A stretch of 52,352 nt of DNA from positions 1 through 52,352 of IMG/VR virus record IMGVR_UViG_3300023110_001238. One strand, written 5' to 3'. A model generated the notes under the pieces. That model did not search any database, was not told where the DNA came from, and was given only the letters and a program-made list of their open reading frames with translations. Position numbers and translations under genes: made by a program. Positions 1 through 52,352 of this stretch are shown here, in pieces. The DNA comes from a virus. Each line of letters starts with the position of its first letter. The stretch's first letter is position 1.

Positions 1-1
1 T

Positions 2-1111
2 ACTCATACCTTAACACTACCTAAAGCTACAGGTAACATAGCCACAGATGCTACTGTTGGGTTAGGTACAAAGAACCTTATCATTAATGGTAATATGCAG
101 ATAGCACAGAGGGGAACAAGTACTAGTGGAATAACTTCAAGCGGATATTATACTGTAGATAGATTTGATGTTGGTGGTACTACATGGGGAACATTTACTC
201 AATCACAAGATACTGATGTACCAACAGGACAAGGATTTGCAAATAGTATTAAATTCTTATGGACCACTGCCAATGCTTCATTAAGTTCAAACTCTTTTTT
301 ACAAATGCACCAAAGTATAGAAGGTCAAATGTTGCAACAAATAAAAAAAGGAACATCAAATGCGGAAAGTTTGACAATAAGTTTTTGGGTAAAATCTAAC
401 AAAACAGGAACTTATATAGTTCAATTATACGATATTGATAATACCAGAATGATATCAAAATCCTATATTATCAATTCTGCTGATACTTGGGAAAAGAAAA
501 CTATTACTTGTGATGGTGATACTACTGGAGCGTTAGACAATGATAACGGAAGAAGTTTAGATTTAATCTTTGCTCTATGTGCTGGAACAGACCAGAGTTC
601 AGGAACATTACAAACAACTTGGGGAACAGCAGTCACTGCCAATAGATTTGTAGGACAAGTAAATTTAGCAGATGCTATAAATAACTATTGGCAAGTCACA
701 GGCATACAATTAGAACTAGGTGAAAACGCTACCCCCTTTGAACACAGAATGTATAGCCAAGAGTTAGCTATGTGTCAGAGGTATTATTGTAAAAGTTATG
801 ATACTACAACAGCACCAGCTACAAATACTTCTAATGGTATTAATATTATTGGTGGTAGTACACAAGCTAGTGGATACCAATATATGTGTTTAGTTTTTCC
901 TCAAGACATGAGAACAACTCCAAGCATTACTTTTTATAGAGATAATGGAGCAGATAATACATGGGAATGGCGAAGAAGTGGTGCTTCTGGCACAATCGCT
1001 CCAGTTGCTCCTTATGGCAGTACAAGACAAATGCAGATGTATGTTAATGCAGGAGGTGCTTATGTTGTAAGTTTAGTTTGGGGGCATTGGGTTGCTTCTG
1101 CGGAGTTATAA
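2..1111 (+). CDS. Tail fibre-like structural protein (5' truncated)
   Basis: The reading frame is open from the first bases of the window, so the gene starts upstream; at least 369 codons remain. The visible N-terminal part contains [16 protein letters not shown] (from about base 68), a segment I recognise from phage tail-fibre and tail-associated receptor-binding proteins. The rest is rich in Ser, Thr, Gly and aromatic residues, as in beta-structured fibre domains, with a carbohydrate-binding-like stretch ([15 protein letters not shown]). The C-terminus ends in [15 protein letters not shown]. It probably belongs to the distal tail or fibre and is expressed late. An ATG at 95 exists but lies inside the conserved segment, so it is not the start. 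The exact fibre class cannot be assigned without the missing N-terminus. Confidence 0.7.
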
Positions 1112-1113
1112 TT

Positions 1114-1275
1114 ATGTATAAATTAGTTAAAAATTCAGAAACAAATGAATTATTCCCAGTTATTATTAGGTTATCTGATATGGCATCAATACCAATAAAT
1201 GAAGCAAACACAGACTATCAAGAATACCTTGCATGGGTAGCAGAAGGTAACACACCAGAACCTGCGGATGAATAA
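1114..1275 (+). CDS. Small tail-fibre-associated protein
   Basis: A 53-residue protein starts at the ATG two bases after the fibre gene stop; an upstream TTG in frame would overlap the fibre gene and is not needed. The C-terminal half ([20 protein letters not shown]) matches a short motif seen in many small phage proteins encoded directly after tail-fibre genes, some of which act as fibre assembly chaperones. Here the function is inferred from position and this motif only. It is almost certainly cotranscribed with the fibre gene. Confidence 0.6.
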
Positions 1276-1292
1276 TGTCATGGGTTTTTTGG

Positions 1293-1300
1293 CATAAATA
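1293..1300 (+). promoter_or_regulatory. T4-type late promoter upstream of gene 13
   Basis: CATAAATA differs from the T4 late consensus TATAAATA at the first base only. It lies 30 bases before the gene 13 ATG in a short intergenic gap, the usual distance for a late promoter. It would drive the neck and terminase operon, read by the gp55 sigma factor encoded at 19041. Confidence 0.65.
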
Positions 1301-1330
1301 GTATAACAAAAGTCTAATTAGAGCAAAGAC

Positions 1331-2287
1331 ATGGCAAAACCGGCATCAAGAATACAATTTAAAGATTACTGCTTACGAAGATTGGGCCATCCTGTCATTG
1401 AAATTAATGTTGATGATGACCAAGTAGAAGATCGTATTGATGATTCTTTACAATTTTTTCATGACTATCATTTTGATGGTACAGAAAAAATATATCTTAA
1501 ACATAAAATAACACAAACAGATATTGATAGAAGATGGATTTATTGTCCAGATACTATAGCGTTTGTAACCGGTGTTATGCCATTTGATGATTCTAATTCA
1601 TCAATCAATATGTTTGACTTAAGATATCAATTGAGATTACATGACTTATATGATTTTACATCTGTGTCTTATGTATCTTATGAAGTCACCATGCAACATA
1701 TTCGAACACTAGAGTTATTATTCTCTGGTACTCCGCAATTTAGATTCAATCGACACATGAATAAGGTAATGTTAGATATTGATTGGACTAGAGATGTTGA
1801 TCCAGGTGAATATGTAATTATTGAATGTTATCGAACAATGGAACCAGATACAATTACATTGACTGGTACATTAACAGGTACAACATCATCAAATGTTTTA
1901 ACAGGTTCTTCCACAACTTTTGACCAAGAAATAATTGAAAACGATTTCATTACACTATCAGATGGCCAAGAAGTCCAAATTAAAAAGATTAACTCACCAA
2001 CAGAAATTCAAATTGTTGGAGATTTAAGTGCAAATGTTTCTGGTGTTACAATGACTAAAGCTGGTAATAGTGATGTTTGGAATGATAGGTTTTTAAAACA
2101 ATATGCAACTGCAAAAATTAAATATCAATGGGGTAGCAACTTAAGTAAGTTTGCTGGAATTCAAATGCCTGGTGGCGTAACTTTAGATGGGCCTAGACTA
2201 ATGGAAGAAGCACAAAGAGAGATTGATAAAATCGAAGAAGAGATGCAATCATACAATGTTCTTCCATCAGAAATGTTCTATGGGTAG
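1331..2287 (+). CDS. gp13: Neck protein gp13
   Basis: A 318-residue homologue of the T4 gp13 neck protein, which with gp14 closes the filled head and forms the site where the tail joins. The N-terminal part, with RIQFKDYCLRRLGHPVIEIN followed by acidic DDDQVEDRIDDSLQFF, is the pattern typical of cyanophage and pelagiphage gp13. Its place directly before gp14, gp15 and the terminase genes matches T4 order. A Thr/Ser-rich insertion around residues 175-240 (LTGTLTGTTSSNVLTGSS) looks like a small beta domain. It starts at ATG 1331 after the late promoter at 1293. Confidence 0.9.
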   Translation: MAKPASRIQFKDYCLRRLGHPVIEINVDDDQVEDRIDDSLQFFHDYHFDGTEKIYLKHKITQTDIDRRWIYCPDTIAFVTGVMPFDDSNSSINMFDLRYQLRLHDLYDFTSVSYVSYEVTMQHIRTLELLFSGTPQFRFNRHMNKVMLDIDWTRDVDPGEYVIIECYRTMEPDTITLTGTLTGTTSSNVLTGSSTTFDQEIIENDFITLSDGQEVQIKKINSPTEIQIVGDLSANVSGVTMTKAGNSDVWNDRFLKQYATAKIKYQWGSNLSKFAGIQMPGGVTLDGPRLMEEAQREIDKIEEEMQSYNVLPSEMFYG

Positions 2288-2294
2288 ATAATGA

Positions 2295-3179
2295 ATGGCA
2301 ACCAATCTATATTTCAACAATTTTCCAAAAAATGTAACAGCTGAACAACAACTTGTTGAGGATTTAGTAATTGAATCCTTAAAGATGTATGGCATGGATG
2401 TATTCTATTTGCCAAGAACAACAAGAGATGAGGTCGATTACCTTTATGGTGAAGACCCACTTAAACAATATATCTCTGCTATTCCGCTTGAGATGTATTT
2501 GGAAAATGTTACTGGTATGGATGGTGAAGGTGATTTCATATCAAAGTTTGGTTTAGAGATACGAGATGAAATTACCTTATTGGTTTCTCGTAGAAGATTT
2601 CAATCTAACGCTTCCCAAACAAGACCAAATGAGGGTGATTTAATTTATGTTCCTTTGGTTAAAAACTTTTTTGAAATTACTTTTGTTGAGCATGAAAACA
2701 ATCAAGCTATGTTTCACACATTAGGTCGTGGTCGTGGTTCAAATGTTTATCTTTATGCACTCAAGCTGAAACAGTTCGTATTCTCTAATGAGCTAATTGA
2801 AACTGGTGTAGCTGAAATTGACAATGATATTAGAGACCATTATCCAAGAACAAAAATTGCAATATCAACAATGCACTCTGGTAAGTTTGTCAATGATGAA
2901 ATTGTTTATCAAGGCGCTAACTTAGCATCTTCAACAGCACAAGCTGTTGTTTGGGATTTTGTTCCAAACTCTCACATTGATATTATTCGGGTTCAAGGAA
3001 CCTTTGCATCAGGAAATGTTATTGGAAATACATCGTCTTCCATTGCAACAATTAATACCGTTAATGATTCTGCTTATATGAATTCAGCATTTGAAGATAT
3101 TCAGGACAATGTAAGGATTGAAAGTGAATCTGATTCAATCATTGATTTTACGGAATCAAACCCATTTGGTGAAGCATAA
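2295..3179 (+). CDS. gp14: Neck protein gp14
   Basis: A 294-residue homologue of T4 gp14 (256 residues in T4), partner of gp13 in the head-completion neck. The start MATNLYFNNFPKNVTAEQQL and the segment DVFYLPRTTRDEVDYLYGEDPL are characteristic of marine T4-like gp14. An ATG at 2291 is in another frame, so ATG 2295 is used. The stop overlaps the gp15 start (TAATG), indicating translational coupling. The order 13-14-15-16 supports the assignment. Confidence 0.9.
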   Translation: MATNLYFNNFPKNVTAEQQLVEDLVIESLKMYGMDVFYLPRTTRDEVDYLYGEDPLKQYISAIPLEMYLENVTGMDGEGDFISKFGLEIRDEITLLVSRRRFQSNASQTRPNEGDLIYVPLVKNFFEITFVEHENNQAMFHTLGRGRGSNVYLYALKLKQFVFSNELIETGVAEIDNDIRDHYPRTKIAISTMHSGKFVNDEIVYQGANLASSTAQAVVWDFVPNSHIDIIRVQGTFASGNVIGNTSSSIATINTVNDSAYMNSAFEDIQDNVRIESESDSIIDFTESNPFGEA

Positions 3180-4189
3180 TGTTAGGTAATTCTCATTTTT
3201 ATAATCGAACAATACGAAAAGTCATTGTAGCTTTTGGTACAATGTTTAATGACATTGTTTTAAAAAGATATACAGCTGATGGTAGTGCATCAAAAGAATC
3301 TTGGAAAGTTCCATTATCTTATGGTGCAAAAGAAAAATATATTACACTAATTACATCCAATCCAGATTTTACCAAATCAGTTCAAACTGTTGTGCCTCGT
3401 ATATCATTTGATTTAACAGGTATGGACTATGATGCAAGTCGAAAACAATTATCAACATTACAAAACTTTTCTGCTAATACAAATACTGCAATTAAAACAC
3501 AATATGTTCCAATACCATATAACTTTGAATTTTCTTTATCTATTTTTGTAAGAAACCAAGAAGATGGCACTCAAATATTAGAACAAATATTACCATTCTT
3601 TACACCTGATTTTAATGTAACTGTTGATTTTGTTCCAACAATGGACCAACATTATGATATGCCTGTTATATTAAATTCAGTAACACCAAGTGTAGAATAT
3701 GAAGGTGATGGTTCTTCAACAAGATTGATTGTTTGGGATTTAAACTTTACTGCAAAAGGCTACATATGGCCTCCAGTCAAAGAAGGTAAATATATTCGCC
3801 AAGCAAATACCAATCTGTATATTGAGACCGCTAGTAGAACATCACAAAAAGTTTATGTTGATTATACAAACGGTTCTGGATATTTTGATGATGAAGAAAC
3901 CATATTTGTAACAACAACGACAACGGGTGAAAGTAGAGATATTACCGGAGACTTAGCATACTTTAGTAATTCAAACACCGGTATTGTTGTGGTGAATAAT
4001 CTAAATAGTTTATTAAAAGCGAATGATATCATTGTGGGTGCATCATCAAATGCAAGCTACAATGTGTCAAGTGTTGATAGTGAGCCGTTAAAAACGGTTA
4101 TTATTATAACAACACCGGATCCAACATCTGCTAATGCAAACGATGACTTTGGATTCAGTGAAACAATTACAGAATGGCCATTTACATAA
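3179..4189 (+). CDS. gp15: Tail sheath stabiliser and completion protein gp15
   Basis: A 336-residue homologue of T4 gp15, the hexamer that caps the tail tube and sheath and contacts the neck. The N-terminus (MLGNSHFYNRTIRKVIVAFG, then MFNDIVLKRY and VPLSYGAKEKYI) is the conserved start of this family. It is longer than the T4 protein (272 residues); the extra C-terminal part after residue 210 is a Thr/Ser/Asn-rich region that looks like an added beta domain. The ATG overlaps the gp14 stop, and its own stop overlaps the gp16 start. Confidence 0.88.
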   Translation: MLGNSHFYNRTIRKVIVAFGTMFNDIVLKRYTADGSASKESWKVPLSYGAKEKYITLITSNPDFTKSVQTVVPRISFDLTGMDYDASRKQLSTLQNFSANTNTAIKTQYVPIPYNFEFSLSIFVRNQEDGTQILEQILPFFTPDFNVTVDFVPTMDQHYDMPVILNSVTPSVEYEGDGSSTRLIVWDLNFTAKGYIWPPVKEGKYIRQANTNLYIETASRTSQKVYVDYTNGSGYFDDEETIFVTTTTTGESRDITGDLAYFSNSNTGIVVVNNLNSLLKANDIIVGASSNASYNVSSVDSEPLKTVIIITTPDPTSANANDDFGFSETITEWPFT

Positions 4190-4623
4190 TGAGTAAAACA
4201 GAAGAAAAATTATCAGAAGTATTTAATGTAGAGAACGATAAAGAAGAAGTATTAGAAACTTTACCTGTTGTTGAAGAAAAAAAAGAAATCGTTCCTGTCG
4301 AAGATGTTGCGGAACAAGATACAGAATTTGCTCGTGGTAACATAAAGAATCTTATAACAAAGGGTAATGTAGCTTTAGATAATCTTTTACAAGTAGCAAG
4401 AGAATCTGAACACCCACGAGCGTATGAAGTAGCTGCAACAATGATTAAAAATCTTGCAGATTCTAACAAAGATTTGCTTAATATACAAAAAACCCGTAAA
4501 GATTTAACACAAGATAACAATAATAGTGTAGGAAATACAAAAAATATGAACATCGACAAGGCTGTTTTTGTAGGATCTACAACAGAACTTGTTAAATTTT
4601 TGAAGAATAAACAGGAAGAATAA
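4189..4623 (+). CDS. gp16: Small terminase subunit gp16
   Basis: A 144-residue protein in the T4 gene 16 position. The start MSKTEEKLSEVFNV is typical of T4-like small terminases, followed by an acidic linker, then a helical core (ARGNIKNLITKGNVALDNLL and ATMIKNLADSNKDLLNIQKT) that would form the oligomerising coiled coil. The family regulates the large terminase and selects DNA for packaging. An upstream ATG at 4174 in the same frame lies inside gp15; ATG 4189 overlaps the gp15 stop (TAATG) and is preferred. Confidence 0.85.
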   Translation: MSKTEEKLSEVFNVENDKEEVLETLPVVEEKKEIVPVEDVAEQDTEFARGNIKNLITKGNVALDNLLQVARESEHPRAYEVAATMIKNLADSNKDLLNIQKTRKDLTQDNNNSVGNTKNMNIDKAVFVGSTTELVKFLKNKQEE

Positions 4624-4631
4624 ATATTATT

Positions 4632-5066
4632 ATGGAAACTTTAATTAATTTACTTAAAAAAGTATTAGCAGATACATTTACATTCTATCTTAAGTCACAT
4701 AATTTTCATTGGAATGTAGAAGGCTCTAATTTTCCACAATACCATGAATTCTATGGTAATGTGTATGAAGATTTACATGGTGCTGTTGATGTTATTGCTG
4801 AACAAATACGAGCATTAGATGCTTATGCACCAGGTACAATGGCTGAGTTTTTAGATATGACTGAAATAGAAGAACAGCCTGAAAGATTAGATGGTGTTGC
4901 TATGGCTAATGAATTAGCTGGTGATAATGACAAGGTAATCAAAACATTAGAATTGTGTGATAAACTTGCAAACCAATTTGAACAGATTGGTCTTTCAAAC
5001 TTTTTACAAGATAGAATAGACAAACATAAAAAACTAGGTTGGATGCTTCGTAGTATCTCAAAATAA
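4632..5066 (+). CDS. dps: Dps-family ferritin-like DNA-protection protein
   Basis: A 144-residue Dps protein. The family forms dodecameric shells that oxidise and store iron using hydrogen peroxide and often bind DNA. Visible features are SHNFHWNVEG, the helix NFPQYHEFYGNVYEDLHGA, and DVIAEQIRALDAYAPGT. The ferroxidase ligands H26, H38, D53 and E57 are present with the spacing of E. coli Dps H51, H63, D78 and E82; the position equivalent to E. coli D67 is Gly. There is no long basic N-terminal tail. It sits between the two terminase genes with gaps of 8 and 3 bases, so it is a late gene expressed with the packaging motor. Confidence 0.9.
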   Translation: METLINLLKKVLADTFTFYLKSHNFHWNVEGSNFPQYHEFYGNVYEDLHGAVDVIAEQIRALDAYAPGTMAEFLDMTEIEEQPERLDGVAMANELAGDNDKVIKTLELCDKLANQFEQIGLSNFLQDRIDKHKKLGWMLRSISK

Positions 5067-5069
5067 GAT

Positions 5070-6701
5070 ATGGAAGGCTATCTTGGAAATGACCGGCTCA
5101 AAAGAGTTGGCGTTGAAATAACATATACAGCTGAACAAGTAGAAGAAATAATTAAATGTCAGCATGACCCCGTATATTTTATTAAAAACTATGTTCAAAT
5201 TGTTAATGTGGATAAAGGTTTGATACCTTTTGATATGTGGCCGTTTCAAGAGGAAATGGTCAAATCATTCCACGAAAATAGATTTAATATTGCTAAAATG
5301 CCACGACAGTGTGGTAAAACAACAACATCGGTGGGTTATATGCTTTGGTGTGTGTTGTTTAATGAAGAATACACGGTTGGTATTCTTGCCAACAAAGGTG
5401 CATTAGCAAGAGAAATTTTAGGTCGATTACAAAAGGCCTATGAGTATTTGCCTTTATGGTTACAACAAGGTATTGTAATTTGGAATAAAGGTAACATAGA
5501 ACTAGAAAATGGTTCTAAAGTATTTGCGTATGCAACATCCGCTTCAGGTGTTCGAGGTGGTTCATACAATTTGATATTTTTGGATGAGTTTGCTTTCGTT
5601 CAACACAATATGGCGTTGGACTTTTTTCAATCAACATATCCTGTTATATCATCTGGTCAAACCACTAAAGTTATTATTGTATCAACACCAAACGGATTAA
5701 ATTTATTTTATAAAATGTGGGTTGATGCGGAAGAAGGTCGCTCACTTTACAAACCACTTGAGATTCTTTGGTCTGATGTACCAGGTAGAGATGAAAAGTG
5801 GAAAGAAGAAACCATACGAAATACAAGTGAAGAACAGTTTCGTGTTGAGTTTGAAACAGAATTTGTAGGTTCTTCTGCTACACTCATCTCTGGAGTGAAG
5901 TTAAGAAGTTTAGCGTTTAGAAATCCAGTTCGAACTGATGAAGGACTGGATATCTATGAAGAACCCCAAAAAGGTCATCTGTATATAGCGTCTGTTGATT
6001 GTGCTGAAGGTGTCAATTTAGATTATTCAGCCATAAATGTGGTCGATGTCACAGAAACGCCATACAGACAGGTGGCTAAATATCGTAGTAATCAATTACC
6101 GTTGATGTTTTTCCCAACGATAATCTATAAAATAGGTACAATGTATAACGAGGCGTATGCTTTAATTGAAACAAATAACATTGGCCAACAGGTAGTTGAT
6201 ACTTTACATTATGATTTAGAGTATGAAAACATTTATAAGTTAGACCATCACCATATAAAAGGCCAAACAATATCTGGTGGTTTTAAAAGAAACTCAAACT
6301 TTGGTATTAAAACAACAAAGTCGGTTAAAAAAATAGGGTGTGCTAACTTAAAAACATTAGTGGAAAATGATAAACTTATCATCAATGATTTTGATACGAT
6401 TGCTGAGTTAAATACATTCACAAGATTTAGAGATAGTTACGAAGCGGAAGAAGGCAATCATGACGATTTAGTAATGGGTTTAGTTTTATTTGGTTGGCTA
6501 ACTGCACAACAAATGTTCAAAGATGAAACAGATGTTGATGTAAGAAAACAACTACTCAAAGAACAGAATATGTTAATTGATGAAGAACTAACACCCGTTG
6601 GAGTTTTTGATGATGGTCGGAAAGAAGAGGTTGAGATTGATTCGGGAGATATGTGGTCAAACAGTGGGTTGTCTGATAGGTATCCACCCTCAACTTTCTA
6701 A
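5070..6701 (+). CDS. gp17: Large terminase subunit gp17
   Basis: A 543-residue packaging motor and headful nuclease. The N-terminal ATPase has Walker A MPRQCGKT (residues 77-84) and Walker B LIFLDE (168-173), followed by a coupling motif around IIVSTPNG. The C-terminal RNase H-like nuclease carries ASVDCAEG near residue 310 and the acidic motif NHDDLVMGL near residue 470. Size and order match T4 gp17 (610 residues), with a shorter N-terminus. The start ATG 5070 follows the dps stop by three bases. It would be coexpressed with gp16 and Dps. Confidence 0.95.
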   Translation: MEGYLGNDRLKRVGVEITYTAEQVEEIIKCQHDPVYFIKNYVQIVNVDKGLIPFDMWPFQEEMVKSFHENRFNIAKMPRQCGKTTTSVGYMLWCVLFNEEYTVGILANKGALAREILGRLQKAYEYLPLWLQQGIVIWNKGNIELENGSKVFAYATSASGVRGGSYNLIFLDEFAFVQHNMALDFFQSTYPVISSGQTTKVIIVSTPNGLNLFYKMWVDAEEGRSLYKPLEILWSDVPGRDEKWKEETIRNTSEEQFRVEFETEFVGSSATLISGVKLRSLAFRNPVRTDEGLDIYEEPQKGHLYIASVDCAEGVNLDYSAINVVDVTETPYRQVAKYRSNQLPLMFFPTIIYKIGTMYNEAYALIETNNIGQQVVDTLHYDLEYENIYKLDHHHIKGQTISGGFKRNSNFGIKTTKSVKKIGCANLKTLVENDKLIINDFDTIAELNTFTRFRDSYEAEEGNHDDLVMGLVLFGWLTAQQMFKDETDVDVRKQLLKEQNMLIDEELTPVGVFDDGRKEEVEIDSGDMWSNSGLSDRYPPSTF

Positions 6702-6704
6702 AAA

Positions 6705-6712
6705 ACTAAATA
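6705..6712 (+). promoter_or_regulatory. Late promoter upstream of gene 18
   Basis: ACTAAATA, containing CTAAATA, a variant reported for cyanophage late promoters, lies just after the gene 17 stop and 50 bases before the sheath gene ATG. A strong Shine-Dalgarno (AAAGGAG) precedes that ATG. It would give high-level late expression of the sheath gene. Confidence 0.55.
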
Positions 6713-6761
6713 GAGTATAATTATTAAAAAAATTCGACCCATTTATTAAAGGAGTAATCCA

Positions 6762-8432
6762 ATGGCATTTCAGCTCTCACCGGGTGTAAATGTATCAGAA
6801 ATTGACCTGACTACAATTGTACCTTCCGTTGCCACTTCGATTGGCGCTTTTGCTGGAAAATTTGAGTGGGGTCCAGTTAATGAAATCGTAACGGTTTCAG
6901 ATGAAGTTAGACTTGTTGAAGCGTTTGGCAAGCCTAATACCGATAACTATGAATACTGGTTCTCTGCTGCTAGTTTTTTAGCATATTCGAACAACTTAAA
7001 GGTTGTCCGTGCTTATGGTGCAACAACATACACCGCAACAGCAAACGGATCACCAAATGTATTAATTAAAAATGATGACGACTATGAAGATAACTGGTCT
7101 AGCGGTGCAAATACCTATGGTACCTTTGCTGCTAGATATCCAGGCGCAAAAGGTAACTCATTAAAAGTTTCTATTGCAGATGGTAATTCTTATTCTGGTT
7201 GGGCATATGAATCACAATTTAACGATACGCCTTCAACATCAACTTATGTTTCTAATGCTGGTGGTTCTCATGATGAACTCCATGTTATTGTTGTTGATGA
7301 AGATGGCCTGTTTTCAGGAACACAAGGCACAGTATTAGAAAAATTTGCATTTGTTTCTAAAGCATCTGATGCTAAAGATGACGGTGGTAACACAAATTAT
7401 TATAAAGATGTAATTTCTAACCGTTCAAAATATATTCACTGGATGTCACATCACGCAAATGGCACCAATTGGGGCACAACAGCTTCAAACAAAACATTTG
7501 CTAATCTATCATCAAATGTAACAGTTTCACTTTCAGCTGGTGCAGATGGCACAATCTCTACCGCTAATGTTGTTACAGCATACGATAAATTTGATAACGC
7601 AGATGCTGTTGATATCAATCTTATCATTTCTGGTCCTGCTGATGCTACTGTGGCTGCTGATTTGATTACAATGGCAGAAACAAGAAAAGATGCGGTTGCT
7701 TTCTTATCACCAGAAAAAGCAGATGTTGTTGATAACGCTGGTTCAGAAACAACAGATGTTAAAGCATACAGAGCTTCTTTAACTTCATCATCATATGCAG
7801 TTATTGATTCTAACTGGAAGTATATGTATGATAAGTATAATGATGTATATCGTTGGGTACCATGTAACGGTGATATTGCAGGTTTAGCTGCTAGAACAGA
7901 CCTCGAAAGAGACCCATGGTTCTCACCCGCTGGTCCAAACAGAGGCATTATGAGAAATGTTCTCAAACTTGCATGGAATCCTACAAAAGCAAATAGAGAT
8001 GACCTCTATCTTAAAGGTATTAATCCGGTTGTAACATTCCAAGGCGAAGGTACACAGTTGTTTGGTGACAAAACTATGTTATCAAAACCAAGTGCGTTTG
8101 ATAGAATTAATGTTCGAAGGTTGTTCATTATCCTTGAAAAAGCAATCAGTCGTGCCGCTCGTTTCTCTTTATTTGAATTCAATGACCAATTTACAAGAGC
8201 TCAATTTGTAAATCTAGTTGAACCATATCTAAGAGACATTCAAGGTCGTAGAGGTATTACAGATTACCGTGTAGTTTGTGACGAATCAAATAACACAGGT
8301 GAAGTAATTGACCGAAACGAGTTTGTTGGCGACATTTATATCAAACCTGCTCGTTCAATTAACTTTATTCAACTTAACTTTGTTGCCGTAAGAACAGGTG
8401 TATCGTTCAACGAAGTGGTTGGACAGTTCTAA
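6762..8432 (+). CDS. gp18: Tail sheath protein gp18
   Basis: A 556-residue contractile tail sheath subunit. The N-terminal LSPGVNVSEIDLTTIVPSVA and IGAFAGKFEWGPVNEIVTV are the hallmark of T4-like gp18. The C-terminal part, from about NRGIMRNVLKLAWNPTKANR to the end, is the conserved tube-contacting domain, with DYRVVCDESNN and FIQLNFVAVRTG. The middle (about residues 100-330) is the variable surface-exposed domain. The gene has its own late promoter at 6705 and is followed by the tube gene, as in T4. Confidence 0.95.
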   Translation: MAFQLSPGVNVSEIDLTTIVPSVATSIGAFAGKFEWGPVNEIVTVSDEVRLVEAFGKPNTDNYEYWFSAASFLAYSNNLKVVRAYGATTYTATANGSPNVLIKNDDDYEDNWSSGANTYGTFAARYPGAKGNSLKVSIADGNSYSGWAYESQFNDTPSTSTYVSNAGGSHDELHVIVVDEDGLFSGTQGTVLEKFAFVSKASDAKDDGGNTNYYKDVISNRSKYIHWMSHHANGTNWGTTASNKTFANLSSNVTVSLSAGADGTISTANVVTAYDKFDNADAVDINLIISGPADATVAADLITMAETRKDAVAFLSPEKADVVDNAGSETTDVKAYRASLTSSSYAVIDSNWKYMYDKYNDVYRWVPCNGDIAGLAARTDLERDPWFSPAGPNRGIMRNVLKLAWNPTKANRDDLYLKGINPVVTFQGEGTQLFGDKTMLSKPSAFDRINVRRLFIILEKAISRAARFSLFEFNDQFTRAQFVNLVEPYLRDIQGRRGITDYRVVCDESNNTGEVIDRNEFVGDIYIKPARSINFIQLNFVAVRTGVSFNEVVGQF

Positions 8433-8438
8433 TAAATA
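8431..8438 (+). promoter_or_regulatory. Late promoter upstream of gene 19
   Basis: AATAAATA, one mismatch from TATAAATA, overlaps the end of the sheath gene and ends 19 bases before the tube gene ATG, with AGGAG between. The position suggests a dedicated late promoter for gp19, a very abundant protein. Confidence 0.5.
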
Positions 8439-8457
8439 GAGAAGACAGGAGAAAAAA

Positions 8458-9003
8458 ATGGCATTTAATGTAAATGAATTTAGAAGTCAAATGATTGGAG
8501 ACGGTGCTCGTCCTAATCTGTTTGAAGTTTCTATGCCTTTCCCTGCGTTCTCATCACCTGAAAACGCACAAACAAAACTTACATTCATGTGTAAAACTGC
8601 ACAACTACCAGGCGCTACGCTTGGTGTTGTACCAGTTCAATACTTTGGTCGTGAATTAAAGTTTGTAGGTAATAGAACTTTCGCAGACTGGACAATTTCA
8701 GTCATTAACGATGAGGACTTTGTTGTTCGTAACGCCTTCGAAAGATGGATGAACGGCATCAACAGCCACAATCTTAATGTAAGAAATCCAGTGGCACTTT
8801 CACCAGGCGGTTATACCGTTGATGGTGAAGTAACTCAATATGGAAAAGCAGGCGACAGTCTTAAGAGATATAAGTTTGTTGGCTTGTTTCCTTCTGATAT
8901 TACTCCTATTGATGTAGATTGGGGTGCAAATGACACAATGGAAGAATTTGCAGTTACCTTATCATATCAATGGTGGGAATCAATCGAAGACGGTGTTGTG
9001 TAA
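8458..9003 (+). CDS. gp19: Tail tube protein gp19
   Basis: A 181-residue tail tube subunit (T4 gp19 is 163 residues). The pattern of an N-terminal NLFEVSMPFP, then CKTAQLPGATLG, then FADWTISVINDEDFVVRNAFERW is characteristic of gp19. It lies directly after the sheath gene and before the portal gene, as in T4, and is followed at once by a strong terminator. Together with gp18 it would build the contractile tail. Confidence 0.95.
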   Translation: MAFNVNEFRSQMIGDGARPNLFEVSMPFPAFSSPENAQTKLTFMCKTAQLPGATLGVVPVQYFGRELKFVGNRTFADWTISVINDEDFVVRNAFERWMNGINSHNLNVRNPVALSPGGYTVDGEVTQYGKAGDSLKRYKFVGLFPSDITPIDVDWGANDTMEEFAVTLSYQWWESIEDGVV

Positions 9004-9006
9004 TAG

Positions 9007-9038
9007 AGTGGGGTATTTTCCCCACTTTATTTTTTTTA
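9007..9038 (+). terminator. Intrinsic terminator after gene 19
   Basis: A perfect 7-base stem AGTGGGG/CCCCACT with loop TATTTT is followed by TTATTTTTTTTAT. It starts four bases after the tube gene stop and would end the gene 18-19 transcripts. Confidence 0.88.
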
Positions 9039-9055
9039 TAGGATGATAAATTATT

Positions 9056-10690
9056 ATGGCGATTAAACTATTCGGATTCACTCTAGGCAAAAAGGATGTT
9101 GTAGATCAACAACCTCCTAACCAGCCTTCTTTTACTCTTCCAAATGAGGCAATGGATGACGGTGCAGTTACCGTTACTCAAAACGCTTATTACGGTACCT
9201 ATGTTGATTTAGAAGGCTCAGTTCGTAATGAAATTGAGCTTATCACCAGATATCGTGAAATGGCAAATCACCCCGAACTTGAACAGGCAATTGATGATAT
9301 TGTTAATGAATCTATCACACATGATGAAACGGGCAAGAGTGTTGATATTCGATTAGATAATCTTCAACAACCAGAAACAATTAAAAGAAAAATCAGAGAT
9401 GAGTTTAATAATGTTTTGAGAATGTTAAACTTTAATAATCTAGCTGATGATTTATTTAAAAGATGGTATATTGATGGTCGTATTTACTATCATGTTGTTG
9501 TGGACGAATCAAGACCAAAAGATGGTATTAAAGAATTAAGATACATTGACCCACGCAAAATAAGAAAAGTCCGTGAAGTCAAAAAAGAAAAAGACCCTAA
9601 AACTGGTGCATTAATCATCAAGTCTATTGGTGAATATTATGTCTATAATGAAAGAGGACAAACAACACAGTCTTATGGAACAAGTTTAAATCAAGGTTTA
9701 AGAATTGCACCAGAATCAATTATTAATATTAATTCTGGATTAATGGATGCTAAAAATACTTTTGTTATTTCTTATTTACACAAAGCAATTAAACCTTTGA
9801 ATCAATTAAGAATGATTGAGGATGCTGTTGTTATTTACAGATTATCAAGAGCTCCAGAAAGACGAATATTTTACATTGATGTTGGTAACTTACCAAAAGG
9901 TAAAGCTGAACAATACTTAAGAGATGTTATGGTCAAATACCGTAACAAGATGGTATATGATGCTTCTACTGGTGAGTTAAGAGATGATAGAAAACATATG
10001 TCAATGTTAGAAGACTTTTGGTTACCAAGACGAGAAGGTGGTAAAGGTACCGAAATTACTACATTACCTGCTGGCCAAAACCTTGGTGAATTAGAAGATG
10101 TAAAATATTTTAGAAATAAACTTTTACAATCATTGAATGTTCCTTTGTCTCGTTTAGAACCACAACAAGGTGGTATGATAGGTTTAGGTCGTTCAACAGA
10201 AGTTACAAGAGATGAAGTTAAATTTGGTAAATTTATTACAAGACTAAGAAATAAGTTTTCACAAGTATTTGATAGCGCTTTAAAAATTCAACTTGTATTG
10301 AAAGGCATTTGTTCTTTAGAAGAATGGCAAGATTTTCAGGAACAAATTTATTATGATTATTTAAAAGATAATAACTTTACGGAGTTAAAGGAAGCAGAAC
10401 TTCTTAGAGAAAGAATAGGTCTTCTTAACATAGTTGACCCATATATTGGTCGTTATTATTCAACTAATTGGGTTAAGAAAAATGTTCTTCAAATGTCTAA
10501 TGAAGAAGTTGACCAAATGGAAAAAGAAATTGAAGAAGAACAGGAAGCTGGTGTTCAGTTTGGCCAAAGCGAAGCTGATCCTAATCAATTTCCACCAGAA
10601 GACAACACAAAAGATAACGACCAAACAGAATCAGAAACACCAGAACTTGATGCTGATGTAATTAAGTTTGGTGGTATAAATAGAAACTAG
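9056..10690 (+). CDS. gp20: Portal vertex protein gp20
   Basis: A 544-residue portal protein (T4 gp20 is 524). Recognisable segments include AYYGTYVDLEGSVRNEIELI, YREMANHPELEQAIDDIVNE, RWYIDGRIYYHVVVDE, DVGNLPKGKAEQYLRDVM and VPLSRLEPQ, all in the order found in T4-like portals. The dodecamer nucleates prohead assembly, anchors the terminase and later joins the neck. The C-terminus is acidic. A TATAAATA late promoter lies inside its last codons, serving the following core genes. Confidence 0.95.
   Translation: MAIKLFGFTLGKKDVVDQQPPNQPSFTLPNEAMDDGAVTVTQNAYYGTYVDLEGSVRNEIELITRYREMANHPELEQAIDDIVNESITHDETGKSVDIRLDNLQQPETIKRKIRDEFNNVLRMLNFNNLADDLFKRWYIDGRIYYHVVVDESRPKDGIKELRYIDPRKIRKVREVKKEKDPKTGALIIKSIGEYYVYNERGQTTQSYGTSLNQGLRIAPESIININSGLMDAKNTFVISYLHKAIKPLNQLRMIEDAVVIYRLSRAPERRIFYIDVGNLPKGKAEQYLRDVMVKYRNKMVYDASTGELRDDRKHMSMLEDFWLPRREGGKGTEITTLPAGQNLGELEDVKYFRNKLLQSLNVPLSRLEPQQGGMIGLGRSTEVTRDEVKFGKFITRLRNKFSQVFDSALKIQLVLKGICSLEEWQDFQEQIYYDYLKDNNFTELKEAELLRERIGLLNIVDPYIGRYYSTNWVKKNVLQMSNEEVDQMEKEIEEEQEAGVQFGQSEADPNQFPPEDNTKDNDQTESETPELDADVIKFGGINRN
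10675..10682 (+). promoter_or_regulatory. Late promoter upstream of the prohead core genes
   Basis: A perfect TATAAATA lies within the final codons of gene 20, 18 bases before the next ATG, with AGGAG in between. It matches the T4 late consensus exactly. Confidence 0.65.
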
Positions 10691-10700
10691 GAGAAATATT

Positions 10701-10985
10701 ATGGTAGATGTAGTTGATGTAGTAAATCAAATAGCAGCGGCTCAAAGCTCAGATGCTAAAGATAGTTTACATAACCTTTTATCACAAAAGGCTATGGAAG
10801 CTTTAGATGGTAAAAAACAAGAAATTGCTAAAAATTTATTTTCTAATGGTGAAACTCCACCAGTAGCAGATGATGATGGCAATATTGATGTGGAAGTTCA
10901 AGACACAGCTGACACTCCGGTTGAAGAGCCGGAAACAAATGTAGAAGTTGAAGAGCAACCAGAAGAAGAACAAGAACAAGAATGA
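10701..10985 (+). CDS. Acidic prohead core protein (gp67/gp68 position)
   Basis: A 94-residue, very acidic protein between portal and protease, where T4 encodes the core proteins gp67 and gp68. The N-terminal half (VVNQIAAAQSSDAKDSLHNL, then KAMEALDGKKQEIAKNLF) resembles conserved core proteins of marine T4-like phages. The C-terminal 40 residues are almost all Glu, Asp, Val, Pro and Thr. It probably forms part of the internal scaffold removed by gp21. It overlaps the next gene by four bases (ATGA). Which T4 core protein it corresponds to is not clear. Confidence 0.6.
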   Translation: MVDVVDVVNQIAAAQSSDAKDSLHNLLSQKAMEALDGKKQEIAKNLFSNGETPPVADDDGNIDVEVQDTADTPVEEPETNVEVEEQPEEEQEQE

Positions 10986-11731
10986 AACAATTAAACGAAT
11001 TTAGGGACATCGAAGAACTTTTATCTGAACAAGAAATAGATATCAAAAAATTTGATATTCTTGTCAGAGCTGGGTTAGCAGATAAAACAAAGATTCAAAG
11101 ACTTCATCGTATTTTAGATAAGATGAAAGAAGAGCGTCCTGTGTTTAATCCAACAGAAAGACGATTGTTACAAGATTTGTTTAATAAAATGGTTGGTCTT
11201 TTAACGGACAATCCACAATTATTCCAAAGAACACGCCGTGCGGTAAGAGAAGAATCGGAAGATATTACAACTGAACCCATTATTGAAGACAGGAAAGAAA
11301 AAACAGGACCAAATGACCCACCATTTGTTTTAATTTTAAAAAGAAAATCTTTTAGACCTTATCCAAACGGTATGAAAGTAGCATTATATCACAGCGCTAA
11401 ACTTGATAGATACTTTACTGTTCCTTATAGTGCAAAAGGATTTGAAACTCCTATTCAAGCTGAAAGCACAAATGACATAAATAGTGAAGTAGTTCAGGAA
11501 AGCGTAATGGACCAATTACATTCTATCGTTGCAAACAAGCAAGCGAAGAGTGTAAAGTTTGGTAATGGTCAAACTAGAAAAGTGGATCATTATACAGCTT
11601 CAGCTATGACAAATGTTCATAAGGCTCTTAAACCTGAAAACGCTAAAAAATATGCTGACCTTGTTCATAAAAGTCCAGAACACTTTATGAAAGGTTCAGA
11701 TTTTGCATTTAAGGCTCATAGTAAAAAATGA
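10982..11731 (+). CDS. Putative prohead or head-associated protein
   Basis: A 249-residue protein of unknown function inside the head assembly cluster. The N-terminus MKQLNEFRDIEELLSEQ contains an LSE sequence ending at residue 16 that fits the gp21 cleavage rule (L/I)xE. A helical region follows (RLLQDLFNKMVGLL), then from about residue 110 a domain containing PPFVLILKRKSFRPYPNGMK and RYFTVPYS. The C-terminus is rich in Lys and His. Its position and leader suggest a core or internal head protein. It overlaps the genes on both sides by four bases, so expression is coupled with them. Confidence 0.5.
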   Translation: MKQLNEFRDIEELLSEQEIDIKKFDILVRAGLADKTKIQRLHRILDKMKEERPVFNPTERRLLQDLFNKMVGLLTDNPQLFQRTRRAVREESEDITTEPIIEDRKEKTGPNDPPFVLILKRKSFRPYPNGMKVALYHSAKLDRYFTVPYSAKGFETPIQAESTNDINSEVVQESVMDQLHSIVANKQAKSVKFGNGQTRKVDHYTASAMTNVHKALKPENAKKYADLVHKSPEHFMKGSDFAFKAHSKK

Positions 11732-12162
11732 GCATAATTGATTCTTTAATAGAGAATAAGTTAGACGAAGTAAAAGAAAAGATTAGAGCTCGTCTAAATG
11801 AGCTGACTGCAAAATACATTGAAGAAGCTAAAAAATATATTGCGGCTGATTCATTTGATTTAGAAGAAGCTTATAAACGCAACCCTAACATTATTCGTAT
11901 GGGTCGTGTTAAAAAGATTCGTAGAAGAATACGAAGAAATGCAAAAGGTAGAATCACTGTTCAAAAAAACAGAAGGCGTTCTGCCATTAAAGGGTATCGT
12001 ATTTCGGGTAATACTGTAAGACGGATACCGGCTACAACAAGATTAAGAAAGGCTCGTTTATTAAAACGGTCTTGGAAAACAACAAGAAGAGCGAAACTAC
12101 GCCGTTCTCTAATTAAAAGAAGAATGTCGATGCGTAGAAGAAGTTCATTAGGATTAAAGTAA
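11728..12162 (+). CDS. Very basic head-cluster protein, possible internal DNA-binding protein
   Basis: A 144-residue protein with two halves. Residues 1-57 are helical and mixed-charge, and include SLIEN, which fits the gp21 rule. Residues 58-144 are dominated by Arg and Lys in short repeats such as KKIRRRIRRNAKGRI, KARLLKRSWKTTRRAKLRRS and KRRMSMRRRSSLGLK. I recognise this basic tail from head-cluster proteins of other large phages, without an assigned role. T4 packs basic internal proteins with its DNA, so a DNA-contacting core or internal protein is plausible. It overlaps the preceding gene by four bases and the next starts two bases later. Confidence 0.5.
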   Translation: MSIIDSLIENKLDEVKEKIRARLNELTAKYIEEAKKYIAADSFDLEEAYKRNPNIIRMGRVKKIRRRIRRNAKGRITVQKNRRRSAIKGYRISGNTVRRIPATTRLRKARLLKRSWKTTRRAKLRRSLIKRRMSMRRRSSLGLK

Positions 12163-12163
12163 A

Positions 12164-12385
12164 ATGGCATGGGTTACGGTTCCAGGTTCTGATGGTGTTT
12201 GGGAGTATGAAAATACTGCTACATCATCTGACACATATCCTGATGCTAACGGTACATATTCGGGCGGAGTAAGAAGTTTCACAAGACCGAATGGCGTAAC
12301 AGAAGAGATTTATGCTAGATGTAGGAAAGCCGGCGAAACAATTGAGCGTGGCGAACTTTCTAAAACCTACTATGATGCACAATAG
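12164..12385 (+). CDS. Small conserved phage protein of unknown function
   Basis: A 73-residue protein. The sequence AWVTVPGSDGVWEYENTAT with DTYPDANG is a pattern I associate with small proteins of marine T4-like phages, but no function is known to me. It is short, aromatic and likely beta-rich, with one Cys and no membrane segment. It lies between the basic core protein and the prohead protease, so it is probably late and head-related. It starts one base after the TAA of the preceding gene. Confidence 0.55.
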   Translation: MAWVTVPGSDGVWEYENTATSSDTYPDANGTYSGGVRSFTRPNGVTEEIYARCRKAGETIERGELSKTYYDAQ

Positions 12386-12402
12386 ATTTAAGGGAAAGAA
12401 AC

Positions 12403-13050
12403 ATGAAACTCATAACAGAAACTATTGAAAATGTAAAAGTTCTTACCGAAGAAAAAAACGGTAAGAAAAAACTATACATTGAAGGTACATTTTTGGTTGG
12501 CGATACAGTTAATCGTAACAACAGAATGTATAAAATGGATACTCTCAGAAATGAGGTTGATAGATATAACGAAGAGTATATTAAAACGAATCGTGCTCTT
12601 GGTGAGTTAGGTCATCCTGATACACCAACAATCAACCTTGAAAGAGTTTCCCATAAAATTGTTTCTTTGAGTGAAGATGGAAATACATTTTATGGTAAAG
12701 CTCAAATTTTAGAAACACCTTATGGTGATATCGTTAAGAATTTTTTAGAAAACGATGTTAGCATTGGAGTTTCTTCAAGAGCTTTAGGTTCGGTCGTTCA
12801 AACAAAAGAAGGTTATAATTTGGTGCAAGACGATTTAAAACTTGCTACGGCGGCTGATATTGTTGCGGATCCGTCCGCACCTGGTGCTTTCGTTAATGGC
12901 ATCATGGAAAATAAAGAATGGATGTTCGTTAAAGGGTCTTGGGTAGAACAAGACTTTGACCATGCCAAGAAAGCAATCAGAAAAGCATCAGCCAGAGAAA
13001 TCGAAGCGGTTGCTTTGAAATTATTTGAAAATTATATTCGAAAACTTTAA
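12403..13050 (+). CDS. gp21: Prohead protease gp21
   Basis: A 215-residue homologue of T4 gp21, the serine protease of the prohead core that cleaves scaffold, capsid and internal proteins after (L/I)xE sites. It belongs to the herpesvirus assemblin-type fold. The likely catalytic His is H71 in GELGHP and the nucleophile Ser is in IGVSSRA (124-125). The N-terminal VKVLTEE fits self-cleavage. It precedes the scaffold and capsid genes as in T4. It matters for the window because several late proteins carry leaders that match its site. Confidence 0.93.
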   Translation: MKLITETIENVKVLTEEKNGKKKLYIEGTFLVGDTVNRNNRMYKMDTLRNEVDRYNEEYIKTNRALGELGHPDTPTINLERVSHKIVSLSEDGNTFYGKAQILETPYGDIVKNFLENDVSIGVSSRALGSVVQTKEGYNLVQDDLKLATAADIVADPSAPGAFVNGIMENKEWMFVKGSWVEQDFDHAKKAIRKASAREIEAVALKLFENYIRKL

Positions 13051-13053
13051 TTT

Positions 13054-13061
13054 TATAAATA
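13054..13061 (+). promoter_or_regulatory. Late promoter upstream of gene 22
   Basis: A perfect TATAAATA starts three bases after the gene 21 stop and lies 26 bases before the scaffold ATG, with AAGGAG in the leader. It would drive the abundant scaffold and capsid proteins. Confidence 0.7.
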
Positions 13062-13087
13062 TAAGATAAAACATAAGGAGAATCCTA

Positions 13088-14185
13088 ATGGCAACAAATA
13101 AACTTATGGAAGCCGCTGCTGATATTCTTGCAACTAGCAAGTCTAACGCACCAGCTATGCCTCCACAAAAGTTACCAGGTGAGGTTCAAGATTTAGGTGG
13201 TCCAACCAATACTAATTCTAAACCACTTGATGATTCAAATAAATTGAAGCTTCAAACACCTGATAATTCAGCAAAGAACAAAGCGTCTATTGCTGCTAAG
13301 CCATCTGCTGCTTCCGCTAAAATGGAAGATGCAGAAGTTGAAGCACAAGAAGACGAATTCATCGAAGAAGAAAACTTAGAAGAAACACAAGAAGTTGAAG
13401 CTAATTCTGTTGATGAAGAAGAAACAGAAGAAGAAATCAAAGAAGCTTGGAAGAAAAAAATGAAAGAAGACATCGACAATATGTTTGCTGACGATGAAAC
13501 TATTTCAGAAGAATTCAAATCTAAAGCTACTACAATCTTCGAAACTCGTGTTCATGACCGTGTAACTCAAATCCAAGAACAAATGGAGGCTGAATATGCT
13601 GGTCAATTAGAAGAAGCTATCGATACAATTAAGAATGACCTAACTCAAAAAGTTGATGATTACCTTTCATATGTTGTTGAACAATGGATGGAAGATAATG
13701 AAATTGCTATTGAATCAGGTTTGCGTTCTGAATTAACAGAAGAGTTTATCGCAGGTATGAGAACATTGTTCACTGAACATTATATTGATGTTCCTGCCGA
13801 AAAAGTTGATTTGGTTGATGAGTTAGCTACTAAAGTTGAAGAACTTGAAAGCAAACTCAACGAAGAAATCGAGCGTGGTGTTGAATACAAAAAAGAACTT
13901 GTTGAATCACGCAAAAATGAAATTACTCGTGTTGTAACAGACGGTCTTACAGAAACTCAAGTTGAAAAAATTAAATCACTTGCAGAAAGTGTTGAATTCT
14001 CCACAGAGGACGAATACAAATCCAAACTTGAAACAATCCGTGAGAACTATTTCCCATCAGGTGTTAAAAAAGCTGATGAAGAACAACTTCACGAAAATGT
14101 AGAAGATGAGACAACAGAAGACAAGAAGATTTCTGATCCTTTTGTAGCTGCTGTTTCTCAAGCAATTAGTAAAACAAAGAAATAA
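13088..14185 (+). CDS. gp22: Prohead core scaffolding protein gp22
   Basis: A 365-residue scaffold protein in the gene 22 position. It is highly charged, with a long acidic stretch (about residues 78-120, mainly Glu), then predicted helices and coiled coil through most of the rest (for example KVEELESKLNEEIERG). This composition and the position between protease and capsid are typical of T4 gp22, which forms the inner core of the prohead and is degraded by gp21 to small peptides. The C-terminal AAVSQAISKTKK resembles other gp22 ends. Sequence similarity to T4 is weak, so the call rests partly on position. Confidence 0.88.
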   Translation: MATNKLMEAAADILATSKSNAPAMPPQKLPGEVQDLGGPTNTNSKPLDDSNKLKLQTPDNSAKNKASIAAKPSAASAKMEDAEVEAQEDEFIEEENLEETQEVEANSVDEEETEEEIKEAWKKKMKEDIDNMFADDETISEEFKSKATTIFETRVHDRVTQIQEQMEAEYAGQLEEAIDTIKNDLTQKVDDYLSYVVEQWMEDNEIAIESGLRSELTEEFIAGMRTLFTEHYIDVPAEKVDLVDELATKVEELESKLNEEIERGVEYKKELVESRKNEITRVVTDGLTETQVEKIKSLAESVEFSTEDEYKSKLETIRENYFPSGVKKADEEQLHENVEDETTEDKKISDPFVAAVSQAISKTKK

Positions 14186-14199
14186 TTTAGGAGAACAAT

Positions 14200-15546
14200 A
14201 TGTATTTGTCCGAACAATTACAAACTAAATGGGCAGGCGTGCTAGACCATCCTGATTTAGCCCCTATTCAAGACCCATATAAAAAGGCTGTTACAGCTGT
14301 TGTTCTTGAAAACCAAGCTTTAGAAATGAGCAAATCTAACGAAGTGCTTTCTGAAGCTGTACCAACTAACGCAGCTTCGGCTGGTTTAGGTTCAGGTGGT
14401 GCTGCTGGTTTTTCAGGTTCTGCTGCTGCTACAGGTCCAGTTGCTGGTTTTGATCCGATTCTAATTTCATTAGTTCGCCGTTCATTACCAAACTTAATCG
14501 CATACGATGTTGCTGGTGTTCAACCAATGACAGGTCCTACAGGCCTTATTTTTGCTATGCGTTCATTATACGAAGGTCAATCAGGTCCTGAAGCTTTCTA
14601 TAACGAAGCTAATACAGGTCATTCTGGTTTAGGTACTGCACAATCAGACATCGCTGTTGGTGCTGCTGCTGCTAACACCTTTGTAGGTAACGCAGCTGCT
14701 GTTGGTGCTATGTCAACCGCTAAAGCAGAAGCTTTAGGTGACAGTTCTAACACATTCCAAGAAATGGCATTCTCAATTGAGAAAGTAACTGTTACTGCTA
14801 AAACTCGTGCATTAAAAGCAGAATACTCAATTGAATTAGCACAAGACCTTAAAGCTGTTCATGGTCTTGACGCTGAAACAGAATTAGCAAATATTCTTTC
14901 AACAGAAATTCTTGCTGAAATCAACCGTGAAGTTGTTAGAACAATCTACTCTGTTGCTAAAACAGGTTGTCAGACTGGTACAACAGCTGGTGGTCAGTTC
15001 GATTTAGATACTGATTCAAACGGTCGCTGGATGGTTGAAAAAATTAAAGGTCTTGCTTTCCAACTCGAAAGAGAAGCAAATGCGATTGCAAAATTAACTC
15101 GTAGAGGAAAAGGTAACATCGTTATCTGTTCATCAGATGTTGCTTCTGCTCTTGCAATGGCAGGTCTTTTAGACTACAACCCAGCACTACAAGCACAAAC
15201 TAACTTAACAGTTGATGATACAGGCAATACATTTGCAGGTACATTATTTGGTCGCATTAAAGTGTATGTTGATCCATACGCTCCAGTAAATGCTTCTAAA
15301 GAATTTGCTGTTGTTGGTTATAAAGGTTCTAACGCTTATGACGCTGGTCTGTTCTACTGCCCATATGTTCCATTACAAATGGTTCGTGCAGTTGATACAG
15401 GTACTTTCCAACCAAAAATTGGCTTCAAAACCCGTTACGGTTTAGTTGCTAACCCATTTGCAGAAGGTACTAACCAAGGCGAAGGCGCATTAAATGTGTT
15501 ATCTAACAACTACTATCGTGCATTTAAAGTTGCTAACTTAATGTAA
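14200..15546 (+). CDS. gp23: Major capsid protein gp23
   Basis: A 448-residue HK97-fold major capsid protein. Conserved T4-like segments include PNLIAYDVAGVQPMTGPTGL, FAMRSLY, EMAFSIEKVTVTAKTRALKA, YSIELAQDLKAVHGLD and IVICSSDVASAL. The propeptide contains EVLSEAVPTN, giving a probable gp21 cleavage after Glu52 (LSE/A); T4 gp23 loses 65 residues in the same way. It is followed by a strong terminator and preceded by AGGAG. Many Ala- and Gly-rich insertions lie between residues 50 and 170. Confidence 0.97.
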   Translation: MYLSEQLQTKWAGVLDHPDLAPIQDPYKKAVTAVVLENQALEMSKSNEVLSEAVPTNAASAGLGSGGAAGFSGSAAATGPVAGFDPILISLVRRSLPNLIAYDVAGVQPMTGPTGLIFAMRSLYEGQSGPEAFYNEANTGHSGLGTAQSDIAVGAAAANTFVGNAAAVGAMSTAKAEALGDSSNTFQEMAFSIEKVTVTAKTRALKAEYSIELAQDLKAVHGLDAETELANILSTEILAEINREVVRTIYSVAKTGCQTGTTAGGQFDLDTDSNGRWMVEKIKGLAFQLEREANAIAKLTRRGKGNIVICSSDVASALAMAGLLDYNPALQAQTNLTVDDTGNTFAGTLFGRIKVYVDPYAPVNASKEFAVVGYKGSNAYDAGLFYCPYVPLQMVRAVDTGTFQPKIGFKTRYGLVANPFAEGTNQGEGALNVLSNNYYRAFKVANLM

Positions 15547-15576
15547 TATAGTTTGTTAGTCTAACTAACTTAAAGA

Positions 15577-15602
15577 GAGGCACTTCGGTGCCTCTTTTTT
15601 TA
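15577..15602 (+). terminator. Intrinsic terminator after gene 23
   Basis: Stem GAGGCAC/GTGCCTC with a stable TTCG tetraloop is followed by a run of T. It lies about 30 bases after the capsid gene stop. Confidence 0.93.
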
Positions 15603-15619
15603 TCTACGGCTTATAGTAG

Positions 15620-15627
15620 CATAAATA
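15620..15627 (+). promoter_or_regulatory. Late promoter upstream of the tube-like paralogue
   Basis: CATAAATA lies 18 bases after the gene 23 terminator and 27 bases before the next ATG. It matches the element before gene 13 exactly. Confidence 0.65.
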
Positions 15628-15653
15628 CACCATAACATTTATGGAAATAATAC

Positions 15654-16193
15654 ATGGCAGTTACAGATAGAAATCCGAGTAATCCTAATTTTTTACAACC
15701 CAATAAGTATATACTGAATTTTGGTAGATTGCCAAACATTCAATACTTTTGTCAATCTGTTTCCGTTCCAGGCATTTCTATGTCAGAAACTCCACAATTT
15801 ACACCGTTTGTAGATTTGTTTGCGCCTGGTGATAAAGCCATTTACGATTTATTGAATGTTACTTTTTTGATTGATGAAAGAATGGAATCTTGGATAGAAG
15901 TGCATGATTGGATTCGTGGCATGACCTTTCCAGAGGACTTTGATGATTACAAAGATTTAAGAAGATTAAACAAACAAGCTACTAGAGTAGCAACAAAAAG
16001 ACCTCAATATAGTGATGCAACATTAACATTATTATCTTCTTCAAACCAACCTTATATTCGTATGAAATTTTACGAATGTTTTCCAACTACGCTATCAACC
16101 TTTATAATGTCTTCAAGTGATAATCCTGATACGCTCTTAACAGCAGACGCCACTTTTCGGTATAGTTACTACGATATCGAAAAAACTTGGTAA
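15654..16193 (+). CDS. Tail tube-like structural protein (gp19 paralogue)
   Basis: A 179-residue protein with the same layout as the tube protein at 8458: an N-terminal NKYILNFGRLPN strand, then CQSVSVPGISMSE, then LLNVTFLIDERMESWIEVHDW, and an aromatic C-terminal strand (FRYSYYDIEKTW). T4 gp54 (tube initiator) and gp48 are other baseplate proteins at the start of the tube. I infer a baseplate or tube-terminal protein of the tube fold, not a second tube. It is transcribed alone from a late promoter and separated from the capsid gene by a terminator. Confidence 0.6.
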   Translation: MAVTDRNPSNPNFLQPNKYILNFGRLPNIQYFCQSVSVPGISMSETPQFTPFVDLFAPGDKAIYDLLNVTFLIDERMESWIEVHDWIRGMTFPEDFDDYKDLRRLNKQATRVATKRPQYSDATLTLLSSSNQPYIRMKFYECFPTTLSTFIMSSSDNPDTLLTADATFRYSYYDIEKTW

Positions 16194-16199
16194 AAACGC

Positions 16200-16228
16200 T
16201 TGACATTTGATTGCCAATTGGTTATACT
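16200..16228 (+). promoter_or_regulatory. Sigma70-type promoter of uvsY
   Basis: TTGACA (16200-16205) and TATACT (16223-16228) are separated by the ideal 17 bases. The element starts seven bases after the preceding stop. Consensus boxes without a late motif suggest early transcription by host RNA polymerase. Confidence 0.85.
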
Positions 16229-16251
16229 CCACTATTGGAGGATTATAAATT

Positions 16252-16686
16252 ATGAAACAATTAGAAGAACTACTAGAAATGTGGAGAAAAGATTCCGAAC
16301 TGGACAGAACTGAACCAGGTAAAGAACTAACAAAGATACCACAATTACACAGTAAGTATTTGAATATACTTTCTCGCCATCGTTTATTGTCTAAAGAATC
16401 TGAATTTAAATTAAATAAAATCAGACGACTTAAATGGGAATATTATACAGGCAAACTCGATGATGATGAGTTGAAGAAGTATGGTTGGGAACCATTTCCT
16501 TATGTTCTCAAAGCCGAACTCAACACATATTTAGAAAGTGATGAAGATATTAACAAACACAAAGCTGCTAAAACCTTACATGATGAAATTGTTACCGTGT
16601 GTGAAGCTATTCTTAAAGAATTAAACAACCGAACATGGGAACTTAGGTCATTTATTGATTGGGAGAAATTCATTCAAGGTGTATAA
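16252..16686 (+). CDS. uvsY: Recombination mediator UvsY
   Basis: A 144-residue homologue of T4 UvsY (137 residues), which loads the UvsX recombinase on single-stranded DNA coated with gp32. The segments LTKIPQLHSKYLNILSRHR, LNKIRRLKWEYYTGKLDDDE and LKELNNRTWELRSFIDWEKF are the family core. It opens an early operon behind a near-consensus promoter and is followed by uvsW with overlapping stop and start (TAATG). UvsX is encoded at 38239. Confidence 0.92.
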   Translation: MKQLEELLEMWRKDSELDRTEPGKELTKIPQLHSKYLNILSRHRLLSKESEFKLNKIRRLKWEYYTGKLDDDELKKYGWEPFPYVLKAELNTYLESDEDINKHKAAKTLHDEIVTVCEAILKELNNRTWELRSFIDWEKFIQGV

Positions 16687-18152
16687 TGGCTGATATCATT
16701 CTACATAAACAAAACGAATCTTATATTCAGTTAGAATGTGAAAGGCATTTTGCTCAAGAGATGTCCGAGTATTTTACATTCTTTGTGCCTGGTTATCAAT
16801 TCACACCGGCATATAAGATGCGAGCTTGGGATGGAAAGATAAGGCTTTTAGATTTGAGAAACTTTACCATATATCATGGTCTTGTAGCTTATATACAAAA
16901 GTTTTGTGAAGAAAGAAATTATAAGCTTGAAATAGATAAAGAAGTTAGTTCAACAGAGAGCTTTTCGGTACATGAAGCTAAAGAATTTATTGAATCTTTA
17001 AATTTACCTTACAAGGTCCGTGACTACCAACTCAAGTCTTTTATCACAGGAATTCGCAATAAAAGGGTTCTCCTACTGTCTCCAACTGCATCTGGTAAGT
17101 CCTTAATACTATACCTGATAGTGAGATATCTCCAAAGCTCTGATTATAAGAAAGGACTAATGATTGTGCCAACAACCTCATTAGTCGAACAAATGTTTAG
17201 TGATTTTAAATCGTATGGTTATGATTCAGACAAATACTGCCATAGACAATATTCAGGTAAAGAAAAACACACAAACAGTTTTATCACTATTACAACCTGG
17301 CAATCTGTTTATAAAAATCCTCCAGAATATTTTGAACAGTTTGATTTTGTTTTAGGTGACGAAGCTCACCAATTTAAAGCTAAGTCTTTAACAACAATTA
17401 TGTCAGGTTGTTCTAGTGCTAAATATAGGATAGGAACAACAGGCACTTTAGACGGTACACAAACACATCGCTTAGTATTAGAAGGTTTATTTGGTCCTGT
17501 TTATCGTGCAACAACTACATCTGAACTTATTGAACAAAAACATTTGGCGGATTTTAAAATCAAATGTTTAGTGTTGAAATATCCAGAATCGGTTTGCAAA
17601 CAAGCGAAAGAATGGGATTATAATACTGAAATAGATTATATTGTTCAAAACAAAGCACGAAACGAATTTATAAGAAACTTAGCCTTATCATTAAATGGAA
17701 ACTCTCTTATACTTTTTCAGTTTGTTGAAAAACATGGAAAAGATTTATATGAGGTCATTAAAGAAAAGGCGAAAAAAAGAAAAACATTTTTTGTTTTTGG
17801 TGGAACCGATACAGAATCTCGTGAAGCTGTTCGGTCAATTACTGAAAGAGAAAAAGATGCTATTATCGTAGCATCATATGGTACTTTTTCTACGGGTATA
17901 AATATAAGGAACTTACATAATATTATCTTTGCCTCGCCGAGTAAGTCTCGTATTCGTAATCTTCAATCTATCGGTCGAGGTTTAAGAGTAGGAGATAATA
18001 AAGAAGTAGCGACTTTGTTTGATATCGCTGATGATTTTAGAGTTGGTAAATTTACCAATTATACACTAAAACATTTTATTGAAAGAATGAAAATATATGA
18101 TGAAGAGAAGTTCAAATACAAGTTCTACAATATCGAACTCAAGAATGGCTGA
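16686..18152 (+). CDS. uvsW: Recombination helicase UvsW
   Basis: A 488-residue superfamily 2 helicase, like T4 UvsW (503), which unwinds R-loops and branched recombination intermediates and turns off origin replication late in infection. Walker A SPTASGKS (132-139), motif II GDEAH (224-228) and motif III GTTGTL are visible, and motif VI is SIGRGLR. The N-terminal 90 residues match the UvsW DNA-binding domain (AYKMRAWDGKIRLLD). The ATG at 16686 overlaps the uvsY stop; an upstream alternative start at 16659 would lie in uvsY. Confidence 0.93.
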   Translation: MADIILHKQNESYIQLECERHFAQEMSEYFTFFVPGYQFTPAYKMRAWDGKIRLLDLRNFTIYHGLVAYIQKFCEERNYKLEIDKEVSSTESFSVHEAKEFIESLNLPYKVRDYQLKSFITGIRNKRVLLLSPTASGKSLILYLIVRYLQSSDYKKGLMIVPTTSLVEQMFSDFKSYGYDSDKYCHRQYSGKEKHTNSFITITTWQSVYKNPPEYFEQFDFVLGDEAHQFKAKSLTTIMSGCSSAKYRIGTTGTLDGTQTHRLVLEGLFGPVYRATTTSELIEQKHLADFKIKCLVLKYPESVCKQAKEWDYNTEIDYIVQNKARNEFIRNLALSLNGNSLILFQFVEKHGKDLYEVIKEKAKKRKTFFVFGGTDTESREAVRSITEREKDAIIVASYGTFSTGINIRNLHNIIFASPSKSRIRNLQSIGRGLRVGDNKEVATLFDIADDFRVGKFTNYTLKHFIERMKIYDEEKFKYKFYNIELKNG

Positions 18153-18588
18153 AACACTTAATATAAAAGTTGTTAGACTTCAATCTGGTGAAGATGTTAT
18201 CGCTGATGTTATAGCAGATAAAGAAAACACCATTTTAAATAATCCTATGGTTGTTTTGCTTAGACGGTCAGGTAAAGGATCGGTAATGATGATGGTACCA
18301 TGGTTGCCAGTTGAGATTATATCTGATAATATAGCTACATTAAATAATTCAGAAATAGTTACATATACAAATCCAAAAGACAGTCTTATTGAATATTATT
18401 TAAATATGGTTCATGAAGTTTCAAAAGAAATTAAATATAGTGATGAGATGATAAAAAAAGAAAACAAATCATATAAAGACAGTTTAGAATCTTCTGTTTA
18501 TGTTGATGAATATGATGATGACATGACAACAATGGATGAATTACTTGATAAATTTAATATAGCAAAGGATAAAGGTCAAATACATTAA
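18145..18588 (+). CDS. Sm-like (LSM-fold) phage protein A
   Basis: A 147-residue protein starting at ATG 18145, overlapping uvsW by eight bases. The N-terminal half has a short strand pattern seen in Sm/Hfq-type beta barrels: KVVRLQSGEDVIADVIAD, then NPMVVLL, then MMMVPWLPVE. The C-terminal half is helical and acidic. A second protein with the same pattern is encoded at 34750. I infer an Sm-like barrel from the strand and glycine pattern; RNA binding is possible but not shown. Related small proteins occur in marine T4-like phages as hypothetical proteins. Confidence 0.5.
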   Translation: MAETLNIKVVRLQSGEDVIADVIADKENTILNNPMVVLLRRSGKGSVMMMVPWLPVEIISDNIATLNNSEIVTYTNPKDSLIEYYLNMVHEVSKEIKYSDEMIKKENKSYKDSLESSVYVDEYDDDMTTMDELLDKFNIAKDKGQIH

Positions 18589-18590
18589 CC

Positions 18591-18974
18591 ATGGAATATA
18601 ATATTGATAATTTGAGAATTGTAACCAATTTAATATTAAAAAATTTAACACCCGATTTATTACCTAAAAAATGGGTAGAACGCAACAGTACCAACCCAAT
18701 GTTTGGTCACTGCCATACAGCATCTGCCTGTTTACAAAAAATATTTGGAACACAAGAATTAAAACTACATCGTGCTTTAGATGATGAGGGCATTTGGCAC
18801 TGGTGGTGTGTTGACAATCAGAATCGTATTATTGATTTAACATCTGACCAATACACCTCTCAAAACAGGCATCCTCCTTGGAATAAAGGACAGAAAGCAT
18901 CAATGTTAGGTTTTGATTATAGAAAAAGAGTATTAACCCTCCTTGGAAGGATCCAGCCTCATCTGGCGACATAA
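18591..18974 (+). CDS. YunG-like hypothetical protein
   Basis: A 127-residue protein. The pattern GHCHTASACLQKIFG, then GIWHWWCVD, then RIIDLTSDQ resembles the YunG family of small proteins found in bacteria and phages, whose biochemical role is unknown to me. Conserved Cys, His and Trp residues in these blocks could form an active site similar to papain-type folds, but that is speculation. It begins two bases after the preceding gene and ends 66 bases before gene 55. Confidence 0.5.
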   Translation: MEYNIDNLRIVTNLILKNLTPDLLPKKWVERNSTNPMFGHCHTASACLQKIFGTQELKLHRALDDEGIWHWWCVDNQNRIIDLTSDQYTSQNRHPPWNKGQKASMLGFDYRKRVLTLLGRIQPHLAT

Positions 18975-19040
18975 GGATTATAATGACAAAAAACAAATTT
19001 GTCAAGGCCTAAACCAGGCAAACATGAAAGAAGGTATATT

Positions 19041-19571
19041 ATGGCAAAAGAAAAACACTATGTTAATAATGGGGATTTTTTAAAAGCATTAATTGAATAT
19101 AAAAGTAAATGTGAAGAAGCTGATAAAAAGAATAAGCCTCAACCACAAATACCTAATTATGTCGGTGAATGTTTTCTAAAAATTGCAGAACACTTATCAC
19201 GCAAACCAAACTTTGCATCATATTCATTTAGAGATGAAATGATTGCTGATGGTATTGAAAACTGTATGATGTATTTCCGTAATTTTAATCCAGATAAATC
19301 TAAAAATCCATTTGCTTACTTCACACAAATTATTTACTATGCTTTTCTTCGTAGAATCACACGAGAGAAAAAACAGTTATATGTGAAGTATAAAGCTACA
19401 GAACAAATTGGTATTTTAGATGAATTTGAATTACTTGAAGATGCTGATGGCAACACAAGACAGTTTGAATTGTATGATAATATTTCCGAGTTTATTCAAA
19501 ACTTTGAAGAGACAAAGAAAAAGAAAAAAGAAGCAAAGGTAAAAGGAGTTGATAAGTTTGTTGGTGAATAA
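19041..19571 (+). CDS. gp55: Late transcription sigma factor gp55
   Basis: A 176-residue homologue of T4 gp55 (185 residues), a small sigma factor that directs host RNA polymerase to TATAAATA promoters together with gp33 and the gp45 clamp. The core RDEMIADGIENCMMYFRNFN followed by NPFAYFTQIIYYAFLRRI corresponds to sigma region 2. ATG 19041 is preceded by AGAAGG with 7-base spacing and is preferred over an upstream TTG at 18999. The late motifs listed in this window are its expected targets. gp33 was not recognised here. Confidence 0.93.
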   Translation: MAKEKHYVNNGDFLKALIEYKSKCEEADKKNKPQPQIPNYVGECFLKIAEHLSRKPNFASYSFRDEMIADGIENCMMYFRNFNPDKSKNPFAYFTQIIYYAFLRRITREKKQLYVKYKATEQIGILDEFELLEDADGNTRQFELYDNISEFIQNFEETKKKKKEAKVKGVDKFVGE

Positions 19572-19704
19572 AAAATTGCCTCTCTTATTATTGTTTTGTG
19601 TTATGATTAGTTCATGTGCAGGATTTTTTAACAAGTGTGATACTAAAGATCCAAACTATTCAACAAAATGTAATGATATACCCGTTTATAAAGGAGAATT
19701 TTAG
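19564..19704 (+). CDS. Small lipoprotein
   Basis: A 46-residue protein with a GTG start and a lipoprotein signal peptide: MNKKLPLLLLFCVMISSCAG, with a basic N-terminus, a hydrophobic core and Cys18 in the lipobox ISSC. The mature part is about 29 residues with two further Cys (NKCDTKD, TKCNDI). It overlaps the end of gene 55 by eight bases. TTG codons at 19558 and 19561 are alternative starts; AAGGAG at 19543 is best spaced for TTG 19558. Phage lipoproteins of this size include Rz1 spanins and superinfection-exclusion proteins. Its early position argues against a spanin. Confidence 0.6.
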   Translation: MNKKLPLLLLFCVMISSCAGFFNKCDTKDPNYSTKCNDIPVYKGEF

Positions 19705-19868
19705 TGATAGCAGACCATCTCGAATCTTTAAAAACAAAACACCGTGAATTAGATGAACAGATTAAAAAAGGATATACAAACTACCTATCAGATACAAGCT
19801 TAACTAAAATGAAATTACAAAAACTTCAACTTAAAGACCAAATAGAAAAACTAACAAAACAATTATAA
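19704..19868 (+). CDS. DUF465/YdcH-like small coiled-coil protein
   Basis: A 54-residue protein starting at a GTG that overlaps the lipoprotein stop (TAGTG), with AAGGAG 7 bases upstream. HLESLKTKHRELDEQIKKGY, then LTKMKLQKLQLKDQIEKLTK, forms a two-helix hairpin with the heptad pattern of the DUF465 (YdcH) family of bacterial proteins of unknown function. No membrane segment is visible. It ends one base before the gene 47 ATG. Confidence 0.65.
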   Translation: MIADHLESLKTKHRELDEQIKKGYTNYLSDTSLTKMKLQKLQLKDQIEKLTKQL

Positions 19869-19869
19869 T

Positions 19870-20940
19870 ATGAAATTATGTATTCTTGGTGATACGCATT
19901 TCGGTATGCGTGGTGATAGTATTATCTTCCATAACTATATAAGAAAATTCTATGAGAACATTCTTTTCCCATATCTTAAAGAAAACAACATTACTCAAAT
20001 ATTTCAAATGGGTGATTTGTTTGATAGGCGGAAGTTTATTAACTTTAATAGCCTTTACCAGTGTCGCAATTATTTTTTTGACGAAGTAGAAAAAAACAAT
20101 ATCAAGTTTTACTCAATGTTGGGTAACCATGATATTACCTATCGCAATACACTCAAAGTTAATTCTTCTCAACTATTACTTAATGAATATAAAGATTTTA
20201 CTATCTATGATAAATTTACAACCGTAGATTTTGATGGCGTTTCTGTTGATGTTGTTCCTTGGTTGTGTGATGAAAACGAAGAAGAAATATTAGAAAAGAT
20301 TAAAAACAGCCGGTCACAAATTTGTTTTGGTCATTTTGAGATACAAGGTTTTGAAATGGACAAAGGCAATGTTTCATATACAGGTATTGACAAAACTGTT
20401 TTAAACAAGTATGATATCGTCTTAACTGGCCATTTTCATCATAAGTCTGATGATGGCCATGTTTTTTATGTTGGCACTCCAACACAAATGACATGGGCTG
20501 ATTATAAAGACCAAAGAGGTTTTCATATTTTTGATACCGAAACAAGAGAACTTGAATTTATAAAAAATCCTTATGAGATATTTCATAAAATAAATTATGA
20601 TGATAATGGAAAATCATTAGAAGACTTTCAAAAGATAGATTTTGAACAATACAAAGACAACTATGTGAAAGTGGTTGTATTGAATAAACAAAATCCATTT
20701 TTATTTGATTATCTAACTGATAATTTATATAAGATAGGTGCAGCTGATGTTGCAATTGTTGAAGATTATAATGACGATATAATTGCTGATGATAATGATA
20801 TTGTAAATCAAGCAGAAGATACAATGACTATATTATCCAAATATATTGATGGACTAACTCTCAATGTTGAGCCTGAAAAGTTAAAAACATTAATGCGAGA
20901 GTTATATGTTGAAGCATTACATACGGAAGAAACTGATTGA
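19870..20940 (+). CDS. gp47: Recombination nuclease subunit gp47 (SbcD/Mre11-like)
   Basis: A 356-residue phosphoesterase, homologue of T4 gp47 (339), which with gp46 resects DNA ends for recombination-dependent replication. The Mre11 motifs are in order: GDTHFG (residues 8-13), MGDLFDRR, LGNHD, GHFE and TGHFHHKS. The C-terminal third is the capping domain. Its last bases overlap the gene 46 TTG start, as expected for a tightly coupled complex. Confidence 0.95.
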   Translation: MKLCILGDTHFGMRGDSIIFHNYIRKFYENILFPYLKENNITQIFQMGDLFDRRKFINFNSLYQCRNYFFDEVEKNNIKFYSMLGNHDITYRNTLKVNSSQLLLNEYKDFTIYDKFTTVDFDGVSVDVVPWLCDENEEEILEKIKNSRSQICFGHFEIQGFEMDKGNVSYTGIDKTVLNKYDIVLTGHFHHKSDDGHVFYVGTPTQMTWADYKDQRGFHIFDTETRELEFIKNPYEIFHKINYDDNGKSLEDFQKIDFEQYKDNYVKVVVLNKQNPFLFDYLTDNLYKIGAADVAIVEDYNDDIIADDNDIVNQAEDTMTILSKYIDGLTLNVEPEKLKTLMRELYVEALHTEETD

Positions 20941-22649
20941 TATTATTTCGCAAGGTCCGTTGGAAGAATCTACTTTCAACTGGCAACCATTTTTCTGAAA
21001 TTGAATTAGACAAGACCAATCAATCTTTGATTGTTGGTTCTAATGGTTCAGGCAAATCAACACTGCTTGATGCTTTGTGTTTTGGTTTGTTTGGCAAACC
21101 GTTTCGTTCAATTCAAAAAGCTAATCTAATTAACTCAATCAATGGCAAGAATCTTGAGGTCGAAGTTGAATTTGATACCAACAATAAAGCTTATAAGGTT
21201 ATTCGTGGTATTAAACCGAACAAGTTTGAAATATATGTCGATGATGAACTGTTAGACCAAGATGCAACTGTTAAAGACTATCAAGAGCAATTAGAAAAGT
21301 TTGTTCTTAAGATGAACTACAAATCTTTTACACAAATTGTGGTTCTTGGTTCAGCTTCATTTACTCCATTTATGCAACTATCAAATAGAGATAGGCGAGA
21401 TATTATTGAAGACTTATTAGATATTCAAATATTCTCAGTAATGAATAAACTGACCAAAGACAAACTCATTAGCAATAAAGATATGTTGAATGACAAAAGA
21501 CACAACATTCAACTAACACAACAACAATATGACTTTGAAGAAAAAAGGCTTCAAGACTTAAAACAAAACAACGATGAAAAGATACAAGAACATGAAACAG
21601 ATATTTCTACCAACAAAACTAATATATCAAATCTCACTGAAGAAATTGAGACAATTGGATCTCAAGTATCTACGCTTCAAAAAGATGTTGATGGAAGAAT
21701 TGAATCAGAAAAGCGAGTAAAAAAATTCAATCAACTAGAAGCACAAATTGAAACCAATCTCACAAAGTATAAAGGTGATGTAGATTTCTTTGAGCATAAT
21801 GATAACTGTCCAACTTGCCGACAACATATTGAACAGGCATTTAAAGACGGTGAAGTTAAAAGCTTAAGAGAAAAAATAGAAGAATGTGGCCACGGACTAT
21901 CTCAACTTGATGAGATGATAAATGAAGAACAAGCTAAACTCAATGATATATCAGAAAAACAAAAGAAGATACAAGAATTACAAATAAAGATTGCTACAAA
22001 CAATACATCAATTACCGAGATAAACAGATACATTGATAGAATTAAAAAAGATATTGAACAACTTCAAACCAATAAAACAATATCTGATACAGAAGAACAA
22101 AAACTAAAAGAGCTTAAAGTTGAAATAGACCAAAAAGAAAAAGAGTTTAAAGAACTGCTTGAAGAAAAAACATATTATGAAGTTGCTGGTGCTTTATTAA
22201 AAGATACAGGTATCAAAACAAAAATTATTAAACAATATTTGCCTGTGATTAATCGTTTGGTCAATAGTTATCTTGGCAAATTGGATTTTTTTGTTAATTT
22301 TAATTTAGATGAAACCTTTAAAGAGACCATTAAGTCCAGATTTAGAGATGAATTTAGTTATAATAACTTTTCACAAGGCGAGAAACAAAGAATTGATATG
22401 GCATTGATGCTCACATGGCGAGCTGTTGCTAGATTGAAAAACTCAACCAACACGAATCTACTAATATTGGATGAGACCTTTGATTCATCATTAGATGCTA
22501 CTGGTGTAGATGAATTAATTAAGATTTTACATTCATTAGATGATGTAAATATTTTTGTGATATCACACAAAGGTGATATACTACAAGATAAATTTGAATC
22601 AGTAATTAAGTTTGATAAGATTAAAAACTTTTCTAGGATAATACAATGA
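20937..22649 (+). CDS. gp46: Recombination nuclease subunit gp46 (SbcC/Rad50-like)
   Basis: A 570-residue SMC-like ATPase (T4 gp46 is 560), partner of gp47. Walker A GSNGSGKST is at residues 34-42; the zinc hook CPTC is at 291-294, between two coiled-coil arms; the signature FSQGEKQRIDMAL and Walker B LLILDETFD are in the C-terminal part. The start is TTG 20937, overlapping the gene 47 stop; MILFRKVRWKNLLSTGN matches the usual gp46 N-terminus, supporting this start. The stop overlaps the next ATG. Confidence 0.95.
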   Translation: MILFRKVRWKNLLSTGNHFSEIELDKTNQSLIVGSNGSGKSTLLDALCFGLFGKPFRSIQKANLINSINGKNLEVEVEFDTNNKAYKVIRGIKPNKFEIYVDDELLDQDATVKDYQEQLEKFVLKMNYKSFTQIVVLGSASFTPFMQLSNRDRRDIIEDLLDIQIFSVMNKLTKDKLISNKDMLNDKRHNIQLTQQQYDFEEKRLQDLKQNNDEKIQEHETDISTNKTNISNLTEEIETIGSQVSTLQKDVDGRIESEKRVKKFNQLEAQIETNLTKYKGDVDFFEHNDNCPTCRQHIEQAFKDGEVKSLREKIEECGHGLSQLDEMINEEQAKLNDISEKQKKIQELQIKIATNNTSITEINRYIDRIKKDIEQLQTNKTISDTEEQKLKELKVEIDQKEKEFKELLEEKTYYEVAGALLKDTGIKTKIIKQYLPVINRLVNSYLGKLDFFVNFNLDETFKETIKSRFRDEFSYNNFSQGEKQRIDMALMLTWRAVARLKNSTNTNLLILDETFDSSLDATGVDELIKILHSLDDVNIFVISHKGDILQDKFESVIKFDKIKNFSRIIQ

Positions 22650-23236
22650 GTGAAGATAATATTTTAGTTATAAACACGGAAGATTCTGTAAAATTACCAG
22701 AAAAAGAAGTCAAGCTTGAACCGTTACCATTATATGCTGATACTTTACCAATGTTATCAGAAGTGATGCCCCATTATGATACAAAACAATTGCCAAATCA
22801 ATCTATGTCAAATCTTGTCAAACAACTTAAAATGACAATGAAACAGTTTGGTGGCATTGGCCTGTCAGCTAATCAGTGTAATGTTCGTGCAAGGGTTTTT
22901 ATTATTGGCACCGAAGACAAACAACTCGTTTGTATCAATCCAAAAGTTATTAAAGAATCGGCAGAAGTGGAAAAAAGTGGTGAAGGTTGCCTCTCTTTTC
23001 CCGGTTTATATCTTAAAATAGAAAGACCATTAAGCATTGATGTAGAATTTGCAGATGAATCGGGTAAGGTGCATAATGAAACACTCACCGATTTGGTAGC
23101 AAGATGTTTTCTACACGAACTCGACCATATGAACGGAGTTAAATTTACAAGCCATGTTGGTCCAGTTTCATTAAAAATGGCTGAACAAAAACGACAAAAG
23201 ATGATTAAAAAAATACAGAGACAGAAAAAACGATGA
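22646..23236 (+). CDS. def: Peptide deformylase
   Basis: A 196-residue peptide deformylase, the metalloenzyme that removes the formyl group from new proteins. All three motifs are present: GGIGLSANQ (69-77), EGCLS (113-117, metal ligand C115) and HELDH (157-161, two His ligands and the catalytic Glu). The first 50 residues are an unusual extension before the deformylase fold, and the C-terminus is Lys/Arg-rich. Phage deformylases are known from marine phages. It overlaps gene 46 and the following gene by four bases each, so it is translated with the recombination operon. Confidence 0.93.
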   Translation: MSEDNILVINTEDSVKLPEKEVKLEPLPLYADTLPMLSEVMPHYDTKQLPNQSMSNLVKQLKMTMKQFGGIGLSANQCNVRARVFIIGTEDKQLVCINPKVIKESAEVEKSGEGCLSFPGLYLKIERPLSIDVEFADESGKVHNETLTDLVARCFLHELDHMNGVKFTSHVGPVSLKMAEQKRQKMIKKIQRQKKR

Positions 23237-24516
23237 GTTACGCTTGGGACCCAAAAGATGATGTAGAAACACAATGGCAAAAATGGTCAGATGCTAATCC
23301 TGTGGCTAAAATGCCTGAAATTGATTTTGAAGAAGTTAAGCAAGAGACCATTAAAGACCTAGAATTTGTTTCTCAAATGGATGTAAAAGAATACACACTC
23401 TATCAGAAATGGTGTGAGGTGCAAGAAAAATATCCATTTGTGACCGTCAATGATTTATGGGAAGGCGAAACTAAAGTATTAGAAGATGAGAAACAACGCC
23501 GTGCCATACAAGAAGTCAAAACTAATATTTGGAATCCAGCTGATGTAGATACTTACATGAAATTGGAACCAGAACTCATTTATGCGAACAAGCAAGATGA
23601 TTTACCTGAACTCTGGAATGTAATACGAACATTCTCATCAACAATGAAAAACAATTCTAATATTGGTCGTAATCTTAATTTTGTGGTAAGAGATAAACCG
23701 ACCAAACAGTATCTTGGTGTTATTTGTATTTCCTCAGACTTTTTAGACTTAACACCAAGAGATAACTTTATTGGTTGGAGTAGAGAACTTAAAACGCAAG
23801 GATCAATGATTAACCACACAGCAATTGGATCCACGATTGTTCCTCTCCAACCTTTAGGTTATAATTACACAGGTGGTAAATTGTTAGCCTTATTATGTTT
23901 AGACGATAAGATACAACAATTATGGCAGGAGTTATATGGCGACAAACTTGTTGGTGTAACCACCACATCGCTCTACGGTAAGACAAAGACAGGAGGTCTA
24001 TCACAATACGATAGACTATCACATTGGAAGAAAATGGGTTTTACAGCTGGTTCGGTTGCATTTGAACCAACAAGAAAAACAAGATATCGAATTAATCATT
24101 GGTTAAAGAAAAACCATACAAGAAAATATTTTGATTGGTATGTTGCAAAGAAACCAAGTGGTCAGCCACATAAACGAGACCATAAAAACAGGTCTTTACA
24201 GTTTGCCTATTCTCAAATGAAATTAGATAAGACACTGATTCGTTCAGAACACGCTAGAGGTATTTACTTCTCACCTTTATATGATAACACAGCAGAGTTT
24301 CTCCGTGGTGATATAACAGAAGACAAATTGGTCAAATCGTTTGACACATCAACTGAAGCTCTTGTAAATATATGGAAAGAGAAGTATGCAACCAAGAGGA
24401 TAACCAATCTGAAAGAACAAGGAAGAGTGTCCAATGAGACTTTATTCTATGATGACTTGATTACCTTGTCTTGGGACGAAACTAAAGAAAAATATCTAAC
24501 ACAGGTTGGTCGGTAA
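23233..24516 (+). CDS. DruA/DUF4338-like protein, copy 1
   Basis: A 427-residue protein. Residues 160-250 have the pattern I associate with DUF4338, the family that includes the DruA protein of the Druantia anti-phage system: LGVICISSDF (161-170), RDNFIGW (176-182), VPLQPLGYNYTGGKLLALL (203-221) and VTTTSLYG (242-249). The N-terminal 150 residues are acidic and helical; the C-terminal part is basic. A paralogue with the same blocks is at 41003. The biochemical activity is unknown to me. It overlaps the deformylase gene by four bases and ends the operon. Confidence 0.6.
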   Translation: MSYAWDPKDDVETQWQKWSDANPVAKMPEIDFEEVKQETIKDLEFVSQMDVKEYTLYQKWCEVQEKYPFVTVNDLWEGETKVLEDEKQRRAIQEVKTNIWNPADVDTYMKLEPELIYANKQDDLPELWNVIRTFSSTMKNNSNIGRNLNFVVRDKPTKQYLGVICISSDFLDLTPRDNFIGWSRELKTQGSMINHTAIGSTIVPLQPLGYNYTGGKLLALLCLDDKIQQLWQELYGDKLVGVTTTSLYGKTKTGGLSQYDRLSHWKKMGFTAGSVAFEPTRKTRYRINHWLKKNHTRKYFDWYVAKKPSGQPHKRDHKNRSLQFAYSQMKLDKTLIRSEHARGIYFSPLYDNTAEFLRGDITEDKLVKSFDTSTEALVNIWKEKYATKRITNLKEQGRVSNETLFYDDLITLSWDETKEKYLTQVGR

Positions 24517-24531
24517 TAATAAAAATAATGC

Positions 24532-24559
24532 TTGACTTTTATAAAAATCTGTGTATAAT
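24532..24559 (+). promoter_or_regulatory. Sigma70-type promoter of the small RNA
   Basis: TTGACT (24532-24537) and a perfect TATAAT (24554-24559) with a 16-base spacer begin 16 bases after the preceding stop. Predicted transcription starts near 24566, just before the structured RNA. Confidence 0.82.
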
Positions 24560-24572
24560 GGTTACTGAAAAT

Positions 24573-24639
24573 GCGGGGGGAGTTAATCGAACTAGGTTCC
24601 CCATCTAGTTAGTTGGTGTAAGTCCAACACCCCGCTCCA
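24573..24639 (+). ncRNA. Structured small RNA with tRNA-like fold, no D arm
   Basis: About 67 bases fold by eye into three helices: a closing stem GCGGGG/CCCCGC (24573-24578 with 24630-24635), a hairpin AACTAG/CTAGTT (24590-24595 with 24605-24610), and a hairpin GTTGG/CCAAC with a 7-base loop (24612-24628). The 3' end reads TCCA directly after the closing stem, like a discriminator base plus CCA. A G-T pair would leave a 7-base loop TTCCCCA in the middle hairpin. There is no D arm, and the T-like loop TGTAAGT lacks the usual TTC. It has its own promoter and terminator. A degenerate tRNA, tRNA mimic or regulatory RNA are all possible. Confidence 0.6.
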
Positions 24640-24668
24640 AATTTCATTTTACTCTCCTAAAAAATGCT

Positions 24669-24697
24669 AAAAAGGCCTTGACAAAAGGCCTTTTTTG
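24669..24697 (+). terminator. Intrinsic terminator after the small RNA
   Basis: A 9-base stem AAAAAGGCC/GGCCTTTTT with a 9-base loop is followed by T and then G. It closes the small RNA unit. Its loop contains the -35 box of the next promoter. Confidence 0.85.
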
Positions 24698-24706
24698 ATG
24701 TATCCT
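24678..24706 (+). promoter_or_regulatory. Sigma70-type promoter of the CobT-like gene
   Basis: TTGACA (24678-24683) lies in the loop of the terminator, followed 17 bases later by TATCCT (24701-24706). Predicted start is near 24713, before ATG 24737. Confidence 0.65.
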
Positions 24707-24736
24707 ATCCATATGATAGTGAAAAAGAGAGAAAAA

Positions 24737-27046
24737 ATGGCAGATACAAATCTAAAAGAGTTCAAATCTCAACTTGCCAAACTGATGGCAAACGAGAATA
24801 TTCAAATCGAACACCAAAAAATCTCAACAGCAAAATTTGATGTAAAAAATCGTGTGTTATATCTTCCAATCTGGACTGATATGACTGGTTATACATATGA
24901 CTTATTATGTGGTCACGAAGTTGGTCACGCACTCTTTACGCCTGAAGAAGGATGGCATGATGCTGTTGTTGATAAAGCTAAAGGTAAAAACTACAAAAAC
25001 TTTTTAAATGTGGTTGAAGACGCTAGAATTGAAAAGCGTGTTCAAAGAAAATATCCAGGTCTTAAACAATCATTCAAAAAAGCATATGCTGACTTAATGA
25101 AAAAAGACTTCTTTGGTATTGGTAAAAGAGATATCAATAGTTTTCCTTTTATCGATAGATTAAATCTTTTCACAAAATCTCAATATGTTCTGCCTGTTGA
25201 TTTCAATGAATATGAAACTAAACTTTTAGAAAAAGTAAAAGCTGCAGAAAGTTGGGACGATGTTGTTGCTGTTACAAAAGAAATTTATGATTATTCTAAA
25301 GACGAACAATTAGATTATGAAGACGAACTTTCATTTGATATCAATTTAGGTGATGATGAAGAACTCGAAGATGGTGATGAATTTGATAGTGAAGATAATG
25401 AAAACACAATCGAACCTGAAGCAGAAGATAAAAAAGAAGTTGAAGACGATAGTCAAGCTTCTAGTGGGAATAATGATGATGGTGAAGAAGACACCCCCTG
25501 GTTTGAATCCAAACAACAAGTTATCAATAGAGTTAAAGAAGATAATGCTTCTGAATTTGACCAAGAATTCACACCGTCTTGCCAAACAGATGAGAATTAC
25601 AGAGATAACGAAGGTAGATTAGTTGATGAACAATGTAAGCCTTATCGTTACCTTGAATTTCCAAAAGTTAAAAATTATAAAGATGTTATTACACCAGCTA
25701 AACGAGTTCAAGAGCTTTTAACAAAAGATTTTGAAAAACAAATATCAGATGATTGGTTTCCAAGAGAAAACATTGATAAGTTTTATAATGAATTCAAAAA
25801 GAAAAATGACAAATACATTTCGCTTCTTGCTAAAGAATTTGAAATGAAAAAAGCGGCAAAAGTATTTGCAAAAAGAAAAGTATCAAGCACTGGTGAATTA
25901 GATATCAATAAACTTGCTAGTTATAAATTTGATGATAACATTTTCAGAAAAGCGATGATTGTTCCAAAAGGTAAATCACACGGACTTATATTGTTACTTG
26001 ACTATTCTGGTTCAATGTATTCAAATCTAGCAGGTTCAATTGAGCAGATTTTAGTTCTTGCTGGTTTCTGCCGTAAAGTAAATATTCCATTTACCGTGAT
26101 GACATTCAGTAATGACAGAAGCGTGTGGCAATATGATAGAGATATTGAAGAAGATATCAAACCAGAAATTTTTGAGAAAAAAACAAACACGATTGCTTGG
26201 GATATAGTTCAATTAAGAGAATACATCAATTCTGATATGAATAATGTTGAATATACAAAAGCTGCCAAGAATATGGTGTTGTTAATGAAAGCTTGGGAAC
26301 ATAGAAGTGATTGGAGAAATTCTTTTGAAAATTACAGAACTTATCCTAATGTTCCAAATAATGAAAAACTTACAAACACGCCACTCAGCCAGGCAATTTA
26401 TTGTTTAGGTGATTATACAAAAGGTTTTAAAAAATCTAAAAATCTTGACCTTGTTAATCTGGTGGTTGTGCATGATGGTGATGCTGACGGAGTAAGACAA
26501 TATCAATATTATGGTCTTGACCCGTTCAGTTCTTCAAACGAAGAGAGATGGTATCACAAACACTGGTTACAAAATGAAGAAAATATTATTGTTAGAGATA
26601 ATAGAATTCAATTTCAATCAAAACTTGGTGATGAATATGATTCTTATGATTTCATTTTTAATACAACCGTTCAATGGTATAAAAAATATACCGGTTCAAA
26701 AGTAATTGGTTTTTACATTGTAGATGGTTCTAGCTCAAGAGATGTTAAATCTGCTGTTGATAGAGAATATCTGGACCATACAGACGGTTACAGATATGAT
26801 TGGAATGAAATAAAAGAAGCTGTTAAAAAATTCAGAAAAGATAAAATGCTTATTGGTAATAAAAAAGGCTTCAATGACTTTTATTTAATTCTTGGTGGTA
26901 AATCACTCAAAGTAAAAGACCCCGAGATTGAAGTAAATGGTAAAATTACTGCAAGTAAATTAAAAACAGCATTTATGAAAGTAAATAAAAGTAAGCAAGT
27001 AAATAGGGTTCTGGTCAGTAAATTTATTGAAAAAATTGCTGCTTAG
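24737..27046 (+). CDS. CobT-like VWA protein with metallopeptidase-type motif
   Basis: A 769-residue protein. The N-terminal domain has CGHEVGHALFTPEE with HExxH at 60-64, then VVEDARIEKRV about 30 residues later, a pattern of zinc metallopeptidases. The middle (about 210-260) is a very acidic linker like that of CobT. The C-terminal von Willebrand factor A domain has the MIDAS motif DYSGSM (422-427) and a downstream Thr in NTPLSQAI. Such VWA proteins work with MoxR-type ATPases such as the one at 27115. ATG 24737 is preferred; an in-frame ATG at 24695 lies in the promoter. A true cobalt chelatase is unlikely, since no other cobalamin genes are present. Confidence 0.8.
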   Translation: MADTNLKEFKSQLAKLMANENIQIEHQKISTAKFDVKNRVLYLPIWTDMTGYTYDLLCGHEVGHALFTPEEGWHDAVVDKAKGKNYKNFLNVVEDARIEKRVQRKYPGLKQSFKKAYADLMKKDFFGIGKRDINSFPFIDRLNLFTKSQYVLPVDFNEYETKLLEKVKAAESWDDVVAVTKEIYDYSKDEQLDYEDELSFDINLGDDEELEDGDEFDSEDNENTIEPEAEDKKEVEDDSQASSGNNDDGEEDTPWFESKQQVINRVKEDNASEFDQEFTPSCQTDENYRDNEGRLVDEQCKPYRYLEFPKVKNYKDVITPAKRVQELLTKDFEKQISDDWFPRENIDKFYNEFKKKNDKYISLLAKEFEMKKAAKVFAKRKVSSTGELDINKLASYKFDDNIFRKAMIVPKGKSHGLILLLDYSGSMYSNLAGSIEQILVLAGFCRKVNIPFTVMTFSNDRSVWQYDRDIEEDIKPEIFEKKTNTIAWDIVQLREYINSDMNNVEYTKAAKNMVLLMKAWEHRSDWRNSFENYRTYPNVPNNEKLTNTPLSQAIYCLGDYTKGFKKSKNLDLVNLVVVHDGDADGVRQYQYYGLDPFSSSNEERWYHKHWLQNEENIIVRDNRIQFQSKLGDEYDSYDFIFNTTVQWYKKYTGSKVIGFYIVDGSSSRDVKSAVDREYLDHTDGYRYDWNEIKEAVKKFRKDKMLIGNKKGFNDFYLILGGKSLKVKDPEIEVNGKITASKLKTAFMKVNKSKQVNRVLVSKFIEKIAA

Positions 27047-27050
27047 GGGC

Positions 27051-27078
27051 TTGACTTTTGGTCCAGTTGTGTTATAAT
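27051..27078 (+). promoter_or_regulatory. Sigma70-type promoter of the CobS-like gene
   Basis: TTGACT (27051-27056) and TATAAT (27073-27078) with a 16-base spacer lie in the 68-base gap. The boxes match those of the small RNA promoter exactly. An AAGGAG follows before the ATG. Confidence 0.85.
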
Positions 27079-27114
27079 GGCCACATAAGATAGTGAAATA
27101 AAGGAGATTATATC

Positions 27115-28335
27115 ATGTCTAATTTGAAAAACGATAGAAAACTTTTTTTAGAAAAGTTAAAAGAAACTGGTAAAGTTTCACTCACTCGAACCGAAATCAA
27201 TAAAATTGGTAAAGAAGTCGGTTTGAAAAGTTTTGGTTGGTTTACCAAAAAGTCCGACAACAAATTATCACGAGGACTTTACAAGGTTCCAACTGATGTT
27301 GCAATTGCTTTACAACCAGCAGTTTCAGTGAAACCTATAATTAACAAAGTTGTTCCAATGCCAAATGTAACCATTAAAACTTCAGGCAATCGTATCGCTA
27401 ATGTGACTACTGAATTATCGATGACTGATTTGGTTCCTGCTGTTTATGATAATTATGTACCGTTTGGTAATTTCAGTGATATTGTTGCCATTATCAAGTC
27501 TGGTAAATTCTTTCCTGTTTTTGTTTCAGGTCAGTCAGGCAACGGTAAAACAATGTCTATCGAACAGGCTTGTGCAAAATTAAAACGAAAATTTGTTATT
27601 GTGTCCATGACACCAGAAACCGATGAAGCAGATTTGCTTGGTAACTATGTTCTCATAGACGGTCAGATGGAGTGGAGAGATGGTCCTGTAACAACTGCCG
27701 CTCGTGAAGGTGCGGTATTATGTATTGACGAAATTGATTACGGCGCTCAGAACCTAAGTTGTCTTCAGCGTGTGTTAGAAGGCAAACCATTTATGCTGAA
27801 GAAAAAAGGCGAAATGGTTACCCCATCTCCGGGTTTCACTATTTTTGCCACAGCTAACACAAAAGGCAAAGGTTCTGAGGACGGCCGTTATATTTTCACA
27901 AATGTTCTGAACGAAGCATTCCTTGAAAGGTTCAGAAACACTTACGAACAAGATTGGCCACCCGCCGCTGTTGAGAAAAAAATTATCAATGGTGAACTAG
28001 CCAAAGCGGGTCTTACTGATGAAGATTTTTCTGATAAACTTGTAACATGGGCAGACGCCATCAGAAAAACTTTCAATGAAGGTGGTTGTGATGAGGTTGT
28101 TTCAACCAGAAGATTGGTTCAAATTGTTGAAACATTCAGTATCTTTGGTGATAAAACTAAAGCATTATCATACTGCTTAAACAGGTTTGATGATGAAACC
28201 AAATTCTCATTCATTGACTTGTATTCAAAAGTTGATGCTGGTGCTTCAGTAGATGATATTCTCAAAGTTGAAGAACCTGAAGTTGAAGAGGAACCCGAAA
28301 CAGATGAGATTGAATCTGACGGAAATCCTTTTTAA
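27115..28335 (+). CDS. cobS-like: CobS-like MoxR-type AAA+ ATPase
   Basis: A 406-residue AAA+ ATPase. Walker A GQSGNGKT is at 139-146, Walker B VLCIDE at 201-206; the region DEADLLGNYVLIDGQMEWRDGPV and the sensor segment FTIFATANT are typical of CobS and other MoxR ATPases. An N-terminal 60-residue part looks like a small DNA-binding or adaptor domain (FGWFTKKSDNKLSRGLYKVP). The acidic C-terminus ends in ESDGNPF. Cyanophages carry cobS genes of this type. The neighbouring VWA gene has its own promoter with similar boxes, so the pair is probably coexpressed early and acts together. Confidence 0.85.
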   Translation: MSNLKNDRKLFLEKLKETGKVSLTRTEINKIGKEVGLKSFGWFTKKSDNKLSRGLYKVPTDVAIALQPAVSVKPIINKVVPMPNVTIKTSGNRIANVTTELSMTDLVPAVYDNYVPFGNFSDIVAIIKSGKFFPVFVSGQSGNGKTMSIEQACAKLKRKFVIVSMTPETDEADLLGNYVLIDGQMEWRDGPVTTAAREGAVLCIDEIDYGAQNLSCLQRVLEGKPFMLKKKGEMVTPSPGFTIFATANTKGKGSEDGRYIFTNVLNEAFLERFRNTYEQDWPPAAVEKKIINGELAKAGLTDEDFSDKLVTWADAIRKTFNEGGCDEVVSTRRLVQIVETFSIFGDKTKALSYCLNRFDDETKFSFIDLYSKVDAGASVDDILKVEEPEVEEEPETDEIESDGNPF

Positions 28336-28363
28336 CTTTGCCTCAATTTTAAATTAAATTTGA

Positions 28364-28369
28364 TATAAT
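28364..28369 (+). promoter_or_regulatory. Possible promoter (-10 box) of the winged-helix gene
   Basis: A perfect TATAAT is present but no good -35 box at 16-18 bases; TTGCCT at 28338 is 20 bases away. It may need an activator. Transcription would start near 28376, inside the hairpin that follows. Confidence 0.45.
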
Positions 28370-28372
28370 AAT

Positions 28373-28410
28373 AACATTCTGGTGAAGGTCGCAACACCAG
28401 AATGTTTTTT
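28373..28410 (+). terminator. 12-base hairpin and T run: terminator of the CobS-like gene
   Basis: AACATTCTGGTG pairs perfectly with CACCAGAATGTT (28395-28406) around a 10-base loop, followed by TTTT. It lies 37 bases after the CobS-like stop. If the TATAAT at 28364 is used, the hairpin would instead lie at the very 5' end of the downstream mRNA. Confidence 0.85.
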
Positions 28411-28441
28411 ACCTGCGACATTACATTATGGAGACATACTA

Positions 28442-28726
28442 ATGACTAAAGTATCAAATGCAGCTAAGTATAAAATGCTAGGCTATCTTTCGAAAACATC
28501 TGGCTATAATACATTAACAGTTGCTAAAGCTCAATCAATGTTCGGTATCAAGAATGTTGCTGCTCGTATCGATGAACTTCGCAAAGAAGGTCACGCTATT
28601 TACATGAACTCTAAAAAAGTTAATGGTAAAAAAGTTAATTTCTATCGTTTGGGCACACCATCTCGCAAAGTCGTTGCGGCTGGTGTTGAGTACCTACGCC
28701 AACAAGGTGAGAAAGCATTTGCCTAA
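28442..28726 (+). CDS. Winged-helix DNA-binding protein
   Basis: A 94-residue protein starting at ATG 28442 (a longer frame from 28382 would begin in the hairpin). The helix-turn-helix region LTVAKAQSMFGIKNVAARID, followed by ELRKEGHAIY and a wing (KKVNGKKVNFYRLGTP), is typical of small winged-helix proteins common in marine T4-like phages. The protein is basic and stands alone between two terminators, so it is probably abundant and independently expressed. A role in transcription control or DNA architecture is inferred. Confidence 0.72.
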   Translation: MTKVSNAAKYKMLGYLSKTSGYNTLTVAKAQSMFGIKNVAARIDELRKEGHAIYMNSKKVNGKKVNFYRLGTPSRKVVAAGVEYLRQQGEKAFA

Positions 28727-28742
28727 AACTAATGCTTAATCT

Positions 28743-28782
28743 AAAAGAGGGTGGCATATATAATTATGCCACTCTTTTTTTT
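28743..28782 (+). terminator. Intrinsic terminator after the winged-helix gene
   Basis: GTGGCATA pairs with TATGCCAC (28751-28758 with 28765-28772), extended by weaker pairs, and is followed by a run of eight T. Confidence 0.88.
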
Positions 28783-28799
28783 AATTATGGAATTATATT

Positions 28800-29615
28800 A
28801 TGGAAATAAAAATCAATGTTGATGAGTTGAAGAAACATAAACTGTTTATTGCTACGCCAATGTATGGCGGCCAATGTTACGGTCTTTACGCAAAGGCGGC
28901 TTTAGATACCCAAACCATATTATCAAAATATGGTATTGAAACCAAATTCTCATTTCTTTTTAATGAATCATTAATTACTCGAGCAAGAAATTACCTTGTT
29001 GATGAATTTTTAAGGTCGGGATATACACATTTAATGTTTATCGATTCTGATATTCATTTTAATCCACAAGACATATTAGCTCTTTTAGCATTGGATAAAG
29101 ATGTAATTGGTGGCCCTTACCCTAAAAAATCAATTAATTGGAGAAATATTGCTGAAGCTGCAAGAAAACATCCAAATATGGATGCAAAAGAATTACCAAG
29201 TTTAGTTGGTGAATATGTTTTTAATGTTGTAAAAGGCACAAAACAATTTCAAGTAACTGAACCAATTGAGGTGTTAGAAATTGGTACTGGTCATATGATG
29301 GTGAAAAGAGAAGTGTTTGATAAGATTGCAAAAGCATATCCAAAAATTCAATACAAACCAGACCATATAGGCCAAGCAAACTTTGACGGTTCAAGATATA
29401 TTCACGCTTACTTTGATACAGTAATTGATTCTAAAGATAGTCCTACTGGTGGTGGTTCAGATAGATATCTTTCAGAAGATTATATGTTCTGCCAAATGTG
29501 GCGTAAGATTGGTGGTGAAATTTGGATGTGTCCTTGGATGAAAAACCAACATATTGGTACTTACGCATTTGCTGGTGATATGCCTGCTGTGGCAAAATAC
29601 ACAGGTAAATTATGA
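28800..29615 (+). CDS. GT-A-type glycosyltransferase
   Basis: A 271-residue protein beginning with a Rossmann-like LFIATPMYGG block, then FNESLITRARNYLVDEF, then HLMFIDSDIHF with the DxD motif D82-S-D84, and IGGPYPKK. This arrangement is typical of nucleotide-sugar-dependent glycosyltransferases of the GT-A fold found in marine T4-like phages. The C-terminal YLSEDYMFCQMWRKIGGEIW is also typical. The acceptor (DNA base, protein or glycan) cannot be told from sequence. It lies upstream of the sliding clamp genes and overlaps the next gene by four bases, so it may be expressed early with replication. Confidence 0.75.
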   Translation: MEIKINVDELKKHKLFIATPMYGGQCYGLYAKAALDTQTILSKYGIETKFSFLFNESLITRARNYLVDEFLRSGYTHLMFIDSDIHFNPQDILALLALDKDVIGGPYPKKSINWRNIAEAARKHPNMDAKELPSLVGEYVFNVVKGTKQFQVTEPIEVLEIGTGHMMVKREVFDKIAKAYPKIQYKPDHIGQANFDGSRYIHAYFDTVIDSKDSPTGGGSDRYLSEDYMFCQMWRKIGGEIWMCPWMKNQHIGTYAFAGDMPAVAKYTGKL

Positions 29616-29890
29616 TAAACTACAAATATAGTGAAGATAGGTTACTTAAAGAATTAAAAAAGTATATCGATGAAACTTATGGTGAGCATTATTCCAAAAA
29701 TAAGTTTCAGGCAACTGAATTTATTCTCGACAGTGGCCACGGTGACGGTTTTTGTATTGGTAATATCATGAAATATGCCCAAAGATACGGCAAAAAAGAT
29801 GGTTATAACCGCAAAGACCTTTTAAAAGTGTTACACTATGGTATTATAGCGTTACACAATCATGACTTGACGAAGGAAAATACATTATGA
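29612..29890 (+). CDS. DUF3310-like small protein
   Basis: A 92-residue protein with KFQATEFILDSGHGDGFCIG, NIMKYAQRYGKKDGYNRKDL and LKVLHYGIIALH, the core pattern of DUF3310, a small phage family sometimes called nucleotide-kinase-like. Its biochemical role is not established to my knowledge. It overlaps the glycosyltransferase start and the gene 45 ATG by four bases each, so it is translated with the clamp. Confidence 0.75.
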   Translation: MINYKYSEDRLLKELKKYIDETYGEHYSKNKFQATEFILDSGHGDGFCIGNIMKYAQRYGKKDGYNRKDLLKVLHYGIIALHNHDLTKENTL

Positions 29891-30564
29891 AATTATCTAC
29901 ACAAACTATATCAATCTTAAAGAACTTTGGTGCTATCAACCAAGGCATCTTCTTTAAGAAAGGTAAAACACTAAAGACGGTTTCTTCTCATAAAAATATT
30001 CTTGCACAAGCAAATATTAATGAAGAAGTTCCTGCCGAATTTGGTGTTTATGATTTAAATAACTTTTTATCAGTAATCTCATTGAGTGCTGATCCAACAT
30101 TTGAATTTGAAGATAAGAATGTTGTGATTGTTGGCAACAAAGGTCGTTCTAAAACAAAGTATCGTTTTTGTGAGCCAACAATGATTGTTACACCTCCTGA
30201 AAAAGAATTAGCAATGCCTGATCCTGAAATCTCAATCTCATTATCAGAAGATGACTTTGATGATATTATGAGAACAGCTTCTGTTCTTTCTTCTCCACAA
30301 ATTGCTGTTGAATCTGATGGTAAAAAAGTTAATCTTGCTACATTAGATACAGCAAATGATTCTGCTCATACAAACACACTCGAACTTGGTGACGGTGATG
30401 GTAAAGTTTATAAAATGATTTTCAAAACAGAAAATCTATCAAAGATTTTACCAGGTAATTATAGTGTGAATATCTCATCAAAAGGTATCTCACATTTTAA
30501 AAACAAAGACGCCGACTTACAATATTGGGTTACAACTGAACAAGGTTCTAAATTTGGTGCTTAA
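29887..30564 (+). CDS. gp45: Sliding clamp gp45
   Basis: A 225-residue homologue of the T4 clamp gp45 (228 residues). It encircles DNA, tethers the gp43 polymerase and activates late transcription with gp55 and gp33. The N-terminus MKLSTQTISILKNFGAINQG and the block EFGVYDLNNFLSVISL match gp45 of marine T4-like phages. The order 45-44-62-regA is that of T4. It follows the DUF3310 gene with an ATGA overlap. Confidence 0.94.
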   Translation: MKLSTQTISILKNFGAINQGIFFKKGKTLKTVSSHKNILAQANINEEVPAEFGVYDLNNFLSVISLSADPTFEFEDKNVVIVGNKGRSKTKYRFCEPTMIVTPPEKELAMPDPEISISLSEDDFDDIMRTASVLSSPQIAVESDGKKVNLATLDTANDSAHTNTLELGDGDGKVYKMIFKTENLSKILPGNYSVNISSKGISHFKNKDADLQYWVTTEQGSKFGA

Positions 30565-30593
30565 TTTTTATTATTATATTATGAGGTGTGTGA

Positions 30594-31526
30594 ATGGAAC
30601 ATTTATTATGGACGGAGAAATACCGACCTAAAAAGATTGTTGATTGTATATTACCTGAAAGGTTACAAAAACCATTTCAAGAATATGTCAATCAAAAGAA
30701 TATCCCTAATCTCCTTTTATCTGGCGGCGCAGGCGTTGGTAAAACCACCGTTGCAAAAGCTATGTGTGAAGAGATTGGTTGTGATTATCTAGTTATCAAT
30801 GGTTCAGATGAAAGTGGCATTGATACTTTCAGAACCAAAATCAAAAACTATGCTTCATCTATGTCACTTGCCGGTGGCAGAAAAGTTATTATCATTGATG
30901 AGGCAGATTATCTAAATCCAAACTCAACTCAACCAGCTCTTCGTAATGCAATTGAAGAGTTTGCTGGTAATTGTTCATTTATTTTTACTTGTAATTATAA
31001 GAATCGTATTATCGAACCTTTACATAGTCGATGTGCGGTTGTTGATTTTGCATTGAAGAATAATGAAAAGGCTGAAATGGCAAAACAATTCATGCAAAGA
31101 ATTGAATATGTTTTGAATATTGAAAAGGTTGAGTTTGAAAAACCAGTAATTGCTAATCTGATTACAAAACATTTTCCAGATTTCAGAAGAGTAATCAATG
31201 AACTACAAAGATACTCTCAATTTGGTAAAATTGATACTGGCATTCTTGCTCAGATTGGTGATGCTAAACTTGATGATATTATTAAACATATCAAAGCAAA
31301 AGACTTTGGTGCTATTCGTAAATGGGTTGGTGTTAATGATATTGATTCAAATACTTTCTTTAGGCAACTATATGATGCCTTGTATGAAACGATGAAACCA
31401 AAATCAATACCACAAGCTGTTTTAATTATTGCTGACTATCAATACAAAAATGCTTTTGTTGCTGATGGTGAAATTAATCTAGTGGCTTGTTTGACCGAAC
31501 TCATGGCAAATTGTGAGTTCAAGTAA
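30594..31526 (+). CDS. gp44: Clamp loader large subunit gp44
   Basis: A 310-residue AAA+ ATPase like T4 gp44 (319). LLWTEKYRPKKIVDCILPER opens the protein; Walker A is GGAGVGKTT (about 43-51), Walker B VIIIDEADYL, and the arginine-finger region reads SRCAVVDF. With gp62 it loads gp45 on DNA. ATG 30594 has GAGGTG upstream. Its stop overlaps the gene 62 start (TAATG). Confidence 0.95.
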   Translation: MEHLLWTEKYRPKKIVDCILPERLQKPFQEYVNQKNIPNLLLSGGAGVGKTTVAKAMCEEIGCDYLVINGSDESGIDTFRTKIKNYASSMSLAGGRKVIIIDEADYLNPNSTQPALRNAIEEFAGNCSFIFTCNYKNRIIEPLHSRCAVVDFALKNNEKAEMAKQFMQRIEYVLNIEKVEFEKPVIANLITKHFPDFRRVINELQRYSQFGKIDTGILAQIGDAKLDDIIKHIKAKDFGAIRKWVGVNDIDSNTFFRQLYDALYETMKPKSIPQAVLIIADYQYKNAFVADGEINLVACLTELMANCEFK

Positions 31527-31918
31527 TGAGTAGCCCTTTTGATTATGTAAAAGAGATTCTTTCAGGTAACAAACAACTTATTGTTGATGAACTAACTGAA
31601 AAAGAATACAAGCCATTTCTCACAAACCGTTCATTATCTTATCACCGTGATTGTATCTTTTATGCTAATGAAATGAATCAACACCATCACTTGGATAACA
31701 AGTTACAAAATGATTTTTTACTAAATATAGTAAGAAAAAATAAAAGACCATTTGCTAAGTGGGTTAAGACTGTAAAGAGTGATGATATAGAATGTATAAA
31801 GCAAGTGTATCATATCTCCGACCAAAAAGCCAAAGAAGTCCTGTCTATACTCACACAACAACAGATAGAAGAATTAAAACAAATGGCTAACACTGGCGGT
31901 TTAGGAAAGAAAAAATAA
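31526..31918 (+). CDS. gp62: Clamp loader small subunit gp62
   Basis: A 130-residue homologue of T4 gp62 (187 residues; marine phage versions are shorter). SPFDYVKEILSGNKQLI, then KEYKPFLTNRSLSYHRDCI, then FYANEMNQ is the family pattern. It has no ATPase motif, as expected for this single non-ATPase subunit of the loader. It overlaps gene 44 and is followed by regA with a one-base gap. Confidence 0.9.
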   Translation: MSSPFDYVKEILSGNKQLIVDELTEKEYKPFLTNRSLSYHRDCIFYANEMNQHHHLDNKLQNDFLLNIVRKNKRPFAKWVKTVKSDDIECIKQVYHISDQKAKEVLSILTQQQIEELKQMANTGGLGKKK

Positions 31919-31919
31919 A

Positions 31920-32327
31920 ATGGTAGATTTAAACAATTTTATAGAAGTCACACTCAAACACCAAGATGACTTTCTAAAAGTGAGAGAGACTTTAACCCGA
32001 ATTGGGGTCTCTTCACGCAAAGAAAAAGTTCTTTATCAGTCTTGCCACATTTTACATAAGCAAGGCAAGTATTATATCGTTCATTTTAAAGAACTGTTTG
32101 CTCTTGACGGCAAACCATCAAATATATCCGAGAATGACATTCAAAGAAGAAACGCAATAGCTAAGTTGTTAGAAGAATGGGGTCTGATTAAAATTATGAA
32201 CCCAAAATTACTTGAGGACAATGTAGCACCTTTACATCAAATTAAAATCATATCGTTCAAAGAAAAAGACGATTGGGATTTAATTGCAAAATATAATATT
32301 GGAAAAAAACCAGGCGAACAACATTAA
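31920..32327 (+). CDS. regA: Translational repressor RegA
   Basis: A 135-residue homologue of T4 RegA (122 residues), which binds the ribosome-binding regions of early phage mRNAs and blocks their translation. FIEVTLKHQDDFLKVRETLT, RIGVSSRKEKVLYQSCHILH and YIVHFKELFALDGK are conserved. The order 62-regA is as in T4. In T4, regA is followed by gene 43; here about 2.7 kb of accessory genes separate them. Confidence 0.94.
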   Translation: MVDLNNFIEVTLKHQDDFLKVRETLTRIGVSSRKEKVLYQSCHILHKQGKYYIVHFKELFALDGKPSNISENDIQRRNAIAKLLEEWGLIKIMNPKLLEDNVAPLHQIKIISFKEKDDWDLIAKYNIGKKPGEQH

Positions 32328-32353
32328 TTGCCTCATTTTTAGACCAAATATGT

Positions 32354-32361
32354 TATAAATA
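32354..32361 (+). promoter_or_regulatory. Late promoter of the Hsp20 gene
   Basis: A perfect TATAAATA lies just before the regA terminator hairpin. A start 5-7 bases downstream would fall in the left arm of that hairpin, so transcripts from this promoter would escape termination. Confidence 0.65.
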
Positions 32362-32363
32362 TA

Positions 32364-32396
32364 AGCGAGATGCCTAACTAGGGTCTCGCTTTTTTA
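32364..32396 (+). terminator. Intrinsic terminator after regA
   Basis: AGCGAGA pairs with TCTCGCT (32364-32370 with 32384-32390); an inner CCT/AGG pairing shortens the loop, and a run of T follows. It would end early transcription of the clamp operon. Confidence 0.85.
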
Positions 32397-32422
32397 ATCT
32401 TGCTTAATAAGGAGAATATAAC

Positions 32423-32911
32423 ATGACATTAGCAAATCGCTTTTCATTTACACCTTTATATCACTCAACACTTGGGTTTGAAAATTTATTTAATGAAGTT
32501 GAGAGAATGTTAGAAGCTACAACAGAAAAAACAAATCACTCTTTTCCACCACACAATATCGTTAAAGTTGATGACTATCATTATGTCGTTGAACTAGCGG
32601 TTGCTGGTTATTCAAAAGATGAAATTGACATTACTGTTGATGACGGACATTTAATTGTAAAGGGCAACAAAGATGAGAAAAATGCTGATTTGGCAGATAT
32701 CACATATCTACACAAAGGCATTGGTCTCAGAGCTTTCACAAAGACATTGAAAATTGCTGACACAGTAGAAGTTCATGGTGCCGAATATAAAGATGGTATT
32801 TTACGAATTGGTTTAGAGAATGTAATTCCTGAAAATAAAAAACCTCGTAAAATTGAAATTGGTAAAGAACTTAAACTACACAAGCAAGAGCTTTTGAAAG
32901 AAACTAAATGA
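32423..32911 (+). CDS. hsp20: Hsp20 small heat shock protein
   Basis: A 162-residue small heat shock protein of the IbpA type. The alpha-crystallin domain runs from about NIVKVDDYHYVVELAVAGYS to GILRIGLE, with the conserved GLENVIPENKKPRKIEI tail. Hsp20 genes are common in marine T4-like phages, especially cyanophages. The gene has a late promoter (32354) and its own terminator, so it is probably made late, perhaps to help fold virion proteins. Confidence 0.93.
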   Translation: MTLANRFSFTPLYHSTLGFENLFNEVERMLEATTEKTNHSFPPHNIVKVDDYHYVVELAVAGYSKDEIDITVDDGHLIVKGNKDEKNADLADITYLHKGIGLRAFTKTLKIADTVEVHGAEYKDGILRIGLENVIPENKKPRKIEIGKELKLHKQELLKETK

Positions 32912-32943
32912 AAGGTGGGGGTATAACTACTCCCATCTTTTTT
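32911..32943 (+). terminator. Intrinsic terminator after hsp20
   Basis: A 10-base stem (32914-32923 with 32928-32937, including two G-T pairs) and a TAAC loop are followed by T. It begins at the hsp20 stop codon. Confidence 0.8.
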
Positions 32944-32975
32944 ACACACAAACACAGACACACAAGGAGAAAATT

Positions 32976-33236
32976 ATGTCTAAATTTGAAACACCAAAAT
33001 TACCAGAAGTAAAATTCAACAAAACAGGTTACGAAATCCGCACTGATGTTTTAGCAATGGCTAAAGAATTGGTTTTGGATGAATACCATACAAAATTCGC
33101 TGGTTGGGAATTAACAACCAAAAAAGATGCAACAACTGGTGAGGTTGTAACTAAAGTTGATATGCCTCAGTATCCAGGTCTCGACATGGTTCTTCAAACA
33201 GCTGAGAAGATGTATAGCTTTATTAATCAGAAATAA
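32976..33236 (+). CDS. Conserved small phage protein of unknown function
   Basis: An 86-residue protein: PKLPEVKFNKTGYEIRTDVL, then MAKELVLDEYHTKFAGWELT, ending LDMVLQTAEKMYSFINQK. I recognise the pattern from small proteins in T4-like marine phages but not a function. No cysteine and no membrane segment. It is flanked by terminators, with AAGGAG before its ATG, so it is an independently expressed and probably abundant small protein. Confidence 0.6.
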   Translation: MSKFETPKLPEVKFNKTGYEIRTDVLAMAKELVLDEYHTKFAGWELTTKKDATTGEVVTKVDMPQYPGLDMVLQTAEKMYSFINQK

Positions 33237-33239
33237 ATA
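33232..33239 (+). promoter_or_regulatory. Possible late promoter upstream of the endolysin gene
   Basis: AATAAATA overlaps the preceding stop codon and lies just upstream of a terminator hairpin, the same arrangement as at 32354. A late promoter here would suit a lysis gene. Confidence 0.5.
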
Positions 33240-33243
33240 TAAC

Positions 33244-33270
33244 GGGGTGAGAAATCACCCCTTTATTTTA
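33244..33270 (+). terminator. Intrinsic terminator before the endolysin gene
   Basis: GGGGTGA pairs with TCACCCC around a GAAA tetraloop, followed by TTTATTTTA. It lies eight bases after the preceding stop. Confidence 0.88.
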
Positions 33271-33283
33271 TAGGAAAAAGATT

Positions 33284-33748
33284 ATGAACTTATCAAAAAA
33301 TTTTACATTAGCAGAATATACAAAGAGCCAAACAGCTCTTCGTTTGGATATTGATAACACTCCAAATGACCAACATCTAACGGCAGCTAAAGCTTTGTTT
33401 GAAAATGTTGTTCAACCTGTAAGAGACCGATTTGGTCCAACAGTTATCAATTCTGGTTATAGAGGACCTAAACTTAATGAAGCTGTTGGCGGAACACCAA
33501 CTAGCCAACATTGTTATGGTGAAGCGGTTGATATTGAGGTGCCGGGAGTTCCAAATGCCGAAGTGGCAGAATGGATTGTAAAAAATACAGAATTCGACCA
33601 AGTCATTTTAGAATTTTATACACCGGGTATTCCTGATTCTGGTTGGGTTCATGTTTCATATAAAGCAAACGGTGATAACCGAAAACTTGCTTTAACTGCT
33701 ATGAAAGAAGATGGCAGAACTGTTTATAAAACTGGTTTAATTAAATAA
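33284..33748 (+). CDS. Endolysin, peptidase M15 family
   Basis: A 154-residue peptidoglycan peptidase of the M15 (D-Ala-D-Ala carboxypeptidase-like) family. The zinc-binding motif SQHCYGEAVD (74-83, ligands H76 and D83) and the second His in GWVHVSY (H123) are present. There is no signal peptide, so export would need a holin; none was identified in this window. It probably degrades the cell wall at lysis, or during infection. The N-terminal LSKNFTLAEYTKSQTA is typical of this endolysin group. Confidence 0.88.
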   Translation: MNLSKNFTLAEYTKSQTALRLDIDNTPNDQHLTAAKALFENVVQPVRDRFGPTVINSGYRGPKLNEAVGGTPTSQHCYGEAVDIEVPGVPNAEVAEWIVKNTEFDQVILEFYTPGIPDSGWVHVSYKANGDNRKLALTAMKEDGRTVYKTGLIK

Positions 33749-33759
33749 GGAAAATAACT

Positions 33760-33972
33760 ATGGCTTTAAAATTAGAACTTGAAGTGCAGGAAATTAACAC
33801 CGTTCTTAGATCACTAGGTAAACACCCCTTTGATGAGGTTTTTAACCTAATTCGTAAAATTAAAGAACAAGCTGAACCACAATTTGCTGCTATGCAACAA
33901 GAAGCTGAACAAACAGCTACAACCGAAGAAGACACTAAAGAAACAAAAAAGTCTAAAAAAACAGTTAATTAG
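33760..33972 (+). CDS. Small conserved protein of unknown function
   Basis: A 70-residue protein. LELEVQEINTVLRSLGKHPF, then DEVFNLIRKIKEQAEPQF, is a helical pattern found in small proteins of many tailed phages, encoded near lysis or structural genes, without known function. The C-terminus is a charged Thr/Glu/Lys tail. It starts 11 bases after the endolysin gene with a weak AAGGAAA site and is probably cotranscribed. Confidence 0.55.
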   Translation: MALKLELEVQEINTVLRSLGKHPFDEVFNLIRKIKEQAEPQFAAMQQEAEQTATTEEDTKETKKSKKTVN

Positions 33973-34015
33973 TTTTAATTAATGATTTTCTCTATTGCTT
34001 TTAGCTGAGTTTTGG

Positions 34016-34130
34016 TATAATATAGTAGCGTCAAATAAATTATGTTATTTGATGAATCTCAAGGCAGACTTTGTAGAAATACTCTCTGCTGAGCTGATTA
34101 GATTTTAAAACCTAATCAAGGAGAAACACT
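34016..34130 (+). promoter_or_regulatory. pqqA promoter and structured leader
   Basis: TATAAT at 34016-34021 is a good -10 box; the best -35 candidate TTGCTT (33995) has a short 15-base spacer. The predicted leader of about 100 bases has three hairpins: TCAAATAA/TTATTTGA (34031-34052), GCAGA/TCTGC with an inner GTA-GAAA-TAC (34064-34089), and GATTAG/CTAATC (34096-34117). The last ends right at the AAGGAG site (34118-34123), seven bases before the ATG. The long leader for a 23-residue peptide suggests regulation; I do not recognise a known riboswitch class. Bases 33973-34015 hold nothing else I can identify. Confidence 0.55.
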
Positions 34131-34202
34131 ATGTGGACTAAACCAGCTGCAACAGAAATGCGTTTTGGCTTCGAAGTTACAATGTATGTAATGAACAAGT
34201 AA
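34131..34202 (+). CDS. pqqA: PqqA, pyrroloquinoline quinone precursor peptide
   Basis: A 23-residue peptide with the sequence MWTKPAATEMRFGFEVTMYV followed by MNK. It aligns without gaps with bacterial PqqA of 23 residues such as the Klebsiella peptide, with the MW-KPA start, R11, G13 and the motif E15-V-T-x-Y19. Glu15 and Tyr19 are the residues that PqqE cross-links and that become the PQQ cofactor. AAGGAG lies seven bases before the ATG. It stands alone with its own promoter, leader and terminator; no pqqB, C, D or E is in this window, so host enzymes would process it. PQQ serves methanol and glucose dehydrogenases. Confidence 0.93.
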   Translation: MWTKPAATEMRFGFEVTMYVMNK

Positions 34203-34231
34203 TCATTTTCTGTTAAGAAAAAAAGTAATAG

Positions 34232-34258
34232 AGGGAACTTCGGTTCCCTTTATTTTTT
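34232..34258 (+). terminator. Intrinsic terminator after pqqA
   Basis: AGGGAAC pairs with GTTCCCT around a TTCG tetraloop, followed by TTATTTTTT. It makes pqqA a single-gene transcription unit. Confidence 0.93.
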
Positions 34259-34270
34259 GGAGTTTACTAT

Positions 34271-34729
34271 ATGATGACAAGACCAAAAAACGGAGTTGGA
34301 TTTACCTGCTCTACATTTGACTTACTTCATGCAGGCCACATTTTGATGCTCGAAGAAGCAAAACAATATTGTGATTATCTCATATGTGGTTTACAAACTA
34401 ATCCATCTATTGACAGGCCGGATTTAAAAAGCAAACCAATTCAATCTATTGTTGAGCGCTATGTTCAACTATCTGCCGTAAAATATGTTGATGAAATTAT
34501 CGTCTATGAAACGGAAAAAGATTTAGAAGATTTACTTATGTTCTTACCACTCAATGTTCGTATTATTGGTGAGGAATACAGAGACAAAGAATTTACGGGT
34601 AAAAATATTTGTGTAGAAAGAAACATTGATATAGTATTCAATGGCCGTTCTCACCGATTTAGTTCAACCGAATTAAGAAATAGGACATATCAAAGTCAAC
34701 TTGAAAAGATTACCTCAAATAAAGATTAA
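34271..34729 (+). CDS. Cytidylyltransferase-like nucleotidyltransferase
   Basis: A 152-residue protein of the HxGH nucleotidyltransferase superfamily. FDLLHAGH is at 16-23 and the second motif, RFSSTELRNR, is near the C-terminus. Length and motifs fit the glycerol-3-phosphate cytidylyltransferase (TagD) or similar CTP-dependent enzymes that activate alcohol phosphates; substrate specificity cannot be read from sequence. It could feed glycan or lipid modification with the sugar-related genes at 45461-48831. ATG 34271 is followed by a second in-frame ATG; the first has GGAG at better spacing. Confidence 0.8.
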   Translation: MMTRPKNGVGFTCSTFDLLHAGHILMLEEAKQYCDYLICGLQTNPSIDRPDLKSKPIQSIVERYVQLSAVKYVDEIIVYETEKDLEDLLMFLPLNVRIIGEEYRDKEFTGKNICVERNIDIVFNGRSHRFSSTELRNRTYQSQLEKITSNKD

Positions 34730-34749
34730 ATATATTATAATGGACACAT

Positions 34750-35070
34750 ATGGATACTTTAATAATTACATTTAAAACAAACCAGTCAATCATTGGCCAA
34801 GTTGATTGCACAAAAGAAAACAAAGTTAAAATCAAAAAACCCGTTCAGATATATTCACAAATGGGCAAAGACGGTCAAGCGATGATGGGTTTTGCACCGT
34901 TTTTAGAATTTAGTGAAGAGTTTAAAACGGGTATTGAATTTGATATGGATAATGTTTTGTGTATCACCACACCAATCAAAGATGTTGTGAATCAATACAG
35001 TAAGATATTTGGTTCAGGCATTCAAATGGCTACACCAGAAGAACTACAAGCAATTAGAAAAGCGACTTAA
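34750..35070 (+). CDS. Sm-like (LSM-fold) phage protein B
   Basis: A 106-residue protein with the same strand pattern as the protein at 18145: ITFKTNQSIIGQVDC, then KKPVQIY, then MMGFAPFLEF, followed by a helical C-terminus (IKDVVNQYSKIFGSGIQM). I infer an Sm-like barrel from this pattern. It lies directly before the polymerase gene and overlaps its ATG by one base, so it would be translated with gp43. Similar small proteins precede polymerase genes in marine T4-like phages. Function unknown. Confidence 0.5.
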   Translation: MDTLIITFKTNQSIIGQVDCTKENKVKIKKPVQIYSQMGKDGQAMMGFAPFLEFSEEFKTGIEFDMDNVLCITTPIKDVVNQYSKIFGSGIQMATPEELQAIRKAT

Positions 35071-37613
35071 TGCGAAATTACTTTACTAATGTTCTTGTTT
35101 ATGGAAACAACATATATTACCGAGGTGTTAAAAACGGAGTAAGACATAGAGAAAAAATAAATTACTCTCCAACACTATTTGTTCCATCAAATAAGAAATC
35201 AGAATGGAAATCATTACATAACGAGCCAGTAGAACCTATGAAGTTTGGTTCTATTCGTGAAGCTCGTGACTTTATAAAAAAATATAAAGATGTCAATAAC
35301 TTCAAAATCTACGGCAACGATAGATTTGAATATCCTTTTATCTCACAAAATAATCCAGAAGAAATTATAGATTGGAATTATTCAGACCTTTGTATCGCTA
35401 ACATTGATATTGAAGTTGGTTCAGAGAATGGTTTTCCTGAACCTAAAACAGCATCAGAACCCATCACAGCCATTACAATCAAATTTTCAAATCAACCAAC
35501 TTATTATGTCTTTGGCACAGGCGATTATCAAAAACACCGTGACGATGTAAGTTATACAAAATGTCCTGATGAATATAGTTTGATTAAGGCATTTATGTTT
35601 CTCTGGCAGAAAAACTATCCAGACGGAATCACCGGTTGGAATGTTTATGGTTTTGATATACCTTATATCATCAATCGTTTTACCAAGATTGCTGGTGAAG
35701 ACATGATGAAAAAATTATCACCATGGAATCTAGTATCAACAAGAGAAGATACTTTCTATGGTCGAACAATGGTTACTGGCACAATTGCTGGTGTAGCCAC
35801 ACTAGACTATATGAGATTGTTTAGACGGTTTTCACCAAACAGAAACCAAGAAAACTATCGTTTAGACACTGTTGCACAAGCAGAAGGTGTTGGTAAAAAG
35901 ATAGCATATGATGAATATGAAGGTCTGTTTGACTTATATAAAAAGAACTATCAGTTATTCATTGAGTATAACATACGAGATGTTGAACTTGTTGAAAAAC
36001 TTAATGAAAAAGGCCGACTGATTGAAATGGCACTTACAATTGCTTATGATGCTAAGGTAAATTATGATGACATATTCACTCAAGTAAGAATGTGGGACGC
36101 TATCACACACGATTATTTGTATAAGAAAAAGATTGCAATACCACCAAAAAGTGGCAATCGAAAAAGTTCTGCTTATGAAGGTGCATATGTAAAAGACCCA
36201 CAAATCGGTATGTTTGATTGGGTGGCATCGTTTGACTTGAACTCACTGTATCCACATTTGATGATGCAATACAACATTTCGCCAGAAACAATTGTCAATC
36301 CTGAAGACTATACACAAGATATGCGAGATGTTATCTCATCTAATATATCAATCGAAAAACTTTTACGAAAAGAAATTGACTTATCAAAAGTAAAAGATTA
36401 TACACTGACACCAAATGGCCAGTTCTTTAGAAAAGACAAACAAGGTTTTCTACCAGAAGTCTTGGAAAAAATGTATAATGATAGAACGAAGTATAAGACA
36501 GCTATGTTAAAGGCAAAACAAGATTATGAAAATGCTAAAACACCGCAAGAGAAAGCGGACTATGGCGCTTTGGTTTCTCGTTATGCTAATCTACAATTAA
36601 CTAAAAAAGAATGTTTAAACTCAGCTTACGGTGCATTAGGCTCTGAATACTTCCGTTTCTTTGACATAAGACAGGCAGAAGGCATCACACTTGCTGGTCA
36701 ATTATCAATCCGTTGGATTGAAAAAAGACTAAATGAATTCTTAAATAAAATATTACAGACACAAGGAATGGACTATGTTCTGGCATCGGATACTGATTCG
36801 GTTTATCTCAACCTTGAACCGTTTATATCTAAAATTTACGAAGGCAAACAAATTGATAACACAAAAGCCATCGAAATCATGGATAAATTTTGTGAAGAAA
36901 AGATTCAACCTTTTATTGATAAAAGTTATTCTGACCTTGCACAATATATTAACGCATATGGTCAAAAGATGACTATGAAGCGAGAAGTCTTGGCTGACAA
37001 AGCAGTTTGGACTGCCAAGAAAAGATATATTCTCAATGTTCATAATTCAGAAGGTGTTCAATTTACAGAACCACAAATGAAGATTCAAGGTCTTGAAGCA
37101 ATTAAATCTTCAACACCAGCTGCTTGTAGAGAAAAGATTAAAGAATCACTTAAGATATTATTATCTGGTGATGAAAGTAAATTACAAGATTATATTGAAG
37201 AATTCAGACAAGAATTTAAAACACTTCGAGTTGAAGATATTGCCTTCCCTAGGTCAATGAATGGTCTCAAAGAATATTCAAACAGTAAAACAATATGGGC
37301 AAAAGGCACACCTATTCATGTTCGAGGTGCATTGGTCTTCAATCACATGATAGAACAAATGAAACTTAATAAAAGATTTCAAAAGATTAATGATGGTGAA
37401 AAGATTAAGTTTATCTATCTAAAAGAACCAAACATATTTAAAACAGATGTTATTTCATTTACAAACACTTTACCAAAAGAGTTTCGTATTAATGAATTTG
37501 TTGATTATGAATTACAGTTTGAGAAATCTTTCCTTGACCCACTTAAAATTATTTTAGATTGTGTTGGTTGGCAAACTGAAAAAGTAAATTCATTGGAGGA
37601 TTTCTTTGGATAA
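35070..37613 (+). CDS. gp43: DNA polymerase gp43
   Basis: An 847-residue family B polymerase (T4 gp43 is 898). The 3'-5' exonuclease motif I reads IANIDIEVGSE (about residue 110) and exonuclease motif II is WNVYGFDIPYI. Polymerase motif A is DLNSLYPHLM, motif B is KKECLNSAYGALGS, and motif C is SDTDSVY. It would work with gp45, gp44/62 and the gp41 helicase. The ATG overlaps the preceding stop (TAATG), and the last bases overlap the following gene. Confidence 0.97.
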   Translation: MRNYFTNVLVYGNNIYYRGVKNGVRHREKINYSPTLFVPSNKKSEWKSLHNEPVEPMKFGSIREARDFIKKYKDVNNFKIYGNDRFEYPFISQNNPEEIIDWNYSDLCIANIDIEVGSENGFPEPKTASEPITAITIKFSNQPTYYVFGTGDYQKHRDDVSYTKCPDEYSLIKAFMFLWQKNYPDGITGWNVYGFDIPYIINRFTKIAGEDMMKKLSPWNLVSTREDTFYGRTMVTGTIAGVATLDYMRLFRRFSPNRNQENYRLDTVAQAEGVGKKIAYDEYEGLFDLYKKNYQLFIEYNIRDVELVEKLNEKGRLIEMALTIAYDAKVNYDDIFTQVRMWDAITHDYLYKKKIAIPPKSGNRKSSAYEGAYVKDPQIGMFDWVASFDLNSLYPHLMMQYNISPETIVNPEDYTQDMRDVISSNISIEKLLRKEIDLSKVKDYTLTPNGQFFRKDKQGFLPEVLEKMYNDRTKYKTAMLKAKQDYENAKTPQEKADYGALVSRYANLQLTKKECLNSAYGALGSEYFRFFDIRQAEGITLAGQLSIRWIEKRLNEFLNKILQTQGMDYVLASDTDSVYLNLEPFISKIYEGKQIDNTKAIEIMDKFCEEKIQPFIDKSYSDLAQYINAYGQKMTMKREVLADKAVWTAKKRYILNVHNSEGVQFTEPQMKIQGLEAIKSSTPAACREKIKESLKILLSGDESKLQDYIEEFRQEFKTLRVEDIAFPRSMNGLKEYSNSKTIWAKGTPIHVRGALVFNHMIEQMKLNKRFQKINDGEKIKFIYLKEPNIFKTDVISFTNTLPKEFRINEFVDYELQFEKSFLDPLKIILDCVGWQTEKVNSLEDFFG

Positions 37614-38154
37614 TATTCGTGTCATAAAAACAGGTATTAATGTTTCAAAGATAATGAAACAACTTGAACAATATCCAGATGATTGGGAATCACAAAAAGA
37701 CCTTGACGGAAAAGAATCATTACTTGACCGAGGTTATATGTATCTTTCAGCTGGTGTATTACAATTGATAGTTGGTGGTGTAGAACGACCTGATGAATTT
37801 GTTGGAGATTCAGAGATAAATATAAAGACACCCGCTTATGAAAGACACACTGAAATTGTTAGATTTCTAAAAAGAAACTTTCATAACCATTGCCGATGTG
37901 GATTTATATCTATTGAAAAAGATGCAGAAGTTGGACAACATATTGATGAAGGCACTTACTATCTTTCCAAAGACAGATATCACCTATCAATTCAAGGAAC
38001 ATACGACTATACCGTTGGCGGAGAAACTTATAGAGTTGAACCTGGCACATTACTGTGGTTCAATAATAAGTTATCTCACGGAACAAAAAATGTGGGTGGC
38101 TGCACAAGAATTACTTTTGTGTTTGATGTTCCCCACCATAAATCAAACCCATGA
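37606..38154 (+). CDS. 2-oxoglutarate/Fe(II) oxygenase, aspartyl/asparaginyl hydroxylase-like
   Basis: A 182-residue protein with probable iron ligands H112 and D114 in GQHIDEG, H158 in NKLSHGT, and the 2-oxoglutarate-binding Arg168 in CTRITFVFDV. The strand pattern RYHLSIQGTYDYTVGGETYRVEPGTLLWF is typical of the aspartyl/asparaginyl beta-hydroxylase branch. Start codon is TTG at 37606, five bases after a strong GGAGGA and overlapping the polymerase end by eight bases. 2OG oxygenases are frequent in marine T4-like phages; the substrate (protein, or a DNA base) is unknown. Confidence 0.82.
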   Translation: MDNIRVIKTGINVSKIMKQLEQYPDDWESQKDLDGKESLLDRGYMYLSAGVLQLIVGGVERPDEFVGDSEINIKTPAYERHTEIVRFLKRNFHNHCRCGFISIEKDAEVGQHIDEGTYYLSKDRYHLSIQGTYDYTVGGETYRVEPGTLLWFNNKLSHGTKNVGGCTRITFVFDVPHHKSNP

Positions 38155-38178
38155 TTGAGGTAAATAACCATTTTATGC

Positions 38179-38208
38179 TTGACATAAAACACAATTTAGG
38201 TGTATAAT
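38179..38208 (+). promoter_or_regulatory. Sigma70-type promoter of uvsX
   Basis: Perfect TTGACA (38179-38184) and perfect TATAAT (38203-38208) are separated by 18 bases. They lie in the 84-base gap before uvsX. Confidence 0.88.
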
Positions 38209-38238
38209 AATACAATCATACTTATGAGGTCATTCTAA

Positions 38239-39321
38239 ATGAGCATACTTGAAAAACTTAAAAAGAACTCAACTATCAAAGAGAGTTCTATTCTTTCCAA
38301 ATCCAAATATTTTACAGAAAAAGATATTGTAACAACATCAATACCAATGGTCAATGTTGCACTATCTGGTCGATTAGATGGTGGCCTGACGCCGGGTCTA
38401 ACAATGTGGGCTGGGCCTTCTAAGCACTTTAAGACAGCATTTAGTTTATTGATGGCAAAATCATACATGGACAAATATAAAGATGCTGTGTTATTGTTTT
38501 ATGATTCAGAGTTTGGTACTCCTGTAAAATACTTTGAGACATTTGGTATTGATATGGAAAGAGTGTTACATAGTCCATTGACCAATATTGAAGAACTCAA
38601 ATTTGATGTGATGGCTCAATTAGAAAGCATTGAACGAGGTGATAAGCTTATTGTTGTCATTGATTCAATTGGTAATTTGGCATCCAAAAAAGAAGTTGAT
38701 GATGCTCTTGATGGTAAATCAGTGGCAGATATGTCTCGTGCAAAACAAGTTAAGTCATTGTTTAGAATGATTACACCTCATTTAAATCTAAAAGATATTC
38801 CAATGGTTGTAGTAAATCATACATACAAAGAGATTGGAATGTTCCCTAAAGATATCGTTGGTGGTGGAACAGGTTCATACTATTCTGCTGACAATATCTA
38901 CATTCTTGGCCGCCAGCAAGAAAAAGATGGAACAGAAATTAAAGGTTACAACTTTATTATCAATGTTGAAAAATCTAGATATGTAAAAGAGAAATCTAAA
39001 ATTCCTATTACAGTATCATGGGAAGGCGGCATACAGAAATATTCTGGTTTGATTGATATTGCACTTGAAGGTGGTTTTGTTCATAAACCAAGTCCAGGTT
39101 GGTATGCTAAGGTTGATAAAAAGACTGGTGAGCTTGGCGATAAAGTAAGAATGGCTGATACACAGACAAAACAATTTATGCAATCGCTTTTAGATAATCC
39201 TGAATTCCAAGACTATGTGAAGAAAAAATATGAAATTGCCTACTCTAACATTATGGGAGAGATTGATTTATCATCTCAGCCTATTATGGAACAAGATGAC
39301 GAAGAAACAACAGAAAGTTAA
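38239..39321 (+). CDS. uvsX: Recombinase UvsX (RecA-like)
   Basis: A 360-residue strand-exchange protein, homologue of T4 UvsX (391). The Walker A segment reads AGPSKHFKT, the GPSKxFK-type variant also found in T4 UvsX. VLLFYDSEFGTP and LIVVIDSIGNLASKKEVDDA (Walker B) follow, and the DNA-binding loop region contains VGGGTGSYYSADNIYILGR. It pairs with UvsY (16252) and the gp46/47 resection nuclease. It opens the operon uvsX-39296-41-41003 behind a consensus promoter. Confidence 0.95.
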   Translation: MSILEKLKKNSTIKESSILSKSKYFTEKDIVTTSIPMVNVALSGRLDGGLTPGLTMWAGPSKHFKTAFSLLMAKSYMDKYKDAVLLFYDSEFGTPVKYFETFGIDMERVLHSPLTNIEELKFDVMAQLESIERGDKLIVVIDSIGNLASKKEVDDALDGKSVADMSRAKQVKSLFRMITPHLNLKDIPMVVVNHTYKEIGMFPKDIVGGGTGSYYSADNIYILGRQQEKDGTEIKGYNFIINVEKSRYVKEKSKIPITVSWEGGIQKYSGLIDIALEGGFVHKPSPGWYAKVDKKTGELGDKVRMADTQTKQFMQSLLDNPEFQDYVKKKYEIAYSNIMGEIDLSSQPIMEQDDEETTES

Positions 39322-39649
39322 GTATGAAGAAGGAATAGATTGGCAATTTGTCAATCCTGACGGTTATACTTTTGAAGATGCACCTGTAACAGCGATTGGT
39401 TTGTTTATAGAGGAATATAAGGGTGTTTTATATCACTATCACAAAGCGAGAGTTGTTGAGCAAGGCGAGGGTGCTAAATTAGAGTTTGGTTATACTATAT
39501 TACAACCTGGCGAACATGATATAGATGACTTGACAAAAGATGAAAAGTTTATTACCATTATGGGTGATATACTTTCAGATATTATAATGGCACAAAAACA
39601 AGATGAACAGACTAGAATCAACAATTTTAAAGAATCTCATTTACAATGA
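39296..39649 (+). CDS. Conserved small protein between uvsX and 41
   Basis: A 117-residue protein from ATG 39296, overlapping uvsX by 26 bases and gene 41 by 47 bases. DWQFVNPDGYTFEDAPVTAI, then VLYHYHKARVVEQGEGAKLE, then FITIMGDILSDII, is a pattern I recognise from marine T4-like phages, where the gene also lies between uvsX and 41. No function is known to me; position suggests a replication or recombination accessory factor. A longer frame starting at 39230 is disfavoured because it would lie inside uvsX. Confidence 0.65.
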   Translation: MTKKQQKVKYEEGIDWQFVNPDGYTFEDAPVTAIGLFIEEYKGVLYHYHKARVVEQGEGAKLEFGYTILQPGEHDIDDLTKDEKFITIMGDILSDIIMAQKQDEQTRINNFKESHLQ

Positions 39650-41006
39650 AGAATACACTAGAAAGGTTTTACCGTTTGTAAAACAAGATTACTTTTCAGA
39701 CAACACTGAAAAGATAGTTTTCCAAGAAATTTTTGACTTCATTCAGAAGTTCAAAAATCCACCAACACATGAAGCTCTTGTAATTAATTTTACAGAGAAA
39801 AAAGATTTATCAGAAACACAAGTTGGTGATTCAATTGAATTACTCAAAGAAATCCATCTGGCTAAAGATGAACCAACCGACACAAACTGGTTAATTGGTG
39901 AAACTGAAAAGTTTTGCCAAGATAAAGCCATCTATAACGCCATCATGGATTCTGTATCAATCCTAGATAACAAACAACAAGGCAAAACAAAAGGTGAGAT
40001 ACCAAAATTATTGTCTGACGCTCTTGGTGTTTCATTTGATAGTCATGTTGGCCATGATTACACGGAAGATTCTGATACACGATTCGATTCTTATCATAAA
40101 GTAGAATCCAGAATTCGTTTTGATTTGGACTTATTCAACAAAATTACCAAAGGCGGTCTGCCAGTTAAAACTTTGAACATCGCACTTGCTGGTACCGGTG
40201 TTGGTAAATCTTTGTTTATGTGTCATATGGCGGCTGGTTGTTTATCACAAGGCCATAATGTTTTGTATATCACATTAGAAATGGCCGAAGAAAAGATTGC
40301 TGAAAGAATTGATGCTAATCTACTTGATGTATCTATGACAGAGCTTCACACCATGAGTAAAAAAGATTATAATCGTAAGTTTGAAATGCTTAGAAGTAAA
40401 ACTCATGGCAAATTAATCATCAAAGAATATCCAACTGCGGCTGCTTCAGCTTTACATTTCAGGTCTTTGATTAATGAACTTGCATTAAAGAAAACATTTA
40501 AACCTGATATTATCTTTATTGATTATCTAAACATATGCACATCAGCAAGGGTAAGACCTGGTTCAAATGTAAATACTTATTCATACATCAAGTCTATCGC
40601 TGAAGAGTTAAGAGGCCTGGCAGTCGAGGCAAATGTTCCAATCGTATCAGCAACACAAACAACAAGGTCTGGTTTTACCAATTCGGATCCAGGTCTTGAA
40701 GATACCTCAGAATCATTTGGTCTTCCAGCGACCGCTGACTTTATGTTTGCCTTAATATCAAATGAAGAACTTGATAACCTTGGTCAAATAATGATTAAAC
40801 AATTGAAGAATCGTTATTCTGACCCAAACTATTACAAACGCTTTGTCGTTGGTATCGATAGAGGTAAAATGAGATTGTATGATGCTGAATCATCTGCTCA
40901 GATTGGTCTTGCTGATGTTGGTAATGATGACGATGACAAACCAATCAACACATTTGGTGACAGAGAAAACAAATTCAATAAATCATTTGATGACTTTAAA
41001 GTATGA
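39603..41006 (+). CDS. gp41: Replicative helicase gp41 (DnaB-like)
   Basis: A 467-residue DnaB-family helicase (T4 gp41 is 475). The N-terminal helical domain begins ESTILKNLIYNEEYTRKVLP; Walker A is GTGVGKS within NIALAGTGVGKSLFMCHM, and Walker B is IIFIDYLNIC. The loop IVSATQTTRSG and the arginine finger region KNRYSDPNYYKRFVVGIDR follow. It unwinds DNA at the fork with a gp61 primase that is not in this window. ATG 39603 overlaps the preceding gene. Confidence 0.95.
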   Translation: MNRLESTILKNLIYNEEYTRKVLPFVKQDYFSDNTEKIVFQEIFDFIQKFKNPPTHEALVINFTEKKDLSETQVGDSIELLKEIHLAKDEPTDTNWLIGETEKFCQDKAIYNAIMDSVSILDNKQQGKTKGEIPKLLSDALGVSFDSHVGHDYTEDSDTRFDSYHKVESRIRFDLDLFNKITKGGLPVKTLNIALAGTGVGKSLFMCHMAAGCLSQGHNVLYITLEMAEEKIAERIDANLLDVSMTELHTMSKKDYNRKFEMLRSKTHGKLIIKEYPTAAASALHFRSLINELALKKTFKPDIIFIDYLNICTSARVRPGSNVNTYSYIKSIAEELRGLAVEANVPIVSATQTTRSGFTNSDPGLEDTSESFGLPATADFMFALISNEELDNLGQIMIKQLKNRYSDPNYYKRFVVGIDRGKMRLYDAESSAQIGLADVGNDDDDKPINTFGDRENKFNKSFDDFKV

Positions 41007-42121
41007 AGCTAACTAAAGACCAAGCACTTCATTGTGCCCAAGCCTATTCTAATTACTTTGACCGATTTGAACGCATTGATGACTATATTCGTGACCAAAA
41101 ACTAAACTCATTATCAGATAGACCGTTTGTTCTGCCTGGTATGGGACCAGAAGAAGATTTATTTTCCGATTTTACAATTCATCCACATGATATGGATTTT
41201 GAGATTGTAGAATTGCCACAAGAAAATTGGGATATCTATCTCAATATGATTTCATCTCACTCTAATATGACAAGTATTCCCGGTCGCTGTTTAAGATTGG
41301 CCGTTTTGGAAAAACATACAAAGAAGTGGGTTGGGTTTATACGCCTTGGTTCTCCAGTAATTAACATGAAACCAAGAAATGAAATGCTAGGCCAGGTTTT
41401 CACCCAAACCAAAGAAGGAGCTGAAGCATTTAATAAAACCTCAATAATGGGCTTTGTGATTGTGCCATCTCAGCCTTTTGGTTTTAATTATCTTGGCGGT
41501 AAATTGCTGGCTGCCATTTGTTGTTCACATTGGGTTCGTGAAAGGCTAAATGCCAAATATAATATGAATACCTGTTTGTTTGAAACAACAAGTTTATATG
41601 GAAGTTCCAAGGCGTCCTCACAATACGATGGTATGAAGCCATATCTTCGTTTCAAAGGTCTAACAGATTCAGACTTTTTACCAATGATGCACGGCAAACC
41701 ATATGATGACCTTAAATCATATGTTGAAGAAGCCATTGGTGATGAAATTGTTCCGTTAGATGCCTCATCACGCAAACTTAAAATATCAAACAAGATAATA
41801 TCACTCACTAAAGTTGCACTCAAAGGCGAACCTGAATATGATAAGTTTATGAAAACTATTCAGAACGCTTTGAATCTAACTGAAAAGAAAAGATATTATG
41901 CTTCAAATTATGGTTTCAGTAACTTTGTTGATGTTGTTACAGGTAAGACTGATAAGTTAATAGAAGACAAAGAGAACTATGATAAACACCATTTAGAAAA
42001 CATTGTAGAATGGTGGAAGAATAAAGCAGCTAACCGATATGATAAGTTAGTAGAAGAACAAAGACTTAGAACTGATATAGAAGTTTGGACTGGCGATAAA
42101 GAGCTTGACATAATACGGTAA
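41003..42121 (+). CDS. DruA/DUF4338-like protein, copy 2
   Basis: A 372-residue paralogue of the protein at 23233. Matching blocks are VGFIRLGSPVI (110-120), KPRNEMLG (123-130), VPSQPFGFNYLGGKLLAAI (154-172) and FETTSLYGSS (193-202). Its N-terminal 80 residues and C-terminal part differ from copy 1. The pattern is the same as in DUF4338 proteins such as DruA. The ATG overlaps the gene 41 stop (ATGA), suggesting a role linked to replication or DNA handling. Activity is unknown to me. Confidence 0.6.
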   Translation: MKLTKDQALHCAQAYSNYFDRFERIDDYIRDQKLNSLSDRPFVLPGMGPEEDLFSDFTIHPHDMDFEIVELPQENWDIYLNMISSHSNMTSIPGRCLRLAVLEKHTKKWVGFIRLGSPVINMKPRNEMLGQVFTQTKEGAEAFNKTSIMGFVIVPSQPFGFNYLGGKLLAAICCSHWVRERLNAKYNMNTCLFETTSLYGSSKASSQYDGMKPYLRFKGLTDSDFLPMMHGKPYDDLKSYVEEAIGDEIVPLDASSRKLKISNKIISLTKVALKGEPEYDKFMKTIQNALNLTEKKRYYASNYGFSNFVDVVTGKTDKLIEDKENYDKHHLENIVEWWKNKAANRYDKLVEEQRLRTDIEVWTGDKELDIIR

Positions 42122-42130
42122 TTATGTTAG

Positions 42131-42138
42131 CATAAATA
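42131..42138 (+). promoter_or_regulatory. Late promoter of the 42165-50049 operon
   Basis: CATAAATA lies nine bases after the preceding stop and 27 bases before the TTG start of the next gene, identical to the elements at 1293 and 15620. It would place the ten genes that follow under late control. Confidence 0.65.
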
Positions 42139-42164
42139 CTCCATTAAATTAAAGGAGTTTTTAA

Positions 42165-43211
42165 TTGGTTGATAAAAGAGTTGATACTACACAAAATGCT
42201 AGTGTTACAGAACTTTTTCCAGCATTGGTTTTTAATAACAATTATAAATGCTCAACCGTTGAACACTTAAGAAAATATTTGGAAAAAATAAACTTTTCAA
42301 CCACAAATGTGAAAAAGACATTTGTTAATACATCAAATATAGATGCCGGTAAAAAAGTGATTCAGAATTTAGATACCATGAAGCCCGCTATCTATAAAGA
42401 TAAAATGGAAAATGCAATAGGTATTAGTAACTTTTTGTTTGAATTGAATAAAAGTAATCCTATTGAAAAGGTTATTTGGGGATACAGAGAAAAACCTATT
42501 GGTATTCCATCAAATCACGCAGGAGATATTTTTGTATTTTTTAAATCAAAACAAAAAATAGGAATAAGTTTAAAGGCTGGTACAGTAACATCAAAAGAAC
42601 CTCTTTTAAACACATATGTAGCAACAACATATAAAAAGTTAAAAAAAGAAAAAGAACTAAAAAAACTTGAAGATGAATTGTGGAATAAAGTTTATTCCAA
42701 AGTTCCAGGTGCAAAAGACATAGCATCAAAAGCAAATTATATGACAAAGAAAAATGAAGTCACTTCGTTGTATGTTACATATTTTACACATCATCAAAAA
42801 GAAGCTGATGAATTATATAATCAAATGTTATTGGTTTCTCGTCAGCAAATATGTGATGTAATTAATAGACTTTCTTTGAAAGAATTTAAAGATTGGATTA
42901 GAAATAATTTTAATTTACAATCAAACAAAGTAGAGGTGCCTTTAATATTAGTTAAAGCTGTTGGAAAAACTGCAAGTCAAAAATCGGATGATTTGGCTTC
43001 TTTATTACCATCAATAAAAAAGTTTAAAGCTTATTTAAACAAAAGTTCTGTTCAAGGATGGTTTATTGATGTTCAATCAGGCAATATTAAAAAAACATTA
43101 ATTATGACAATCAGAAGTGATTCTGGCGTTAGAGCAGAAAAAAAACCAAGTCAGCAAGGCAGATTAGGAAAATACACCATGTTAAAACTACAATATAGCG
43201 GCATACAATAA
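42165..43211 (+). CDS. Putative PD-(D/E)xK nuclease-like protein
   Basis: A 348-residue protein with TTG start and AAAGGAG seven bases upstream. Around residues 115-140, HAGDIFVFFKSKQKIGISLKAG places an Asp before two strands and a SxK in the second (GD...SLK), the spacing of the PD-(D/E)xK nuclease core. The rest is helical and basic, with YFTHHQKEADELYNQMLL. No close family is recognised. It opens a late operon and overlaps the ligase-like gene by one base, so a role in DNA or RNA processing is plausible but unproven. Confidence 0.5.
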   Translation: MVDKRVDTTQNASVTELFPALVFNNNYKCSTVEHLRKYLEKINFSTTNVKKTFVNTSNIDAGKKVIQNLDTMKPAIYKDKMENAIGISNFLFELNKSNPIEKVIWGYREKPIGIPSNHAGDIFVFFKSKQKIGISLKAGTVTSKEPLLNTYVATTYKKLKKEKELKKLEDELWNKVYSKVPGAKDIASKANYMTKKNEVTSLYVTYFTHHQKEADELYNQMLLVSRQQICDVINRLSLKEFKDWIRNNFNLQSNKVEVPLILVKAVGKTASQKSDDLASLLPSIKKFKAYLNKSSVQGWFIDVQSGNIKKTLIMTIRSDSGVRAEKKPSQQGRLGKYTMLKLQYSGIQ

Positions 43212-44440
43212 TGAAATTTTCAGATTACTTAACAGAAGCTAACTTATCAAAGAATGTTCATTTAGAACATTTGGAAGATGAAGTATTAAACCGTGGTGTC
43301 ACAGGCGCCAGAGATGCTATTAACTTTTTACAATCTTTAAGAGATATGTTAGCAGGTAATTCTATTTCTCATATCAATGTTACAACAAAATGGGACGGTG
43401 CGCCTGCTGTGTTTGCAGGTATTAATCCAGAAAATGGCAAGTTCTTTGTTGGAACAAAAGGTGTATTTGCTAAAAACGCCAAACTTAATTACACACCACA
43501 AGATGTTGATAAGAATCATCCAAATCCAGGTTTAAATAAGAAATTAAAACTAGCATTGAGATATCTACCAAAACTTGGTATCAAAGGTATTCTACAAGGC
43601 GATATGATGTTTAGTAAAGGTGATATTAAATCAGAAGTTATTGATGGTGAGAAAATGGTTACATTTACACCAAACACAATCACCTATGCCGTACCAGCTG
43701 ATTCAAAGTTAGCAAGTAATATGCAGGCCGCTCAAGTTGGAATTGTCTTTCATACTTCTTACACAGGTCAAAAAATGGAAGATATGAAAGCCAGTTTCAA
43801 CATTGACATTAAGAATTTAGCAACAACAAGAGATGTTTGGTTCCGTGATGCAGACTATACTGATGCTTCAGGTACAGCAACATTTACATTACAAGAAACA
43901 AAAAATATTACAAGAGTATTATCAGATGTTGGTTCATTATTTAAGAAAACTAATCCATTAGCAATGAATCGTGTTGCAAATAATGATAAGATAAGAAACT
44001 TTATTAAAACATTTAATAATAAAAAAGTAAGAGAAGGCGAACCAATTAGAGATACTATTTCACATACAAGAGAACTTATACTTGATGTTGAAAAACAAAT
44101 GAATGATAATATTTTGGACGCAAAACGAGAAGAAACAAAACGCAACCGTCAAGCAGAGAAGACGGAGATTATGCGTTTTTTCCGAACATATGCAATTGAA
44201 CTCAAAAAGATGTTTGATATTCAGAATGGTTTGATTGAGGCTAAAATGATGATAGTTCGTAAGTTACAACAAGTAGAACAAGTTGCAAGAACATTCATCA
44301 AAACGGATTCTGGATATAGAATAACTGCACCAGAAGGATTTGTTGCAGTGGATCATTTAAAAGGAAACGCAGTGAAGTTGGTTGATAGACTAGAGTTTAG
44401 TCAGGCTAATTTCAATGCAGCTAAAAACTGGAGTAAATAA
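43211..44440 (+). CDS. Ligase-like nucleotidyltransferase with capsid-targeting-type leader
   Basis: A 409-residue protein. The N-terminus MKFSDYLTEA resembles the leader of T4 internal head proteins (MKTYQEFIAEA) and has a gp21 site LTE/A at residue 9. The enzyme shows covalent nucleotidyltransferase motifs in order: motif I K60-W-D-G63, a middle GILQGDMMF (126-134), motif IV E375-G-F-V378 and motif V AVKLV (387-391). A long helical insert (about 260-360) lies between the middle motif and motif IV. DNA or RNA ligase activity is inferred; RNA ligase-like proteins of this type (DUF6267) occur in marine phages. It overlaps the preceding gene by one base. Confidence 0.7.
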   Translation: MKFSDYLTEANLSKNVHLEHLEDEVLNRGVTGARDAINFLQSLRDMLAGNSISHINVTTKWDGAPAVFAGINPENGKFFVGTKGVFAKNAKLNYTPQDVDKNHPNPGLNKKLKLALRYLPKLGIKGILQGDMMFSKGDIKSEVIDGEKMVTFTPNTITYAVPADSKLASNMQAAQVGIVFHTSYTGQKMEDMKASFNIDIKNLATTRDVWFRDADYTDASGTATFTLQETKNITRVLSDVGSLFKKTNPLAMNRVANNDKIRNFIKTFNNKKVREGEPIRDTISHTRELILDVEKQMNDNILDAKREETKRNRQAEKTEIMRFFRTYAIELKKMFDIQNGLIEAKMMIVRKLQQVEQVARTFIKTDSGYRITAPEGFVAVDHLKGNAVKLVDRLEFSQANFNAAKNWSK

Positions 44441-44731
44441 ATGGCATACGATTTAAATCAAATTATAGCTCAATATGGTACAGATGATTTTGGTTTCTCA
44501 ACCGATTTTTCTACCGTATCGGAAGCAGAATACAACACAAAAATTGTTGAAGAAGTAAAAGCAGAAGATACAGCAATCACTTCTCAAAAAATGCAACAAC
44601 TTGAGAAACTTGTTTTACCTTTCTTCACCAAATTACTTAAGACAGCTGATAAAGAATACATTTATTGGCCAAATAGAACTGCGGCTGTTGAAGCACAAAT
44701 ACAAAAAATATTACAAATTACACGAGGTTAA
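44441..44731 (+). CDS. Conserved small phage protein of unknown function
   Basis: A 96-residue protein that starts immediately after the ligase-like gene. The C-terminal half MQQLEKLVLPFFTKLLKTAD followed by KEYIYWPNRTAAVEAQIQKI is a well-conserved pattern in cyanophages and other marine T4-like phages. The N-terminal half is acidic. No catalytic motif is visible and no capsid leader. It is immediately followed by the HAD gene, so all three genes are likely made together late. Confidence 0.65.
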   Translation: MAYDLNQIIAQYGTDDFGFSTDFSTVSEAEYNTKIVEEVKAEDTAITSQKMQQLEKLVLPFFTKLLKTADKEYIYWPNRTAAVEAQIQKILQITRG

Positions 44732-45451
44732 ATGGAAACATTTGGTGAATTTTTGACCGAAGGAAAAGATGACAAAGGTGGTCTAACCATTTTTGACATT
44801 GATGATACTCTCTTCAAAACAACAGCAAGAGTTAATGTTGTTAAGGGTGGTAAAAAGGTCAAAGAACTCAAAACGGGTGAATACAATAACTATCGCTTGA
44901 AAAATGGTGAGAGCTTTGACTTCTCTGAATTTAAAGATGCGTTAAAGTTTCAGAAAGAATCGAGACCAATCAGAAGAATGATGGCAAAAGCCAAAGCTAT
45001 TCTTCAAAATGCCATGAGAAAACCAAAAAGTAAAGTAATTGTTGTGACTGCACGAAATAACATGGACAACAAACAAGTATTTTTAGATACATTTAAACAA
45101 CATGGTTTTCCAATTGAACGAGTTAGAGTTGAACGAGCTGGTCGCCTCGCTGATGTATCAGGAACAGCACAACAAAAAGCAATCATCATTTATAATTATT
45201 TAAAAACAGGACAATTTGGTCGTGTTAGATTATTTGATGATAGTGTTGAGAACCTTAAAAAGTTTTTAAGTTTAAAAAGATATTTTCCAAAAGTTGAGTT
45301 TCAAGCATTTTATGCTAAAGATGATGGTTCAGTAAAAACAATTAAAGAAGAACATGGTGCTGGTGAATGGGGCACATCAGAATTACTGAATAAATATTTA
45401 GACGATACACCCTATTCAAGGCCAAAAAAGAAAAAAGAAAAAAAAGTATAG
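44732..45451 (+). CDS. HAD-family phosphatase with capsid-targeting-type leader
   Basis: A 239-residue haloacid dehalogenase-fold protein. Motif I is FDIDDT with D22 and D24, motif II is VVTARNN near residue 107, and motif IV is LFDDS with D169-D170. The first ten residues, METFGEFLTE, align position by position with T4 MKTYQEFIAE, with the same gp21 site followed by Gly11. The T4 Pnkp end-healing enzyme has a HAD phosphatase domain; here a polynucleotide 3'-phosphatase role is inferred from the ligase and kinase neighbours, not shown. The C-terminus is Lys-rich. Confidence 0.78.
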   Translation: METFGEFLTEGKDDKGGLTIFDIDDTLFKTTARVNVVKGGKKVKELKTGEYNNYRLKNGESFDFSEFKDALKFQKESRPIRRMMAKAKAILQNAMRKPKSKVIVVTARNNMDNKQVFLDTFKQHGFPIERVRVERAGRLADVSGTAQQKAIIIYNYLKTGQFGRVRLFDDSVENLKKFLSLKRYFPKVEFQAFYAKDDGSVKTIKEEHGAGEWGTSELLNKYLDDTPYSRPKKKKEKKV

Positions 45452-45460
45452 GATTTTATT

Positions 45461-46327
45461 ATGATTTTACTTAATGATATTGTGGTTGGTACTATTACTG
45501 GTTATGATTTTGATAAAATAAAACCTTGGGTCAATTCATTAGACCAATCTGGTTTTACCGGCACAAAAGCAATGATATGTTATAATGTTGACTATGATAC
45601 GGTTGATGAATTGATTAAAAGAAACTATTCAATTCTTGCTTTTGGTAAAGACGAAGAAAACAAAACACTCAAATATCCCAAAGAAAACTTTTCAATTGTT
45701 GTGGAAAGATTTCTACATCTCTGGTACCTACTCAAACGATTTAAAGGACAATATAGATACATCATTACAACCGATGTCAAAGATGTTATCTTTCAGACCA
45801 ATCCATCAGAATGGTTAGAAAAAAACATTGGTGATAAAGAAATCAATGTTGCATGTGAATCTATAAAATACAAAGATGAGAATTGGGGCACCAACAACTT
45901 AATGAAATCTTTTGGTGCATTGATACATGAAGAATGTAATGACAATCTCATCTATAATGCAGGTACTATCTCTGGTAAATTTGATACAATGGTTGATTTC
46001 TTTTTGAACATCTATATGCTTTGTAATGGCACACAACACCTTATTGAAGGTGGTGGCGGACCAGACCAAGCCGCATTAAATGTTTTACTTAATATGAAAT
46101 CATACAAAGACATTACAAACTTTGCAAAATCAGAAGACGGTTGGGCTGCACAGTTAGGAACAACAGGACCACAAATTAAAGACCAATATGGAGATAAGGT
46201 TGTTGAACCAAGTCCAATAATGAAAGATGGTATGGTTTGCACATCAACTGGAACACCATTTGCATTGGTACATCAATATGACCGTGTGCCTGAGTGGAAA
46301 GAAATGATTGAGAAAAAATATGAATAA
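45461..46327 (+). CDS. Putative glycosyltransferase
   Basis: A 288-residue protein. The N-terminal GTITGYDFDKIKPWVNSLDQ opening, YIITTDVKDVIF (a DxxD-type metal site), NLIYNAGTISG and GGGPDQAALNVLL form a pattern seen in nucleotide-diphospho-sugar transferases encoded in bacterial glycan clusters. The donor and acceptor are unknown. It starts nine bases after the HAD gene and overlaps the next gene by eight bases. Confidence 0.65.
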   Translation: MILLNDIVVGTITGYDFDKIKPWVNSLDQSGFTGTKAMICYNVDYDTVDELIKRNYSILAFGKDEENKTLKYPKENFSIVVERFLHLWYLLKRFKGQYRYIITTDVKDVIFQTNPSEWLEKNIGDKEINVACESIKYKDENWGTNNLMKSFGALIHEECNDNLIYNAGTISGKFDTMVDFFLNIYMLCNGTQHLIEGGGGPDQAALNVLLNMKSYKDITNFAKSEDGWAAQLGTTGPQIKDQYGDKVVEPSPIMKDGMVCTSTGTPFALVHQYDRVPEWKEMIEKKYE

Positions 46328-47048
46328 TATTATTTTTGTGCCGGTTGGAATACCACTAAACTTTCATGATGCCTATGATAAAGACAATCATTGGCGATAT
46401 ACAAAAGTCACCAGAAACTATCAGACCGTTGTTTATAATTTTAATGATTACCACATAGAAGATGGTACTTATGATATCCTTATAAAAGATAAAGGTTTTA
46501 AATGGGATATGGCTAGACATTTTATGGAAACTTATGATTATCGTGATTATGATTACATAGGTTTTTGGGACGATGACCTTGTTACTGATATAGAAAGTGT
46601 CAATCGTGGTTTAGAAATTGCAAAAGAAAATGATATAAAAATATGGCAGTTATCTACAATCGCTGGTTCTGATTCAAGTCATGGTATTTTACATCAAGAC
46701 CAAACCTGTAAATATTCACTTACAAATTTCAATGAAGGCATGGGTGTTTTCTTTCATTCATCATTGATACCTAAACTATTAAAGTTTTTTGAGTATCATG
46801 AGGTAAAAAGTGGATATGGTTTTGATTGGATATTTTCATCAATCACAAAAGAAAAATGTGGCGTGATACATGAAGTTTCAATGTATCATCCTGGCAAACA
46901 AACATATTATGATGTTAGCGAAGCAAATAAAGAAATGGCAGATATTTTTCAAAACATATATCCGAAATACATGAAAGAGGTTTATGATGAAGAAACTGGA
47001 CCATTTCAAGCAGAATATAAATTATATGAAACTACAATAAAGGTATAA
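46320..47048 (+). CDS. DUF707-like putative glycosyltransferase
   Basis: A 242-residue protein from ATG 46320 (an in-frame ATG at 46308 lies inside the previous gene). YIGFWDDDLVTDIESVNRGL with the acidic DDD, then WQLSTIAGSDSSH, then GMGVFFHSSLIPKLL and SGYGFDWIFSSI resemble the DUF707 family, thought to be GT-A-like glycosyltransferases. Overlap with the upstream glycosyltransferase suggests they act on the same glycan. Confidence 0.65.
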   Translation: MNNIIFVPVGIPLNFHDAYDKDNHWRYTKVTRNYQTVVYNFNDYHIEDGTYDILIKDKGFKWDMARHFMETYDYRDYDYIGFWDDDLVTDIESVNRGLEIAKENDIKIWQLSTIAGSDSSHGILHQDQTCKYSLTNFNEGMGVFFHSSLIPKLLKFFEYHEVKSGYGFDWIFSSITKEKCGVIHEVSMYHPGKQTYYDVSEANKEMADIFQNIYPKYMKEVYDEETGPFQAEYKLYETTIKV

Positions 47049-47050
47049 TT

Positions 47051-48187
47051 ATGGCAGAAGTTATTAAACTAAAAACCGCTCTAGGTTCATTGAGTAAAGA
47101 AACAAAGAAAGATTATGTAGTTGATAATCAAATTAAAGGCCGTAGTTTCTCAAGTAATCATGCTAAGTTACTGAAACACATGGACAGATTGATTGAATTA
47201 CAAGAAGGTAAAAGACCAAGACCTGTGATGTTTCATATGTCACCATGTAATCCTTGTAATCTAACTTGTTCATTCTGCTGTTTTGCCAATCGTGCCATGA
47301 AAGAGATGCTTACTGTTGAACAAATGAAATCAGCGATTGACCAATTTTGGGACCTAGGCGTGAGAGGCATGGAATTTACGGGTGGTGGCGAACCAACATT
47401 ACATCCAAAACTTGATGAAGTCATTGAATATGCCTACAATAAAGGTTTCAAAATGGGTATCTGTACCAATGGTTCTAAATTAAGAAAGATTAAGAATTGG
47501 CACATGATGTCATGGGTTCGTTTAGGAATGTATTCATTTGATGAAAAGAAACCCTATGAATATCACCTTGATGTGTTTGATGGTTTAGATATAGAAATCA
47601 CAGCCGCATATGTGTGGGACGGTGCCACAGACACCTCCACGAATCCAAATATCACAGGCGAATGGTTAGATGACCATGCGAAGAAACTTGCAACCAACGA
47701 ATATAAAGAAGAAAACTTTATGAAGATGTTGAAGTGGGTTGAAGACCATAAAATACCATGTCGTATTGCTTTCAATGCCATCAAAGACACCAAAATTGTG
47801 GCTCAAGACATTGAAACCATTAAAGGTTTAATTGCTAAACATGAAGCGGAACATGGTAAATTACAATACGCTTTCTTATCTGATTTTAATTTTAAGGGCG
47901 AAAGACGAAACAATCACTGTTATATGCACACAGTTAAGCCTTGTGTCTTTACAGATGGTAATGTATATGTTTGTCCATCTGCTGAGTTAGCACCAGAAAA
48001 TAATTATGCAGTTAATGATGAATTTAAATTGTGTGATATTGAAGGCATTACAGATTTTTATAATTCACAAGTAGGTGGTGCAGATGAATTTAGAAGACAC
48101 CATGATTGTTCATTCTGTAAGTATGCTTATCAAAACGAATTGATTGATGATGTATTGATGCCAACTAAACATAATGATTTTGCTTAG
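47051..48187 (+). CDS. Radical SAM protein with SPASM-like C-terminus
   Basis: A 378-residue radical SAM enzyme. The cluster motif C69-N-L-T-C73-S-F-C76 lies in a 66-77 stretch with two extra Cys; the SAM-binding FTGGGEPTLHPK follows. The C-terminal part has CYMHTVKPCVFTDGNVYVCP and CSFCKYAY, a Cys pattern like SPASM auxiliary clusters. Such enzymes modify peptides or sugars. Its cluster (two glycosyltransferases, sulfotransferase, methyltransferases) favours sugar chemistry. It starts three bases after the previous gene and ends overlapping the GTG of the next. Confidence 0.82.
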   Translation: MAEVIKLKTALGSLSKETKKDYVVDNQIKGRSFSSNHAKLLKHMDRLIELQEGKRPRPVMFHMSPCNPCNLTCSFCCFANRAMKEMLTVEQMKSAIDQFWDLGVRGMEFTGGGEPTLHPKLDEVIEYAYNKGFKMGICTNGSKLRKIKNWHMMSWVRLGMYSFDEKKPYEYHLDVFDGLDIEITAAYVWDGATDTSTNPNITGEWLDDHAKKLATNEYKEENFMKMLKWVEDHKIPCRIAFNAIKDTKIVAQDIETIKGLIAKHEAEHGKLQYAFLSDFNFKGERRNNHCYMHTVKPCVFTDGNVYVCPSAELAPENNYAVNDEFKLCDIEGITDFYNSQVGGADEFRRHHDCSFCKYAYQNELIDDVLMPTKHNDFA

Positions 48188-48831
48188 TGTACTCGCCTGT
48201 TCACAATACATTTTTTGTTCATGTACCAAAGACAGCTGGTTCTTCTGTTGAAAAATGGTTATGGGACGCTAATGGATTTCCAAATAAAGATTTAATTTTT
48301 ACAAATAAATATTCACAGTATGAATCAAGAAATTTTTTATTTGGTTATGTTGAAGGATTAGGTGATTTATGTCAACATATGAAATCAAAATTTGCTATTG
48401 AAAGTCATTTAAAAGAGTTTACAGAAGCTAAATATAAATTTTCTATTGTTAGAAATCCTTTTGATAGGTTTGTTAGTGAATATTATTTCCTTCAAAAAAT
48501 AAAACCTAATGATACAATAACATGGAAATTATTGTTAGAACAATATCATGACAATTCACGAAAATGGATTCACTTTCATGAACAACATACATTTTTATAT
48601 GACGGTCAAAATCTTCTTGTTGATGATGTTTTTAGATTTGAAGATTTACAGTTTATGGAAAAAACATTAAAAGAAAAACTTTCTCCTAGATTTAAATTAT
48701 ATTTTGAAAACAAAAATCCAAAAAAAGATGAAAGACATTATAGTGAGATTATTCCAAAAGAATATAAAAATGAATTAATTGAAAAGTGTAAGCTTGATTG
48801 TGAAATATTTGGTTATGAATTTGAGGAATAA
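48187..48831 (+). CDS. Sulfotransferase family 2-like protein
   Basis: A 214-residue protein with GTG start overlapping the previous TAG. FVHVPKTAGSS (about 10-20) is the 5'-phosphosulfate loop and IVRNPFDRFVSEYY (87-100) the 3'-phosphate binding segment of PAPS-dependent sulfotransferases that act on carbohydrates. The following VFRFEDLQFM fits the family. It probably sulfates a glycan made by the neighbouring transferases, in the cell or on the virion. Confidence 0.8.
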   Translation: MYSPVHNTFFVHVPKTAGSSVEKWLWDANGFPNKDLIFTNKYSQYESRNFLFGYVEGLGDLCQHMKSKFAIESHLKEFTEAKYKFSIVRNPFDRFVSEYYFLQKIKPNDTITWKLLLEQYHDNSRKWIHFHEQHTFLYDGQNLLVDDVFRFEDLQFMEKTLKEKLSPRFKLYFENKNPKKDERHYSEIIPKEYKNELIEKCKLDCEIFGYEFEE

Positions 48832-48834
48832 ATT

Positions 48835-49473
48835 ATGAAATTTGAAAATGCTGAAGATATTAAAAAAGTCTTTGATGAAAAATATTTTGAGGACGGTGTT
48901 CGTAATCGTGTAAGTGCTTATGAGAACTATCGATGGATGCCAGAAAGAACCATACGAGAAGCTTCTTCGATAATAAATAATATTGAATTTGATAATGTAT
49001 TAGATTTTGGTTGTGCAAAAGGTTTTATGGTTTATGCCATGAGATTATTGGGAAAAGATGCACACGGTGTTGATGTATCAGAATATGCTGTTACAAATGG
49101 CCATGAAAAAATTAAACAATATTTAAAAAAAATAGACAATGTTGAAGACATTCAAGGTGGTTGGGATTTAATTATTGCAAAAGATGTATTAGAACATATT
49201 CCAAAAGAAAATATTCCATCCGTATTAGCTGGGTTTAGGCGAAGATGTAAAAACTTATTTGTTGCTGTTCCACTTGGTGATGGTAAAAGATATCGTATTC
49301 GTGAATATGAAATGGATGTAACTCATGTTGTCAGAGAACCAGAAGAATGGTGGTTGACAACTATCGTAGAAGCTGGATTTAAAATCAAATATTTTGATTA
49401 TGAATTTGGTCACCTTAAAGAAAATTGGACACATGACCATCCTCATGGAAATGCGTTCATAGTTGCAGAATAA
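48835..49473 (+). CDS. SAM-dependent methyltransferase
   Basis: A 212-residue class I methyltransferase. Motif I VLDFGCAKGF is at 55-64, followed by HGVDVSEYAV (motif II) and the catalytic-region DLIIAKDVLEHIP typical of the UbiE/COQ5-like and glycan-modifying methyltransferases. The N-terminal 45 residues may bind the substrate. The gene follows the sulfotransferase by three bases, suggesting late modification of a sugar. Confidence 0.82.
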   Translation: MKFENAEDIKKVFDEKYFEDGVRNRVSAYENYRWMPERTIREASSIINNIEFDNVLDFGCAKGFMVYAMRLLGKDAHGVDVSEYAVTNGHEKIKQYLKKIDNVEDIQGGWDLIIAKDVLEHIPKENIPSVLAGFRRRCKNLFVAVPLGDGKRYRIREYEMDVTHVVREPEEWWLTTIVEAGFKIKYFDYEFGHLKENWTHDHPHGNAFIVAE

Positions 49474-49482
49474 AAGGAAAAA

Positions 49483-50049
49483 ATGGAACATTTTTATACA
49501 ACAATTCATGGATGGTTTGACTTTCAAAATTTATATAGCAAAATGGTGAATATTCATCCAACAGAATCACATTTTATTGAAGTTGGAGCCTATTATGGTA
49601 GAAGTGCCGCTTACATGGCGGTTGAAATAGCAAACAGTGGAAAAAATATTAAGTTTGATGTGATTGATACCTGGCGTGGTAGTCCAGAACACCAAGAAGG
49701 TGGATGGGACCATAGAGAGGATATGGTTAATGATACTGCATATGATGTATTTTTAGAGAACATGAAACCAGCTGAAGGATATTATAATCCAATTAAATCA
49801 GCAAGTCTTGAAGCAGCTAAATTATATGAAGACAGAAGCTTAGACTTTGTCTATATTGATGCTAACCATGAATATGAATCTATTAGAGATGATATTCAGA
49901 CTTGGTTTCCGAAAGTTAAAATTGGCGGTTATATTGGTGGTCATGATTATGTTCGAGGCCAATATGGTGTATATCGTGCCGTTGATGAAAGATTCGGAAC
50001 AGATTTTGAAATGTATGGTGTCTCTTGGTTACATAAAGTAAAATCTTAA
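49483..50049 (+). CDS. Class I methyltransferase (Methyltransf_24-like)
   Basis: A 188-residue methyltransferase. Motif I HFIEVGAYYGRSAAYMAVEI, then KFDVIDTWRGSPEH, and DRSLDFVYIDANHEYESIRD with the metal-binding-like DANHxY, are the pattern of the Methyltransf_24 group found in glycan clusters. It ends the operon that started at 42165. Confidence 0.8.
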   Translation: MEHFYTTIHGWFDFQNLYSKMVNIHPTESHFIEVGAYYGRSAAYMAVEIANSGKNIKFDVIDTWRGSPEHQEGGWDHREDMVNDTAYDVFLENMKPAEGYYNPIKSASLEAAKLYEDRSLDFVYIDANHEYESIRDDIQTWFPKVKIGGYIGGHDYVRGQYGVYRAVDERFGTDFEMYGVSWLHKVKS

Positions 50050-50053
50050 ATAT

Positions 50054-50061
50054 TATAAATA
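50054..50061 (+). promoter_or_regulatory. Late promoter upstream of the adenylyltransferase-kinase gene
   Basis: A perfect TATAAATA starts five bases after the preceding stop and lies 35 bases before the next ATG, with GAGGCGGG as the probable ribosome-binding site. Confidence 0.7.
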
Positions 50062-50096
50062 GAAGTAAATATTAATAAACTGCTGTAGAGGCGGGA

Positions 50097-52313
50097 ATGA
50101 AATTTAGAGATTATATACAAGAGGCGCCAGAGCGCCATGCCGTAATGGCTTTTGGTAGGTTACAACCACCAACAACAGGTCATGAGGCTCTAGTCAATAA
50201 AGTTAAAAGTGTAGCAAAACAACATAATGCTAGTCATCATGTCGTTCTATCACATTCTAACGACCCTAAACAAAATCCTCTCTCAGCAAAACAAAAAGTT
50301 AAACACGCTAGACGATTTTTTCCACATACAAATATAACAACATCATCTAGCAGTCACCCAAACTTTTTAAAACAAGCAGAAAAGTTACATAAAAGTGGTG
50401 TGACACACTTACATATGGTTGCAGGTTCAGATAGAACAGGTGAATATCATAAGTTATTAAACAAATACAACGGCACCCACAAAGGCGCATTGTTTAATTT
50501 CAAAGGTATTCGAGTTCATTCTGCCGGACAAAGAGACCCCGATGCACCTGGTATTTCAGGTATGTCTGGTTCTAAATTGCGTTCTCATGCAGCTAAAGGT
50601 AATTTTAATGAATTTAAAAAAGGTGTTCCACGCCATGTGCCTGAACACCATGCAAAAGAACTTTTTCATGACTTGAGAAAAGGTATGAACATTAAAGAAG
50701 ACATTGATATTAATTTTGAGTTTGAAGAACTTCTATCTGAAGGAGTTCATGATAAAGGAATATTTAAAGCTGTATTTTTGGCAGGTGGTCCTGGCTCAGG
50801 TAAAGATTATGTTTTAGCAAACACACTACAAGGCCATGGTTTAACAGAAATCAATTCAGACAAAGCATTTGAATATCTTTTAGATAAAAATAAAATATCT
50901 AAAGTGATGTTAAATCCAGATCCTAGTGAAACAGAAAAAAGAAACTTTGTTCGTGGTCGTGCAAAAAACATAACAGAGTTAAAACAAAAACTTGCATTGA
51001 TGGGTAGAAATGGTTTAATCATCAATGGTACAGGCGAAGACCTTGATAAGATTAGAAGAATTAAAGGCGCTCTTGACCAATTAGGTTATGATTCAGCTAT
51101 GATTATGGTGAATACGGCTGATGAAGTATCTAAACAACGAAATGTAGAACGAGGTCAAAATGGTGGCCGAACTATTCCAGAAGATATCAGAAAACAAAAA
51201 TGGGATGGAGTTCAAAAGGCTAGACCAGTATTTGCAGAATTGTTTGGTGACAAATACATGGAGTTTGATAATTCGGAAGACTTAAGAAAAGCTGGTCCTG
51301 ATGTGGTCAAACAGAAAAAAGATGAGATGAATCAAATATTTGATTATGTGAGTAAGTTTGTTGAAGAACAACCACAATCACCACGCTCACAAAAATGGAT
51401 TGCAAAAGAACTACAAGCAAAAGATAAAACAGCTTCACTTAAACAAATGCCTGATACTGGACAAGAAGCTCATCCAAACTCAAAAGCAAAAGAAGAAGCT
51501 GGACGACTTGGTTTAGAATACTACGGCTTTGGTCGATATGGTAAAGATGGTGCGGTGACACACCGTGTTGTTGGTGATACTTTAGTTCAAGTTGTAAAAA
51601 ATGAAATTGAACCTAAGATGGAGAAAAAAGTTAATGAGCAGTTTGAGGAATTCTTAAACGAGCAAGTATCGGTTACAATTACCGGTGATAATGCTGATGA
51701 AGTTTCTAAAATGATTAAGAAACTCAAAGCGGATGAAGAAGAACAGGAAGAAGTTGAAGAACATTATGCTTTATCAGAACCAGATGCAAGAACATTATTA
51801 ACTTTTAGAAGAGAATACAAATTAAACGAAGATTTAAGAAATTGGTTTAATCCAAATCATCCAGATGGTGGTTGGAAAAGAATTGATTCAAAAGGTAATG
51901 TCAAAGGTGATTGTGCAAGAGAACCTGGCGAACCCAAACCAAAATGTATGAGCAATAAAAAGCGTTCTTTATTAACACCTAAAGAAAGAGCCAATGCTGT
52001 TAAAGTTAAACGCAAACATGATCCTGTTGCTGACAGAAAAGGTAAAGGTGGAAAACCAGTTAATGTTTCTAACTTTGGTAAAGGTAAAATATCAGAATCA
52101 ATTGACAAAGGAACAGAAGTGGGTATTTCAATGGCAGCTTCTGGTGAAAATTTAGTTAGACCAAATACACAATCTAACAAAGCTAAGAAAAAACCATTTG
52201 AATCTTATACTGCTGATGCTGGAACAGAATCACTATCAGCACAAAAACAAGGCGAATTAAAAAGACGAGGTATTGATTTAATTTCATTTAGAGCAAAGAG
52301 GCCAATAGGATGA
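50097..52313 (+). CDS. Adenylyltransferase-kinase polyprotein with capsid-targeting-type leader
   Basis: A 738-residue modular protein. It begins MKFRDYIQEAP, with a gp21-type site IQE/A at residue 9. Residues 15-175 are a nucleotidyltransferase (HxGH) domain: FGRLQPPTTGHEALV with TGH, and GISGMSGSKLR, as in NMN adenylyltransferases. Residues 222-420 are a P-loop kinase: FLAGGPGSGKDYVL and IINGTGEDLD. From about 580, GGWKRIDSKGNVKGDCAREP plus GEPKPKCMSNKK is a small Cys/Pro domain (DUF6321-like) found in phage polyproteins. Internal sites ELLSE/G (215) and EFLNE/Q (522) lie between modules. The gene is late and overlaps the next start. Confidence 0.8.
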   Translation: MKFRDYIQEAPERHAVMAFGRLQPPTTGHEALVNKVKSVAKQHNASHHVVLSHSNDPKQNPLSAKQKVKHARRFFPHTNITTSSSSHPNFLKQAEKLHKSGVTHLHMVAGSDRTGEYHKLLNKYNGTHKGALFNFKGIRVHSAGQRDPDAPGISGMSGSKLRSHAAKGNFNEFKKGVPRHVPEHHAKELFHDLRKGMNIKEDIDINFEFEELLSEGVHDKGIFKAVFLAGGPGSGKDYVLANTLQGHGLTEINSDKAFEYLLDKNKISKVMLNPDPSETEKRNFVRGRAKNITELKQKLALMGRNGLIINGTGEDLDKIRRIKGALDQLGYDSAMIMVNTADEVSKQRNVERGQNGGRTIPEDIRKQKWDGVQKARPVFAELFGDKYMEFDNSEDLRKAGPDVVKQKKDEMNQIFDYVSKFVEEQPQSPRSQKWIAKELQAKDKTASLKQMPDTGQEAHPNSKAKEEAGRLGLEYYGFGRYGKDGAVTHRVVGDTLVQVVKNEIEPKMEKKVNEQFEEFLNEQVSVTITGDNADEVSKMIKKLKADEEEQEEVEEHYALSEPDARTLLTFRREYKLNEDLRNWFNPNHPDGGWKRIDSKGNVKGDCAREPGEPKPKCMSNKKRSLLTPKERANAVKVKRKHDPVADRKGKGGKPVNVSNFGKGKISESIDKGTEVGISMAASGENLVRPNTQSNKAKKKPFESYTADAGTESLSAQKQGELKRRGIDLISFRAKRPIG

Positions 52314-52352
52314 TTAACTTTAAACAATTTATTTCAGAAGACTGGCAGAAAG
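52310..52352 (+). CDS. Start of a further gene with capsid-targeting-type leader (3' truncated)
   Basis: An ATG overlaps the preceding TGA (ATGA). The fourteen visible codons encode MINFKQFISEDWQK. The first ten residues align with T4 MKTYQEFIAE: M, then an aromatic at position 4 and at 7, Ile8 and Glu10, followed by Asp. The rest lies outside the window. A ribosome-binding site is not obvious, but translational coupling is likely. Confidence 0.6.
   Translation, partial: MINFKQFISEDWQK

Follow-up and report, generated by a model that had tools for sequence, protein, structure and literature searches.

A phage-borne pqqA gene with a conserved upstream box as a probable self-contained unit for PQQ precursor supply in methylotrophic hosts

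Introduction

Pyrroloquinoline quinone (PQQ) is derived from the peptide PqqA, whose residues E15 and Y19 are turned into the cofactor. PqqA is processed by PqqD, PqqE, PqqB and PqqC, one PqqA is consumed per PQQ in the established pathway, and methanol-eating bacteria need PQQ to oxidise methanol. Methylophilales rank among the major oxidisers of methanol in coastal and fresh water. Cyanophages carry auxiliary metabolic genes of the psbA type, by which the phage supplies a quickly consumed part of the main energy pathway of its host.

In Methylophilaceae, the PQQ biosynthesis genes belong to the core genome, and 3-12 copies of pqqA usually accompany a single pqqBCDE set (PMC4109929). A PQQ-producing methylotroph has five pqqA genes, three of which stand alone (PMC9851590), and in an OM43 isolate xoxF is the most abundant transcript (PMC5120137). 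Viral PqqA has been known since 2020 from a single contig of Lake Baikal (VP_266), attributed to a T4-like phage of Methylophilaceae (PMC7678222), and a 2026 reservoir study lists viral pqqA, pqqE and pqqD (PMC13188868). Three methylophage papers (PMC9004378, PMC10580990 and PMC8024684) make no mention of pqqA; the original P19250A and Venkman papers lie outside this set.

Here we describe a pqqA gene in IMG/VR record IMGVR_UViG_3300023110_001238, all 52,352 nucleotides of which were analysed (hereafter the window). A viral PqqA had been reported before (PMC7678222). Like VP_266, the window is T4-like, and pqqA is followed by a gene related to the glycerol-3-phosphate cytidylyltransferase-like gene of that study; unlike that study, which dealt with one contig, described no control elements and reported a methanol dehydrogenase, we found no methanol dehydrogenase in the pqqA phage records tested (50 + 23 records). 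The locus also resembles the stand-alone pqqA genes of methylotrophs (PMC4109929, PMC9851590) in being an extra copy, away from pqqBCDE, that could provide more precursor, except that it is carried by a phage. As proposed below, it would share with cyanophage psbA-type genes the supply of a quickly consumed energy-pathway component, although its product is a 23-residue cofactor precursor, neither an enzyme nor a reaction-centre protein.

Results

Genomic context and identity of the phage PqqA peptide

The window is a linear record, a fragment of a T4-like myovirus. It contains structural genes (neck, tail-sheath stabiliser, both terminase subunits, sheath, portal and Gp23 capsid) as well as replication and regulation genes (clamp, clamp loader, RegA, family B polymerase, UvsX and a DnaB-type helicase). 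The presence of gp15, gp17, gp18, gp20, gp23, a gp43-type polymerase, UvsX, gp44/45/62 and RegA identifies a genuine phage genome, and cultured phages also encode pqqA. The terminase and polymerase are closest to those of cyanophage-type T4 relatives (50-55% identity). The closest relatives of the window (contigs L038, L140 and L047) keep the gene order regA, hsp20, M15 peptidase, small ORF, pqqA and cytidylyltransferase, with the polymerase next where the contig extends that far; other T4-like contigs have pqqA at different places, such as after gp23.

Elsewhere in the window, a ROSE_3 RNA thermometer (32364-32428; 52.5 bits, gathering threshold 43) lies directly 5' of the phage hsp20 gene (32423-32911), a Dps/ferritin-like protein is encoded between the small and large terminase genes (4632-5066), and two proteins (23233-24516 and 41003-42121) match the DruA domain of Druantia defence. 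A radical SAM protein of unknown type is encoded near a methyltransferase gene (47051-48187); it was rejected as a PqqE candidate, with 29.5 bits against a PqqE cut-off of 381.

The pqqA locus comprises the following features:

33978..33997, plus strand: pqqA box (ATTAATGATTTTCTCTATTG), conserved promoter element at about -49 to -35 (EM motif, 21.6 bits)
34016..34021, plus strand: -10 hexamer TATAAT, 38 nt after the box start (sequence, spacing)
34032..34051, plus strand: leader hairpin 1, CAAATAA...TTATTTG (fold)
34058..34096, plus strand: conserved pqqA leader RNA element (covariation, IMG/VR scan and a covariance model score of 47.8 bits, the window itself being a training sequence)
34096..34117, plus strand: leader hairpin 3, GATTAG...CTAATC, just 5' of the ribosome-binding site (fold)
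34118..34123, plus strand: Shine-Dalgarno sequence AAGGAG, 7 nt before the ATG (sequence)
34131..34202, plus strand: pqqA, 23-residue PQQ precursor peptide (translation, PqqA models, E15/Y19 conservation)
34232..34258, plus strand: intrinsic terminator, AGGGAACUUCGGUUCCCU followed by a T-rich tail (sequence, fold)

The open reading frame at 34131-34202 translates to MWTKPAATEMRFGFEVTMYVMNK, followed by a stop codon. The initial annotation had read this peptide as PqqA, and both curated models agree at about twice their cut-offs: Pfam PF08042 gives 40.2 bits (cut-off 21.1, E = 3.5e-11) over 19 of 19 model positions, with no score in any of 14 control genomes, and the NCBIfam equivalog TIGR02107 gives 40.4 bits (cut-off 20). 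E15 and Y19, which the annotation had also pointed out, are in register with those of PqqA, with three residues between the Glu and the Tyr. The phage peptide thus shares with bacterial PqqA its length, the W-T-K-P start, the G-F-E-V-T-M-Y core and the register of E15 and Y19, and differs in that its gene stands alone on a phage that has no pqqB-E and is served by a box, a leader and a terminator of its own. A comparison of the 23 residues with solved structures, by sequence, returned no match.

We then examined conservation among viral PqqA sequences. E15 and Y19 are kept in all 132 viral ORFs among the matches listed, a clean test given that residues 15, 16 and 19-23 were left free in the search. 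Across 111 distinct sequences among the matches listed, pN was 0.079 and pS 0.612, yielding a pN/pS of 0.129 that is biased downward because the retrieval pattern fixes many other residues; 27 distinct DNA sequences code for one and the same peptide. This ratio indicates that viral pqqA is maintained by selection, and it is well supported that the window gene is a real, selected PqqA. Its role as a substrate of PqqD/PqqE and its conversion to PQQ are predicted.

Partner genes and host

A PqqE profile found no PqqE in 49 pqqA phage records, while a bacterial pqqABCDE record served as positive control, and pattern scans of IMG/VR, of limited reach, found no relatives of PqqE or PqqC. Many pqqA contigs are fragments, in which the absence of a gene is weak evidence. 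Since the sampled phages lack PqqE, the peptide would be useful only in a host that has pqqB-E. Moreover, all phage records that have both a named bacterial host and a peptide of the window type are Methylophilales phages. Both observations lend good support to the earlier proposal of a PQQ-making methylotrophic host; judged from its relatives, the window contig itself probably has such a host.

A substrate encoded apart from its processing enzymes is also what would be expected of a decoy that occupies PqqD/PqqE and thereby reduces PQQ synthesis in the host or diverts it, or of a peptide that becomes another modified product, and a loss of PQQ would likewise alter the energy metabolism of the host. 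However, a decoy would have no need to keep E15 and Y19, invariant as they are, or the whole bacterial consensus, and the radical SAM protein encoded at 47051-48187 is not a PqqE. We therefore give this explanation a slim chance.

The pqqA box and promoter

A 20-bp motif with a consensus close to TMATGATTTTCNNTAK, the pqqA box, was obtained by expectation maximisation from 98 dereplicated upstream regions. It scores at least 10 bits in 81 of these 98 regions, compared to 17 of 958 control segments of these contigs, and nearly all sites point one way. In held-out loci the box was found in 21 of 24, compared to 9 of 453 controls. Outside training, P19250A and MEP301 score 20.3 and 19.9 bits, respectively; the scores for Melnitz, Venkman and MEP402 are 21.8, 12.3 and 11.4, and MEP401 reaches only 1.1. 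In the window, the box is the only site at up to 3 mismatches. The -10 hexamer most commonly starts 38-40 nt after the box start among pqqA loci, suggesting that the box stands in for the -35 element, and the transcript of the window gene is predicted to start at about 34028. A Shine-Dalgarno sequence is present at almost all pqqA loci, and the one in the window justifies the earlier description of a good ribosome-binding site. The occurrence of the box at the -35 position of most copies appears to be unreported, and the initial annotation had overlooked the control elements 5' of the gene.

Two scans of 2.9 million contigs were made with the box alone. The first, with one variant, placed pqqA 93-168 nt downstream in 45 of 46 cases (one of these 45 genes being cut by the contig end), and the second, with another variant, lay upstream of pqqA in 25 of 26. 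That such scans land before pqqA argues strongly that box and gene belong together. Common descent of the cassette contributes to box conservation, yet the box has stayed constant where the sequences around it have diverged.

Its high conservation and -35 position could also mean that the box serves the phage itself, as a sponge of binding sites or a generic phage promoter behind which pqqA merely happens to lie. A generic promoter would repeat throughout the phage genome, whereas 54 sites of at least 15 bits lie close to pqqA, against 6 in other parts of 1.70 Mb of sequence, and each box-only scan gave a single exception; the chance of this reading is slimmer still. The box resembles the Fur core TAATGATAATCATTA, but most of its copies are asymmetric; Fur control would be a lead only.

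Leader RNA and terminator

The region 34022-34262 folds with z = -3.46, and 78 predicted pqqA leaders fold better on average than their shuffles (mean z -1.35). In the window and related phages, the conserved leader element consists of CUCAA, a 6-bp stem (GGCAGA/UCUGCU), an internal loop, an upper stem (GUA-GAAA-UAC) and GANCUG. Among 18 distinct sequences, some of which were picked with a pairing filter that raises this score, 98% of cells pair, compared to 26-63% in slid controls, and 5 of the 6 pairs show two-sided changes. When IMG/VR was scanned for the element with no pairing requirement, it was found in 20 contigs: 18 times before an intact pqqA, once before a broken one and once where the contig end cuts the locus. 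The podoviruses MEP401 and MEP402 share it. This covarying hairpin, present in some copies and only before pqqA, appears to be unreported. Rfam gave no credible match for the leaders of the window and 12 other loci; a weak match to PhrS reflects the terminator and was rejected.

The gene had been credited with its own terminator, and indeed a GGGAAC-UUCG-GUUCCC hairpin is followed by TTTATTTTTT at 34232-34258. Terminator-like hairpins follow 34 of 96 pqqA loci, compared to 1 of 96 shuffles. Five other loci (L019, L081, L090, L159 and L165) have, downstream of the promoter region and ahead of pqqA, a perfect hairpin of the terminator kind with a run of 7-8 T, which may represent either an attenuator or the end of a preceding gene.

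Distribution of viral pqqA

The initial annotation had called for a search of related phages and metaviromes, and pqqA proved to be present in both. A tblastn search of 50,697 phage records with the window peptide matched nine Methylophilales phage records (Venkman, P19250A, MEP301, MEP401, MEP402 and four Melnitz strains), which span several unrelated phage types, one spring podovirus, whose peptide is identical to that of the window, and two records of one Acinetobacter 'phage' entry. The latter (Acinetobacter phage MD-2021a, GenBank CAKLQF020000010.1, L127) was rejected as an example, as it consists of bacterial pqqABCDE and ppk DNA and looks mislabelled. Further Methylophilales phages named in the taxonomy (MEP431-434, HIM624-A, phiMB624-A and Venkman EXVC038S) were not among the matches, being either absent from the collection or devoid of pqqA.

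As foreseen for so short a gene, pqqA escaped gene finders: because it has only 23 codons, it is unannotated in the nine methylophage records or overlaid by an opposite-strand 'hypothetical protein', a call that we verified directly in one Melnitz strain. Its presence in all nine methylophage records found appears to be unreported, as does its presence, with E15 and Y19 fixed, in at least 119 IMG/VR contigs (two pattern scans), including L151, a jumbo-phage contig of 356 kb that encodes a Gp23 capsid protein.

By megablast, the only sequence common to Venkman and the spring podovirus is about 85 nt around pqqA, so the cassette moves. This mobility and the variable position of pqqA among T4-like phages would suit a selfish or neutral mini-gene taken from hosts and passed among phages with no benefit, which has the slimmest chance of all given the low pN/pS, the fixed E15 and Y19, the box and ribosome-binding site kept while the flanks diverge, and a presence in nine of nine methylophage records that neutrality would not lead one to expect.

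In Melnitz EXVC044M (L126), pqqA lies between tRNA-Arg and tRNA-Leu and ends 10-15 nt before the latter. Near position 1144 of L147 (minus strand), pqqA is broken after residue 13 and its leader is intact, reflecting either decay or an assembly join. Another pqqA-carrying phage contig, L118, has a tandem pair of glutamine riboswitch aptamers (3696-3808, minus strand).

Discussion

We propose that the window carries a functional pqqA that probably acts as a self-contained unit, supplying precursor so that host PqqB-E can keep making PQQ during infection. Box, -10 hexamer, structured leader, strong ribosome-binding site, 23 codons and terminator would form a compact unit, read by host RNA polymerase together with a putative host regulator that recognises the box, and giving an mRNA of about 230 nt, presumably made early in infection. 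PqqD, PqqE, PqqB and PqqC, absent from the phage, would be contributed by the host and convert E15 and Y19 into PQQ. As one PqqA is used per PQQ, supply of the peptide would be the dosage-sensitive step and a natural target, and the phage would add one more copy to hosts that have 3-12 pqqA genes and one set of enzyme genes. The flow of PQQ to methanol dehydrogenase (XoxF) could thereby be sustained while host transcription shuts down. We infer that PqqA becomes limiting during infection, and it is plausible that the phage peptide raises PQQ and methanol oxidation at that time. A point against this model is that PQQ is an additive of the medium used for OM43 growth in one phage study (PMC9004378), so that uptake of PQQ is possible.

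As to the control of the unit, the box may be, though we put this forward tentatively and at somewhat less than even chances, an operator bound by a so far undescribed regulator of the host, one that governs the supply of PQQ precursor in Methylophilaceae; diverse phages would have taken up pqqA units already wired in this way, with the covarying leader RNA adding post-transcriptional control in some. The presence of pqqA in all nine methylophage records found would mean that the control of PQQ supply is routine for phages, much as cyanophages manage photosynthesis. The box offers a handle for fishing out the regulator of PQQ synthesis, and both box and peptide can serve as markers of methylotroph phages in metagenomes.

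About 17 of the 98 upstream regions have no box of at least 10 bits, and many of these lie among late genes and have a different PqqA type. A second group of viral pqqA genes that have no box (L003, L012, L016, L017, L043, L044, L064, L077, L091 and L110), most of which encode a different PqqA type, perhaps belongs to phages of other PQQ-making hosts.

Follow-up and report, generated by a model that had tools for sequence, protein, structure and literature searches.

Four genes in a 52,352-nucleotide stretch of viral DNA (IMG/VR record IMGVR_UViG_3300023110_001238, positions 1 to 52,352; hereafter, the window) encode proteins that begin with a similar short leader. The N-termini are MKFSDYLTE/A (gene at 43211, 409 aa), METFGEFLTE/G (44732, 239 aa), MKFRDYIQE/A (50097, 738 aa) and MINFKQFISE/D (52310), in which the slash marks the predicted cleavage position; the last gene is truncated by the end of the window, with 14 codons inside it. 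These N-termini, as quoted in an earlier reading of the sequence (the original prediction), are borne out letter for letter, and so is its statement that two of the leaders have the exact T4 length and two are one residue shorter, with Glu at positions 9, 10, 9 and 10, respectively. In all four, aromatic residues are located 6 and 3 positions before the Glu, and Leu or Ile 2 positions before it. In T4 internal protein IPIII, targeting depends on residues 4 and 7 and processing on residues 8 and 10 (PMC9026906); when numbered backwards from the Glu, the key residues of the window leaders fall at the same positions. The layout of a T4-type capsid-targeting leader (CTS), namely a propeptide of 10–19 residues with key hydrophobic residues and Leu/Ile at −2, is thus found in the four genes, two of the leaders being one residue under 10. 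The features considered here are as follows:

12403..13050, + strand: homologue of the prohead protease gp21, predicted to carry out the processing (PF03420, E 2e-35; phrog_207, E 2.5e-74)
14200..15546, + strand: gp23 major capsid protein (PF07068, E 4e-143), with an LSE/A cleavage-type site, Glu at residue 52, seen in the sequence
43211..44440, + strand: leader-bearing DUF6267 protein, 409 aa (PF19782, E 2e-112; alignments)
43211..43237, + strand: leader of the DUF6267 protein, MKFSDYLTE, with cleavage predicted after Glu9 (sequence, relatives, model)
44732..45451, + strand: HAD-type phosphatase-like protein, 239 aa, with a DIDDT motif (phrog_415 polynucleotide kinase, E 3.7e-5; alignment)
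44732..44761, + strand: leader of the HAD protein, METFGEFLTE, with cleavage predicted after Glu10 (relatives with their own leader versions)
50054..50061, + strand: TATAAATA, T4-type late promoter box, 43 nt before the putative polyprotein gene
50097..52313, + strand: 738-aa protein (putative polyprotein) with an NMN/NaMN adenylyltransferase-like domain, a P-loop kinase, a GFGRYG module and a DLRNWF domain
50097..50123, + strand: leader of the putative polyprotein, MKFRDYIQE, with cleavage predicted after Glu9, a residue that does not vary among 12 fused homologues
50721..50741, + strand: first internal leader-like site (aa 209-215), FEELLSE/G, preceding the kinase domain (kept in aligned fused homologues)
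51486..51593, + strand: GFGRYG/VTHR module, aa 464-499 of the 738-aa protein (common to other leader-bearing virion proteins)
51642..51662, + strand: second internal leader-like site (aa 516-522), FEEFLNE/Q (sequence; homologue pattern scan)
51810..51830, + strand: third internal site (aa 572-578), REYKLNE/D, immediately preceding the DLRNWF domain (separate genes in relatives)
52310..52339, + strand: leader MINFKQFISE of the fourth gene, which runs off the window (sequence)

The gp21 homologue and the capsid-protein site on which the original prediction had relied were both recovered, and a gene for the scaffold gp22 is located at 13088; gp21 is also present in five of the six large relatives. 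The box TATAAATA is found 26 nt before the gene at 10701, in the prohead core region, and 34 nt before gp22 as well. The window contains 6 copies of the box, against 6.9 expected, so there is no over-representation and only its placement before genes is notable; this placement is weakly suggestive of co-expression of the putative polyprotein with the head, because AT-rich intergenic DNA favours such boxes.

A start-codon-agnostic ORF scan was performed using the strict leader pattern M.{1,4}[FYW]..[FYW][LIVM].E. Among the 62 ORFs of the window, three complete genes and no others match, against an expectation of 0.07 matches calculated from the rate with any single other residue replacing Glu (Poisson P ~6e-5 for three). 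The scan was extended to a pooled set of 1,658 ORFs of T4-like records, comprising the window, four large IMG/VR relatives, HTVC008M, S-CREM2 and part of T4, together with partial records of Melnitz-3, S-SZBM1, S-SCSM1, Syn19 and S-SM1. With Glu, 29 matches were obtained, compared with 1–4 for each other residue; after grouping of homologues, the Glu matches represent 14 families with unrelated bodies, in which T4 IPII and IPIII are separate families, vs. at most 4 for other residues. Since the pattern was devised after examples had been seen, this residue-substitution control is the fairest figure, and some of the Glu matches look like chance (e.g., MSWNYYMVE, in a 61-aa ORF). As a positive control, the pattern recovers IPII and IPIII of T4 and misses IPI, whose leader is longer; no matches were obtained in the ORF scan of podovirus P-SSP7. 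Pelagibacter phage HTVC008M gives no strict match either, which counts against the leader reading.

The DUF6267 family shows which leader positions are under constraint. In 35 relatives that share 29–89% identity with the window protein, Glu9 never varies and only Leu or Ile is found at position 7; Phe or Tyr occupies position 6 in 33 of them, no constraint is seen at position 8, and positions 10–13 are variable, with indels. Residues 1–15 are disordered in the AlphaFold model (pLDDT 84), so folding cannot account for the invariant Glu9. Together with the 14 leader families, this conservation answers the check proposed in the original prediction, that homologues should keep the leader while their bodies differ. 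K60, D62 and G63 (KWDG) are also invariant in the family alignment, as in a candidate nucleic acid ligase (KxDG, covalent nucleotidyltransferase fold); no significant match was found in the PDB by sequence or by fold search, and hence the name “ligase” is not claimed. In the S-PM2 record (AJ630128, 103025-104804; L210), a frame change splits DUF6267 and a cytidylyltransferase, and the BFVD contains a 591-aa S-PM2 entry matching DUF6267; a sequencing error or a strain difference may explain this discrepancy between the record and the entry.

Relatives of the HAD protein carry leader versions of their own (MLSFRQYLFE, MKSFSNFLTE, and LKNYKKYITE), and the leader is lost in some of them. A search of the PDB with the HAD family profile and a search of the phages collection with the protein gave no match, and owing to the latter result, the evidence for this family rests on IMG/VR relatives. 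In Methylophilales phage Melnitz-3 (L003), whose DUF6267 protein starts with MINFSKYITE/D, two further leaders were observed: a RimK-like ATP-grasp protein (82-1131) starts with MTQKFSQFITE/E when read from an upstream TTG, and a phrog_2496-type protein (12203-13288) starts with MQGFKTFLSE/A; the window homologue of the latter, at 42165, is without a leader.

The 738-aa protein contains further leader-like copies that the original prediction overlooked. Its first domain has a HIGH-superfamily fold and matches NadD structures (Foldseek, E 7e-5), and its kinase domain is of the Zeta_toxin/AAA_33 type (Pfam Zeta_toxin, E 4e-10); T4 polynucleotide kinase is a further match of the model (Foldseek, E 3e-3). 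The AlphaFold model of the whole chain is poor (pLDDT 55), with only the first domain alone being reliable, and the stretches that contain the internal sites are of low confidence, as expected of linkers. At junction 1, Leu/Ile at P3, Glu at P1 and Gly at P1′ are kept in all aligned fused homologues, while P2 varies. The internal pattern [FY]..[FYLIM][LIM].E occurs in 16 copies in 13 fused homologues, all at aa 203-215 or 516-540, compared with a mean of 1.4 and a maximum of 5 in shuffled controls; when Glu was replaced in the pattern, Lys gave 12 copies and the other residues tested gave 0–2.

Two segments of this protein are encoded by separate genes in other viruses. The kinase of HTVC008M is a separate gene that starts with MIPFILKE/GLYDPGIFKAFFLAGGPGSGK, which aligns with LLSE/GVHDKGIFKAVFLAGGPGSGK of the window protein, and the DLRNWF domain is a separate gene in two IMG/VR relatives, with the starts MKSFKQFVNE/DLRKWF (L086) and MKTFNTFVVE/DLRKWF (G001). 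The leader or leader-like beginnings of these separate genes suggest that the fused genes have retained former leaders as internal cut sites. Judged from its sequence, the 738-aa protein is probably a polyprotein, in which cleavage motifs resembling the leader lie at the domain boundaries.

The GFGRYG/VTHR module was described using a profile of approximately 36 residues (GLxYxGFGRYG..G.VTHR..D.LV.V). The profile matches the window polyprotein family, the NMNATs of S-SM1, Syn19 and S-SCSM1, in which the module is located just behind the leader, gp12 and gp14 of S-CREM2 (two copies), and a related large protein in one further record (L124), with no confident match elsewhere among the records searched and no Pfam match above threshold. 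The proteins in which the module is listed (window, 51486-51593; gp12 and gp14 of S-CREM2, L005; and L208, L209 and L211) are otherwise unrelated, and the module occurs in 319 phage records, nearly all of cyanophages. Our guess is that it might serve as a secondary packaging or DNA-binding element.

Published virion proteomes allow leader status to be compared with packaging, the detections being of NMNAT homologues in four cyanophages and of other S-CREM2 leader proteins rather than of proteins of the window virus itself. A cytidylyltransferase/NMNAT has been found in virions of S-SM1 (PMC3037559), S-SZBM1 (PMC9146016) and S-SCSM1 (PMC9602691), and these proteins carry the leaders MKKFSAFLNE, MRFRQFIIE and MKSFLQFLKE, respectively. 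In S-CREM2, for which 52 virion proteins have been reported (PMC10665884), leaders are carried by the cytidylyltransferase gp154 (MKNFSSFLTE), the S-AdoMet lyase gp6 (PF23780; MKDFDSFLEE), the kinase gp14 (MKRFDAFLTE), gp13 (MKDLHSFLTE) and gp136 (MQTFSMFFSE), and gp12 contains a leader-like LRFASFMAE/A at residues 17-25. Therefore, all four virion-detected NMNAT homologues possess the leader. The S-PM2 homologue, which was not detected in virions (PMC3037559), is fused behind a leaderless DUF6267, so that leader status agrees with virion detection in five phages for this family. A counterpart of the virion search that the original prediction had proposed is thereby available from published data on homologues, with the S-CREM2 SAM lyase and kinase in addition. 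Across the whole S-CREM2 proteome, the enrichment is modest: pattern C matches 5 of the 52 virion proteins vs. 2 of 167 others (p 0.009), and p ranges from 0.009 to 0.056 over all the pattern variants tried, an initial regex with a fixed residue after Glu having given 2 matches (p 0.056) before it was relaxed post hoc. In the accessible part of the S-SZBM1 report, the leaderless DUF6267 protein of that phage (_141) is absent from the virion proteins listed; as a counter-example, S-SZBM1_191 and _192 carry leaders but are absent from the 30-protein list. The virion protein gp12 of S-CREM2 (L005, 7704-10313) is annotated as CRISPR-associated Cas9; this name has no support in Pfam, and the protein matches phrog_3561, of unknown function.

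These observations make it likely that the leaders of these aquatic T4-like viruses are T4-type CTSs that load enzymes into the head, where gp21 would cut them, the putative 738-aa polyprotein included, before ejection. The leader-bearing genes would be expressed late, alongside head assembly; the aromatic residues 6 and 3 positions before the Glu would dock each enzyme on the prohead core; gp21 would cut after (L/I)xE and free the mature enzyme; and the latter would be retained in the head with the DNA and delivered at infection. Since leader-like sites precede the domains of the polyprotein, gp21 would release it as separate pieces, i.e., the NMN adenylyltransferase-like domain, the P-loop kinase, the GFGRYG module and the DLRNWF domain. 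Thus, with regard to the original claim that these enzymes are packaged, trimmed and injected, capsid targeting is well supported by position-specific conservation, unrelated bodies, the presence of gp21 and homologues in virion proteomes, and cleavage after the leader Glu by gp21 is predicted on sequence grounds. The steps of core docking and ejection, like the task of the cargo, are proposed here, and the virus probably ships an enzyme kit into the host with its DNA. Given the NMNAT-like domain, the PNK-like kinase, the HAD phosphatase, the KWDG protein and the SAM lyase of S-CREM2, this kit would most likely serve NAD+ supply or nucleotide/nucleic-acid end repair before phage gene expression. 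A broader proposal, which we hold to be evenly balanced, is that Kyanoviridae-type T4-like phages and their uncultured relatives use the CTS as a platform for enzymes, including polyproteins whose domains are mostly preceded by a leader-like site and would be freed in the head by the prohead protease before injection, and that the GFGRYG/VTHR module marks part of this cargo.

It is very unlikely that the shared N-terminus is an ordinary amphipathic start that aids translation or folding, with virion detection reflecting carry-over of abundant late proteins. Short motifs do recur, and carry-over was named as possible by the authors of cyanophage proteomes; however, the specificity for Glu (29 vs. 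at most 4), the invariance of a disordered leader and the match between leader status and detection in the NMNAT family of five phages all speak against this explanation, and because of that match, carry-over as the sole source of the virion enzymes was judged less likely. Somewhat more credible, although still improbable, is that the leader brings the enzymes to the prohead core, where they would do their work (on DNA ends during packaging, for instance), with no injected payload. The presence of homologues in virions proves packaging at most, and a kinase, a phosphatase and a ligase-like protein could serve DNA packaging or repair; on the other hand, the T4 internal proteins and Alt, which are packaged by the same route, are ejected, and an NMNAT and a SAM lyase would have no obvious use in the head.

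The alternative that deserves the most weight, though we consider it doubtful, concerns the polyprotein: only its N-terminal leader may be cut, the chain being packaged whole, with the internal motifs as fusion remnants or linker features. LxE is a short motif, the 738-aa protein contains 10 [LI]xE sites, some of them within domains, and NadR joins these two types of domain in a natural fusion. Against this stand the residues kept at junction 1 around a variable P2, the restriction of full F..[FL][LI].E copies to the boundaries, and the separate genes that match the segments, with a leader for the DLRNWF domain and a leader-like start for the kinase. Release of separate pieces by gp21 is the preferred reading of the 738-aa protein.

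The proposed system resembles that of T4 IPI, IPII and IPIII in its short N-terminal propeptide, key hydrophobic residues, (L/I)xE site, gp21 and conserved leader on unrelated bodies; it differs in that the T4 proteins are small inhibitors of GmrSD restriction enzymes, whereas the window bodies are enzyme-like and one of them is a multidomain chain with internal leader-like sites. The original prediction had set non-enzymatic T4 internal proteins against a set of enzymes as a distinct system. This contrast was overstated, because T4 Alt is an enzyme that enters the head, is cleaved by gp21 and is then ejected (PMC9026906), as is predicted for the window proteins, and virion-borne NMNATs and kinases have already been reported in cyanophages; the breadth of the enzymes is new. 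Alt is an ADP-ribosyltransferase with a 7-residue propeptide, a single enzyme with an unrelated body. That T4-like phages could load various proteins by means of the CTS has been proposed, in general terms, in a review of T4 (PMC9026906). The NMNATs among the cyanophage virion cytidylyltransferases and kinases (S-SM1, S-CREM2, S-SZBM1, and S-SCSM1) are direct homologues of the first domain of the polyprotein and carry the leader; the accessible parts of the reports describe these proteins without noting the leader or recognizing a packaging signal, and they are not polyproteins of the window form. In addition, the 738-aa protein, with at least two domains in one chain (NMNAT-like and kinase, plus two further segments) encoded with virion genes, resembles the polyvalent proteins (Iyer et al., 2017), which combine several domains per chain and are thought to be injected from the head, so that multidomain cargo as such is not unprecedented. 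Those proteins contain other domain types, including built-in peptidase domains, and occur mostly in portal-terminase phages, whereas the predicted cutter in the window is a separate gp21; none of their hallmark domains (e.g., MPTase, ART, and MuF) was found in the Pfam and PHROGs scans. NadR has the same order of domain types (NMN adenylyltransferase and P-loop kinase), but in the window protein a predicted cleavage site separates the domains and the kinase matches Zeta_toxin/AAA_33.

Three aspects are new: the wide range of enzymes that carry one leader in T4-like phages of aquatic origin, the concordance with virion proteomes, and the organization, in all probability, of one of them as a polyprotein; no earlier link between the leader and cyanophage virion enzymes was found in the part of the literature searched. 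The T4 internal-protein system thus has a real, widespread and apparently unrecognized extension, which takes it beyond small inhibitors to include enzymes and, probably, cleavable polyproteins. That NMNATs, kinases and an enzyme degrading SAM turn up repeatedly in cyanophage virions has lacked an explanation; the leader offers a mechanism, and it serves as a rule for predicting head cargo from sequence in T4-like phages, which are abundant in aquatic habitats. The question of enzymes injected before phage genes are read becomes directly testable.

Two other regions of the window were also inspected. The accessory block between the leader genes (45461-50049) encodes a glycosyltransferase-like protein, a DUF707 protein, a radical SAM protein, a sulfotransferase (PF03567) and two methyltransferases, none of which carries the leader. 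In the prohead core region, a 249-aa gene product (10982-11731) that has no Pfam or PHROG match starts with MKQLNEFRDIEELLSE/Q and is a candidate for an extra core or packaged protein.
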